From: Beroe forskalii
Lineage: Eukaryota; Ctenophora; Nuda; Beroida; Beroidae
DNA: 64,000 bases
Direction of reading: 5' to 3'
Assembly: GCA_011033025.1 (NCBI GenBank)
Contig: WFMF01000092.1
Span: 434,001-498,000 of the forward strand
Shown here one piece after another: positions 1 to 64,000 of the stretch. The notes under the pieces are model-generated. The model was not told where the DNA came from. It made no database searches and was given only the letters and a program-made list of their open reading frames with translations. Both the position numbers and the translations under genes were made by a program. Position 1 is the stretch's first letter. Each line of letters begins with the position of its first letter.

Positions 1-71
1 CGATGGGGAGGGAGGGTGGTTGAAATCAGCCAAAAATTGATTACGTAATATGTGAACGATCCCTATTGAAG

Positions 72-859
72 CATATCCCTGCGGTGCAAAAGACGATGAT
101 GATATTCTTGGCACATTTAAGTGTCACCCGTTCTTCCAACACGTTGACTGGCACAAGACACTGGACAGGAGGACTCAGCCACCCTTCCAACCTGTCCTGG
201 TACGTTTAATGCATTCTTTACTTGATTTAATGACAGAAAGTGCCTCGTTACGCCACAATTAGCTGGGGTTTAGGGCCCTGTATTAGGACCACTGAACCAC
301 TCGCATAATTCCCTAGCTTTGCTTTCAATCCATACACCTCACCTTGTCACCTCCCCCAACCACCCCTTCCTGCAGCGGGACGAGACGGACGTGTCCCAGT
401 TCGACAGCAAGTTTACAGGCATGACGCCGGTAGACAGTCCAGTGGACACCAGCATCCTGGGGACGAGTGTCTCCAACCACTTCGAGGGCTTCACCTACGT
501 GGCGCCGTCCATTCTCTCAGACAACATGGACAACAACATCAACTGCCGGAGCACCTTGTCCCCGCGGCGGGGCGGCAACTTCAACTTCTCCGATATGTGA
601 GTAGTGAGAGTAGGAGAAGGCAGAGGGGGTGCCTAATGCCCTTTCAAATGATATATTGTTAGGGCACGAATGAAATTTTTTACAGATTATCTACTGTGAC
701 CATTGGTAAATTTCACATCTGAAAGGTCTCACTTTTCTATATTTAACATCCTTTTCCCCAATGAAAAGTCTCACTGGTCCCCTGTGTTTCAGCCACATGG
801 AGTCCATGGAGGAGTGCACCACGTCCCACCCGATCACCTCCAACGGGTACCCCTACTAG
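72..859 (+). CDS. RPS6KB-like: p70 ribosomal protein S6 kinase, C-terminal exons (partial)
   Basis: These are the last three exons of an AGC-family S6 kinase, which phosphorylates ribosomal protein S6 and translation factors downstream of mTORC1 and PDK1. Exons: about 72 (left limit uncertain) to 199, 376-596 and 793-859, with donors at 200 and 597, acceptors ending at 375 and 792, and phases that agree. The first exon carries the end of the kinase domain (HPFFQHVDW, then PPFQPVL). The second carries the AGC tail, with turn motif TPVDSPVD and hydrophobic motif FEGFTYVAPS, whose Thr corresponds to the mTORC1 site T389 of human S6K1. A short LSPRRGG stretch recalls the autoinhibitory SPRR region. 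The protein ends SNGYPY, so the tail after the hydrophobic motif is only about 45 residues, shorter than in vertebrate S6K1. The kinase domain lies upstream of the window. Confidence 0.88.
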
Positions 860-1805
860 CGCCCTGCTAACTCCTGCCTTTTGTACCTAACTTATTACTG
901 ATCGGGGAACGAGTGTATACGAAGACGTATGTGTGTGTGAAGTGTGAGCGTGGTGTCACCATGCTAACGAAGAACTCTTGTCTCGGTTAAATGTAACATG
1001 GTTGTGTGTCACGCGCTTCAGGTCACGCAGTGGTGTGTAACGCGTTACAGGTCACGCGGTGGTGTGTAACACGTTACAGGTCACGCGGTGGTGTGTAACA
1101 CGTTACAGGTCACGCGGTGGTGTGTAACACGTTACAGGTCACGCGGTGGTGTGTAACGCGTTACCGGTCACGCGGTGGTGTGTAACACGTTACAGGTCAC
1201 GCGGTGGTGTGTAACGCGTTACAGGTCACGCGGTGGTGTGTAACGCGTTACCGGTCACGGACTCTACACGTCCTCTGAGATTATATATTTGTAGGGTGTT
1301 CGACGTATGGCATTTGTTATTATTATATAGTACCGTGACTGAACAGTTCTCACCTGGACGTAAGTGGAACCGTCTACCAGGGACCAGTGTAGTCCTTCCT
1401 CCCGGTTGAAAGATTTGATGAAAAAAGAGTGACTTGATATGAGTTTTAATAGTGATACGAATCTAATCTACTACGGGACTCGCTTTATTACTTGATTAGA
1501 CTTTATGATGAAAGTCTAAAATTTAGCTTTATAAACTAAATACGGATATACACGAATACGATCATATTTAATTGTGATCAGATCAATTATAGAGCTGAAC
1601 TTGATATGGTCATTCAATAGTAATTCTTGATCATGTGTTCTGTGATCTATCCAGTGTCTTTGGAACTTATACTTGCAGATTGCAGAGCGTTACGCAGCTT
1701 TTGTCGTTTGTATCAGTTTTCGATTTCGTGTGTTTTTATCTGTTTCCGTAGAGTTTTTACTGCGTTTTTATGGAGAGCCTGTTAACATTCAGATATATTA
1801 ATAAA
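860..1805 (+). other. S6 kinase 3' UTR and downstream sequence with poly(A) signal
   Basis: This is non-coding sequence after the S6 kinase stop codon. It holds the 29-bp minisatellite described separately. An AATAAA hexamer at 1800-1805 is the first good polyadenylation signal, so the 3' UTR may be about 950 bases. No other gene is visible. Confidence 0.5.
1008..1256. repeat. 29-bp minisatellite
   Basis: About eight head-to-tail copies of a 29-bp unit containing GTGTGTAACACGTTACAGG followed by TCACGCGGTG. Copies differ mainly at A/G in AACACG versus AACGCG and at A/C in TACAGG versus TACCGG. AACACGTT/AACGCGTT is itself palindromic, so each copy can fold. It lies in the probable S6 kinase 3' UTR. 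Confidence 0.95.
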
Positions 1806-3660
1806 TTGTTTATATTTTATAGTATGTGTTTTGCTCTTCATCGAGGTGTCTAGGGATCCCTGACTCACTTTGTGTCTCCGGTTATTTAATGGTATTTAAC
1901 ATTTTTCCGATGGCGACTGTGGTGATGAAAAATTGACACAAGCACTCTGATTAAACTCTTGCATATATTTACATAACTAATCCATCAAGCATAGTTCCAT
2001 GCCTCTCAAGTCTCATAGAAAGTATTTGAACTGTTGTACAGATTTCATTTGCTCTTGGCGGAGTGAGGGGATCCCTTAATCCTTGTGAAATTTTAGGATA
2101 TCTAATAATCGATCATACCACACTGTTTGCTCTGTGCTCCTATTGCTATAACATCGGCAAAAGGTCAAACTGGCTGAAATTGTGAGGATTTCTAAGTGAT
2201 GGGAAATTCAACTTGTGAACTCGTGACCAAATGATTTGTGTTACATTGATTCTCGTTTCTCTTCATGAGAAAACGCAACATAGAAAAGATGAGTGTAAGA
2301 CTTGAGGAAGGTCAGGACCTTTTGCCGAACATAGGAGAACGGAGAGGTGAAAATATTCCGTTATTCAGGGAACTTCATAGCAATCCGACCTCTAGCAAAC
2401 AAGTGACCTATCACATTAAACGGGATTAATATTAGCAGTGACCCGGGCACCGTATTCTGTAGCTTGATGCTACATTGCCACAATGAAAGACCTTTACTAG
2501 GATTATATTAGCCTGTGGCCATGTGGAATTGTGGATCTATGTGTGTCACTTTAACACGATATTACTAAGCTGACATTTAAAGTCTGTATCACAGAGGATT
2601 TTCATTGTATCATTTGTCTTGCTTAGAATTATTAGACTTGTTCCTTCAAATATGTACTTTGTAGTTTTTTATTCAATGTCAAGGAATAGCCGATGATCAT
2701 TCTGATATTTGATCTTTACTAACTTAATTAATCAGATTAAATTTTAGATCTTCAAATTTCAAAGCAAGTTGATGCATATTTGAAGGATACTGCTGCGTGA
2801 GAAGAAACTTATTCTGTGCTGATTGATGTAGGACAGAAAATCAAGTATTTATTTCTCCTTTCTGGTTTATTGCAGGAGAATTTTCACATTATATAACCGT
2901 ACAAATGATTCAGTACTACAGTTCGCATAATTTAATCAGATTGCAATTTTTCAAAAATTAACAATATCACGACGTGAAAATAAGTTTTTTGTCTCCATAA
3001 GGAAATATAATGTGGATGATATCTTCTTTGCAGAATTTTATGAATAACTCCCGTTCATGAATATTATGCTCGACTCAAAAAGGGGCTCTTGATAATCACA
3101 TAATCTGGCAATCTGAGCATGAATCCGTTCCTTGATGCTAGATTCAATTTACCAATTTCATCAGCAAGCCACAACTACCAACATTCACCATTCATTAACA
3201 GGAGTTCGGAGTGAAATGATTAACTGCAAAGTGTTTTTCTCTGTTGTTTCAATGTAAACATCTTTAGAACCTTGTCCCCGATACATTTTACAGTGATTCG
3301 GAGGTGTTGCATCTTAAAATAATACGCAACCATTGGGACTAACAGGGGCAGTTCGAACTGCACTTTGCGCGGTTTTTGTGTGCGGTTTAACTTTGAGTTC
3401 GCGCGGCGTATAGACATGAATAACATGTCAGTACTCCGCGCAAACCTAAGCCGTGCAAACTACAGTTCGAATTGTCACCGTTATAGAATAATTCAAAGAT
3501 TGATTAATAACGGGAATTATATAGAGTAACCTAACTTGTAGTTTCTAAAAACATATAGGATTTTATCTCGAATTAAGGACTTTGTGTTACGAATCATATT
3601 TAGTTTGTTTTTTAGTCATATGAGTTGTCATTAATTGGCTCACTGATTTGAAATACCACC
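1806..3660. other. Intergenic region, no gene seen
   Basis: AT-rich sequence with many stops in all frames and no splice-bounded coding pattern. The short open frame at 3220-3426 (-) has no recognisable domain and was not accepted. Confidence 0.5.
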
Positions 3661-3661
3661 A

Positions 3662-3738
3662 GAGCATCTAAACAGCTAATGTTAATATCGGTGGAGTACA
3701 TAGCATCTAAACAGCTAATGTTAATATCGGTGGAGTAT
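3662..3738. repeat. Direct repeat of about 36 bp, two copies
   Basis: AGCATCTAAACAGCTAATGT followed by TAATATCGGTGGAGTA occurs at about 3663 and again at about 3703, separated only by CAT. The copies are essentially identical, so this is a recent local duplication beside the inverted-repeat element at 3749-3850. Confidence 0.9.
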
Positions 3739-3748
3739 TATATATTCT

Positions 3749-3850
3749 ATAGCTAACACCCATAGAATCCTGCATTGACCAATCAGCGCGTGAGTTTACA
3801 GTCAAACCGCTCGCTGATTGGTCAAGGACCTACTGGATAGTTAGCTAACG
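3749..3850. mobile_element. Small inverted-repeat element (MITE-like), CCAAT family copy 1
   Basis: Arms of about 38 bp face each other. The left arm runs from TAGCTAACACCCATAGAATC to TTGACCAATCAGCG. The right arm runs from CGCTGATTGGTCAA to AGTTAGCTAACG. The loop is about 20 bp. The inner stem TTGACCAATCAG recurs at 22770-22831, so this is a dispersed family. No coding capacity. Confidence 0.7.
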
Positions 3851-4354
3851 AACCTTCGATATTAAATGACGTCTGCATACTATGGTCATATTAATCAGTT
3901 AGCAGCTGAACCTCTTAAATCTCTTAAAATTGGGAACATCACCAACTCCAAGCATTGCTCATGAAACTGTTATCTACCACCTAACTATCTAACGTTAAAG
4001 TAATTCTTCAGTCTGTCTGTCTTTGCTCTAAAGATTACACGCTAACAAATCCAATTATTTACTCATACTATCATGGCTATGATATGATTTTGTCATGTTT
4101 CACTCTGTGAAGTAGAAGAGTTTGAGAGTTTCCACGTAAGAAAGTGCTCCACTAGCGTCCCTATCAGCATTCAGGAGGAACTGCATGCAGTCTTCTTTAC
4201 TGTAGTTACTCTTTGACACCTGGTTGATAGAACATGTTATGACTTTGACACCTGCGTGGTAGAATGTGTTCTGTGATACCTGGGTGAGAGAAAAGTAGGT
4301 ACTATTAGAAATAATATAGAGTTACATAACGAATAAGTGTGAAGTAATATGATG

Positions 4355-4449
4355 TTACTACACACTATTGAGGTGTGGATTGGTGAATATTCCTCGAGGC
4401 GAAGCCGAGTGGAATATGGGAAATCCACACCGATATCCGTGTGTAGTAA
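4355..4449. mobile_element. Short foldback element
   Basis: Palindromic element of about 95 bp. TTACTACACAC at the left pairs with GTGTGTAGTAA at the right, with further pairing of GGTGTGGATT with AATCCACACC and of GAATATTCC with GGAATAT. The loop is TCGAGGCGAAGCCGAG, itself partly palindromic. Non-coding, MITE-like. Confidence 0.7.
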
Positions 4450-4707
4450 AAAAGTACGAGGCTGCTCCGTAAACTGGATTTTAAACTCGGCGAACGGGCT
4501 GTGAGTTAAATAATATGCGTTATGTGACACTATTAAAAGAGTGTGTTTAGAAATAGAATTAGAAAAGAGTGTGTTTAATGAGAGATGATTTATTGAAAGT
4601 ATTACTTGCCCTCATTCCATTTTACTGATATTGACATCTGTAGCCATGCAATCAAAACCTTCAATATGTTCGATATCTTATATATGGGATAACAATGGTA
4701 TGCATAC

Positions 4708-7700
4708 TATTTGTAACATCTTGTAGACTTCTTCCAAATCCAGCTCTCCGTCCATATCAGCGTCCATCTTCTCAAAGCCGTTCTTCAAACCAATCGGTAT
4801 GGGATCGTTCATTGAGAATGATATCGCCTGAGGATTATTCTTGTTTTTTGGTTTCCTGACTTAACGGGAGATTTATTTCCAATAACTCAATAGTTTCAAT
4901 TTCTTACACATAATTATAAGAGAAAAATAGAGATAGTCTGTGCAAAAATTATTTACAAAGGTTTTAGTGTTGGAATGTGTTCTAATGGGTCCCATGAAGG
5001 TCTCCAAAGAGTGTTAAGGTTCTACCCCTTGAGGAAATTTCAGGAGGGCCACGCCCTTTTTTTTTTTTTTTGACCGTGGGAAATTTTGGTGAAAAATCGA
5101 AAATTTAAGTTTACATTCATATAAGTCATGTGGGTACTCTAAACCTATGTTTTCTGGGACAGGGAATCGATTCCAAGCATAATCTAAGCGCTATCGATCT
5201 TTCTTGACCCATTTTCGACCACGCCCATTTTTTGCGTATGGAATTTTGAGGCCAAAATGCCATTTCTCAATGATTCTCAATATATGGCTTGTGGGTACTC
5301 TAAACCTATGTTTTCTGGGACGGGGAATCGATTCCAAGCATTATCTAAGCGCTATCGACCTTTCTTGACCCATTTCTGACCACGCCCACTTTTTGCATAC
5401 ATGAAGTTCTTGAGGCTGAAATGTCATTTCTTGATCATTCACAATATGATGTATTGATGTGGCATGTGGGTACTCCAAACCTATGTTTTCTGGGACGGGG
5501 AATCGATTCCAAGCATTATCTAAGCGCTATTGACATTTCTTGACCCATTTCTTACCACGCCCACTTTATGAGTACATGGAATTCTTGAGTCCAAAATGTC
5601 ATAATTTTTCGATAATTTACAATATATGGCTTGTGGGTACTCTAATCCTATTTTTTTGGGATGGAGAATCGATCCTTCATACATGATATAAGAGCTATTA
5701 ACAATTCATGCCCAATTTCTGACAACGCCCAGCAATTTTTGATAATTCGACTTATTAAATGTCATACAATCTTTTTACTTAGTCCCTTCTATCTGGAGTC
5801 TGGATGCTAACAGTTCCACTGTTTTCCCCGTCGACTCTCGAGCGCTGCTGTTGAACTTTTAAAGTTGGAAGAAGCAAGTCTGAACCATCCTAGTCATTGG
5901 GCTTCTTCACTGACCTCATAGAATGATGCCATTTCCATATTATCATATCGAGGCAATTTTGGCGAAACTCTAATTCGGATTCCGCAAACAGTCTGACTGG
6001 GTGAATGGACTCAGTAGGAGTTAGACCAAAATGGTCAGTGAATCTTAATCAAGTAATTTGGTTGCACCAACCTCCCTTCCCGCCCCAATTTTTTGCCGAC
6101 TGAGAATCCATCTAGCTTTCATCTACGCAAAGGCTTAAAGGTATGGGCCAGAGATATGTGTAGACTACACGACCAGTCGACCATGTATCTAAGGTACATG
6201 GTCTGACTATGCCTTTGGTCAGTCGTGAATTTCCGACTAAACTGAAGTACTGACTTCCTTAGGTATGGTCGAGTGGTCGACCATACCTAATATAAGTACC
6301 TCGTTAAATTCGAATTTCGGAAGGCCACGAATGAAAAATCCTAGACAGTTTGTATGGCTTAGTTTGACTTAGGTACATGAAACCAGGGTGGAATCTGGTT
6401 CGTCAACAAACTCAAGTTCCCAACTGTGGAATTGAAGTCGAGGTAACTGCATGTAACTTAAACTGTTGCAAGGTAGGTACTTCCTATCATTTTATGAGTA
6501 CTTTACTCATCATATATACAGACCAAGCCGTCTCTTCAGGCGGAAGGATGTGATTTTGTAGTCTATGGATGTCTGCTCAACTTTAACTGCAAGGTGGACA
6601 CGAAGTTATAGAAGGTGAAGTTGGAGTGTCTCTTTGAATGAGTCACTGATGTTTGTGGTCCTGCTGAGTCATGTGTGTTCTAGTAAGTAGAGGTTCACTA
6701 CAAGTCCCGATTCAGCCATGACGTCAGTCTAGCTGGCGATCCTTCTTTTTTAAATAGAAATCAGGCCAATGTAAAGGATGGTAGGATGGTCTCAATACAT
6801 CCGACAGTTGACAATAATTGACTAATTGAGGGTCCAAGATGAGCTTCCAGATAGATGAAAGCATAGTTATGGGTAAGAAGGATGTAGAGGGTAGATATTT
6901 GAGAAGTATCAGGGTCCAGGACTTGTATCAGTGTATCTGACTGATGGATTAGCTCAGCATGCAGGATGAGTATTCAATTCCAATACTGGTGTTTACTCTC
7001 ACCAGATGATCATTTCTCTGATGATGCTGACACAGGGTTCACTCTCGTGTGAAGATTTCTGGACAGAACAACCATAAAATATGAGTATTCAAGAAGACAT
7101 CCCACATACAAAAAGAAGGGCTGTCAGAAAATTTCTGACAGCCTCTTCTTTTTGTATGTGGGAAGTCTTCTTGAATACTTTTACCATTTCGACCATTTCT
7201 GAGAAATGGGTCAGAAATGGTCGTCAGAGCTGGGATAGTGGGATGGCGATTGGGATCGAAATAATCATCGTCATGATATTATGTTTCTCGAATCATTATC
7301 AGAAAATAATATTTCGCCGGTTTCGGCCTAAATATATTCTATATGCACAATAATTGAATAATGGGTGTGACCTGGAATCGGCTTGGAAATGTTCATGGAA
7401 GTAAATAATGAATATGAAATAGATTACCTGCCTCACTGCCTCAGGAAAGGTTGGTTTCCGTTCAGATCAACCTCATGTCTTTAGATCAAACCACATGCCT
7501 TTTACAACGAGAAATGGCATTTTGGCCTCAAGAATTCCATGTACTCAAAGAGTGAGCGTGATCAGAAATGGCCAAAAAAGGTCAATAGCGCTTAGATAAT
7601 GCTCGGAATCGATTCCCCGTCCCAGAAAACATGGGTTTAGAGTACCCACAAGCCATATATTGTGAATTATCGAGAAATTACATTTTGGCCTCACAACTTC

Positions 7701-9353
7701 CATACACAAAAAAGTGGGCGTGGTCAGAAATGGGTCAAGAAAGGTCGATAGCACTTAGATTATGCTTGGAATCGATTCCCCATGCCAGAAAACATGAGTT
7801 TAGAGTACCCACATGCCATACATTGTGAATCATCGAGAAATGACATTTTGGCCTCAGGAACTTCATGTACGCAAAAAGTGGGTGTGGTCAGAAATGGTTC
7901 AAGAAAGGTCGACAGCGCTTACATAATGCTTGGAATCGATTCCTCGTCCCAGAAAACATAGGTTTAGAGTACCCACAAGCCATATATTGTGAATCATTGA
8001 GAAATCGCATTTTGGCCTCAAAAATTCCATACGCAAAAAAATGGGCGTGGTCGAAAATGGGTCAAGAAAGATCGATAGCGCTTAGATTATGCTTGGAATC
8101 GATTCCCCGTCCCAGAAAAACATAGGTTTAGAGTACCCACATGACTTATATGAATGTAAACTTGGATTTTCGATTTTTCACCAAAATTTCCCACGGTCAA
8201 AAAAGGGCGTGGCCCTCCTGAAATTTCCTCAAGGGGTAGAACCTTAACACTCTTTGGAGACCTTCATGGGACCCATTAGAACACATTCCAACACTAAAAC
8301 CTTTGTAAATAATTTTTGCACAGATGTCCCCATTTTTTGCAAATAATGACCTTATAATATTAATAATAGACCATGCTATTATTAAAATCGTGCTTTTAGA
8401 TTATGCTCTACTTCCTTGTTTTCACCTTTAGATTGAGCATACCTTCAAACAGCCATGGCAGACCATCCGTTACCTGTAGGAAGTTAGGGAAGGAGACCAT
8501 CTTCTTGTCTCCCACTATCTCCCTGAGGTAGTGAGGCAGGGGGTACTTTCCCTCCCCGTAGTGTTTGAAGCCCAAGCGGTTGAGCAGCGCCACTGCCTTG
8601 TTGAAGGCTATGCTGGTCTCGTCCTCCGGTAACAGGTCGTTATAGAGCTGCTCGAATACCAGCACTGCGTTATAGTCGAAGTGCTTCTTAGCGTTCCTGC
8701 GGGGAAGAAATTCAAATCATATCACAGGAGTGCCACCGGGTCAATCGTCTTACCCCAAATTTAATCTCTTTACTGAGCTCAACGAATTTGTTTTTAAAAC
8801 GCACTTCATCATGGACTTGGTGATGTGGGCATCTGGTTTGATGGACTGGCTGGTGATGGTTTCACTGTCCAGTCTCTTCTTGCCCTCCTCCTCCTCATCA
8901 GGCACATCCTCCTCTATCAGCTGTAACCCAGTAACCTCGTCCTTCACCACTAGTGCTCCAGGGCTCAGGGGAGTCGTCTGTGGGAATATGCGTCATTTCC
9001 TGTATTTCTCCTATTCAGAGTTTGTCAATAATCAGCAAACTGGACATTTCTAATTGCATCTTAGATTAATTCCCTAGCAATTGCTGTATATTTTGGCTGT
9101 TTAATCGAATGGTGGATTAAATGAAAGTCTAACCTGCATGAAATTCATGACAACTTGCTCATTGGACTCCGTTTGGTTGCTGATATCATTCTCTAAGTCA
9201 AAGAGCCGGGACCTCAGTGAGACATGACTTTCCTTGAGTGAGATGAGTCCCTTAAGCACCAGCACTTGAAACTCTTCGTTAGTAAGTCTTCCTGCTGCAG
9301 CCTTAGTTACCGCACTGTTCAGCTCCTCTATGTCGTTAAGGGACATACGTAGC
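4708..9353 (-). CDS. Unrecognised EF-hand protein gene (partial, four exons)
   Basis: Four minus-strand exons join in phase: 9353-9134, 8977-8784 (end tentative), 8696-8426 and 4827-4708. The first encodes a helical, charged segment starting near SLNDIEELNSAV. The second has an acidic run, DVPDEEEEGKKR. The third contains FNKAVALLNRLGFKHYGEGK and VSFPNFLQVTDGLPWLFEG. The fourth contains a canonical EF-hand loop, DADMDGELDLEE, with Asp at loop positions 1, 3, 5 and 9 and Glu at 12, followed by VYKMLQ, so Ca2+ binding is likely. Upstream exons lie above 9353, perhaps beyond the 17-bp minisatellite, and downstream exons below 4708; none was found. The 3.6-kb intron holds the inverted-repeat element 4937-8324. 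I do not recognise the family. Confidence 0.6.
4937..8324. mobile_element. 3.4-kb composite element with ~800-bp terminal inverted repeats
   Basis: Sequence from 4937 (TCTGTGCAAAAATTATTTAC) reappears inverted, ending at 8324. The arms are about 4937-5720 and 7500-8324. Each arm contains several diverged tandem units of about 165-180 bp, recognisable by GTGGGTACTCTAAACCTATG, TTTTCTGGGACGGGGAATCG and CTAAGCGCTATCGA. Centre 5721-7499 is unique and shows no convincing gene. No clear target-site duplication is seen. Size and structure fit a foldback or non-autonomous DNA transposon, or a palindromic duplication of a satellite-like array. It sits in the large intron of the EF-hand gene. Confidence 0.75.
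7083..7179. repeat. Near-perfect 48-bp hairpin
   Basis: AGTATTCAAGAAGACATCCC starts the left arm and its reverse complement ends the right arm. The arms are about 48 bp each, differ by one mismatch and a 1-2 base bulge, and almost lack a loop (AGAAAATTTCT at the tip). It lies inside the central region of the 4937-8324 element. No open frame of interest covers it. Confidence 0.85.
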
Positions 9354-9425
9354 CTGAGGAAGGTGGGGTGTACTATCTCTGTAAAGCATATGAACCATGA
9401 GCCAGAACATACTGCTTACATGCAC

Positions 9426-9695
9426 TGAACCAGTACACACTGTGAACCAGTACACACTGTAAACCAGTACACACTGTGAACCAGTACACACTGTGAACCA
9501 GTACACACTGTGAACCAGTACACACTGTGAACCAGTACACACTGTGAACCAGTACCTGTACACACTGTGAACCAGTACACACTGTGAACCAGTTCACACT
9601 GTGAACCAGTACACACTGAACCAGTATACTGTGAACCAGTACACACTGTGAACCAGTTCACACTGTGAACCAGTACACACTGTGAACCAGTACAC
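9426..9695. repeat. 17-bp minisatellite, left block
   Basis: Tandem copies of GTACACACTGTGAACCA with occasional truncations (for example ACCAGTTCACACTGTGA). Because 17 is not a multiple of 3, all three minus-strand frames read a similar CTGSQCVLVHSVYWFTV-like peptide. The long open frames here are artefacts of the repeat. Confidence 0.95.
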
Positions 9696-10558
9696 CCCTG
9701 ATCGATATCATTGGGAACGAAGGTCTAAATGGGGACGACAAAATCTCACAGAATTTTATGTCATTTTGTTTTTGTAATTTACAGAAGAAATTCTAAAACT
9801 CACTTTCGCTCTCTGAAATACACTATGTGATACATGTCATTCTATTTCCTCCCGTTCTCATATCTCATAGTCATAACACGGTGTTATTTTTAGAGCTTGA
9901 TGCAGTGATCACGGTAAGGCATAATATGCTATTGAATATGATGTATCCTAATTTCCTCTCTTGTGTTCTACTTGAGGCTCCCGACGATAAGTCTAGCGTT
10001 ACCTCCGCGGTATCGCGCCGTTCCTAACTTTCCATACGTAAAGCTATGATATTAATGATTTTTGGAATCGGAGGATGTCTCTAATTAATCGAATTTGATG
10101 TTGTCCTCTTCTCGCCTCGTTGCGAAAAAGTGGAGGTTCAACGTCATCAACTCAACCATCGTTCTATTATAATTACGACATTTTAACCGCCGACTTATGA
10201 TCTGTGGGCATATTAATCCTTGGTGTATCATAATAATGCCATGTAGTATTCAACCGCAAGGAATAATTGCCTATGGAACTAGAGGGTAAATGCGAAAGGC
10301 TGTGATGAGGATCAGCACCTTAAAATATTTGTGATAATTTCAATTTTCATACCATATTCATAAATCATATGGCGCATTATGAAATCTAATTTTTTCATTT
10401 TGGCTGAAGTGGACTGTGGAGCCATTGCTACCATATCAAAGCTTAAATTTGTTACACGTCGCCTTTTTTCGCACTGTACGGTAAAAAATTTGCTAATTCA
10501 ATTAGGACATCCTTTGATTTTTTTGGGGACGACCAATTAACAATGATATCGATCTGGG
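9696..10558. mobile_element. ~860-bp non-autonomous transposon inside the minisatellite
   Basis: The segment interrupting the 17-bp array has ends that are inverted copies: CCCTGATCGATATCATTG at the left and CAATGATATCGATCTGGG at the right. The flanks are CAGTACAC on both sides (9688-9695 and 10559-10566), consistent with an 8-bp target-site duplication as in hAT-like elements. The same 8 bases occur in every repeat unit, so the duplication is not independent proof. No transposase frame is visible inside. The short frame at 9827-10027 is not convincing. Confidence 0.65.
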
Positions 10559-12610
10559 CAGTACACACTGTGAACCAGTACACACTGTAAACCAGTACAC
10601 ACTGAACCAGTACACACTGTGAACCAGTACACACTGTGAACTAGTAAATACTGTGAACCAGTACACACTGTGAACCAGTACATACTATAAACCAGTACAC
10701 ACTGTGAACCAGTACATACTGTGAAACAGTAAACACTGAACCAATACACACTGTGAACCAGTAAACTCTGTGAACCATTACACACTGAACCAGTTCACTG
10801 TGAACTAGTACATTTACTGAACCAGTACAGTGTACACACTGTGAACAGAATATACTGTGAATCTGTTCATACGGTGAACCAGTTCATTATGAACTAGTAC
10901 TCAAGTACACACTGTGAATCAGTGCACACTGTGAACCAGGACACACTGTGAACCAGTACACACTGTGAACCAGTACACACTGTGAGACAGTACACACTGT
11001 GAGACAGTACACACTGTGAAACAGTACACACTGTGAACCAGTACACACTGTGAGACAGTACACACTGTGAGACAGTACACACTGTGAAACAGTACACACT
11101 GGACCAGTAAACTGATCAGGCGTTGCCCTACCCCCTCGTGCGAATTTAAAATTTGAAATAATGGGTCTGACGTCGTCAGACTCAGATAAGTAAACTGTGA
11201 ACCAGTTCACTGTTATCTTAATCTAGTACACACTGTGAACCATGAGTACACACTGTGAACCATGAGTACACACTGTGAATCATGAGTACACACTGTGAAC
11301 CAGTACACACTGTGAACCAGTACACACTGTGAACCAGTATATACTGTGAACCAGTACACACTACACACTGTGAACCAGTACACACTGTGAACCAGGACAC
11401 ACTGTGAACCAGTACACACTGTGAACCAGTACACACTGTGAACCAGTACACACTGTGAGACAGTACACACTGTGAGACAGTACACACTGTGAAACAGTAC
11501 ACACTGGACCAGTAAACTGGTCAGGCGTTGCCCTACCCCCTCGTGCGAATTTAAAATTTGAAATAATGGGTCTGACGACGTCAGACAAGTAAACTGTGAA
11601 CCAGTTCACTGTTATCTTAATCTAGTACACACTGTGAACCATGAGTACACACTGTGAACCATGAGTACACACTGTGAACCAGTACACACTGTGAACCAGT
11701 ACACACTGTGAACCAGTATATACTGTGAACCAGTACACACTGTGAGACAGTACACACTGTGAACCAGTACACACTGTAAACCAGTACACACTGTGAACCA
11801 GTACACACTGTGAACCAGTACACACTGTGAACCAGTACACACTGTGAACCAGTATATACTGTGAACCAGTACACACTGTGAGACAGTACACACTGTGAGA
11901 CAGTACACACTGTGAGACAGTACACACTGTGAAACAGTACACACTGTGAAACAGTACACACTGTGAAACAGTACACACTGTGAAACAGTACACACTGGAC
12001 CAGTAAACTGATCAGGCGTTGCCCTACCCCCTCGTGCGAATTTAAAATTTGAAATAATGGGTCTGACGTCGTCAGACTCAGATAAGTAAACTGTGAACCA
12101 GTTCACTGTTATCTAGTACACACTGTGAACCATGAGTACACACTGTGAACCAGTACATACTATGAACCAGTACAAGTACACACTGTGAACCAGTATACAC
12201 TGAAACAGTACACACTGAACCAGTACATACTCATACTGTGAACCAGTACACACTGTGAACCAGTATACACTGTGAAACAGTACACACTGTGAACCAGTAC
12301 TACTGTGAACCAGTTCACACTGTTAATCAGTTCATACCCATACTGTGAACCAGTACACACTGTGAATCAGTACATACTGCGAACAACTACACACTGTGAA
12401 CCAGTTCACTCACTGAACCAGTGAACACTGAACCAGTAAACACTGAACCAGTACTACTTTGAACTAGTTCTCACGATCAACCAGTTAACACTGAACCAGT
12501 ACACTGCGGACCAGTAAACACTGAAAAAGTACACTGTGAACAGTACATACTGTGAATCAGTACTGTGTGTGAACCAGTACACACTGTGAACCAGTATACA
12601 CTTCATACAC
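10559..12610. repeat. 17-bp minisatellite, right block with higher-order structure
   Basis: About 2 kb of GTACACACTGTGAACCA units with variants ending GAGACA, GAAACA and GAACCATGA. A module of about 125 bp containing CAGGCGTTGCCCTACCCCCT and TGGGTCTGACG interrupts the array three times (about 11100-11220, 11505-11620 and 11995-12112). The array therefore has a higher-order repeat of roughly 400-490 bp. Units degrade towards 12610. All long open frames on the minus strand here are products of the repeat. Confidence 0.93.
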
Positions 12611-14040
12611 TGACACAATACAAATATACTATAACTTGGTGCGATCATTGAGAATAAGTTTGCAGTTTGAGTTAACCAAAAGCAATACCTGACAACAAGA
12701 AATTGCTTCAAAAATCCGAATAACGAATAGGTATTAAAAATATATCAGTGCTGAAAGAAGACGATCTCTTAGTCTTAATTATAATAGACATACCAACAAG
12801 AAGGAACTAAATTATGATCATTTTAATTTTATAAGGGTACTGGCTTGGCACATTGAATTGCATTATCAATTCCAGATTCCTAATCGAATCCACGACCACA
12901 GTACTTTTGTTTCTGGTGAGGGTGGCTTCTTGCCGGATTTCACAATTACCTACGTCATTTCACAATTACCTACGTCATATTTTATTGGAATTCACTATCA
13001 TATGATTTTTGATCTGTCTTGTAATCGTCAGTTCAGAGGGCTCCCATTTCCTCAATCATTCACTTATTTTATAATTTATTCACTTAAATCAACTTCCATG
13101 ACGTTTCTCTTTTTACAATTTTCAACCGGTCTGTTCTCATTCTGTAATGGTCTATTGGTCTGTTCGGAATGCCCCAATTTCCCAAAGTCAGCATTCACTT
13201 ATTTTATAATTTATATAATTTATTTAAGTTAAATCAACTTCCAGTTCCTCGACGGACGTTGCCCCGTCTATTTCTTCTGACTGGATGGCGAGGTTGCAAA
13301 GTGACGTCCAAATGTGGAACGTTGCGCCGCGCGCGAGGGTAGGGTAACATCCTACGACCAGTTCCATGACGTTTCTCTTTTTACAATTTTCAACCGGTCT
13401 GTTCTCATTCTGTAATGGTCTGTTCGGAATGCCCCAATTTCCCAAAGTCAGCATAGCACGCAGGGATCAACAATTACAAAGGGATGCTGAAAACTACACT
13501 ATAAAATATTGGGGCAGACGTTTGTCTCTAGAATCTCGCAGCATTCGTGAAATTAAAACAAATGGTACCTCTCTATTAGACCCAATGATTTATTAAGCAT
13601 TATAAGAGGGTAAAGCCATGTGTGTCTGTATAATTCTAGTGCAAGTGTCAGCCTTTCAGTGTTGATCCAGAACCAAAGTGTCTGTCCGTACGCATCCGAA
13701 CAAACGACCGAAATGAGAACCATTGATGTTTAATCCATACCCTTTCAGGGACCAACCCGTAGCTATACTCCAATCGGAGTCGGAGCACTTGTCTGCGGGC
13801 ACGGGGTGCTAGGTTTGGTCTAGCTCTAATCCGAGTTTAGAAGCGGGATTTAGAAATTCCGACCGAAACTGGCAGTTTCGGTCCGCGGACGAGGGAATTG
13901 AAACTGACTTTTTTGTATGAAGTGAAAAACTTCTCCAAATTTTATTATAGAATTTGAATAGTTTCATACAAAAAGATGACCTAGACGTTGTATTTAAATT
14001 GTCTTGGTAGGGATCGTTTTGTCATATCCAACACCTGACA
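12611..14040. other. Intergenic region with a duplicated 95-bp segment
   Basis: A segment starting near CATGACGTTTCTCTTTTTAC and running to CCCAAAGTCAGCAT occurs at about 13098-13196 and 13362-13456. A 20-base stretch around CACAATTACCTACGTCAT is also doubled near 12949-12978. An open frame at 13453-13595 (+) after the second copy (RRDQQLQRDAENY, ends DPMIY) has no known domain; it could be an exon fragment but I cannot support it. No other gene is seen. Confidence 0.5.
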
Positions 14041-14046
14041 AACTTG

Positions 14047-14160
14047 TCAGGCGTTGCCTGACCCCCTCGCGCGCGCGCCACGACTCGCAGACAATGACAA
14101 ACGACATCAATTTGAATTTCATGCGCGCGCGGCGTCACTTATGACGCCGCGCATTAAATT
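14047..14160. repeat. GC-rich interspersed repeat with TCAGGCGTTGCCTGA palindrome
   Basis: TGTCAGGCGTTGCCTGACCC is followed by an alternating GCGCGC run and by a second palindrome around GCGCGGCGTCACTTATGACG. Related starts occur at about 25551 (GTCAGACGTTGTCTGACCCC, followed by a GGGCGCGCGCG run) and three times inside the 17-bp minisatellite. It lies just upstream of the alpha-tubulin TATA box. Confidence 0.6.
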
Positions 14161-14185
14161 TGCTACAAATTTGCCTAAAAATTTT

Positions 14186-14191
14186 TATAAA
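14186..14191 (+). promoter_or_regulatory. TATA box of the alpha-tubulin gene
   Basis: TATAAA within TTTTTATAAAGGAGC lies 108 bases before the ATG. A start site about 30 bases downstream would give a 5' UTR of roughly 75-80 bases. An E-box-like CACACGTGAG follows at about 14205. Confidence 0.5.
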
Positions 14192-14293
14192 GGAGCACGA
14201 ACTCTCACACGTGAGCGCTTGAAGTCAGTCACTTCCAAACTCTCATTTTCATATTCGTTGTCGATTCGTAACTCTCGGCTACAACCTTAAAAC

Positions 14294-20449
<6,156 letters not shown>

Positions 20450-20484
20450 GAATCGGGAAATTCGCATTGTACATTGTACTTCAA

Positions 20485-20490
20485 ATTAAA
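20485..20490 (+). terminator. Poly(A) signal variant of the tubulin gene
   Basis: ATTAAA lies 36 bases after the stop codon, in a short AT-rich 3' UTR. No AATAAA is seen nearby, so this common variant is the best candidate. Confidence 0.5.
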
Positions 20491-20861
20491 TTATCATTTT
20501 AAGTGTTTTTCTGTCATCATTAATTTTATGCACCCACGCGACGATAAAGTACTTATGGCATATATCTGCCCGGGTACTTCTTTTGAAGTATCTTTGAATG
20601 CCATGTCTCATATTCAACAAAGTGAAACGCGTGGTTTACGACAATAACAGTACTGCAATCGATTTTCTAATTCAAGGATTGACAGAGGCGGAAGGGACTA
20701 AACTGAATCATCATAGTATACGCAATGAAAGTGGATTCGAATCCGGTCGTTTCATAATATTAGGTGTGTAAACGCGCACGAGCCACAGGGATATCGTCCC
20801 CGTCCATCGAATGGACTGGAATAACGCGCACAATGACGTATGCGCGTGCGAAAAACTGCAA

Positions 20862-21127
20862 GGGGCCGTCCGCAAAATTTCGGCCATTTTAGACCCCTCC
20901 CTCCCCCTTGTCGGCAATCCAGAAACCCCTCCCTCCCCCTGGACGTCGCATTTTTCCTGAAAATTTTCTGGGTCATCATTTTTGGCCCCGAGATTTCATG
21001 ATTTTCTAGTGAATCGCCCAAAATTTCCATGAATTCCGGACGTCCGCATTTGGCAAAACACCCCCCCCCCTACGTCCGCATTGGAAAGACTCCCCCCTCA
21101 TTGCAGACGTCCTTTATGGACGGCCCC
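20862..21127. mobile_element. MITE with GGGGCCGTCC termini
   Basis: The ends are GGGGCCGTCC at 20862 and GGACGGCCCC at about 21127. The inside is GC-rich, with repeated CCCCTCCCTCCCCCTTGTC and CCCCCCC runs and AGACGTCCTTTATGGACGGC at the right end. A partial, rearranged copy begins at 50005 (GGGGCCATCCATAAAGGACT), and another related stretch (CAGACCCCTCCCTCCCCC) is at about 58908. No coding sequence. The target-site duplication is at most 3 bases (CAA) and uncertain. Confidence 0.7.
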
Positions 21128-22760
21128 CAAACAATTTGTTCATTTTTGTGAAGTTTTCAGGGTTTTTGGCAACGCCAGACAACATTTCATTCGATCGCGG
21201 ACGAGGAACGATGCCCGAAAACGCACGTGTCTACAGGTTCCTAATAAGCCCGCATAGGTGTGTGTACGTGCTGCACGCTTCCCTGAAGAAGTGCAATGCG
21301 AACAGGGATATGTGTTTAGCAATATTTTCATCTCTCTGGAAGATATCCCTGTTTGCGTTGCGATTCCCGTAGGGCTTAGGAATTGAATATCGAAGCCATG
21401 ATATGCAATTGCCACGACATGAGTTTTTATTGCAATTTAGCGGCCCTTTTGACTTGTTGCTTTCGACTCGACCTAGAACACTAAAATGTCTGAAATGTCA
21501 ATTGTGAATTTGCACCACGCAGACAATCCCGCGCGCGCGGCTGGTGAAACAAGCGCGTGATTAACATTTAAAAGTCGTTCGGATTTCGCGCTTGAAATAC
21601 TGCGATGTGCGCTCGGCTATAATTGGCCACAGAATTTTGAGCTTCGGTCATTTTCACGATTTATCGCCTCTTAAAAACCCCCATTTGGGCTAAAAATGGA
21701 CGTCTTTGTCTATAATATGACGGGCCTCCCTGTAATAATGGTTAACGCTGTGTTGGGAGTTTAGCCCAGATTTTGCACTTGATTTATATTTTACTGTGCT
21801 ATTTTGGCTAAGTAGGAAAGACAGAATGTTTTAACCTGAATGACATTGTGAAATATATTTCATGTAAAATTTGAATTTTGAAATTTAAAAAAAAAAAAAA
21901 ATTGGCCACAAGGACCAAAATTAAGGCTGAAAACTGCTTTTTCCCATGTGACTGCATTCCAGAGAGTGTACTAGAACCAAATAATAATGCATATTTACAC
22001 AGAGTTTTCCCCAAGTCCAATTGTGTCAGAGGATATTCTGAATTTCGATCAGTGTCTCATGAAGGAGCTTTGCAAGTATGAAAACTGAAGTGATAATTCT
22101 TAACTACAACATAATGTAGGATCGCAGCAAAGTGACAAATATATCAACGTTACGTATTTGGGTAGGGCCATAGTGCAGCAACAGATTTCTGTGGCGAAAA
22201 ACCGCACCCATAGTCGAGAACCGAATTTTTACTCAGTGATCCATCTCACTGAGCGGAATTGTGTTGGGGGATTAGGGATAATGCAATCAATCAGCTCACG
22301 GGCCGTGTCTTGTTGAAAACTCCCTGTGCTGAGTGCGATAATTACATTCGATATGTGATAGCACACTCCCATTAATTGTTGGTTAACTTTAAAGTTTAAA
22401 GGACTCAGGACTGGTAATACTGCAATGCATTTTTGCAGACGATTTGTGATGGAAAAAGGTCAAAGGCAGCTGTTATTAAGTTGCTAATGCTATGGTGGAC
22501 CCCAATTAAATATCAAATTCGAATTCCCACCCAATCCTTCAATGTTTAGATAATAAACATTTCATTTTCACGATACGAGCCAGGTTTTTGAACAAATAAC
22601 ACCACGATATCAAAATCATCAATTTGATCGAGGCTAATACAATTACAAAACAGTTTAAGTCAATGCAACGCATTGAGTGTCAACCACTGAACCTCCCCAG
22701 ACATCTTGCAATGAGGGGGTCCAGTAAACGGTAACAGCTGCTATATCCACGGTGTAGTGG
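21128..22760. other. Intergenic region, no gene seen
   Basis: Open frames at 21136-21372, 21140-21415 and 21808-22081 are short, overlap on opposite strands and show no known domain. The region includes a poly(A) run at about 21888 and a GCGCGCGCGG stretch at about 21531. Confidence 0.4.
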
Positions 22761-22769
22761 TGTACTTGA

Positions 22770-22831
22770 CATTGACTAATCAGCGTGCGAGTAGACCACT
22801 AGACCGTAAACTCGCACACTGATTGGTCAAT
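22770..22831. mobile_element. Small inverted-repeat element, CCAAT family copy 2
   Basis: ATTGACTAATCAGCGTGCGA pairs with TCGCACACTGATTGGTCAAT. Stem sequence and arrangement match the element at 3749-3850 (core TTGACCAATCAG), so they belong to one family. Only the central stem is conserved here. Confidence 0.6.
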
Positions 22832-22975
22832 GATTATTTCGTGATCCTAAGCCAATAAGCCGCCAGCATTAGTGCTATAATTTGTCTTTCATCTTTTAGC
22901 ATGCCATTAAATCCTAAAATTCCATAAATTAGAATATCCTGAATGTTCTAAATTAGTTATGTGAGTTTCAGTTTC

Positions 22976-23165
22976 ACATTATGGGAGCACACTCAGTTAT
23001 TTTTTTAAACAATTAGAAACCGTCTATTAGAAAATAAGCCAAAGATTGTCAAAAATTTAAGAAAATTTATAATATTTTCGGAAAAATAAGAAACTTCACT
23101 GATTTGCGATTATGAAATTAAAAAACTTATAATCTAGAATTTTGAAATTTGAAGAATAGTTAAAG
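22976..23165. repeat. Dispersed repeat with AAGAAACTT units
   Basis: Sequence around GAAACTTCACTGATTTG and TCTAGAATTTTGAAATTTG also occurs at about 40880-40960 (and shortened at 37500-37560) inside the large transposon. This is an interspersed repeat shared between two sites 18 kb apart. Confidence 0.55.
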
Positions 23166-23547
23166 AATTTGAAGAAGACAATATCTTTTTAGGTCATTTT
23201 GACCTCTTATAAAGTCATTAGCCTAATATAACATTACAATAAAGTTATAATTTAATTCAATATTCATGATTTAGTTTATTTCAGTTGGAATGGTGCGGAT
23301 GAATTTCTCAGAATTGGTTTTCTGAGAAAATGGATTGAATATCCATCGAATGAAAATCAATGCAATAATGCATACAAATGGGCTCTACGTTAGGATAATA
23401 AGTTGAATCTTTACGAGAGCTATATAACAATAGCAGAAGCTTTCGAATACCCATGTGATAATCGTCGTGTGAGTGAAGACGGAGGGAGTGCTGGTAGTGA
23501 CGTCAATGAGAGCCGTGGAGTGAATATGTCACTAACTCACTCCTACT

Positions 23548-26500
23548 ATGTTTCATTACGTCGTGTTGACTGCCCTCGCTGTGCTCGCTGAGCCAAGACG
23601 CTCTGAGACTGTGACTCCCGGCTGGCGGACTGTACCCTACTACTACCCCTATCTCGACCCTCCGGAGGACCCGGGACGACTGATAAAGTTAGAGATAACC
23701 GAGAAATACAACCTCCTCGTACGATGGAGGTGGGCTAATGACTCGGACACTCTGCCGGATTCCATCGTTAACCACGTCCTAGGGGAGGACTACGAGCAGC
23801 TGGGAGCACTGCTGCCGGGAATAAGGGAAAGGGAGCAGGAGGCACGGGAAGCAATGGATTCAGAGCAGGCAGTGCCCATGCGGGTGAAATCTACTCAGCA
23901 GTTCTACTCCTTGGCAATGAATGTAGCCGAGCAAGCCAACGTCACAGATGAGGCGCCCATTCGTTCATGTGTAGAGTGGCTAAAAGTCGAGGAATTGCTG
24001 TCTCCTAGAATTACTGACTTTTTCGATTACATGAGGAATACGGAAAATGAGGGCCACATGCCTCACCTCACGATGGGGCACGTCCTTAATAATTCGTACG
24101 GTACAAGAAAGAAATTGCAGAAAAGCATAGACTCTCTGAAGAGGGAGAAGAAAGTGGCTGCATCAATAGAAGTTATCCGCTCCTTCAGAAATACTTACGT
24201 CTCCACAACATGGTCTGAAAATCCTGAAAACTCCTGTCTTTCAGCATTACACGACTTTAAAGCACTTCTCTCACTTGAACACGAATTACTTGAACATCTG
24301 GATATCAGGAGTGAGGAATGCAACGTTAACTTGCTTACAGATGCCACTGTTCTGACGTTTGACAAAGCTCTGCAGATTCTTGAGTTTTATCTTGGAGATG
24401 AGGAGTTGCTCACAGCAGTCATGGATTACAACGTAGTGCAGGAACTTCGGGCGGCAGTTGATAAAACTAGGCGGATTGTAGGGGAAGGGAAGTCTATAGC
24501 CCTGCTATCAATAGGCCTGGTCAGAGATATGGTACGAGAGAAGGTCACCATAAGGGCCTGTACCAACTGCAACTGCAGACTTCGGCACAAAGCTCTTCTC
24601 CTGGCGAGAGTCCTCAGCAAAATCAAGAAGGCAATACCGGCCTTTTTAAGTGATTGCAGGGGACAGATGCAAGGCGATCCGGGCTATGATATCTTCTATG
24701 ATTTGAGGTACGTGGACCGGAACATTAACATGATCTTCGAGACTTACAAACACAGGGAGGATGATTTTGAACAAAAGTATCCAATTTTGTTTTTTGAGCC
24801 TTACATGGGAATTTCCTTTCCGGAGATGGCTGTTAAGCACGCACACTGGTGGGTGGCAAGCCACCAGTTTCCCTTCTTTCGGTGCGGAGAGTATTACAAA
24901 GTCGAGTATGGCTTGAAGATGATGGAGAAATACGGTATCATAGCAAACTACCAGATAGACAACAGAGCGTTAGAGGAAGGCTGTGGGATTCTTCCAGTTG
25001 TAGAGTATTATGAGAGTGCGATGATGGCTGAAAAACAATATCACATGTTGGTCTACGACATTCTGAGGACATACCACGTACATGAAGTTAAGGAAGCTTT
25101 GCCCTTTCTTGAGCTTGGACTTACACGGACACCCTTGGAGTATGAGGTTTCTGAAGCCACATAACACTAGATCTAATAATAATGATGATTTATACCTTAT
25201 TGGCCTTTATTTAGCCGGCCTTTTTCATAACCAGCCTTTTTTAACTGGCCCTATGGACAAAAATCGAATAATTTTTGAACCATTTTTTGAACCATTTTTT
25301 TCAAGCATTTGCCAAACCAAGGATTTTTTTGCAAAAAATATTCACTTCAACAAAATCACACTCAGTAAATTGCATCAGAAAACTCAAATCCTGGTCTATT
25401 ATCATGATTTAATTTAACCAGCCTTTCGGGCAAAAATCTCTTAATCCATTTTTTCGGTTAAATAACGGTCAATAAATCAATAAGTATCAGATATAAGTTT
25501 ATACAATCAAATTTGAGGCTAAGTAAAATAAAAATTTATTGAAAGTGTTGTCAGACGTTGTCTGACCCCTACGCCTTCGGCGGGCGCGCGCGTCCGCCGA
25601 ATGAAAGTGCTGACAATGAAAGTGCTGATGGATAAAAAATTAATTCTTTGCAGAAAAACTCGCTTTTTAGGAGTTGCTCTTAAATTTCCGTCAATTTCAG
25701 CAATTACTCTACGAAAACTACGTTCACTTCAAACGAGGAACCCTGTTACAGGAGGAAGTTGCTGAACCATGGGACAGTTACGAATACTTTGATCAGGTCA
25801 TGAACTCTTACAAAGCAATTGACAAATGGTTCCGTGAGAGTTGTGCTACTTGTGAGGTGGCCCAATCCATGCAAGCGTTATTCAAGATTTCTGTGCAGTT
25901 GCACATGGCCTTCCAGGCTGGCGTACATTCACCCCTCCCGTATGAGCAGCAATCGTACACAGATGAGAGGAACAAGGTTAAGATCAAAGACTCAGAAGCA
26001 TTGAGTCATTGTTTACCAGAAAGGGAAAATTTCCGAGCATTGATTCGTGCTAGAACACAACTTCTAGGGTCCGAATTGATGCAAAACGAAAAGATTTTCC
26101 AGAGTTATTACAGTTATAAGTTTCATGCTAACGATATAGAAAAATACAACGCAACCACATTAGCAAAGATTTACAAGCAAATTGAAGCAGAATTGCCATT
26201 TTCAGAGGAATACTTTCCTCCAAGAGATTATGAGAATTACGTTGAAAACGCCCTTTATATTGGTGAGCCAATGCACAAAATTTGCTTAGTATATTAAATA
26301 CTTCAATTCATGCTGCGATATTCATATGGTCTAATTTTTGCCGACCATAATAATTATCCCTTCCTCATTCCTCAATCGCGTGCACAAAATTTGGGTATTT
26401 TTGAGCAAAATCCCAATTTTTACCTACCCTACCACAATTCTAAACGCCATAATTATAGTTTTATCTTGTATTAATACAACCGAGTCAAAAATAAATAACT

Positions 26501-27107
26501 CTCCTCAATCTCACTGAGCTATGAGACTCCTATTCAGCGACCCGCTCCGTGTAATCATAATTACAGTCCATAATCTATAACTAGAATATCGCTCATAAGG
26601 TACTATTTAACTTTTAACGCCAGATATGGACTGATTTTCAAAATCTTTATAGTGTGATTAAAATTAAAAGTTAAAACCAAAAGATGTTGACATATCAAGC
26701 TACATAGAAACATATCAAGCTACATAGAAACAATAAAAATACCCTAAAATACCCTATTTTCAGATTTACCGAGACCAGATGGTAGATCTATCTACGATTA
26801 CTTCCTTGAGTTCGATCTCATATTCCCAGACAACCCCATCCGGAATGAGATCAAGCAGCGGGAGGGATGCTTGTTCATGAGCCAAGGTGTCTTCAGGATG
26901 GACACTCTAACTTCAATGTATTCCTGTCAGAGGAGAATAGAAGGCTTCAAAGATAAGGCAGATACGGAACAAGCGCGTGGTAAGAAGAAGACGAGGAAGA
27001 AAATTAAGAAGAAGAATGGGAGAAAGCTAAAAAAGAAAGTGAAAACAGGCGAAAATGGAATACAAAGGAAGAAAAAGAGAAAATCAAGAGTAAAGAAAGA
27101 GACTTAG
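23548..27107 (+). CDS. Secreted protein of unknown family (about 814 aa, three exons)
   Basis: Exons 23548-25086 (donor GAA/GTTAAG, tentative), 25701-26262 and 26764-27107 join in phase to 815 codons including stop. The ATG opens a plausible signal peptide (MFHYVVLTALAVLAEP). The body is rich in charged and aromatic residues, with cysteines in pairs (RACTNCNCRLR; CATCEV) and many predicted helices; no catalytic motif is recognisable. The last exon begins with LPRPDGRSIYDYFLEFDLIF and ends in a very basic tail of about 50 residues, mostly Lys and Arg (for example KKKTRKKIKKKNGRKLKKKV). If the donor at 25087 is not used, the first exon alone ends at 25164. A TATA-like AGCTATATAACA lies at about 23417. 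I do not recognise the family; a lineage-specific extracellular protein is likely. Confidence 0.7.
26263..26763 (+). other. Intron 2 of the unknown secreted-protein gene
   Basis: Bounded by a GTGAGC donor and a CTATTTTCAG acceptor. AT-rich, with CATATCAAGCTACATAGAAA repeated twice in tandem at about 26692-26730. No gene inside. Confidence 0.6.
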
Positions 27108-27428
27108 TAAAACATAAAACTTTTAAGTGGCTGAATGATAAATCAGAGATAAGGAAAAAACATCCCTTTTCTGCATGGTACAAGAAATTAGAAAATGGAG
27201 ATTTTTCCTAGGGTACTTACCCAATGTAAGAGCTGGGCTGCTGGGGTGCTGAGTCTTAATAAGTTAGTATGAGAGACGTTGTAGTTGGGGTGCAAGAGTC
27301 ACAAATTCTTAATGCCTTATCTTACAAATATAATACGTAATACTCTTACCTATTTTAATCTACGAACTACAGTACAGAAGTGCTGTATGTGTGCTATATG
27401 TGTGCTCTTTGATCGAATTATTATAATT

Positions 27429-27480
27429 ACTAGCAGGCCCGTTCGGCGCTGCTACGCAGTGTATCGTCCGAAAATTTCGG
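27429..27480. repeat. Fragment of the CAGGCCCG repeat family
   Basis: ACTAGCAGGCCCGTTCGGCG followed by CTGCTACGCAG matches the start of the repeats at 46831, 47643, 47964, 48277, 51480 and 51809, with an internal deletion. It marks a truncated copy. Confidence 0.7.
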
Positions 27481-27639
27481 ACCTATGCAGTTCAAATTAA
27501 TGAAAAACTTTTTACTACATCGAAAAATTCGAATCAGAACCAAAGTTTTTCATGGGAATAGCGTAACAAAATCAAAAAAGGAAGAAATGAAATTCACTCA
27601 CTTCTCATGTTACCATAGCAACGCGAGCATTTCCGACTA

Positions 27640-27865
27640 TCTGCACGTGTATGCCGACACAAATCCATACACACATCGACACAGTGCCCATACACACGGT
27701 TTTCCCATTCTAATCTATGATGCCGACACAATGACCCATACACACGCCGACACAAAATCCACACACACGCCGACACAGTGTCCATACACACGGTTTTCCC
27801 ATTCTAATCTATGATGCCGACACAATAATCCACACACACGCCGACACAAAATCCATACACTCTTA
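27640..27865. repeat. ACACACGCCGACACA-rich tandem repeat
   Basis: Units like CCATACACACGCCGACACA alternate with a longer segment, CGGTTTTCCCATTCTAATCT, that occurs twice (27700 and 27790). This is a simple-sequence-derived minisatellite between the secreted-protein gene and the GPCR. The 109-aa frame at 27485-27814 is a by-product. Confidence 0.85.
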
Positions 27866-27969
27866 CGAAATTATATATGAGAAGACTAGTTCGCCAGTAG
27901 CAACTTCTTGATATTTATCATGACACCCGGTCACTAAGCCCATTACTCCATTAACCAGATTCGTTGAGT

Positions 27970-29861
27970 ATGTCTCTGAACGCGACTGGCTCCCCCAACT
28001 CTACCTCAGTGGACGATCTGTTCCCCCCTAATGCAGTAGCAGACAAGTTGCTGGCAGGCGTGCTGTTCCTGTGCATGTGTGTGGGTATCCCAGGCAACCT
28101 CCTCTCCATGCTCTATTTCCTGCACAAGAAGAAGCGGGATCTAGCCACCTGTCTGTATGTGGCTGTCTGCACCGTCGACCTGTGTACCTCCTTCATCCAC
28201 CTGCCCGTCATGCTCGCCTTCTTCAGCGACCGGAAACCCGTCCTCTTCGGGTACAAGAGTTTCTGTACGGGCTGGTCTGTGATATTCACCTTCCAGCAGC
28301 AAGTCTCCATTTTCCTGGTTCTCCTGCTGAGTGTAACCCGGACTATCCTCATCGTGCGACCCTTCATGTCCATCAGCAAGGCCGGGGTGATCGGGGCTTT
28401 GGTGACCTTCGCCACTTCCAAGCTGGTGTACGAACTGACGCTCTTCCTCCTGGGCGACTACTTCGGACTCTACTACATGTACTCGTCAGCAGCTGTCTAC
28501 TGCTTCTACAACGTGAGCAAGGACCCGTGGAGTACGGTGGACGAGGTGCTGAGTGCCTTCATCCTGGGGGTGGTGCCTGTGGGCATCACCATTAGCTTCA
28601 TCGTATAGTGCGTTCGGAAAAGATTGTCACTTGCAATTTCCTGGAGAAACGGCTGCCGGAAGTGACTTTTTGATGCGATATTCGTTTTTTTCAGACATTT
28701 TTGGATTAAGATAATCGGGTTTTACCGATAACTAAGTTTTCTTAGCCCATTCTACGGCGGATTCAAATTTCTAATTTTTTGCTCCGCTGTACGAAACTGA
28801 CCACAAATTTCGTTATCAAAGAAAACATGCTATCAACGGACCCAGGAAGTGCGAGATAATCAAAATGAGGATGTTGCAGCACACGTGGATGCTTACTGGA
28901 ACAAATGAACTGTTTTTCGTCGAGTTGAAATAATCTTAAGGGGGTGCTTTGACCTCAAAAAGGATATGCTCCAGATAGGGCAATTGCAACTTTTGCTCTG
29001 ACGATTGCCTAGAAATATAACATTTAAATAACTTGATACGTTCGGTTATCGTGTTAGGCTATTAGTTCAGACCCTTCCGTACACGGGACAACCATTTTTA
29101 AGATTTTGAGTTATTGTCTTAACTTCAGAAACGTGTGTGCAAGATGTGTACTGCATTATCGGTTACTGAACTGTTAAATTTGCCACATTTAGCTCCAATC
29201 TTTATCAATCATACACGGTTAAATTGTACATAAATTTGCCCCGAATGTCAACCAATCATCCTATTCTTTAGTTAGTTAGTTTTGGACCTGAACGCCCTGA
29301 ATATGTCCTGAATAGTGAAATCGGACCATAAAAACATGGCCTAGAAGATGTAGAATTCGCCATACAGCGGAGCACCTGAAAGCAATCAAAAAACTAGCTA
29401 GATGACCCACTCAAAAATCTTCGTTAACACTGAAAATTTGCAATTCAGTCTGGTAGAGACCCTTGTACTCGAATATGTCGAAATTTTGACATATTTGGTC
29501 ATATTTGTCATTTTATGCCTGTAGTGACAATCATTTCCGAACGCCCTAATACATTGTACATTGCATAGCCATTGTATACCAGTACCCAGGAACGATCTAC
29601 AGGAACCACTTCATGTTCAACTACATCTGGCCCATCACGGAGGTGTGCTGCATGGCGCTGAACGCTGCTCTCAACCCTCTCCTCTACTTCTACCGCATGG
29701 AAAGACTCCGGTGGTTCGTCTTCAGGAGGAAGAGGATCGGCTTCGTGAAGATCCCCTTCAGTCGGCAGCACAATTCCAACAGTATTCGGTCTCAGGGTAA
29801 CTTCAAGAACTCCGAAATACCTTCCCCGACCTATGCTCATATTAAACGTAGACAGTCCTGA
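27970..29861 (+). pseudogene. Rhodopsin-family GPCR interrupted by a transposon
   Basis: The left part, 27970-28602, encodes an N-terminus with two N-glycosylation sites (LNATG, NSTS), TM1 with GIPGN, TM2 (VAVCTVDLC), TM3 starting SFCTGW with the conserved disulphide Cys and ending SVTRTIL in place of DRY, TM4, ECL2 with a Cys (AAVYCFY), and TM5 (GVVPVGIT). The right part, from about 29552 to 29861, encodes ECL3 (YQYPGTIYRNHF), TM7 with NPLLYFY in place of NPxxY, a basic helix 8 (RMERLRWFVFRRKR) and the tail. The intervening 939 bp is a transposon (28608-29546). ICL3 and most of TM6 are found nowhere between the parts, so the receptor looks incomplete even if the insertion is spliced out. It is probably a pseudogene. 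It resembles orphan invertebrate receptors; no ligand can be inferred. Confidence 0.75.
28608..29546. mobile_element. 939-bp non-autonomous DNA transposon inside the GPCR
   Basis: The ends are inverted repeats: left GTGCGTTCGGAAAAGATTGT and right ACAATCATTTCCGAACGCCC (complement GGGCGTTCGGAAATGATTGT), 24 bp with few mismatches. TA flanks both ends (28606-28607 and 29547-29548), the duplication expected of Tc1/mariner-type elements. There is no open transposase frame. The TA duplication plus the element's first base create the TAG that ends the left part of the receptor. Confidence 0.8.
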
Positions 29862-30399
29862 AATTTGGAGCTAGTGTTAATTTAACATATGACCAAATTT
29901 CAATCCGGTAGATTGTAGAAATTTTAGAAATGTAGTAGGGTCATTTCTAATTCATTACCTATCTTTTATTCTAAATGTTGATTTTACTTTAATTTTCGGT
30001 CTAAGTGCCCATGATTCTGGGAATTGGATTTTTTTAAATCTATCATTCCTCTGTGGATGGAATCTGCATGTTTGGGTAACTCCCAATCTTTGTTTTTTGG
30101 TTGATTGTGTTTATTTTTTAATTCATCGTATGATATTTCATGCTCAAAACCGACTGCTCATTCTGTTTTCTTTCATTCCAGTTGTTTGGCCATTGCCATT
30201 AAAATTGAGTCACTGTATTCATGCCGAGTTATGGTTGTGGGATGATCGGCAGGGTGGGTTCTAGTTAAGGTCGAAAAGAGTATTTTTGAACTTATTATGT
30301 CAAAACTCAAATCATGTCACTTTGTATCCTCAAAATCCAAATTCAATAAGAACTCGTGGTTATAATTTTCGACTCAACACCCCTTTCTAACCATTTCAG
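29862..30399. other. Spacer between the GPCR and the first visible HDAC exon
   Basis: AT-rich, no gene seen. It ends with the acceptor CTAACCATTTCAG of the first HDAC exon in the window, so at least its right part is HDAC intron. Confidence 0.5.
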
Positions 30400-33300
30400 C
30401 CTAAGAAGCAAGACGGAGACTACTTGAGAGCATTCTACGATATCATCCTCCCCCTGGCCATTGAGTACCAGCCTCAGATAACGTTCATAAGTGCAGGATT
30501 CGACTCGGGTCTCGGAGACCCACTGGTTAGTTAGAATTGTAATCGAATTTTATTCTTTCTTTAATCTCCAAAACGAGATCAACATAATATGTTGATATTC
30601 GACTGTGAGAATTGAATTACATTTTTCCGTTGGTTCTGCACACACCGTTTTGCAATATGCAAAAATATTATGCTATTTTTGTTTAATCTTTGATATCCTT
30701 CTTGTGAGTTACAAAATGATTTGTCTGACTAAAATTATGACATGTACATGATTATTTAAGTAGCTCTTTTCTTATCTGTGCTGTTGTCTGTAGGTTCCCT
30801 AAATTTTTGATTCTTTGTTTTCGCAGCATTGATATGATGCGGGGGGGGATCAGGTACTAAGTGCTTGACACAGGGTGTACTAACCGAGTTTTTCTGAAAA
30901 TTTTGAATCATGACCACCCACCCCAACACTTAGTACATTATACTAACTGCATTTGACCATGAAAAAAATGGGACCACCCCTTAATTGCATTAAATCAGTA
31001 TCTGAGACTCAATCTTTTTGGAAGAAATAAAATAAAGCAACTTATTGCACTATAAAATTCCATTGCTTGTGTATTCTCCATCATAAAAATATCAAAATCT
31101 GTTTTAAAACCTAAAAATGCAATTTCCATTGCAAAAATGTCCATTTTCAAAAAATATGTTTGAAAATAGATACCTGCATGAAATAAAAACCTTTCGAAAA
31201 TAATACCTACTGCTAGTCTGTGATTGATGATATATGAAAATATTAAAAAGTCTTAAAAACTAGTCACATCAGTGTATCATGAATAGATACATTATCATAT
31301 TAATAGTATAAAATTTAATCTATGATAATATTGCATAATTGGCATTAAAGATTCAGGAAGATGTCAAAAACTTTTTCTCATTTTCCTCAATGAGTAAGGT
31401 TGAACTAATTTCAACGTCAGGATGTAAATTCTCATAGTGATGTGGGATGTTATATTTCCAAACATCAGCCTGACATACATGACACTTCACTACATGATTA
31501 GTACACCGATTTCTAGTAGAGTAAGTTGTTGGCGATTTACCCCATTTGACAAAGTATGGGCAGTTACTTTGTAATTTGAAAAAGACCTTAGTGCCCCTCT
31601 TAGAACTCTTGTTGAGACTGAATGAACATGTTGTCTCCCCACAAAATCCGCAACTGTTAGTTAAGTCCTGTTTCAGGATATGGACGCCTACATGCTGTCT
31701 CATATGTTCTAGTTTCACCTTGAGTGGACACAGTTTACATGCTATTTTAGCTCCATGTGATAGATCAGATGAGGCTTCTGAAAGAGTAAGCCCCATGTCC
31801 ATGATGTAGCTCTTGTCAAAAGTAAACACTGTGCTACCCTCTGGTGGATTCAAGTTCAATTCTGGTTTTATTGGTGCAACTTCAGAACCTAGCACCTTCT
31901 CCACTGAGCCTTTGTGTTTACTATTCCAATTTAGCTTACCAGGAACAAGTTCGACGAGATCCAGTTCTTGAATAGTGAGCAAAAGAGTTGGACAATGTTG
32001 CTGATTTACATTGTAACTTTTAGCTGCTTTTCCTGCAATAATTATACCTCGTATTGCTGCAACAAAACACCTGTTCTGCTTCTTCATCAAAACCGAATCC
32101 CCAATCCTGATATCCTCTTCAATTTGATCAGCATCAGAGGATGTAGTACCTGCTGTTTTTAAATTGTGAATATAATGTAACAATGGACTCAATATAATGC
32201 TAATATGATGCCATGATTAACCAAATTATTTAGTTTTTAACCATATATATTCTGGCCCAGTCTCTAATAACTTTGACTTTGAGTTTTTGACTTTCATATT
32301 TGAGATAAATCAGGCATTCAATTAATAGTTACCATCGTTTCTAGTCATTCCCCTTATCCGTTTGAGTCGATCTTTAGATAGGGATTCACTTGAAAACATC
32401 TCCTTGATGATAGTTGCTTTGTAAACAACAGTATCATCAATATTGATTGTGTTTGAGGCAAGCAACTGCTCCCTAAGATCACTGCTCTCGTCTTCCTGGG
32501 ATTTTCTCATTAGAATCAAATGTGACATGGGTAAATTATGATAATAGGTAAAGCTATTTAAAGCTATATGTAAACATATAACCACCCTAACTACTGCTCC
32601 ATTCATTGCTCAAAATTGAAATATGTGAAAGATGTGTAGTTTATCATTGATTCTACATCTGGAATAGAACATACTTGTATGTCATGATTCACGCCATCAC
32701 TCGATTCATTGCTCAAGGAGTAAACTCGGTCCTCATTCAAGCCTATCAGCTTCCCCTTTGGTTTCTTGAGCGTTGTGAGATGACCATCACATGTTTCTTG
32801 AACTTCCTGTCCTAGATGCTTTAGAACATCAGCAAGTCCCTGCAATCTGCCAGTGTTCCAATGAAGAGAAACATCTTCATCTCCTATTGTGAGTTTATCA
32901 GCATTCCAAGATGCTGGGTTGGACTTATCAAGTGATATCCTTCCTGAAACTCTACTTGATTGTGACCATTCTGGATGGTCAACAGTGAGAATTTTGTCAC
33001 ACTGTTCTATTGAAGAAAATGCATTAATCAATGATGCTGAATCATCGCTTTGGTTGGCTAAAACCATCCTACCTCGACCAAAAGTTCTTTCTAGTGGGTC
33101 AGTCCCATTTTGGACCATATATAAAGGTTCTGTTGGGAAGAAAACTGCCGCTTTTGCTGAGCAAAAAATGGCATCTATAAATGTACTCTGTATATCGTGG
33201 TACAGCTGATTGTTTATACATGAAGTATTATGCTGATACATCCCCAAAAGTATGTATGCTGCTCGGGAAAATGTGCTGATCTGCTTCATAATAGTGGTGT

Positions 33301-36300
33301 CCCTGTAGACATAGAAGTGTAACAAGCCTTCCATCACCAATGCATACAGTTTAAGCTCTGAAATGGCCTTTTGCAGACGAAATGGAATTTTGCTATAGTT
33401 ACCCTCATCTAGCATTACTTCAATGAATGTGAGAAAGAATTTTGAAGCTGCAGGCACATTCTGTTTGTCTCTAGGGTATACTAACCTCTCAAGGGAAAGA
33501 GGCTCCAAACCTGATAAACCTAAAAGGTCAATGAGGTCTCTTCTTACAATAGGAACTCCAGCCAGCTGCACCGACTCGTTAGTAAAGCTTTGCCATAATC
33601 TTTTAACTAGATGCTTAGGATCAAAGCTGACGGTCTCCTGCCCTTTGCCACACAACTGGTCAACCATGGGAAGCTTGGATATGATCTTACCAACATCAGT
33701 TGTCAAATCTAGTTGATGAGAAAGAAGACTTGCCAAAGAAATCCTGCGAATACCATCTCCATCTGTGCAATAGTTCATCACATTCTTTCCAGTATGAAGA
33801 TGAACAAACTTCCTTACCGATTCGAATATATCATTGGTTCCATGAAAATCATCTTTACTGCAAGTAGGCCAAGAAATGGCTACTTTCACAACATCTGTGG
33901 TATTGAGCTTATTCAACCCAACAACAAGACTATCCTTAGGGACATGTATAACTCCCTCTTTCACTGCACTCTGAATTAGCTGTGCTTCTTCAAAACTGTC
34001 AAATTTTAAAAGCTCTTTATGTTCTTTTCCATGTTTGTAACAAACTCCCTGCAATGAGTCTGAAGGTTCATCGAATTTCAACCTTGGAGAAACATAGGTC
34101 TCATCAACCTTCACGGACACTGCATAAGAGTTGATGAAATCCACAGGAACATTACTATTCAAGCAGTCAGTGACAGACCAAGTAATTGGTGAGCGAAATG
34201 GTTTCATTGTTCTTGCCAGTCTATATGCAGTTGATGATGATGGTAAAAGATTCGCTTTATAGCAAATATCAAGAAGGCGGGGACCACCAATTTTGAGGAC
34301 CACAACAGCCAGGTCCTTGTCCTCTTGTGAGGGTCTCGCACGATAAATGCCATCTATGGCATCTTTAACTTTTTCCACAATATAGTTCAGGCTTCTATGA
34401 CCCTTCAAAGCCACAGTCAGTAGTTCTTTCAGTCTTGGAACATTGTTACTTGCCATTAAAGATACAAGTCTTTCATGAAGACTTAAACATTTACCAAGTC
34501 TAGCTATCTTCCTTTGACAATTCAACTCTTCCAACTTAAGCTTATTTTTGAACGTTTCATGGGCTTGTATTCGTCCACTTAACTGAGTAAAATTCAAATA
34601 TTTACAACCATGGAACGTTAAATCAGCAGCCATGCTCGAAGCCCTCGTTATTATTTCATTTAAAGCTTTATTATAACGAAGGTTATCACAGCATTTGTTT
34701 ACTGGATTAACATCATGAACATATTCATCTCGTATGATAAAGTTACTATTAAAGCAAGTCTCATGGTGTATTTTGTCATGATTTATTCTTATATGTGACC
34801 ATTTCGCAGAAACATCGTCGAGAAGTTGAAATGGAAATGTTTTGTGAATTGATTGGACATTCCACGTTAAACCACTACAGTATTTCTCATGCGCTTCTGT
34901 AGCAATGTCATGAAAAGAAGACGTTGTTCCTTCAGTAGAGCCTAAATTCGTGCTTTCACCAGGTGGCATTACATCATGCTGAACATGTTGAGTTACAGAG
35001 CTGTCATTAGTTGTTAGACAAGTTACATTCTGAGACTCAGCATAACCAGAACTATCATTAGTTGTTAGTACATTCTGAGACTCAGCATTACCAGAGCTGT
35101 CATTAGTTGTTAGTACATTCTGAGACTCAGCATTACCAGAGCTGTCATTAGTTGTTAGTACATTCTGAGACTCAGCATTACCAGAGCTGTCATTAGTTGT
35201 TAGTACATTCTGAGACTCGGCATAACCAGAACTATCATTAGTTGTTAGTACATTCTGAGACTCGGCATTACCAGAGCTATCATTAGTTGTTAGTACATTC
35301 TGAGACTCAGCATTACCAGAGCTGTCATTAGTTGTTAGTACATTCTGAGACTCAGCATTACCAGAGCTATCATTAGTTGTTAGTACATTCTGAGACTCAG
35401 CATTACCAGAGCTGTCATTAGTTGTTAGTACATTCTGAGACTCAGCATAACCAGAACTATTTGATTCATCATTGGCTGGCCGTGGTCTCTGAAAAGAAGA
35501 TGATTGGCAAATGGGGACTTACATTATGCTGTATGTAACTTGTACACATACTACATTTATACATAAACATGTAAGTATAGGTGTATAATTGATAGTGTAT
35601 ATGGTGTATACAATATACACCATATTACATAGTATTTAAATGCGTTATTTCATGGGTTCAGTGCGTGAACATCACATTGGAATTACCATGTCACAAGATT
35701 AGCATGTATCTATGCTATGTATGACTAAACCTCTATTAACTGACCCACAAATTCAAAAGTTAAGTATCAATTTATTTTTTCACTTTTATTGATTTCCTGA
35801 CAAAGCAAATGTGACAACCCTTCCCCCCCCCCTTTACTTCCTCAGTGAAGTGGTACCTGCCGTGGGTCAAAACAACTTAATAATTACGGAATATGTGACT
35901 TTGATAAGCATTTACCTTTGTCAAAAACTGGGTTATAAGCGTGTTATTGTTCCTACATGTGCTCCTTTGCAGTTGTTTGCAGGAACGGAGGTGCTTTGTT
36001 AGGTTATACTCATTCTTGCAATCACGTTTGCAATGAGAACACTGAAAGCTGTTAGACATACAAACCTGTATAATGTATATAGTATCAACTAAGTTTAATG
36101 CGTTTAAAAGAATTAATCATGATTTAACAACGCTATTAGGTGGCTTATTAAGGTCGCCATTGACTTAACACAATCAACGAAAGGAGGTGTCATGAATTAC
36201 TTTGGACGATAGAAACTGTTGAAAATGCAATGAGGGGAATGAAACGAGTAACGACATAGTTATACCTTTAAACTATAAAAAGTGATGTATAAGCATATAC

Positions 36301-39300
36301 CATATTTCAACATTGAGCAGCAAAAATGCAATGTTTAAAATTTCTAACTTAAAGTTAAGTTCGAATAATTCAAATAACGCATATATTCTATTTTCAATGT
36401 GATATGGACCTAACTAAGTATATAATCAATAATATATATCAGCAGCCCAAATCCTGATTCCTTACTTTGTCGAAGTCTCGGGCTTCGGCTCGTTGCACCT
36501 ATAACAGTTTACCCTATGAGCGAAATTGTTGCAATCGCAGCAAGAGCAACGCCAGTCACCATCTTTAACCAAGAGAGATTCGCCCTGATCTTTTGGCTTT
36601 CTGCAATTGGTACATCTCAGAATGCTTAGACGAGACATTCGTGTGCCACATGAACACTTCCAAGCCTTAGATGAGCGTTGTACTTTCGGCATTCTATTAT
36701 TGCAATATTACGGGATAACAATTTTGAAAACGTATATCTGTCATTTAAATATAAAATAACTTCTACCTCATTAACTAATTATTTAATTAGGCAATAAATA
36801 ATCAAACCTGGTTAGAAAATATTAAGTCTCAATGACCAATGGACTACAGACAGATTACTAATTTTGCAATATGGTATGCTATACCCTTTGGCAGTTATAG
36901 ATGATACCAATCACAGAATTTTACGTTTTTAAAAGGGAGATTGGGAGTTCCAATGGATGAAGATTGCTGTACGATAACAACAAGAAGAGTAATTAAGGTA
37001 TACGTTGTCATACCGAACGAAGCAAATGAACGATACAAAGCAAACAAGCAACTAGAAGACTATTGAAAGGCGGACGTAATTCGAGGTTCCAGAAAAAATA
37101 ACTTAATGATTCCATGTTAATTCAATAATTGGTAATTCGTACAATGATTCAAGATGGAGTTGTAAACAGGGAGACACGTGAATTTTGAATGCCTACAATC
37201 CCTGAAAATTAATAGAAACAAATCCTCTTACACCGCTTACACACAATATCAATGTATGGTGAAAGCAATACCGGATCACTTCATTGGCATTATCTAATAA
37301 AGCAATTAGTGCTTCAATGTGATTAGAGTTTTCTGCACCCATGTGTAAAGCTCAATCAAATTTGCTTGAGTGGAACAGTACCACAAATTCCGTGAACACA
37401 AATTCAATTCCGAGATAATCAAGTCAGGGTTCGCTCTGCACCTTCTGGTAATAATGTTGCAATCAATGTATAGGCCTCTTGTTGTGATATAATTAAAACT
37501 TCACTGATTTGAAATTAAAGAAATTAAAAACTTCTAGCCTAAATTTTTGAAATTTGTGTATAAATACTATTGAAACTGAAATTCTTTTAACATGAAACGT
37601 CTGGCTTCTGGGGCTGCTTGGGCCCCCACTTTAGATTGTGAACATTTGATACTCATTTGAAGTACTCTATTGGAATTCTATTACAGTATTACACTGGACA
37701 TGTACCAATACATATTGTAATAGTGATAATTTATATGCAAAGAAAAGTTAGAAATGGCTCTTCTATGATTTTTCGGTTAATAGTAGCATATTTAGATACC
37801 AAAGCACAAGCAGAAATTGCTGTTGAGTCTGACAGACTATACCTCCATATTTGTTCTCATAGGTCCAGAAAGCCACTAGCTAGAACCTCTGTTCTTTAGA
37901 CTTTTAGACAAAAACTTCATTTTCAAGCATTGAACTCGGCTAAATACTTCCAAATCTAAATTTGGAAATTCGTGAACCTTTTCGGAAGAAATTTTAGACG
38001 AGCCATGAAAATTTTTATAAACCAACTGAAAATATCACAAAATTTTGATACAACTACAGTCTACAGTCAACTACAGTCTACAGAGAAGGTTTCTGTATAG
38101 AAAGTTTCAAGTAAATTCATGCTGGATAGTATGGTATGCTGAATTAAGAAACCGATTAAGAACTTTTTAGGCTCAAAATCGTCAAAAATAAGAAACTTGT
38201 AGCCTGAAGTTTAATAAGTTTCTTATAAAAAAAAAACTAGTGTAATGTGTAACTACTCTTATATGAGATGAGGGGCCGCTGCAGGCTCCGTAATAATGTT
38301 TCAAATACTAAAAATAAGGTACGTATACTAAGTGCTACTTGAAAAATTTCATAGACCTATCATTTAGTACACATTCTCGTACTAAGTGATACTTTGGGAA
38401 ATTCTCAAGGATCACTCCAATTTTAGTACAATGATGACTAACTGTATTTCACACTCGGCCGGGACCCACCCACCCACAACCCTGTGTCATACTTAGTACC
38501 TGATCCCCTGTATGATGATGTTTTCCCCAAATCACTTTAGAATCATGTCCTTGAGCTTGATAAAACAGAGGTTCCCGGAATAACCAGTGTCACTACGAAG
38601 TCCCACTGAAATACGGTAACCTACCTACCAACTCCTTCTGGCCCTGCGAGAATAACGTTTATCCCGTGAACGAGGGCCCGTCATTGAAACTTACAACCCA
38701 ACGATACCTCTTCTCCATTCGTTTTTAACGGAACAGGAGTTTAAACTCAATCTTCGTCCACATCGAGATGAAAGCAAGTAGGAGAATTTGCTGATTTCTC
38801 AAGTAATATTCGACAATCTCGTCAGCAAGAACAAAACAAAAACGTTGTGGTCTAGGCTTCTCTGAGTTCGGGGCTTGAGTGGATTTAGGGCTGCAACAGG
38901 GGAGCTTTGGTGGTTTTGATGCTGACTTCTCTGCGGGTTGCCTGGCATTAAATATTTAAATGCGTTATTTCATGGGTTCAGTGTAGACATCACATTGGAA
39001 ATTACCATGTCACAAAGATTAGCATGTATCTATGCTATGTATGATTAAACCTGTATTAACTGACCCACAAATTCAAAAGTTAAGTATCAATTTATTTTTT
39101 CACTTTTATTGATTTTCCTGACAAAGCAAATGTGACAACCCTTCCCCCTTTGCTTCCTCAGTGAAGTGGTACCTGCCGTGGGTCAAAACAACTTAATAAT
39201 TACGGAATATGTGACTTTGATAAGCATTTACCTTTGTCAAAAACTGGGTTATAAGCGTATTATTGTTCCTACATGTGCTCCTTTGCAGTTGTTTGCGGAA

Positions 39301-42300
39301 CGGAGGTGCTTTGTTAGGTTATACTCATTCTTGCAATCACGTCGGCAATGAGAACACTGAAAGCTGTTGAACATACAAACCCGTATAATGTATATAGTAT
39401 CAACTAAGTTTAATGCGTTTAAAGAATTAATCATGATTTAACAACGCTATTGGTGGCTTATTAGGTCGCCATTGACTTAACACAATCAACGAAAGGAGGT
39501 GTCATGAATTACTTTGGACGATAGAAACTGTTGAAAATGCAATGAGGGAATGAAACGAAGTAACGACATAGTTATACCTTTAAACTATAAAAAAGTGATG
39601 TATAAGCATATACCATATTTCAACATTGAGCAGCAAAATGCAATATTTAAAATTTCTAACTTAAAGTTAAGTTCGAATAATTCAAATAACGCATATATTC
39701 TTTTCAATGGATATGGACCTAACTAAATATATAATCAATAATATATATCAACGCCCAAATCCTGATTCCTTACTTTGTCGAAGTCTCGGGCTTCGGCTCG
39801 TTGCACCTATAACAGTTTACCCCTATGAGCGAAATTGTTGCAATCGCAGCAAGAGCAACGCCAGTCACCATCTTTTAACCAGAGAGATTCGCCCTGATCT
39901 TTTGGCTTTCTGCAATTGGTACATCTCAGAATGCTTAGACAGAGACATTCGTGTGCCACATATGAACACTTCAAGCCTTAGATGAGCGTTGTACTTTCGG
40001 CATTCTATTATTTGCAATATTGCAGGATAACAATTTTGAAAACGTATATCTGTCATTTAAATATAAAATAACTACCTCATTAACTAATTATTTAATTAGG
40101 CAATAAATAATCAAACCTGGTTAGAAAATATTAAGTCTCAATGACCAATGGACTACAGACAGATTACTAATTTTGCAATATGGTATACTATACCTTTGGC
40201 AAGTTATAGATGATACAATCACAGAATTTTACGTTTTAAAGGGAGATGGGGAGTTCAATGGATGAAGATTGCTGTACGATAACAACAAGAAGAGTAATTA
40301 AGGTATACGTTGTCATACCGAACGAAGCAAATGAACGATACAAAGCAAACAAGCAACCAGAAGACTTATTGAAAGACGGACGTAATTCGAGGTTCAGAAA
40401 AAACAACTTAATGATTCCATGTTAATTCAATAATTGTATTCGTACAATGATTCAAGATGGGTTATAAAACAGGGGAGACGTGAATTTTTGAATGCCTACA
40501 ATCCCTGAAAATTAATAGAAACAAATCCTCTTACACCGCTTACACACAATATCAATGTATGGTGAAAAGCAATACCGGATCACTTCATTGGCATTATCTA
40601 ATAAAGCAATTAGTGCTTCAATGTGATTAGAGTTTTCTGCACCCATGTGTAAGCTCAATCAAATTTGCTTGAGTGGAACAGTACCACAAATTCCGTGAAC
40701 ACAAATTCAATTCCGAGATAATCAAGTCAGGGTTCGCTCTGCACCTTCTGGTAATAATGTTGCAATCAATGTATAGGCCTCTTGTTGTGATATACACTCA
40801 GTTTCTTTTATAAGAAACTGTCTATAAGAAACTTAGCCCAGGATTCTCAAAAATTTAAGAAACTTAGCCTAGAATTTCGGAAAAATTAAGAAACTTCACT
40901 GATTTGAAATTAAGAAATTAAGAAACTTCTAGCCTAGAATTTTGAAATTTGTGTATAAAATACTATTGAAACTGAAATTCTTTTAACATGAAACGTCTGG
41001 CTTCTGGGGGCTGCGCCCCCAGACCCCCACTTTTAGATTGTGAACATTTTGATACTCATTTGAAGTACTCCTATTGGAATTCTATTACAGTATTACACTG
41101 GACATGTGTAATACATGTGTAATAGTGATAATTTATATGCAAAAGAAAGAAAATGGCTCTTCTATGATTTTCGGTTAATAGTAGCATGTTAGATACCAAA
41201 GCACAAGCAGAAATTGCTGTTGGTCTGACGACTATACCTCATATTTGTTCTCATAGGTCCAGAAAGCCACTAGCTAGAACCTCTGTTCTTTAGACTTTTA
41301 GACAAAAACTTCATTTTCAAGCATTGAACTCGGCTAAATACTTCCAAATCTAAATTTGGAAATTCGTGAACCTTTTCGGAAGAAATTTTTAGACGAGCCA
41401 TGAAGATTTTTTATAAACCAGCTGAAAATATCTAAAAAATTTTGATACAACTACAGTCACAGTCAACTACAGTCTACAGAGAAGGTTTCTGTATAGAAAG
41501 TTTCACAAATGAAATTCATGCTGGATAGTATGGTATGCTGAATTGAAACCGATTAAGAAACTTTTGGCTCAAAATCGTCAAAAAGAAAATTTCAAGGACC
41601 ACCCAACTTAGTACACGATGACTAACTGTATTTCACACTCGGCCGGGACCCACCCACCCACACCCTGTGTCATGCACTTAGTACCTGATCCCCCCCCGTA
41701 TGATGATGTTTTCCCAAATCACTTTAGAATCATGTCCCTTGAGCTTGATAAAACAGAGGTTCCCGGAATAACCAGTGTCCACTACAGAAGTCCCACTGAA
41801 ATACGCGGTAACTTACCGTACCAACTCCTTCTGGCCCTGTGCGAGAATAACCGGTTTGATCCAGTGAACGAGAGGCCTGTCATTGAAGCTTACATCAACT
41901 CCAACGATACCTACTTCTCTACCATCTACGTTTTTAACGGAACAGGAGAATTAATCTCAATCTTCGTCCACATCGAGATGAAAGCAAGTAAGGAGGAAGT
42001 TGCTGAATTTCTCAAAGTAATATTCCGACCAGATCTCGTCAGCAAGAACAAAACAAGAAACGTTGTGGTCCTGGGCTTCCAGTCTGAGTTCCGGGAGTCC
42101 TTGGTGAGTGGATTTAGGGCTGCAACAGAGGGGAGCTTTGGTGGTTTTGATGCCTACGACTTCTGGCTGCCTCCAGAGAGATTGGTCACTGAGACATCTC
42201 TTCCCACTGAGTACAGGTGCAGGAATTTGGAGAAGCAACACGCTCCCCACATAGCTATCAAATGGGATGAAGATGTGGGCAATGCGGTGTCGTATCAGGG

Positions 42301-45300
42301 AGGAGCTGAGGACATTGTGTTGAGAAACATCCTATTCCGACCTAGTGCTGGGGTCTTCTATAAAGAGGAAGAAACTCCCATAGCCTGGATACTGACATAC
42401 AATCACGGTCAGTCCGGTATGCTTCATGTTGCACAGGGTCACCGGGGACAAGGCTTTGCTCAGCATCTGGTCAAGTTCATATATGATGAGATGAAGAAAA
42501 GCTATGGAACAGGATCCTATATTTCTATACATTCGGACAACGATGTGTCTTCTGCACTTTTCTCTAAATTAGGATGGATGAAACAAGACAAACCGTGTAT
42601 TATGTTCGTTCAAAAGACAATTAGTAGTGTCTAATGTCCTGTGTGAATTGTTATTAATAAATTACGTGTTTCAGTATAACCGATGTGTCTTTATTTTGAC
42701 AGCTCATTCGTCATGTTTTTAGTCTCCGTCTACATTTCTATCGCTATCAAATATTCATTTATCGTTATCTGTCAGATTTCTTCAGAAAAAAATCACGTTA
42801 TATTAAGTAAGTAAATAGCAGACAGCTACAGGTACGCATATGCGTGCAGACCGCTCGATTGACAGAGGCCTCGATAAAGACGCGCGGATTTCCTTTGCGC
42901 GCTTCAACTTTCTATATGAATTCCGTCAAAAGCACACAATTTCGCGCGTCTTAATCGAGACCTTTTAATCGAGCGGTCTGCACACATAATATGGGTTACC
43001 TTTTCCTCGATCCAACTGTCCCCTCCCACAGCGTCTCGTGGCCTGTTTAAATACTCACTTCATTCCAGGGTAATTGCTGCGTCACCTCAGAGGGGTACGG
43101 AATGATGACGCACCATCTCATGTGTGTCTCCAGGGGCAAGGTTATAGTTGCTCTTGAAGTGAGTCATTGCATGATGTTCGTTCTTATTCGTCATTCGAAC
43201 TTTATTGTTATTGACATTCGATAAAATAGTAGAAGTGCGTGTGACCTTTCCTGTTCTAGCCACTGTTTTATCACACATGGTACCATCAATGATCGATCCG
43301 GGCAGGAGTTGTGACCGAAGTCGAGGCTTCGGTCGACCCTCGAATCAAGTCTGAATTCCTTTTTGACGAAGGCCCAATCCTCGGTAAATACGGAGGCTGA
43401 GAACTCATTCGATCACTGGGTACCCTAGATATCTCTCAACACCTAACCACCATAAACCTGCAGGGAGGGTACAACCTCAGTACAGTTTCCAGAGGCATCA
43501 AAGCGTGTACCAGTGTTTTATTGGGGGACCAACCTGAGCCTGTGGAACCTGAAGAGAGCATTCCTTCCGAGGGGTGGGTTTATCATGAGTGTTCTAGTTC
43601 AGAACAGTAGTTATTTCCAATTATGTTGATCAAAGTGGTGGTATTGCCGCTGTTTGGTGAAAGATTACTTTAGCCAACCCACCGTGGGTTTTCAAACAAA
43701 CAAACAGCATTTTGCATAATATCGCAGTCTTATCCGTTGTTCTTATAATTTTGTCTGTTATTTTTTCAACAAAATAACAGATCCCATTTTTCAGCGCGCT
43801 TGAGAGCATAGCTACAACCGCTAAACACCTCTCTCACTTCTGGAAATCTCTGGCAAGATTCAGTAAGTCAGGACCGTCGTTATGATCATTAGCCAGTTTC
43901 TTTGATTTCGGTCGGTTTTTTGGAATTTTTTTGAAAATTCAAATTCGAAACCTCAAAATCCCCACTATATATTTTTCTTTCTATTTTTCTACAATTCCGA
44001 ATTCCAATGAATATACTGCATAATATAGTGCTCAAGGTCAACACATATCAACATGCTCCAGCGTACCCAAAACATCTAGATTATGTAGTTTCAGTTATGC
44101 AGTTCGTTTTTCTCTATATCACAGTACCACCTGTCTAAACTTCTAAACTCGTCTAATTACTTTTTATACTCTGTGCTGTGTCAAATTCAGCATAGCACAC
44201 GTGTATTTAGTTTACTTATGTCACCTTATGTAAGTTATATTATTCAGAGGGTTAAAGATCGGCTTATAATCGGTGCTAAATTTGTCAGTCTTCATTATGC
44301 ACAGTGTTATATACTGCGATTATTGAGCCAGGTGCCAATGTGGCCGTATTACAGAGTGTAATGCGTACTGCAGTCTGCAACGTGGTTTGCTACATAATAG
44401 TAAAAAGAACGTTCTAGGTCATTTGGCCTAACGGGACATTTGGCTTAACGTCGAGATTCTCTACATCATCTATAATATTCGTGATGTTGAGTAATCGTGA
44501 TACAAATTGACAGGTTATTATTTTCAGGAGAACCCACAGCTCCTGAAAGAACGGATGCTAGCACTCGACATCATGTGTAAGCTATGAATTAGTGAGAATT
44601 GTTTAAACAATAAAGTTCAACAAGTTGTTATATACTATATTAAATATTCTACATTCAGGAAATTCCTATCTCATTGTATCACATCAATAAAAAACATAAT
44701 AATATCCCCAGGAGCAGAAGAAGCAGATCACCAACTCACTCCACAACATCATCTCCCACCCCTGTAAAACCTGCACCTGCATCATCTCCCACACCATCTC
44801 CCACACCATCTCCCAAACCACGTGCATCATCTTCCACTGTCAAACCAACACGTGCTTGGTACTCACGGCTATCGGCAGGGAGTGACATCTCACTGAATGG
44901 CATTTCACAGGATGCCACCACATTCCAGGGCATATCACAGGATGCTGCCACATTTCAGGGCGATATCTCACGAAATAATGACACTTCACAGAATGAAAAT
45001 TCTCAGAATGGCATGTCTTGCGACTCACACGGTGACTCGTCGTTCATTGTGCCCTCCAGCTTAGTGGCCAAGTCATCCACTGCACATGGTCCTGTGAACA
45101 GTAGAGATGCTCTTGAAAATATCAATCAGGGAAATGCTTTATTCAACCAGACGTACCTTGTGAATTCACCTCAGAAAAACATTCCACCAAGATCACCTAG
45201 AGCATCACTAAGATCACCAAGAACATCACCGAGATCACCTAGAACATCACCAAGGTCACCTAGAACATCACCGAGATCACCTAGAAAGTCCCAATCATCA

Positions 45301-46815
45301 CCGATACCCCTACAAAAAGCACGTCCAGTGTCACCTAGATCACCTAAACGTCTGCAGGATCGCCAAGCGGCTCCCTTTGCCGGCTTGAAGAATGTAGCCG
45401 CCTCGGTGGCGAAGGCTTGCAGTCCCCGGAGATCGGTCAGACTTACACCCTTAAAACCCGTGCACAATCCTAAACCCACAGGGAAAGGAGCGGAGACGTT
45501 CGATGAGGTAATTAATCCCGAGGAAAGTTTGTTTACTGACTGACTGTCTGTATTCCTCAGCAATTCAGAGGGCGAGCAACTCTTTACGTTGGCGGAAGCT
45601 CTAAAGAGTTTGAATGTGAGTGCGGCTGATGGCCAGCCCTCTCCCCCCTCAACCACTCCTGACAGGGAGACACATCTGACACACCAACTTCTCTGGAATC
45701 CAGCGAGTCTTTTAGTACTGCTCCTTTAGCAAACAGCTCAAGTAGCACTGGGTCTCAGTCTCATGGAGAGTGCTCTCAAGAGTCTCTGTGTGACGAACCG
45801 ACAACAACTGGGGGAAGTGTCGTAGAGCCGGTCACTCCGAGCGAGTCTACAGCAGAGGTAGGGTGCTGTGTCACATGAACATTGAGGGTATATCACATGA
45901 CTCATGTACAATGTACATTGTACACTCTGTCACACCAAAGTATCAGACATTCAAGCATTGTCATTCTGGAAATTCGCATACTCAATGTCACACCAGAAGA
46001 TCTCTCAGCTCACGCACTGTGTCGCATAGTCATTTTAATGTCATGATTGTAAAGTGTAAACATAAATTAAATGCCAAATGCTTTTGTGATTTTATTCAAT
46101 AACCTTGTATCTTGTGAAAAAATTCAGGCCTCCTTGACTTTGTTTTCATCCAGCTAAATAACCATCATCGATGTGAACACTTTGTTTTGCTGAACACTTT
46201 TTTGTATCTTTAATAGTTCGAAATTCACAAATATGTTTCATCATATGGTCTTTGACTGATTGATCTTTCCCAACTGCAGTTGCATTTTGCATCCACTTTA
46301 ACCTTTCTTAGGGTGCCAGCCTGGCCTTGCAGTGTCTGAAAACAGTGCTTTACATCGTAAATTATATTCTTATATTGCCATAAATTCAACCTTATATGTT
46401 AAAAAGTTTCCTCTAAATCCATATAGGTTATTTCAACACATGTGAATTATTGAAGGTTTCGCACAAAATGTAGTTTTATGCTTACATTTTTTGCTTAGAA
46501 AATTCTAATAAAGTGTCGATTATTATAATTAATTCAAGGAATGTAGGTAAAGGTTGTCATCAAGAAGTTAATGAGAGTCCTTCCTTAATTTATCTCGAGT
46601 TAATTAATTCGTTATTAGAAAAGTAGAGAAAAGAGCTGATAGCATACAGCTAAGGGAGTCCAACATGAAGAAATTCATCCAATACCAACTTAGCAAGCCA
46701 TTGATTTTTATTTTCCTTTTAGGATTTAACAAGAGAAGACCGATTCATGGCCGAGTTAGCTTCAAGTTCCTGCGCTAAAGAGGTGCCTCAGCTCCTCATG
46801 TTCAAGAAAATCTAA
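30400..46815 (+). CDS. HDAC6-like: Class IIb histone deacetylase (HDAC6/10-like), 3' half, nine exons
   Basis: Zinc-dependent lysine deacetylase domain end plus a long tail. Exons: 30400-30525, 43069-43158, 43464-43573, 43795-43862, 44528-44576, 44712-45507, 45571-45615, 45666-45857 and 46723-46815, all in phase. Exon 1 has ISAGFDSGLGDPL with the zinc-ligand Asp. Exon 2 has TSEGYGMMTHHLM and VIVALE, and exon 3 starts GGYNL with the catalytic Tyr. Exon 4 (ALESIATTAKHLSHFWKSL) matches the helix after the catalytic domain of HDAC6. Exon 6 is low-complexity, Ser/Pro-rich, with SPRTSP repeats at 45190-45300. The end reads DLTREDRF to MFKKI. No ZnF-UBP domain follows, unlike mammalian HDAC6. The N-terminal part of the catalytic domain (RPPGHHA, HHGNGT motifs) was not found upstream in this window. 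Intron 1 is 12.5 kb and hosts a transposon and another gene. Confidence 0.85.
30833..30839. repeat. Left target-site duplication TATGATG
   Basis: TATGATG directly before the transposon's left end (30840) is repeated directly after its right end at 41699-41705. Confidence 0.8.
31353..36692 (-). CDS. Transposase of about 1378 aa with RanBP2-type and C2H2 fingers
   Basis: Five minus-strand exons, 36692-36466, 36048-35916, 35488-32675, 32495-32333 and 32152-31353, total 4137 bases, exactly 1379 codons with stop, all phases agreeing. Domain order: two RanBP2-like fingers (WKCSCG..CTNC; WRCSCCDCNNFAHRVNCYRC) near residues 10-70; a C2H2 finger (FQCSHCKRDCKNEYNLTKHL) near 76-100; ten 15-aa repeats (NDSSGNAESQNVLTT) near 125-285; then a core with KVDETYV (~582), YCTDGDGIRR (~697), SFDPKHLVKRLW (~743) and DPLERTFGR (~917-920). 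By eye this acidic series resembles the RNase H-fold D-D-E core of P-element/THAP9-type transposases; that is inference. The last exon has IRIGDSVLMKKQNRCF, then three Cys/His clusters (CKLC..H..H; CGFC; CHVC..H..H). No stop or frameshift is seen, so the gene may be functional. Confidence 0.85.
34990..35460 (-). repeat. Coding 45-bp tandem repeat, ten units
   Basis: Within the third transposase exon, a 45-bp unit encoding NDSSGNAESQNVLTT is repeated ten times with very few differences (Asn/Tyr at NA/YA, Ser codon variants). Unit length is a multiple of three and the frame stays open, unlike the non-coding arrays elsewhere in this window. It forms a Ser/Asn/Gln-rich, probably disordered linker between the fingers and the catalytic core. 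Confidence 0.9.
35597..35627. repeat. Short palindrome ATATGGTGTATA/TATACACCATAT
   Basis: GTATATGGTGTATACAA pairs with TATACACCATATTAC, directly left of the point where the 3.3-kb duplicated segment begins (about 35633). It may mark the duplication breakpoint. Confidence 0.6.
36693..38466. other. Right subterminal region of the transposon (copy 1), non-coding
   Basis: Upstream of the transposase start codon. No gene. It has TACTAAGTG-like motifs near 38335 and 38375, and a TTTCTTATAA run near 38220 related to the AAGAAACTT repeats. The short frame 37657-37899 is not convincing. Confidence 0.5.
38535..38946 (+). pseudogene. Broken partial copy of the acyltransferase gene start
   Basis: ATCATGTCCTTGAGCTTGAT at about 38544 matches the start of the intact gene at 41732. 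About 15 single-base or short deletions destroy the frame, and the copy stops near 38946 at the duplication joint. It is the product of the 3.3-kb tandem duplication. Confidence 0.85.
38954..42175. repeat. 3.3-kb tandem duplication, copy 2
   Basis: Here the counterparts of transposase exons 1 and 2 are broken: the finger regions near 39260-39390 and 39770-40000 carry frame-breaking indels. The right terminus (41660-41698) and the acyltransferase start are intact. Thus each copy is clean in the part belonging to a complete gene and damaged in the redundant part. Confidence 0.9.
39260..40010 (-). pseudogene. Broken copy of transposase exons 1 and 2
   Basis: The C2H2 exon copy near 39260-39385 and the RanBP2-finger exon copy near 39770-40010 match 35916-36048 and 36466-36692. 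Small deletions and insertions (for example CATATGAACACTTC replacing CATGAACACTTCC) break the frame. They have no downstream catalytic exon and are not expected to function. Confidence 0.85.
41732..42634 (+). CDS. Glycine N-acyltransferase-like (GLYAT/GNAT) enzyme, 300 aa
   Basis: Members transfer an acyl group from acyl-CoA to glycine or another amino acid. The single exon encodes 300 aa, the usual family length. ATG at 41732 was chosen because it directly follows an acceptor-like CACTTTAG and begins a family-like N-terminus; the open frame extends 5' only into the transposon end. The C-terminal GNAT domain has GMLHVAQGHRGQGFAQHLV, the acetyl-CoA-binding QxxGxG/A signature, then SIHSDNDVSSALFSKLGW as in GLYAT proteins. 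The N-terminal half (NNRFDPVNERPVIEAYINSN; RNVVVLGFQSEF) fits the GLYAT N-domain. Poly(A) signal AATAAA at 42656-42661. The gene lies on the same strand inside HDAC intron 1, and the transposon ends 33 bases before its ATG. Confidence 0.85.
   Translation: MSLELDKTEVPGITSVHYRSPTEIRGNLPYQLLLALCENNRFDPVNERPVIEAYINSNDTYFSTIYVFNGTGELISIFVHIEMKASKEEVAEFLKVIFRPDLVSKNKTRNVVVLGFQSEFRESLVSGFRAATEGSFGGFDAYDFWLPPERLVTETSLPTEYRCRNLEKQHAPHIAIKWDEDVGNAVSYQGGAEDIVLRNILFRPSAGVFYKEEETPIAWILTYNHGQSGMLHVAQGHRGQGFAQHLVKFIYDEMKKSYGTGSYISIHSDNDVSSALFSKLGWMKQDKPCIMFVQKTISSV
42656..42661 (+). terminator. Poly(A) signal of the acyltransferase gene
   Basis: AATAAA lies 22 bases after the stop codon, followed by TTACGTGTTTC. 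It implies a very short 3' UTR and termination inside the HDAC intron. Confidence 0.65.
42844..42985. mobile_element. MITE-like inverted repeat in HDAC intron 1
   Basis: GTGCAGACCGCTCGATTGAC at the left pairs with AATCGAGCGGTCTGCAC at the right. Inner parts pair too (CCTCGATAAAGACGCGCG with CGCGCGTCTTAATCGAG). Total about 140 bp. No coding sequence. Confidence 0.75.
43863..44527 (+). other. HDAC intron 4
   Basis: Bounded by a GTAAGT donor and a TTATTTTCAG acceptor. AT-rich, no gene seen; the short frame 44173-44361 has no domain. Confidence 0.6.
45858..46722 (+). other. HDAC intron 8
   Basis: Bounded by a GTAGGG donor and a TTCCTTTTAG acceptor. It contains a TGTACAATGTACATTGTACA palindrome at about 45905. 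No gene seen. Confidence 0.6.
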
Positions 46816-46830
46816 ACTTTTTATTGATTT

Positions 46831-46945
46831 ACTAGCAGGCCCGTTGGGCCTGCTAGAATAATATATAAATGATGGACCTGCTAGAATAATATATAAATGG
46901 ATACATAGCTCACTCGGCGGCGCTTCGCGCCACCTCGTTCGCAAA
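46831..46945. repeat. CAGGCCCG repeat family, partial copy
   Basis: ACTAGCAGGCCCGTTGGGCC begins 16 bases after the HDAC stop codon. The first hairpin part is partly doubled (TGCTAGAATAATATATAAATG occurs twice), followed by the GCTCACTCGGCGGCG and CACCTCGTTCGCAAA segments typical of the family. Confidence 0.8.
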
Positions 46946-47642
46946 TTTTGAAAAAAGAACGGAATATTAAACCTTATGTAGCAATCCAATTATTGACTTA
47001 AACGAAATAATGAATTTTATGAAGGAGCAGAGTGCAAAGTAGTTCGGTCAATCTTAGTCGTGCTAAACCATGTGCGTTTTGTTCCGTGTTGATTGCAAGA
47101 TGATGTTGATTCTGATAACTGATAGTGATTCTCTTACTGACTTACTGTCATTGGACAACTTTGTTTTGATCACATTGATCCAGGTCAGGAATGGTCTTCG
47201 TAATCTGCTAATTTATCCGACTCGGTTAAATATAACTTTTGTAAACCTTAAATTGATCTTTACGGCTAATTTAAAAACTACATTACGCCGACCGAGCATT
47301 GATTATCGGCCGACCTCTACCGCAGTTCTTTTTGAAAACCATCTATCTGGATTATCCTCCTTTATTTGAGTTATGTCCATCTTGAGATCTTGAATTTCAA
47401 TTAAAGAGAATGTCAAATATTAAAAAACTGCAGCACAACATTTAACAGTAGCAGCGTAATAGAAAGCACTCTCAAAGAACTGATTATCATCTGCACGTGC
47501 GAAAATTGGTTTCCATAGCAACGGCGCCTCATTTCTCCCTTTTGCCTTTGTTTCTCTTGATATTTACTTGGCAAGCTCAAATTTAATGGTGTGCGCCCGC
47601 ACAGACAAACATTATTCACGTGTGAATTCATTTTATATTAAA
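46946..47642. other. Intergenic region, no gene seen
   Basis: AT-rich with a few short frames (47070-47369, 47413-47631) lacking domains or splice context. Parts near 47500-47640 (CACGTGCGAAAATTGG, CATAGCAACGGCGCC) weakly resemble the CAGGCCCG repeats, possibly an old copy in reverse orientation. Confidence 0.4.
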
Positions 47643-48594
47643 GACTAGCAGGCCCGTTGGGCCTGCCAATACACAGCTCAATCGGCGCTGCTACGCAGCA
47701 CCTCGTTCGCAAAATTCAAATCAACTAAATCCTTTTTTACTGCATCAAAAAAATTCCAATCAGATCAAAAGTTATTACGGATCAACGTATTCAAAACAGC
47801 AGTAAACAGAAATGATCGCGCTCGCGCAATATGTAACCATAGCAACGCGCGCGCATATATCCATGCTGCACGTGGGAAACCCAAAATGTGTCTACAAAAG
47901 GACAAAAAACGTGACGGAGGTACAAAATAATAATATTACAGAGGTTGCGAAATTATATTAGAGACTAGCAGGCCCGTTAGGCCTGCAAATACACAGCTCA
48001 CTCGGCGCTGCTACGCAGCACCTCGTTCGCAAAATTCGAATCAACTCAATACTTTTACCGCATCAAAAATTCCAATCAGATGAAACGTTATTACGGATCA
48101 ACGTATTCAAAACAGCATTAAACAGAAATGAACGCGCGCGCAATATGTAACCATAGCAACGCGCGCGCATATACCAAAACTGCACGTGGGCACCCCAAAA
48201 TGTGTCTACAAAAGGACAAAAAACGTGACGGAGGTACAAAATAATAATATTACAGAGGTTGCGAAATTATATTAGAGACTAGCAGGCCCGTTAGGCCTGC
48301 AAATACACAGCTCACTCGGCGCTGCTACGCAGCACCTCGTTCGCAAAATTCGAATCAACTCAATACTTTTTACCGCATCAAAAAATTCCAATCAGATGAA
48401 ACGTTATTACGGATCAACGTATTCAAAACAGCATTAAACAGAAATGAACGCGCGCGCAATATGTAACCATAGCAACGCGCGCGCATATACCAAAACTGCA
48501 CGTGGGCACCCCAAAATGTGTCTACAAAAGGACAAAAAACGTGACGGAGGTACAAAATAATAATATTACAGAGGTTGCGAAATTATATTAGAGA
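47643..48594. repeat. Tandem triplet of ~315-bp CAGGCCCG repeats
   Basis: Three head-to-tail copies start at 47643, 47964 and 48277 with AGACTAGCAGGCCCGTTRGG. Each carries GGCGCTGCTACGCAGCACCT, a GCGCGCGCAATATGTAACCA/CATAGCAACGCGCGCGC pair, CTGCACGTGGGCACCCCAAA, and ends with GAGGTTGCGAAATTATATTA followed by GAGA. Copies 2 and 3 are almost identical. The start forms a hairpin (GCAGGCCCGTTGGGCCTGC). No coding sequence. Two further adjacent copies are at 51480-52123. Confidence 0.92.
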
Positions 48595-48609
48595 TGTCCG
48601 ATAAGGTAA

Positions 48610-50000
48610 GTTGATTACAACAGCCTGCTGCAGGCAAAATCTTTTATTGTTTCACAGTTTCACATCTGTGGCTGAGTCTGAGACCAATTAAGTAACAAGC
48701 CTAACATAATTTGATGGCCTACCGACAAGTGCGCACATAAGAATCTATTTCCCACGGTCTAACAGGGTGGCTTGTCAATGATTTGAGCTGAGTGAGCACA
48801 TCAAATCCTGAAAACGACAACTGCGCACATTGCAGCTCAGCCAAGTCGGCATCTGATCCAAACTAAAACAAACGACAAGTGGGCCCAATGTTTCAAGTGG
48901 AGACTGTGAGTGAACTTGAAGCGTCTCTTGGCGCTGCCCAAGAGTGCCCCACCATGTGCGCAGCCACAGTGCCCATGCGAGGTCATGACGGGTGCTTTGT
49001 CATGCGAGGTCATGATGGGTTAGGTGCCGTTCAACTCACGTGATGCACCAGCTCACGTGATGCACCGTTACCAACAAGTCACTACTGATTACCACTTGGA
49101 TCGGCTTGCCCGTGGCATGAACCCTGCCAAGAAGCGCAAATCCCAGAATCATGTTCTGTATGACATCTGTGTGACCATTGACCAGTACAACAGCCCGCCC
49201 CAGGCGAAAATTTTAAATGCTTCGCATCTGTGGCTGTGTCTGAAACCTATTAAGCTATTAGTATTCAGTAAGTAACATAGTTTGGGCACAACAGCCCGCC
49301 ACAGGCGAAAATTTTCAAGGTGTTTTGCACCTGAATCTGCCTCTAAAATCAATTTGGTAATGTATACGTTGATTACAACAGCCTGCTGCACAAGTTTCTG
49401 TAGCTGTGTCTAATCAAAGCTGTTCCAATAAGGTCAATTTAGTAACAAAATTTGATAACAACAGCCCGCCGCAGGCAAACATTTTTACTGCTTCACATCT
49501 GTGGCTGTGAATGAGACCTATTCAGTGAGTAACGTAGTTTGATAACAACAGCGAGCCGCAGGCGAAAATTTTCAAGGTGTTCTGCATCTGAATCTGCGTC
49601 TGAAATCAATTTGGTAATGTATTAGTTGATTACAACAGCCTGCTGCAGGCTAAATCTTTTATTGTTTCACATCTGTGGCTGAGTCAGACCAATTTAGTAA
49701 CAACCCTAACATAATTTGATCACAACAGCCCGCCGCAGGCGAAAATTCTAAAATTTTCATTTAAGTTTGATACTTTCATATCTGTAGCTGTGTCTAGTAA
49801 GGTTAACTCGGTAACAAAATTTGATAACAACAGCCCGCCGCAGGCGAAAATTTTTAATGTTCTACATCTGTGGCGGTGTCTGAGACCTATTAGTGTTCAG
49901 TAAGTAACATAGTTTGGGCACAACAGCCCGCCTCTAAAATCAATTTGGTAATGTATAAGTTGATTACAACAGCCTGCTACACAAGTTTCTGTAGCTGTGT
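48610..50000. repeat. CCCGCCGCAGGC tandem/dispersed repeat block, first part
   Basis: Many diverged copies of a unit like TTGATNACAACAGCCCGCCG then CAGGCGAAAATTTT, CATCTGTGGCTGTGTCTGA and GACCTATTNAGTNAGTAACA, spacing 90-190 bp. The stretch 48730-49090 interrupts it with GTGCGCACA-type sequence and a doubled GTCATGCGAGGTCATGACGG motif. The short frame 49024-49275 has no domain. Confidence 0.85.
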
Positions 50001-50004
50001 CTAA

Positions 50005-50245
50005 GGGGCCATCCATAAAGGACTTCCGCAAAATTTCGGCCATTTCAGACCCCGGGTCAGGGACGGAAGTTCGAAACCCGGAAGTTCGACTGTCGACAAC
50101 CCAGAAGTTAGACACTCTCACTGCTTGTCGAACTTCCGGGCGTCAACAGACTGAAGTCCGACAGTTCTAAAGCTCGATAGCAGGATCAGGTGTCGAACTT
50201 CCGGTCGTCAACAGACCGAAGTTCGACACCCAGAAGTTCGACACC
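50005..50245. repeat. GTCGAACTTC repeat with partial MITE copy
   Basis: Begins with the GGGGCCATCCATAAAGGACT terminus related to the MITE at 20862. It continues with alternating GTCGAACTTCCGG and AGTTCGACA units that pair with each other (CCGGAAGTTCGAC versus GTCGAACTTCCGG). A closely related block is at 58715-58905. Confidence 0.85.
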
Positions 50246-50360
50246 CTTTCTAAGCTCTACTAAAAAGTGAATTCGCCTTTTACATTGATGCCCCTTTATA
50301 CTAAAGGTAATTACAGGCTTTGGTGAGACTTATATCGATAGATCTAATCAGACAAGAAGT

Positions 50361-50475
50361 TATAATATAACATGATAATACCTTCGTACTTTGAGCGCCG
50401 CGCGTGATAACGCTCGAACGAAGTGAGAGCGTTTGCGCGGCGTCTCAAAGTACGAAGGTATTATCTGTTATAATA
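50361..50475. mobile_element. Foldback MITE with ATAATACCTTCGTAC arms
   Basis: GATAATACCTTCGTACTTTG pairs with CAAAGTACGAAGGTATTATC. Inner GCGCCGCGCG pairs with CGCGGCG, and AACGCTC with GAGCGTT. Total about 115 bp with a loop around GAACGAAGTG. Arms of about 45-50 bp, few mismatches. Confidence 0.85.
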
Positions 50476-50899
50476 CCTGAAGGAGGAATGTTCTGCGATT
50501 TTTCATGTGAAAAGCAGTTAAATAGTCGGGCCAATTATTTGACTGTGAAATGCATGTCCAATACTCGCTCTCGGGAGCTTTTTTGAGAGATTTACCTCTT
50601 CTAGAAAGTAAATGTTGAAAGTTTGAGTATAAATCTTCGAATTTTTTCAACCAACAGAAAGTTATTGCAGCAAAATGTCAGAAATAACAGCACAACTATC
50701 AAAGAAACAACAGATTGAACACTGAAATAGACTGAAATTCTTAAATCAGGAACAGGATATTGATGATCTATGAAGCTGTGACAGGTCCGAGGCCCAGTGA
50801 CAGAAAACCTCTTATGGGTCGTCGAGCGCAGAATTTTACCACTGAATTTGGTCGTCACCATCTCATGAATTTTTTATCCATCCATTTTTTTTGCTGTAA

Positions 50900-51475
50900 A
50901 TGGTATTTCCTATCTGAATATGCCTCTAAGATCAATTAAATGTAATACAGTATAAAATAATTTGATCACATCGGCCCGCCGCAGGCGAAAAATTTCATGG
51001 TACAGTATTTCCCATCTGAAAATGTCTCTGAAATCAATTTGCAATGTATAATTTGATCATAACAGCCCGCCGCAGGCGAAAAATTTTATGGTATTTTCCA
51101 TCTGAATATGTCTTAAGATCAATTTTAAATATATAATTTGATCACAACAGCCCGCCGCAGGCAAAAAATTTCATGGTGTTTCCCATCTGAATATGCTTCT
51201 AAGATCATTTTTTAATGGATAATTTGATCACAACGGCCCGCTGCAGGCGAAAAATTTCATGGTGTTTCCCATCTGAATACTTATGCCTCTAAGATCAATT
51301 TTTAATGGATAATTTGATCACAACGGCACGCCGCAGGCGAAAAATTTCATGGTAATTCCATCTGAATAGGCCTCTAAGATCAATTTGTAATGTATAATTT
51401 GATCAGAACGGCCCGCTGCAGGCGAAAAATTTCATGGTATTTCCCATCTGAATATGTCCTAAGATCAATTTTATA
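50900..51475. repeat. ~90-bp tandem repeat of CCGCAGGCGAAAAATTTCAT type
   Basis: At least six units with TAATTTGATCACAACRGCCC, GCCGCAGGCGAAAAATTTCA, TGGTRTTTCCCATCTGAATA and CCTCTAAGATCAATTTTTAA. The same array continues at 52120-52385, so the two CAGGCCCG repeats at 51480-52123 are an insertion into it. Confidence 0.92.
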
Positions 51476-51479
51476 TATA

Positions 51480-52123
51480 TACTAGCAGGCCCGTTGGGCC
51501 TGCTAATACAAAGCTCACTCGGTGCTGTTAAGCAGCACCTCGTTCGCAAAATTCAAACCAACTATATACTTTTTACAGCATCAAAAAATTCCAATCAGAT
51601 CATCATCAAAAGTGAAAAGTTATGAAGCAACGTATTCAAAACAGCATTAAACAGAAATGAACGCGCGCGCAATATGTTACCATAGTATAGAAACGCGAGC
51701 GCATATACCAAAACTGCACGTGCACGCTTCAAAATGTGTCTACAAAAGGACAAAAAACGTGACGGACGTACAAAATAATATTACAAAGGTTGCGAAATTA
51801 TATAAGAGACTAGCAGGCCCGTTAGGCCTGCAAATACAAAGCTCACTCGGCGCTGCTACGCAGCACCTCGTTCGCAAAATTCAAATCAACTCATACTTTT
51901 TACCGCATCAAAAAATTCCAATCAGATGAAACGTTATTACGGATCAACGTGTTCAAAACAGCATTAAACAGAAATGAACGCGCGCGCAATATGTAACCAT
52001 AGCAACGCGCGCGCATATACCAAAACTGCACGTGGGCACCCCAAAATGTGTCTACAAAAGGACAAAAGACGTTACGACGTACATAATTATAATATTACAG
52101 AGGTTGCGAAATTATATTAGAGA
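51480..52123. repeat. Two adjacent CAGGCCCG repeats inserted in the 90-bp array
   Basis: Copies start at about 51480 (ACTAGCAGGCCCGTTGGGCC) and 51809 (ACTAGCAGGCCCGTTAGGCC) and end with GAAATTATATTAGAGA at 52123. The flanking array units TTTTATATATAT and TAATTTGATCACAAC show where they entered. Confidence 0.88.
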
Positions 52124-52389
52124 TAATTTGATCACAACAGCCCGCCGCAGGCGAAAAATTTCATGGTGTTTCCCATCTGAATATGCCTCTATTTGCCTTT
52201 ATTTGAAAAGATAGTTTTATTTAGATCAATTTTTAATGGATAATTTGATCACAACGGCCCGCCGCAGGCGAAAAATTTCATGGTAATTCCATCTGAATAG
52301 GCCTCTAAGATCAATTTGTAATGTATAATTTGATCAGAACGGCACGACGCAGGCGAAAAATTTCATGGTATTTCCCATCTGAATTTTGA

Positions 52390-53390
52390 AAAAATATCGG
52401 TCAGCCGCAATCTCCTAACCGAAAATAAATTTTCGAAAACTAAAAATTCCCTTGTCTTCAGACTGTTTGCCATTAATACTCAACATATTTAAGCATGTCT
52501 AGAGACTATGCAAAAATTTATCTACCGGAGGAACAAAATCTGAAGAAATATCGATCAAACGCCATGTTATAGCCAAAACTTTTCATAAACTTAATATTTC
52601 CTTGTGTTTCAACAATTTGTCGTTCTCAACTTATTTAAGCGTGTTTAGAACCTTCACATAACATTCACCTACCCGAGGAAAAAAGAATTGTAAAGAAATA
52701 TCGATCCGACGCAATGTTGTAGCCCAAACTTACTTTTCCAAAAAATTGATATTTTCTTGTGTTTCAACACCTTGTTAGTTAGACTCAACTTATTTACGCA
52801 TGTTTAGAACCTTTGCAATAAATTAATTTACCAGAGGAAGAAAGAATTTTGAGAAATTTTTAGAAAAGACGCCATGTTATAGCCAGAATTTTTCATAACT
52901 TAATATTTCCTTGTGTTTCAACAGTTTGTCGTATATACTCAACTTATTTAAGCGTGTTTAGAACCTTCACATAACATTCATTCACCCGAGGAAAAAAGAA
53001 TTTTAAAGAAATATCGATCCGACGCAATGTTGTAGCCCAAAGTTACTTTTCCAGAAATTAAATATTTTCTTGTGTTTCAAACACCTTGTTTCTAATACTC
53101 AACTCATTTAAGCATGTTTAGAACCTCCGCGAAACAGTCATCTACCAGAGGAAACTGGAAAAAAGAATTTTGAATAAATATCGATCAGACGCAATGTTAC
53201 GGCCGAAACGTTCTTTTTCAAAAACAAGATATTTCCTTGTGTTTCAACAGTTTTTTAGTAATAATAGACAAGCTTAAGCATATTTAGAACCTTCGCAAAA
53301 CATGCATCTACCAGGGGAAAAAATAATTTTGAAAAAATATTGATCCGTTCTCAAGCTATAGCCAAAACAGTTTACACAGTGATTATTGTG
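52390..53390. repeat. Diverged ~180-bp satellite-like tandem repeat
   Basis: Five or more units, each with AAGAAATATCGATC, a GACGCAATGTTGTAGCC-like segment, TTTTCTTGTGTTTCAACA, CTCAACTTATTTAAGC and GTTTAGAACCTTC. Copies differ at 10-25 per cent of positions by eye. Non-coding. Confidence 0.85.
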
Positions 53391-53397
53391 AGTATTT

Positions 53398-53530
53398 ATT
53401 TGACGGCGACCACACCATCGAGCGCAGCTCTGACGACCAGCGAGCGTAGGACGAGATTTTACCTGTAATTGTATTGTGGTCGTCGAGCATGGCGACCTCG
53501 ACCAGCGAGCGTAGCTTTTTCTGACGACCA
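53398..53530. repeat. CGACCAGCGAGCGTAG repeat pair
   Basis: GACGACCAGCGAGCGTAGGA at about 53432 and CGACCAGCGAGCGTAGC at about 53498 are direct copies, with inverted GTGGTCGTCGAGCATGG between. Related TCGTCGAGCG / GTCGAGCGACG sequence occurs near 50818 and 53999. Confidence 0.55.
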
Positions 53531-53863
53531 GCACATTTTAGAGCTGCGTGTGTCTTTATCATTTGAACTATCGTTTGAACGAGACTACTTTGAAGTTTCT
53601 CCATATGCTCAAATATTACAAATAATTAACGTATGGTTAATACAAGTCAATTTCAAACACAAGTATATATCCCACGCATAATAATAGATATTTGAAGTAA
53701 GTAAACTGATGTTTTGCGATACAGTACAGCTGCGAGGACTTGAGGCAGTTATCGTAAATGTAGTGAAGACTTTCGTCGGCATAATACCTACTCTTGACGC
53801 GTAAACCATGCTTTACACTTTTCAAACACAATGAAATACTCAGTCATTATAAAGTTTTAAGTA

Positions 53864-54323
53864 ATGGCTATGATCTGTGGGCTGTTGTTAAGCATTGTAA
53901 GTAGTTTATAGTATGAAAAACTTCAATGATAATTTGGTTTTCATGGAAAAATTTGGTTGTCATGGTCCACTAGGTCGCCACAAATGTGGCTGTTGGTTGT
54001 CGAGCGACGCTCTCTCGCTCGCCACGGTTCTGTCACTGGGGTCCGAGGGCTGATAAGGCTGATATGTATCTACATAAATCATAGGTCAGAAGCATCAGAT
54101 AGAGAAGTAGGTAGAAAAAGGTTGGCAAAATAAACTGGGGCAACGGTGCTCTACTCAAGCTGTAACTTTCTACTTGTGAAAACATATTCAGATATTGGTC
54201 AGAACTAAGGCTGCAAAATTCAATTTAATTCCAAACTTAGTGTATAGGCATGAGTCGCAATCAAACCATGATTTAACTATTGAAGATACTGTGAATTCTG
54301 ATTCAGGAGCTAGTAAACTCTGA
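53864..54323 (+). CDS. Candidate small secreted peptide gene (54 aa, two exons)
   Basis: ATG at 53864 starts MAMICGLLLSI, ends at a consensus GTAAGT donor (exon 53864-53896), and joins in phase at the acceptor CATATTCAG to exon 54192-54323. The latter encodes ILVRTKAAKFNLIPNL, HESQSNHDLTIED and NSDSGASKL before TGA. The combined N-terminus (MAMICGLLLSIILV) looks like a short signal sequence. There is no known family match and the intron (295 bases) is short. It may equally be the 3' end of a longer gene or a chance pairing. The 121-aa frame on the opposite strand overlaps the second exon and looks non-coding. Confidence 0.3.
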
Positions 54324-54819
54324 ACATTTTCGTGAGCCACAACCAAAATCCACAAAACGAGAAATTGAAATCGGTTGAAATAACGCATGCATCTTTTGAG
54401 AAATGACTGGATTGTGTAATTTAAAAAAAGCACTGAACACTGGTATGCCAGCTCAAAGAATGACACATCTTTGAAAACTATGAATGGGAACATTTTATTG
54501 ACCTGAAACGTCCTTAAAACAACACTACAACGTATGATAATTGCATCACACAAAACTTTTGAAATATTGAAAGGCTCTGTCGAGGGTACCGACTATAAGA
54601 AGTCGCGCACAGACAATATGCCCTCACATTGGTACCAGCAGTAACGATCCAAGCGCCTATTGTTCATGCGCGACACATAACATGCCCGGGCAAGTTAGAC
54701 ACAGTCTGGGAAATGTCGCGAAGTTGTTATGAAACATGGTGCTCGCTCGATAATTAGCGGGATACAGTGTTTGAAATGTCTAGAAGGTATTATGGGATAT
54801 TATTTTTCGCTCTGTTGGC

Positions 54820-54930
54820 CGTGCCTGTAACGTGGTAGCCACCTAGCGGCCACGTGGTGACCACGTGACGGACCTTGTGGCAGGCAGTTACCACGTGACT
54901 GGGTCACCTGACCGTGTCACGTGACTTTGA
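54820..54930. promoter_or_regulatory. Cluster of CACGTG palindromes
   Basis: Within 110 bases there are five CACGTG sites, in GGCCACGTGG, GACCACGTGAC, TACCACGTGAC and TGTCACGTGAC contexts, plus GTGGTAGCCACC-like palindromic pieces. CACGTG is the core E-box bound by bHLH factors (USF, MYC/MAX, MITF/TFE). Binding here is inference. Confidence 0.4.
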
Positions 54931-54964
54931 CTTGACCTGCCCCATCAGAATGATCCGATTTCAA

Positions 54965-55030
54965 ACTTACTATATAGCAAACTTACTATATAGCAAATCT
55001 ATATATAGCAAATCTATATATAGCAAATCT
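54965..55030. repeat. 16-17-bp tandem repeat CTATATATAGCAAAT
   Basis: Two units CTTACTATATAGCAAA followed by three or four units TCTATATATAGCAAA. Confidence 0.9.
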
Positions 55031-55084
55031 ATATATAGCAAATCTACAAATATCCACGCACGAAAAATTGGCGGTTGTATGTCA

Positions 55085-56600
55085 TTGACTTGCTACTTTG
55101 ATGACTGATCAATAAAACAATTGATGCTCTTTTATAATCCAAGAAACACAACAATGATATTAATTTGTCTACATGTTTCGGTCCATCTCCGTCTTCAGGA
55201 CAATTAACATCTCATATATCATAAATAAGCCTTCTGGCTTCCTACCTATAATAAAAGAAAGGTTAAAATATCTATCCAAGTTTATAAGGTAAAAACCTTA
55301 AAACATGAAGTCAATTCAAACCAAGATTCCTATTATTAAATTGTGCAAGCTATTAAAAAACCTAACGGTCGCCGAAAATCAAATGCAATTAACTCAATAG
55401 TCGTCCAAATATACAAACAACAACATATAAAAATAACAAAATTGATAACAAAAATTTTCCTAGAAAATAGAGATAGGCCTAAAAACTTTAAAACGATGAA
55501 GAAAATCGTTTTACAAAGATGAATTATTGAAACTAGTGTGGATGTAGCCAACAGATTAAATTAAAAAGAAGAAGAAGAAAATAATTTATTAAAAAAAGTT
55601 TAGAAAAATTAAAATCGAAATTAAAGATATTATATTTAAATTCAAAGATATTAAATAAATTCCCTCACATGAAAATCATTAATAAGTTAATAAATTAAAA
55701 CCTGGCATTAGAAAAAAATTCTCAGATCAGCCTTTCACCAATCCCAAAAGGTTTCTGAATATTGAGTCCAAAAGGTGTTAGAGTTTGCTACTTTGATACC
55801 TAATAATGAGCTCATATCAAGGCAAAAGTAACTGCACCCATGTACGTGACACATGATGGTATCTATTACCTATGGAGTAAAAAACTTGGATACGGGCCAA
55901 TATGAATATTCTGGATGTCACACGAGAGGGGAAGAGCATGTTGCGTCATAGGTAGTTAGAATTTTTCGTCGGCAGGTTATGAAAAACGTATTGAAGAATA
56001 AGTATAATCACGTAATGGTTGCTTTAAAAAGAATCCAATTCCTTATCCTATGCCGTAATAATTGGAACTTCATTCAGTCATGGATACGATCATAGGCGTT
56101 GCGAATGGTGTAGATTACAGAAATGCTACAATAAACATTAGACAAATGGATTGTGTCGTGACGCGGGTACTACCTTTTTAGTAATTAGCATGTTTTTTCC
56201 ATCATACGGTTTATGTACTTGAGCGCACATGATTGATACCTGTGAACTCCGGAGCAGAAAATGATTAAAACATTGGTAGTCAACAGCAAATGCGAAGAGC
56301 AAGCGCACAATCCGTAAAAATTTCTGAAGTGACTGCATTTACTTCCTATCAATTACAAGTACCGCAGCTGATCCTCCTGAGCTTGCCGTTCCATAAATCT
56401 CGTATTTTCTCCTCCATTCAACCTGACCGGGTCACGTGTTCTAGAGTGAATTATGCGTAGCACGCGGAACCGACGTGGCAGACATATCAGCCAGTAATGT
56501 AGCTGCATTGAAGTCACTAGTAGAAGCTCAAATGCCACGAGACAGGGTCAGGGGGAGGCCCGTATGGGCTGCTATTGGTGCACAAAGTCACGTGAATGAA
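55085..56600. other. Intergenic region with possible retroelement 3' end
   Basis: The reverse strand of 55130-55200 reads CTGAAGACGGAGATGGACC then GAAACATGTAGACAAAT. Similar strings are seen at the 3' ends of several LINE and Penelope-like elements in animals; this is recall, not a search. No reverse-transcriptase frame is present. The rest to 56600 is AT-rich without a gene. Confidence 0.3.
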
Positions 56601-56679
56601 AATGCATGAATGCATGCATTTAGGTCAACTTTTTTGACGGCAATCGATCCCTCTTATCTCCATAGCGAAAAATAAGAGC

Positions 56680-56790
56680 GTTATTGGTCGTGTAACATCG
56701 TGTCGTGCCTTCGGCACTCCACTCTGTTACACGACCAATAACTACAATAACTACAATAACTACACGACCAATAACTACAATTCTCTCATG
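56680..56790. repeat. Palindrome TTATTGGTCGTGTAACA and local repeats
   Basis: TTATTGGTCGTGTAACA pairs with TGTTACACGACCAATAA over a loop around GTGCCTTCGGCAC, itself a hairpin. The right arm continues with tandem CTACAATAA units and a second ACACGACCAATAACTACAA. Confidence 0.8.
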
Positions 56791-57077
56791 AGAACGGATT
56801 ATCACCGTATGTTGACAATTCACTCTCCACGCACATGAAGGTTATGAATCATGAAGCACCATGAGGGTTATCGGAAATAACGTGCTTGAAGGTATTATAA
56901 TAAGAGTATATGATAAGTAAATATAATAACTATAAGATTTGACAATATAATAACTTTATAAGATAATAAATCCATGCATTACCTACTTAAACAATCCCAA
57001 CAATGTACAATTATTCAATTCAAAATTCAAACGGCAATCAGAGTCCCTGCAGCCTTCAGGAAGGTCAGCTTGTTGTC

Positions 57078-57870
57078 TTAGGTGTCGTAGGCGTCGATGA
57101 GTCTGACAAGATTCTCGTCGTACTTCACCCAGCGATGATCCTGAGGAGGAGGAGGCTTCCTCATCGTCTGCTGAGACATTTTCCACTCAGTGATGTCCTT
57201 CTCCTTTCTGAGGACGTCGAGGAACTTCCACATGGTAGGTTTGCAGGCGCCCATCAGGGAGTGGAATCCTCTGTGCCAACCCTCTGCGATGTTGCTGCTC
57301 CTAGAAAGAGAGGCGATGACAGAGTCATGGTGGTTCCACATGTAGGGAGAGAAGAGGGGAGGTGAGGAAGGAGTCCCGAACCAGGTCCTCTCCAGGTAGT
57401 CCGTGATGTCATCAAGGTCTGAGGGAAGGGAAGGCTTCAGCTGACTCCACACATCCCCAACATCACCCAGGTGGACGAAAGACAAGGGCGCCAATCTGCT
57501 GGAAGGCTTCTTCAACAGGGGGATCCCTCACCACCAACTCCTCCTTCAGTCCCTCGTTGCAGAACTTCCGTAGCAGGGCCTGCTTGAAGTGGAAGAAACA
57601 GCCTCTGATGGTAGCGGTGGGCCAGACAGAGGATGCAGCTTGGAAGAGTAGGGAGGTGGCAGTGGGGAGTGGATTTGGTGACGGAGGAGTCCAGGTGGAG
57701 GTTGAGCTTCCCAGGGCACCCCTTGATGACACGGTCCAGTAGGAGCGTTCTCCACGTCGCTTGTTGAGGGAGTAGCGGTGAGACTCGTAGAGGACATTCT
57801 GCTTCGTGCCAGTGCGGGCTGGAACTAGAGTAGGAGTAGATGTGGAAGACATGTTGGGGTATAATTTGGT
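57078..57870 (-). pseudogene. FLYWCH/MULE-type transposase remnant
   Basis: Read on the minus strand in three frames. The start resembles a FLYWCH finger (VLYESHRYSLNKRRGERSYW, then in another frame VIKGCPGKLNLHLDSS and STPHCH). Next come GCFFHFKQALLRKFCNEGL, typical of the end of a MULE DDE domain, and in a third frame FGTPSSPPLFSPYMWNHHDS and EGWHRGFHSLMG, the conserved C-terminal part of MULE transposases. At least two frameshifts (near 57730-57750 and 57480) and the absence of the central DDE domain show a broken, internally deleted copy. Such elements often carry several non-autonomous relatives. Confidence 0.8.
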
Positions 57871-57879
57871 TAGATTTTT

Positions 57880-58710
57880 CGGGCATATATACTCTTTGAC
57901 CCCATTACATCAAGCGTTTCAACCTCATTACATCAAACGTTTCATCAAGTTTGCTGATCTTGTCAAAGACCCTTTTATGACTCGTACCTACAACTCGTAC
58001 CTATAACCCCTGATTAGGTTGGTGATCAAGGCCTCATTATATTGCCTATGCTTCAAGAATCGTACTGACAGCCTATTATTCAAAGCAAAATCAAAAGTTC
58101 ACAGATTTAACAAGTTAACAAGTTCAGTGATCAGTCATCCCTATCACAGTTCACGTCACGACTCGTGCTCGGAACCATGATAGCCTGATGAGGTTGGTGT
58201 CTGGTGATAACAACCCCATCACATCGAGCGTTTACCGCTCATCAAGTTCTATTGTCCCCCTTATAGTTATCGAGGGTCACATGAAAGCTCGTACTGCAGA
58301 GTTTCCTTCGGCGGACCTAAGGCGGACTCGCTTTATCAGGCCTATGGAGAACCTAATCGGGGAAGGATAATGATTGGGATGATTGTAAGTGTTAGGTAAG
58401 TGTTTGGGTTCCTAGTTGGGGCAAAAATATAGAGGTATGGTTAGGGTTAGGGTGAGTCCGCCTTAGGTCCGCCGAGGAATGTCGGTGTTCCTCCAGACTG
58501 CCGAAAGCCTTACACTTTAACCGGTTCTCAAATCGCCAACTCAAAAGCCTAATGAAAAACATAATTGAAAGATTAATAAACTTCATCAAAAGATGACATG
58601 ACCACCAGACGTTAAAAATAATGGGCGCATGCAAGTACTTTATCCGATAAAACTTGGTGAGGTCGCCTTATTAAACATTAAAAGGGCTCTTCGAAGTGTA
58701 AGAAAAGGTG
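57880..58710. other. Intergenic region with diverged inner repeats
   Basis: ACCCCATTACATCAAGCGTTTC-like segments occur near 57900, 57925 and 58213, and GGCGGACCTAAGGCGGACTC near 58313 recurs inverted at about 58455 (GAGTCCGCCTTAGGTCCGCC). No gene seen. Confidence 0.4.
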
Positions 58711-58714
58711 GAGA

Positions 58715-58905
58715 GCTTGTCGAACTTCTGGGCGTCAACAGACTGAAGTCCGACAGCCAGAAGTTCGACAGCGGGATCAGATGTCGAACTTCCGGTCGTC
58801 AACAGACTGAAGTCAGACAGTCATAAAGCTCGACAGTGTCTAACTTCTGGGTTGTCGAACTTCTGGGTTGTCGAACTTCTGGGTTGTCGAACTTCCGTCC
58901 CCCAA
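58715..58905. repeat. GTCGAACTTC repeat, second block
   Basis: GTCGAACTTCTGGGCGTCAA, CAGACTGAAGTCCGACAG and repeated GGTTGTCGAACTTCTG units, closely related to 50040-50245. It is followed by CAGACCCCTCCCTCCCCC as in the MITE at 20862, so the MITE terminus and this array are associated at both sites. Confidence 0.85.
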
Positions 58906-58979
58906 CCTCAGACCCCTCCCTCCCCCCTTGTCTGCAAACGTCCGCAATCCAGGGACCAATCGGGTGACCATGTAAGTAT

Positions 58980-59940
58980 GTAGAAGTGTAGAATGTATAG
59001 CACATTAGCACGACTAAAAATTGACATTTGATTGTGAAATTCTGTGAATTGCATTTTACTGGTTGCTCATTCGCTCAGCATATTTGACAATTATGTGAAT
59101 GTGAAACTGTGAATGGGTAGAAAGCCCGCTTATCAGCAACTGACGCTTGTAAGGTCGTATCAGATTTCACAATTCACAGTCTTATGTTTCAACATTCAGC
59201 GGGACTCTGGTCGTCTTATTGCCGTTGTTTTGTGACCTTTCTACTTCGTCATGGTTGTAAATCTGAAAACCACTTACAGTATTCACATTTACTGCATGTA
59301 ATTTTAATTTCAAGTGTGGAAGCTTGCCAGAGCTGGCAAGCTCCTGCCCACATAAATGTGAAAATCAATTCTGTCAAGAGTTCTCATGAAAGTAGAAATA
59401 GTTTACATTCAGAAAAAATCATACAAACCTTTAAATTCTCAAGAGTGAATGAATATTTCACATCAATTCATCAATCGCAACATCGATCTTTACTGTAAGC
59501 TAAGTCAGTAAGTTGGAGAAGATGGTGGTATCTGAATAACTTGCTGTAAATTCGCATCATGCCTTTGCCTAGAACATGGTATAGTAATAAGATATTGCTA
59601 CAGGGTGCGCTAAAAGTCTTGATCCCTTTTTTGATCATTCGAAAAATACAGCAGATATTTCGATTCCGTAAAAAGTTTCTTTAAAATTATAACCAAAGAA
59701 TGGCGGATAACGAGATTTTTTAGTTGCTATGACGTCCATAGCAACCACACGAGTTTCCATAGCAACCGACCCAACAATTAACGATCTTTGGCATTTTGAC
59801 ATATAGATCAGATTGTAGGTAGTACAATGAAAGGGAATGAAAGTCTTAATTTTTACAATTGGAAATTTCTAACGAAAACTAAAAGGATCATTAAAAAAAA
59901 GTATTAGAACATTATTGTGAAACTAATACAACATATTTTC
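58980..59940. other. Intergenic region
   Basis: An open frame at 59184-59498 (+, 104 aa) has no recognisable domain and no splice context. At 59601 ACAGGGTGCGCTAAAAGTCT resembles a Tc1/mariner terminal repeat, but a partner end was not found. The segment before 59945 ends in TTTTCCAG, a likely acceptor or chance. Confidence 0.35.
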
Positions 59941-59948
59941 CAGAGAGA

Positions 59949-60620
59949 ATGTTTTCTGCAAAGCATGCCCGACCTATCCCACTACTTAGTTCCGATCAAA
60001 GCTCGGAGGACGAGTTAATGGTTCCGACAAGAAAGCGACTTTCCTATACGGATTTGGTGAACAGTGAATCAGTGACGCGCCAGCACACCCTCACCCTGGT
60101 AACTGTGTGCTGTGTCACCTTCTCCCAGTCCCTGCAGCTGTACCTACCCCTGCTACTGACGGGAGAGGTAGACTCCTCAGACATTACCCTCCTCCTCATC
60201 TCCTTCCCACTGGCGAGCTTCCTGGCTCCCCTCCTGGACACCCTCCTTCACTCCTGCCTCCCTCTCAACCGGAGGATGTGTGCAGTGCTGGTGTCCTCCC
60301 TATCCTTCCTGCTCCTCTCAGTGCTAACCAAGGACTCTCTCCACACAGCAGTAGCGATGCGGTGTCTGGCTGGAGCATTGGTGGTTCCCAAGTCAGTGCT
60401 GATACAGCTGTGGAGCCACGTGTTTCCAGAATCCCAGCATAAAAGATGTCAGTTAGCTACATCATCATCCAGTACAGCAGCATTAGCCACTGTTTTAATA
60501 CTCATGATATGGTATGATGAAAATGATTACACTGTCCCAGTGGTATGTGTCATAGCATTCACTATGGTTACATACATCACTTCAGCAATTCTCTCTTTTG
60601 GATTATTGAAAGCCCACTGA
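59949..60620 (+). CDS. MFS-like six-helix membrane protein (223 aa)
   Basis: A single open frame from ATG at 59949 to TGA. The N-terminal 45 residues are cytosolic-type, Ser-rich and acidic (LLSSDQSSEDELMVPTRKR). Six hydrophobic helices follow: LTLVTVCCVTFSQSLQLYLP; ITLLLISFPLASFLAPLL; CAVLVSSLSFLLLSVL; AMRCLAGALVVPKSVLIQLW; ALATVLILMIWY; and VPVVCVIAFTMVTYITSAIL. This equals the N-terminal half of a major facilitator transporter. The other six helices are not in the same frame. A possible donor at AGA T/GTCAGT (60448) could splice to the exon at 61047 and would replace helices 5-6. Whether the 223-aa form is complete, a retained intron or a truncated gene is open. A substrate cannot be inferred. 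Confidence 0.55.
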   Translation: MFSAKHARPIPLLSSDQSSEDELMVPTRKRLSYTDLVNSESVTRQHTLTLVTVCCVTFSQSLQLYLPLLLTGEVDSSDITLLLISFPLASFLAPLLDTLLHSCLPLNRRMCAVLVSSLSFLLLSVLTKDSLHTAVAMRCLAGALVVPKSVLIQLWSHVFPESQHKRCQLATSSSSTAALATVLILMIWYDENDYTVPVVCVIAFTMVTYITSAILSFGLLKAH

Positions 60621-61046
60621 TGCAACTCTAATAATGGAAAATACAGCCGAATCATGGAATCTATAAAAGCATTCTTCAAAGGTCCTCACATATAGACTCT
60701 CTCTTAAACTTCAAGAAATAGATTTCAGTATTGATTCAGCAACAGGTTTATGGAACCCAATGTTTCTTTATAATGCACAGCATAACAACAGAAATGTATT
60801 GATACTGGGAATACACAAGTTTATATCTGGATTTAAGGGGGTAAAGTATTATGTGGTTTGTAATACAGTGCAGTGGAAAAATATTGCACTGTAGATGACC
60901 ATGGATCAAAGAACAGTAACGTGTATTTGATGATGAGCTGTTCAGCTCTTTTTAAGTGCAAACTTTATACCTCTTCAGTTGAAATATCAAAAACATTATT
61001 TCAAGCTTGATAGGAGCACTTTCGTTTGCCTTTTTTTGTCCACAGG

Positions 61047-61161
61047 GATCCTTAATGTAACTGGGCAGATAATTTTCTTGTGCCTTACACTGGCATCTTT
61101 CTCTTCATTGATGTGTACCATATCAAACATTATCTCAACAGTTTCAATATCTGTAGCTGGT
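61047..61161 (+). CDS. Candidate membrane-protein exon
   Basis: Between an acceptor TTTTTTTGTCCACAG and a donor GTGAGT, the exon reads ILNVTGQIIFLCLTLASFSS then CTISNIISTVSISVAG, one or two hydrophobic helices. It needs one base from the previous exon, which the candidate donor at 60448 would supply (giving TGG). It is probably part of the MFS-like gene, but the link is unproven. Confidence 0.4.
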
Positions 61162-62454
61162 GAGTGCCTACTTGGATTATCAGTCACAACAGGTTTAATC
61201 ATGGGTAAACTCACGGTCGATGCAGAACTTCAGTATGCATTGATAGTGCACAATTTTAATGAGCAGTGCATTCATATCTGGATGGTTGATACAGCTACCT
61301 CTGTGTAAGAATCTAGTTGGTGACAAGAAAATGATGGTAGAGATGGATGACCCACTAGTAGAGAAACATTGAAATGGAAGAAGAAAGGAGAGGATCAGAT
61401 GCTCTGCTGTCTGATGCAGAGTAATAATGTAACTGAAACTTAAATCGAGATTATACCTTACTATATGTCTTCATAAAATTATAGCCTGTATAAAGGTTAA
61501 TGGTTATGGGTAGCATATTCTGGACCACCATATTATAAGAGGGCCCATAGCCAGATTTTCCAGGTATGGCCTGCACAGTGAGCAAGCTACAGCAGGGGTT
61601 TAAAGTTCCCCGTGGGATTAGGGGTAAAGGGAGCCCCAGACAAATTTTGGAAAATAGGCGTTCTGACTGTTTTTGGAGGCCGAAAAATCGTGTGTAGTAC
61701 ACTTTGTGCTGCACAATCACCCTTGCCAACTGATGACCCATGATAGCCCTAGAGCACTAACCTTCACTTTCAGGCCTTAAATAACCTAGTTAGACCAAAA
61801 TATGGTTCAGTCAGTTCGAAATGTGCAAGTTTAGTGTCAATTAATTGATGATTAATTGATAATTCATTGTCGCCATAAAGTCAACAAGAATTGCGGTCGT
61901 TTTTTTTTTTTTTTTTTTTTTTCTTCTAACTTCGGCGAGCACTTAAATTTCCCTCCCATTTAAAATTAATGGTTACACATGCATTGAGGATTCAATCTTA
62001 TTATTTTTTTCAAAATGTGTTAATTTGTTTTTCCTCCACAAATTGTTTAATTGCTCGTTTTTCAAACATTGGTAAAATGTGGACTTTGAGCTTAAATTTT
62101 AGCAAACAATTTGATCGGCTAGCTAAAGCTTAACTTGCGCATTGCCCTAACCAGTACCATGGTTTCACGCACAGAGTGCGCGGCGCGGCAAGCGCCCCTG
62201 GTTAAGGTATCTTGCGCGCACCACGCATGATGTTGAGCTGCAGTGCCGCACACAAAACTGGTCGAATGTCGATTTGTACATCCATCCTGATCTTGCAGAG
62301 TGAATTGCAGCGACTGCGCGACGTAATTAAGGTTGCTACGACTCCCCACCTGATGGTACCATTGTTGACGAAATCTCCCTCAAATATGGACATCTCCTCA
62401 AATTTGTGGACATCTCCCCTCAAAATTTGTGGACATATCTCCTTAAATTTTCCA
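61162..62454. other. Intron or intergenic sequence
   Basis: No gene seen. It contains a poly(T) run at 61901-61922, short frames without domains, and sequence around 62380-62440 with GGACATCTCC repeated three times before an acceptor TTTTCCAG at 62455. Confidence 0.4.
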
Positions 62455-63457
62455 GGCCCTTTTCAGAATTAACAGTACGGATAAAGGTAGTATACACATC
62501 ACCCTAATTTTTGTCGACCCAATCCTCTCAAAATACAATACACGATCTTGCTAACCTTTCATTTGCCTTTTGTTAAACAAAAACGCAATTGAGAGGGAAA
62601 AAATAGATTCCCAGTTGACAATTAATTGCCAAAATGCCATAACTAACAATTCAGTGTTTCCACTGCCTTCCATCAAAAAATCATGATTATTGCCAAAAGA
62701 TTCATTTTCACCATTTTCACCAATGAATGATCATTCTCATCAATGAATTGCCATAGATGACAATAAAATCACAGCTGCCTTTGCCAAATACTCGTCTTGG
62801 TCATCAGTGAACCCTGAGTCATGCCCTGACTCTAACACCAGCCAAAATGAAGTGTGGGGTTTGTTTAGGCTTTAGGGGTTGGATTAATAAGTTGCTTCAT
62901 TTTCCTTACTAATGATCCATTTTTGACAATGATGATCATATTGAATTCATTGCCAATGATAGAAAGTTTAGTTAATCCATAATTGTCAATGTTGCCACTA
63001 ATGTCAATGAAAATTTGTCAGATTCCCATACTGTGTACAACCTTTTGTCAATTGATGTATTGTGTTCAAATCAAGATGTCTTGTAACTTCCTCCTTGTCT
63101 GACCAGATGATATTTGTATACTTAAACATTTAACATTTATACATTTAAAGTGATAACCTTGATACCAAATTAACACAAAACTTATTATGAAACTATACAC
63201 CAAATTGTGGTAGGAAGAGTATTGAGGTGTCCACCTTATGAATTTAAACATATTTATTTTTCAAATTTGCCTCAAAGTGTTATAATTAGGCTCTAATTGT
63301 AGTGACAATTGACTTTGTACTTTTTGACTCTTGTCTGACCAGATAAAGCTCCCTAACAAAGAAAAAGAATTCCCAATGATGCACAAGGACAAACTTATGA
63401 CACTGAAGCTCATGAAACCAACACACTCCATTGTGGTAGAGGGCATTAAGTTAATAG
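62455..63457 (+). CDS. Two candidate exons of an unidentified plus-strand gene
   Basis: Exon 62455-62487 lies between AATTTTCCAG and AAG/GTAGTA and reads PFSELTVRIK in the frame that joins in phase to exon 63343-63457. The latter follows CTTGTCTGACCAG and encodes IKLPNKEKEFPMMHKDKLM and LKLMKPTHSIVVEGIKLI before donor GTTAGG. Codon pattern and splice sites support coding, but I do not recognise the protein. It may belong with the MFS-like gene or to a gene that continues right of the window. Confidence 0.4.
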
Positions 63458-63595
63458 GTTAGGTACCTTTTACAAATATTTTATTATTTGGACCTTGCAC
63501 GTTCTTTTAACAATGTCTTAACGTGGAATAATTGACAGAGTTAGCTTTTTAAAACATGGTCATATCATTTTGTTGCCTCACCAATCATTTGAGTA

Positions 63596-63784
63596 TTCTG
63601 CCCTGTTTCAAACTACCAAGACTCTGGTGGAGACATCCGATCAAGACCTAAGGAATAAGGATAGAGCTGATGGAATTAAGTTTTGTCGTCAATCTTATTA
63701 TTTTAGAAGTGTACAGGAAATAGATAAATTTATGAGTGTTTGCCATCTGATTAATGCAGTATTTGGCAACAACCAACAAACTTA
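63596..63784 (+). CDS. Possible terminal exon fragment
   Basis: The frame YSALFQTTKTLVETSDQDL to INAVFGNNQQT ends at TAA and is followed by an AATAAA at about 63802. No good acceptor in the phase left by the 63457 donor was found, so the link to that gene is doubtful. Confidence 0.25.
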
Positions 63785-64000
63785 ATCATTATTCAATCCT
63801 CAATAAACATTAAACAGGTTACTGCTTTGAAGAAACAAGGACGTTCCCCAGAAATAAATCCAATAACAATCTACAAAGAAGAATCTACAACACAAATTGT
63901 AAATATATAATATTTTGATAATGTCAACAACACATCAAAAATTGTGCTGATGATTTTTCAAAGATATCCCTGAAAGTGCATGGGACACTTGCTAAACACG
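63785..64000. other. Right end of window, no gene assigned
   Basis: Contains AATAAA at about 63802 and AT-rich sequence to the end. Confidence 0.3.

What the first reader, a model, noticed from the sequence alone, without database searches (positions are those of the whole stretch)
30840..41698. Intact, hard-to-classify DNA transposon with a 1378-aa multi-finger transposase
The ends (39-bp inverted repeats, one mismatch), the 7-bp TATGATG duplication and a five-exon gene whose exon lengths sum exactly to a whole number of codons were all found independently and agree. The protein joins RanBP2-type fingers, a C2H2 finger, a 15-aa repeat linker, an acidic-residue core and a C-terminal Cys/His region. 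I know no described superfamily with this architecture. A 7-bp duplication is uncommon, and the eight-G terminus is unusual. It may be a new superfamily or a divergent P/THAP9-like or Dada-like group.
Basis: partly seen in the sequence, partly recalled or inferred. Interest (0 to 1): 0.93.

Follow-up and report, generated by a model that had tools for sequence, protein, structure and literature searches.

The report
A THAP-less relative of P elements
This is a real, repeatedly inserted DNA transposon whose transposase has the predicted fold of the fruit-fly P element's enzyme but lacks that enzyme's usual DNA-binding domain, so it widens a known group instead of founding a new one, and its true size is probably about 7.7 kb because part of the sequence appears to be duplicated by an assembly error.

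Summary
The element is real. Its 39-bp inverted repeats (one mismatch), TATGATG duplication and five-exon, 1378-aa gene check out. An exact flanking duplication of 7-8 bp is found in 22 of 27 copies, against 1 of 702 mismatched pairings. Four families with 40-56% identical cores keep the exon order as far as exons are found; three of the four share the CGGGGGGGG...TCA end.

New: no THAP domain found; RanBP2-type and C2H2 fingers instead; a conserved C-terminal zinc region; poly-G ends; relatives in mushrooms. I call it a THAP-less, P-like lineage, not a new superfamily.

The parts
30833..30839 (.). Left copy of the 7-bp target-site duplication, TATGATG
   Evidence: Read directly
30840..30878 (+). 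Left terminal inverted repeat, 39 bp, 5'-CGGGGGGGGATCAGGTACTAAGTG...
30840..31040 (.). Left 200 bp with ACTAA[GC]-type motifs, proposed transposase-binding repeats (4 in 200 bp; 20 in the 10.46-kb interior)
   Evidence: role inferred
31353..32152 (-). Exon 5: C-terminal region, possible SH3-like beta barrel followed by a conserved Cys/His zinc region
32333..32495 (-). Exon 4
32675..35488 (-). Exon 3: repeat linker, long helix, helical region, RNase H-like core with helical insertion; candidate catalytic D582, D696, E920, D(2)H motif D743/H746, and D917
35024..35460 (-). Approximate extent of the 45-bp tandem repeats encoding the 15-aa linker repeats
   Evidence: family D1
35916..36048 (-). Exon 2: C2H2/C2HC-type finger; a similar finger stands near the N terminus of many relatives
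36466..36692 (-). Exon 1: start codon and RanBP2-type finger region (two fingers by eye, one by Pfam below cut-off)
37492..38243 (.). About 0.7-kb stretch absent from sister copies L009 and L038, probably a nested insertion
35633..38922 (.). First copy of the 3.3-kb near-duplication (inner); few differences from copy L038 over its first 1.8 kb, 88% at its right end; carries exons 1-2, an inner right end (38491-38508) and a corrupted piece of host flank
38953..42153 (.). Second copy of the near-duplication (outer); many differences from L038 over its first 1.6 kb, identical over its last 114 bp of element; exon 1 frame is broken here
41660..41698 (-). Right terminal inverted repeat, 39 bp; the last 114 bp (41585-41698) are identical in copies L009 and L038
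41699..41705 (.). Right copy of the 7-bp target-site duplication, TATGATG

Best explanation
It is an autonomous cut-and-paste DNA transposon of about 7.7 kb belonging to a THAP-less, P-like lineage. SHOWN: repeated insertion with conserved inverted repeats and 7-bp duplications; a five-exon transposase gene whose exon order is conserved in diverged families as far as exons were found; a predicted RNase H core that matches P transposase, with conserved D, D, D(2)H, E. INFERRED: the N-terminal zinc fingers take the place of THAP and bind the terminal and subterminal ACTAAGTG-type repeats; the long helix dimerises the enzyme; two ends are paired and cut by the DDE site, with the insertion possibly using GTP as in P; the freed ends attack a 7-bp staggered target; short internally deleted copies are moved in trans. 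The C-terminal region may contact chromatin or DNA. The extra 3.3 kb in the window is most likely an assembly duplication.
Against: No sequence-level P match passes a curated cut-off: PF21787 touches 2 of 21 members of A1 (0.0014 and 0.04; 19.4 and 14.6 bits against 24.6), none of 7 further relatives and not the window protein; neither phmmer nor a 21-member profile finds 6p5a. THAP was not found, although it was reported in all P proteins known in 2006 (PMC1562414, passage); several relatives are incomplete at the N terminus, so for them this is a weak test. D1-D2 spacing is 114 here and 73 in P. Most of P's GTP contacts could not be mapped. 5 of 27 copies lack an exact 7-bp duplication (one of them has 6 bp). 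No expression or activity data. A genuine tandem duplication followed by decay is not strictly excluded.
Confidence: 0.82

Rival explanations
1. A separate, new superfamily that shares only the general hAT/P/MuDR/Kolobok RNase H layout with a helical insertion; the likeness to P is deep and not diagnostic.
For: No THAP found, no sequence match to P families above cut-off, distinctive termini and accessory domains; the D(2)H (or C(2)H) motif is shared by hAT, Kolobok, P and MuDR (PMC3706591).
Confidence: 0.13
2. A Dada-superfamily element.
For: Dada makes 6-7 bp duplications, has a large multi-exon transposase (1402 aa in Dada-U6_DR), zinc motifs at both ends of the protein, a D(2)H motif, and occurs in animals and in Laccaria (PMC3706591).
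Against: Dada-U6 and Dada-U1 are described without terminal inverted repeats, whereas 39-bp repeats are present here. Dada families are often found at specific sites in small RNA genes, whereas the duplications here differ from copy to copy. D-D-E spacing in Dada-U6_DR is 68/176 (from D567, D635, E811); here it is 114/224.
Confidence: 0.04
3. The 3.3-kb repeat is a true tandem duplication in the genome, so the element really spans 10.9 kb.
For: Both copies are in the assembly; a rearrangement at a transposon end is conceivable.
Against: The two copies are complementary in quality. Over the 1.8 kb compared with L038 in 200-bp bins, the inner copy has 0-7 differences per bin (22 in all) and the outer copy 6-19 in eight bins and 2 in the last (101 in all). 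At the right end this reverses: the inner copy is 88% and the outer 100% identical to L038. The inner host flank is 87% identical to the outer one, with scattered indels inside a coding sequence. L009 and L038 have no such duplication. This is what two unmerged overlapping contig ends would look like.
Confidence: 0.1

Closest known systems
Drosophila P element transposase and THAP9 (P superfamily)
   Different: No THAP domain found; RanBP2-type and C2H2 fingers in its place; extra C-terminal Cys/His region; poly-G terminus; mostly 7-bp, not 8-bp duplication; D1-D2 spacing 114 against 73
Galileo (P superfamily, Drosophila)
   Same: Mostly 7-bp target-site duplications (PMC4168063, passages read); P-superfamily transposase
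   Different: Galileo has long, internally repetitive inverted repeats with binding sites for a THAP domain (PMC3573991 and PMC3688188, search listing only)
Dada superfamily
   Same: 6-7 bp duplications, large multi-exon transposase, zinc motifs at both ends, D(2)H motif, found in animals and fungi (PMC3706591, passages and one section read)
   Different: No terminal inverted repeats in Dada-U6 and Dada-U1, insertion often at specific small-RNA sites, different D-D-E spacing
Uncharacterised mushroom proteins (Panaeolus, Crassisporium, Antrodiella, Polyporus, Mycena, Exidia)
   Same: Homologous core (five at 22-25% identity, E 1.7e-35 to 2.6e-7; the Exidia protein P0027 by profile); the same D, D, D(2)H, E residues except where P0021 has gaps; in P0017, P0018 and P0020 a similar C-terminal CxxCG...WKYN zinc region
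   Different: Named only as hypothetical proteins; their elements' ends were not available; N-terminal domains differ (P0027 has a weak BED-finger match, below cut-off)

Membership tests
P superfamily (transposase core) | RNase H-like core interrupted by a helical insertion, closest to solved P transposase | tested here: met
P superfamily (transposase core) | Signature D, D, [C/D](2)H, E (PMC8230255, passages read) | tested here: met
   D582, D696, D743-x2-H746, E920; expected residue in 33, 33, 32 and 32 of 35 aligned sequences, the rest gaps except one Q at the first D in a fragment
P superfamily (transposase core) | Significant sequence similarity to P/THAP9 models | tested here: inconclusive
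   PF21787 in 2 of 21 members, best E 0.0014, below the curated cut-off, spanning both catalytic D residues of P0005; no hit for the window protein or for 7 further relatives
P superfamily (transposase core) | GTP-binding insertion with the listed GTP contacts | tested here: inconclusive
   D917 matches D528 by spacing to the catalytic E; the other contacts listed in PMC7776569 could not be placed without a residue-level structural alignment; GTP binding not testable
[quoted passage not shown]
   No THAP hit in the 1378-aa protein at E<=10, in its N-terminal 111 aa at E<=10, among the 21 members of A1 at E<=1 or in 7 more relatives at E<=1; member 1 of A1 and several relatives lack a complete N terminus. 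Hence filed as P-like, not as P/THAP9 proper
P superfamily (element) | Target-site duplication of 7-8 bp | tested here: met
   Exact match of 7 bp (17) or 8 bp (5) in 22 of 27 copies, null 1 of 702
Dada | No terminal inverted repeats, short subterminal ones (reported for Dada-U6 and Dada-U1) | tested here: not met
   39-bp terminal inverted repeats here; Dada description from PMC3706591
Dada | Insertion at specific sites in multicopy small RNA genes | tested here: not met
   Duplications differ among the copies that have one; the flanks were not searched for RNA genes
Dada | Sequence similarity to Dada transposases | not tested
   No Dada sequence was available in the collections used
hAT / Transib-RAG / Tn5-type | Best fold match to that family | tested here: inconclusive

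The most novel reading that the evidence does not exclude
A THAP-less sister branch of the P superfamily, with members in this genome and in mushrooms, in which other zinc fingers do the end recognition and a conserved C-terminal Tudor/chromo-like barrel plus zinc region reads chromatin or DNA. If so, THAP was added to a P-type enzyme only in the P/THAP9 branch, and the GTP-using mechanism is older and wider than THAP (THAP is described as restricted to animals, PMC7776569).
Probability: 0.35. Interest if true: 0.72.

Novelty: new variant of a known kind. Interest (0 to 1): 0.52.

Why it matters
P is mechanistically unusual: it uses GTP as a cofactor, and the P proteins known in 2006 all carried THAP. 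A P-type enzyme with the DNA-binding module swapped would let one ask which parts of that mechanism are essential and when THAP joined the transposase. It also gives a probable identity to uncharacterised proteins in mushrooms and to unnamed database entries. The practical lesson is that an 'intact 10.9-kb element' can be an ordinary element inflated by a probable assembly fault.

Tried and rejected

How the 27 copies were chosen: 20 pairs of ends fetched, taken from the capped listings where both ends were visible, plus the window and six copies. Rows dropped before that count: L021 (two places) and L022; by eye both L021 places show ATCTAAT and L022 shows none. The rule allowed the border to shift by up to 3 bases on either side, for real and mismatched pairs alike. 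Of the five copies without an exact 7-bp duplication, C142 and C157 look 6 of 7 by eye, and C499, C500 and C325 show none.

Literature: whether this lineage is in Repbase could not be checked. The listings of ten searches of the open library (two of them empty) showed no paper describing a THAP-less P lineage or P elements in mushrooms, but I saw titles and abstract beginnings only, and most subscription papers are not held (Yuan and Wessler 2011 was not held).

Full report
WHAT IS THERE. The window lies in an unnamed 216-Mb assembly of 1134 contigs. Arms 30840-30878 and 41660-41698 are 39-bp inverted repeats with one mismatch, flanked by TATGATG on both sides. Five exons on the minus strand with GT-AG introns give 4137 nt, 1378 aa and one stop. 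Exons 1-2 are read from the 36.5-kb copy; in the second copy at 39.8 kb the frame of exon 1 is broken.

IT MOVES. The left 361 bp matched 42 places in the genome and the right 113 bp 42 places, both lower bounds because only 40 candidates were scored. The terminal pattern CGGGGGGGATCANGNACTAAGTG with up to 3 mismatches occurs 321 times (157 forward, 164 reverse) against 3 for the reversed control. I compared the flanks of 27 copies with both ends in hand: 17 have an exact duplication of 7 bp, 5 of 8 bp (in four of these the eighth base is the element's own terminal C or G), 1 of 6 bp, 4 none; pairing left and right flanks of different copies gave 7 bp or more in 1 of 702. The duplications differ in sequence, so there is no single target. 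Many copies are non-autonomous, for example L017, L018 and L020 at about 1.47-1.49 kb.

RELATED FAMILIES. The core has relatives elsewhere in the same genome: 11 matching stretches on C1047 (the element itself), C914, C311, C499, C185 and C1002. BLASTP gives 53% (C914), 40% (C311), 51-52% (C499) and 55-56% (C185) identity to the window's core. C914, C311 and C499 carry a CGGGGGGGG...TCA terminus 1.7-1.9 kb beyond the 3' side of the core; in C185 no such end was found. The exons recur in order: core and exon 4 in 4 of 4 families, exon 5 in 3 of 4, exon 2 in 3 of 4 (weak), exon 1 in 2 of 4. The RanBP2-type exon is therefore part of the gene and not an accident of one copy.

LENGTH CORRECTION. 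35633-38922 and 38953-42153 are near-copies (96%, then 92%, then 87% identical along their length). They include an inner right end at 38491-38508 and a second, corrupted copy of the host flank, with indels inside the acetyltransferase coding sequence. Over 1.8 kb compared with copy L038 the inner copy has 22 differences and the outer 101; at the right end the inner copy is 88% and the outer 100% identical to L038. L009 and L038 have no duplication. Two overlapping, unpolished contig ends laid end to end would look like this. The element is then about 7.67 kb, of which about 0.7 kb (37492-38243) is absent from L009 and L038. I had no reads, so this is an inference.

SIGNATURE. The P signature is D230, D303, a [C/D](2)H motif and E531 (PMC8230255, passages read). 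Here D582, D696, D743-x2-H746 and E920 fit it. In an alignment of 35 sequences (28 proteins, the window, and six pieces of four loci) the expected residue stands in 33, 33, 32 and 32; the others are gaps, except one Q at the first D, at the edge of a C185 fragment. D2-E spacing is 224 here and 228 in P; D1-D2 spacing is 114 here and 73 in P. D917 precedes E920 by three, as D528 precedes E531; D528 is among the GTP contacts listed for P (PMC7776569, passages read). Pfam's TNP-like RNase H model PF21787 aligns to P0005 residues 454-586 (E 0.0014), a stretch spanning its D466 and D578, and weakly to P0007 (435-483, E 0.04, around its first D only); both are below the curated cut-off, and 19 of 21 members show nothing.

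HOW IT LIKELY WORKS. By analogy with P: zinc fingers bind the ends, where ACTAA[GC] motifs are denser (4 and 3 in the outer 200 bp, 20 in the 10.46-kb interior); a long helix (core 104-151) dimerises; the DDE site cuts and rejoins; the target is cut with a 7-bp stagger. GTP use is a prediction. The element's first base is C, so its 3'-terminal base is G, as in the GTP contact described for P. Three near-identical copies, one of them partial, lie on one 515-kb contig, and no similarity was seen outside the element; this would fit local hopping. L009 is an internally deleted copy with both ends and a GCAACAT duplication.

PLACE AMONG KNOWN KINDS. I place it as a THAP-less, P-like lineage. I do not file it as P/THAP9 proper because THAP was tested and not met. 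The 7-bp duplication matches Galileo (PMC4168063, passages read). Dada is disfavoured by ends, targets and spacing (PMC3706591, passages and one section read). The listings of ten searches of an open library that lacks most subscription papers showed no description of this lineage; Repbase itself could not be searched.

Noticed in passing
window 41732-42634 (+): A 300-aa acetyltransferase ORF (FR47 E 9.4e-11) starts about 33 bp after the right end, so the element sits just upstream of a probable host gene's start codon. No homolog was found in the protein database at E<=0.001.
   Followed up: partly
window 38509-38952: A corrupted second copy of the host flank (87% identical, many indels), which looks like unpolished read-end sequence at a contig join.
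   Followed up: yes
G000:C1047:253958-256000, 361584-366096, 464840-475698 (L038, L009, window): Three near-identical copies (L038 partial, L009 internally deleted) on one 515-kb contig of a 216-Mb genome, alike only within the element: possible local hopping.
   Followed up: partly
L009 junction (window 32705|35709) and L038 position 2499 (window 35715): The internal deletion of L009 and the breakpoint of L038 fall within about 6 bp of each other; at the L038 break a run of ten G begins, and no more of the element is seen beyond it in the fetched piece.
   Followed up: partly
window 37492-38243 and 40795-41587: A stretch absent from L009 and L038, containing repeats such as TAAGAAACTT; probably a nested insertion, its ends not defined.
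   Followed up: no
G000:C295:179142-179339; also C1013, C407, C525, C550, C189, C225: Further copies of the RanBP2-type exon at 37-59% identity, perhaps marking more families of this lineage.
   Followed up: no
P0001 and L034 (C914): A transposase from an unnamed database contig is 98.1% identical over 821 aa to the C914 copy, so the same or a very close host was sampled elsewhere.
   Followed up: no
BFVD O92526: An uncharacterised bracovirus protein is the only viral structure matching the core at E<=0.001 (3.2e-4).
   Followed up: no
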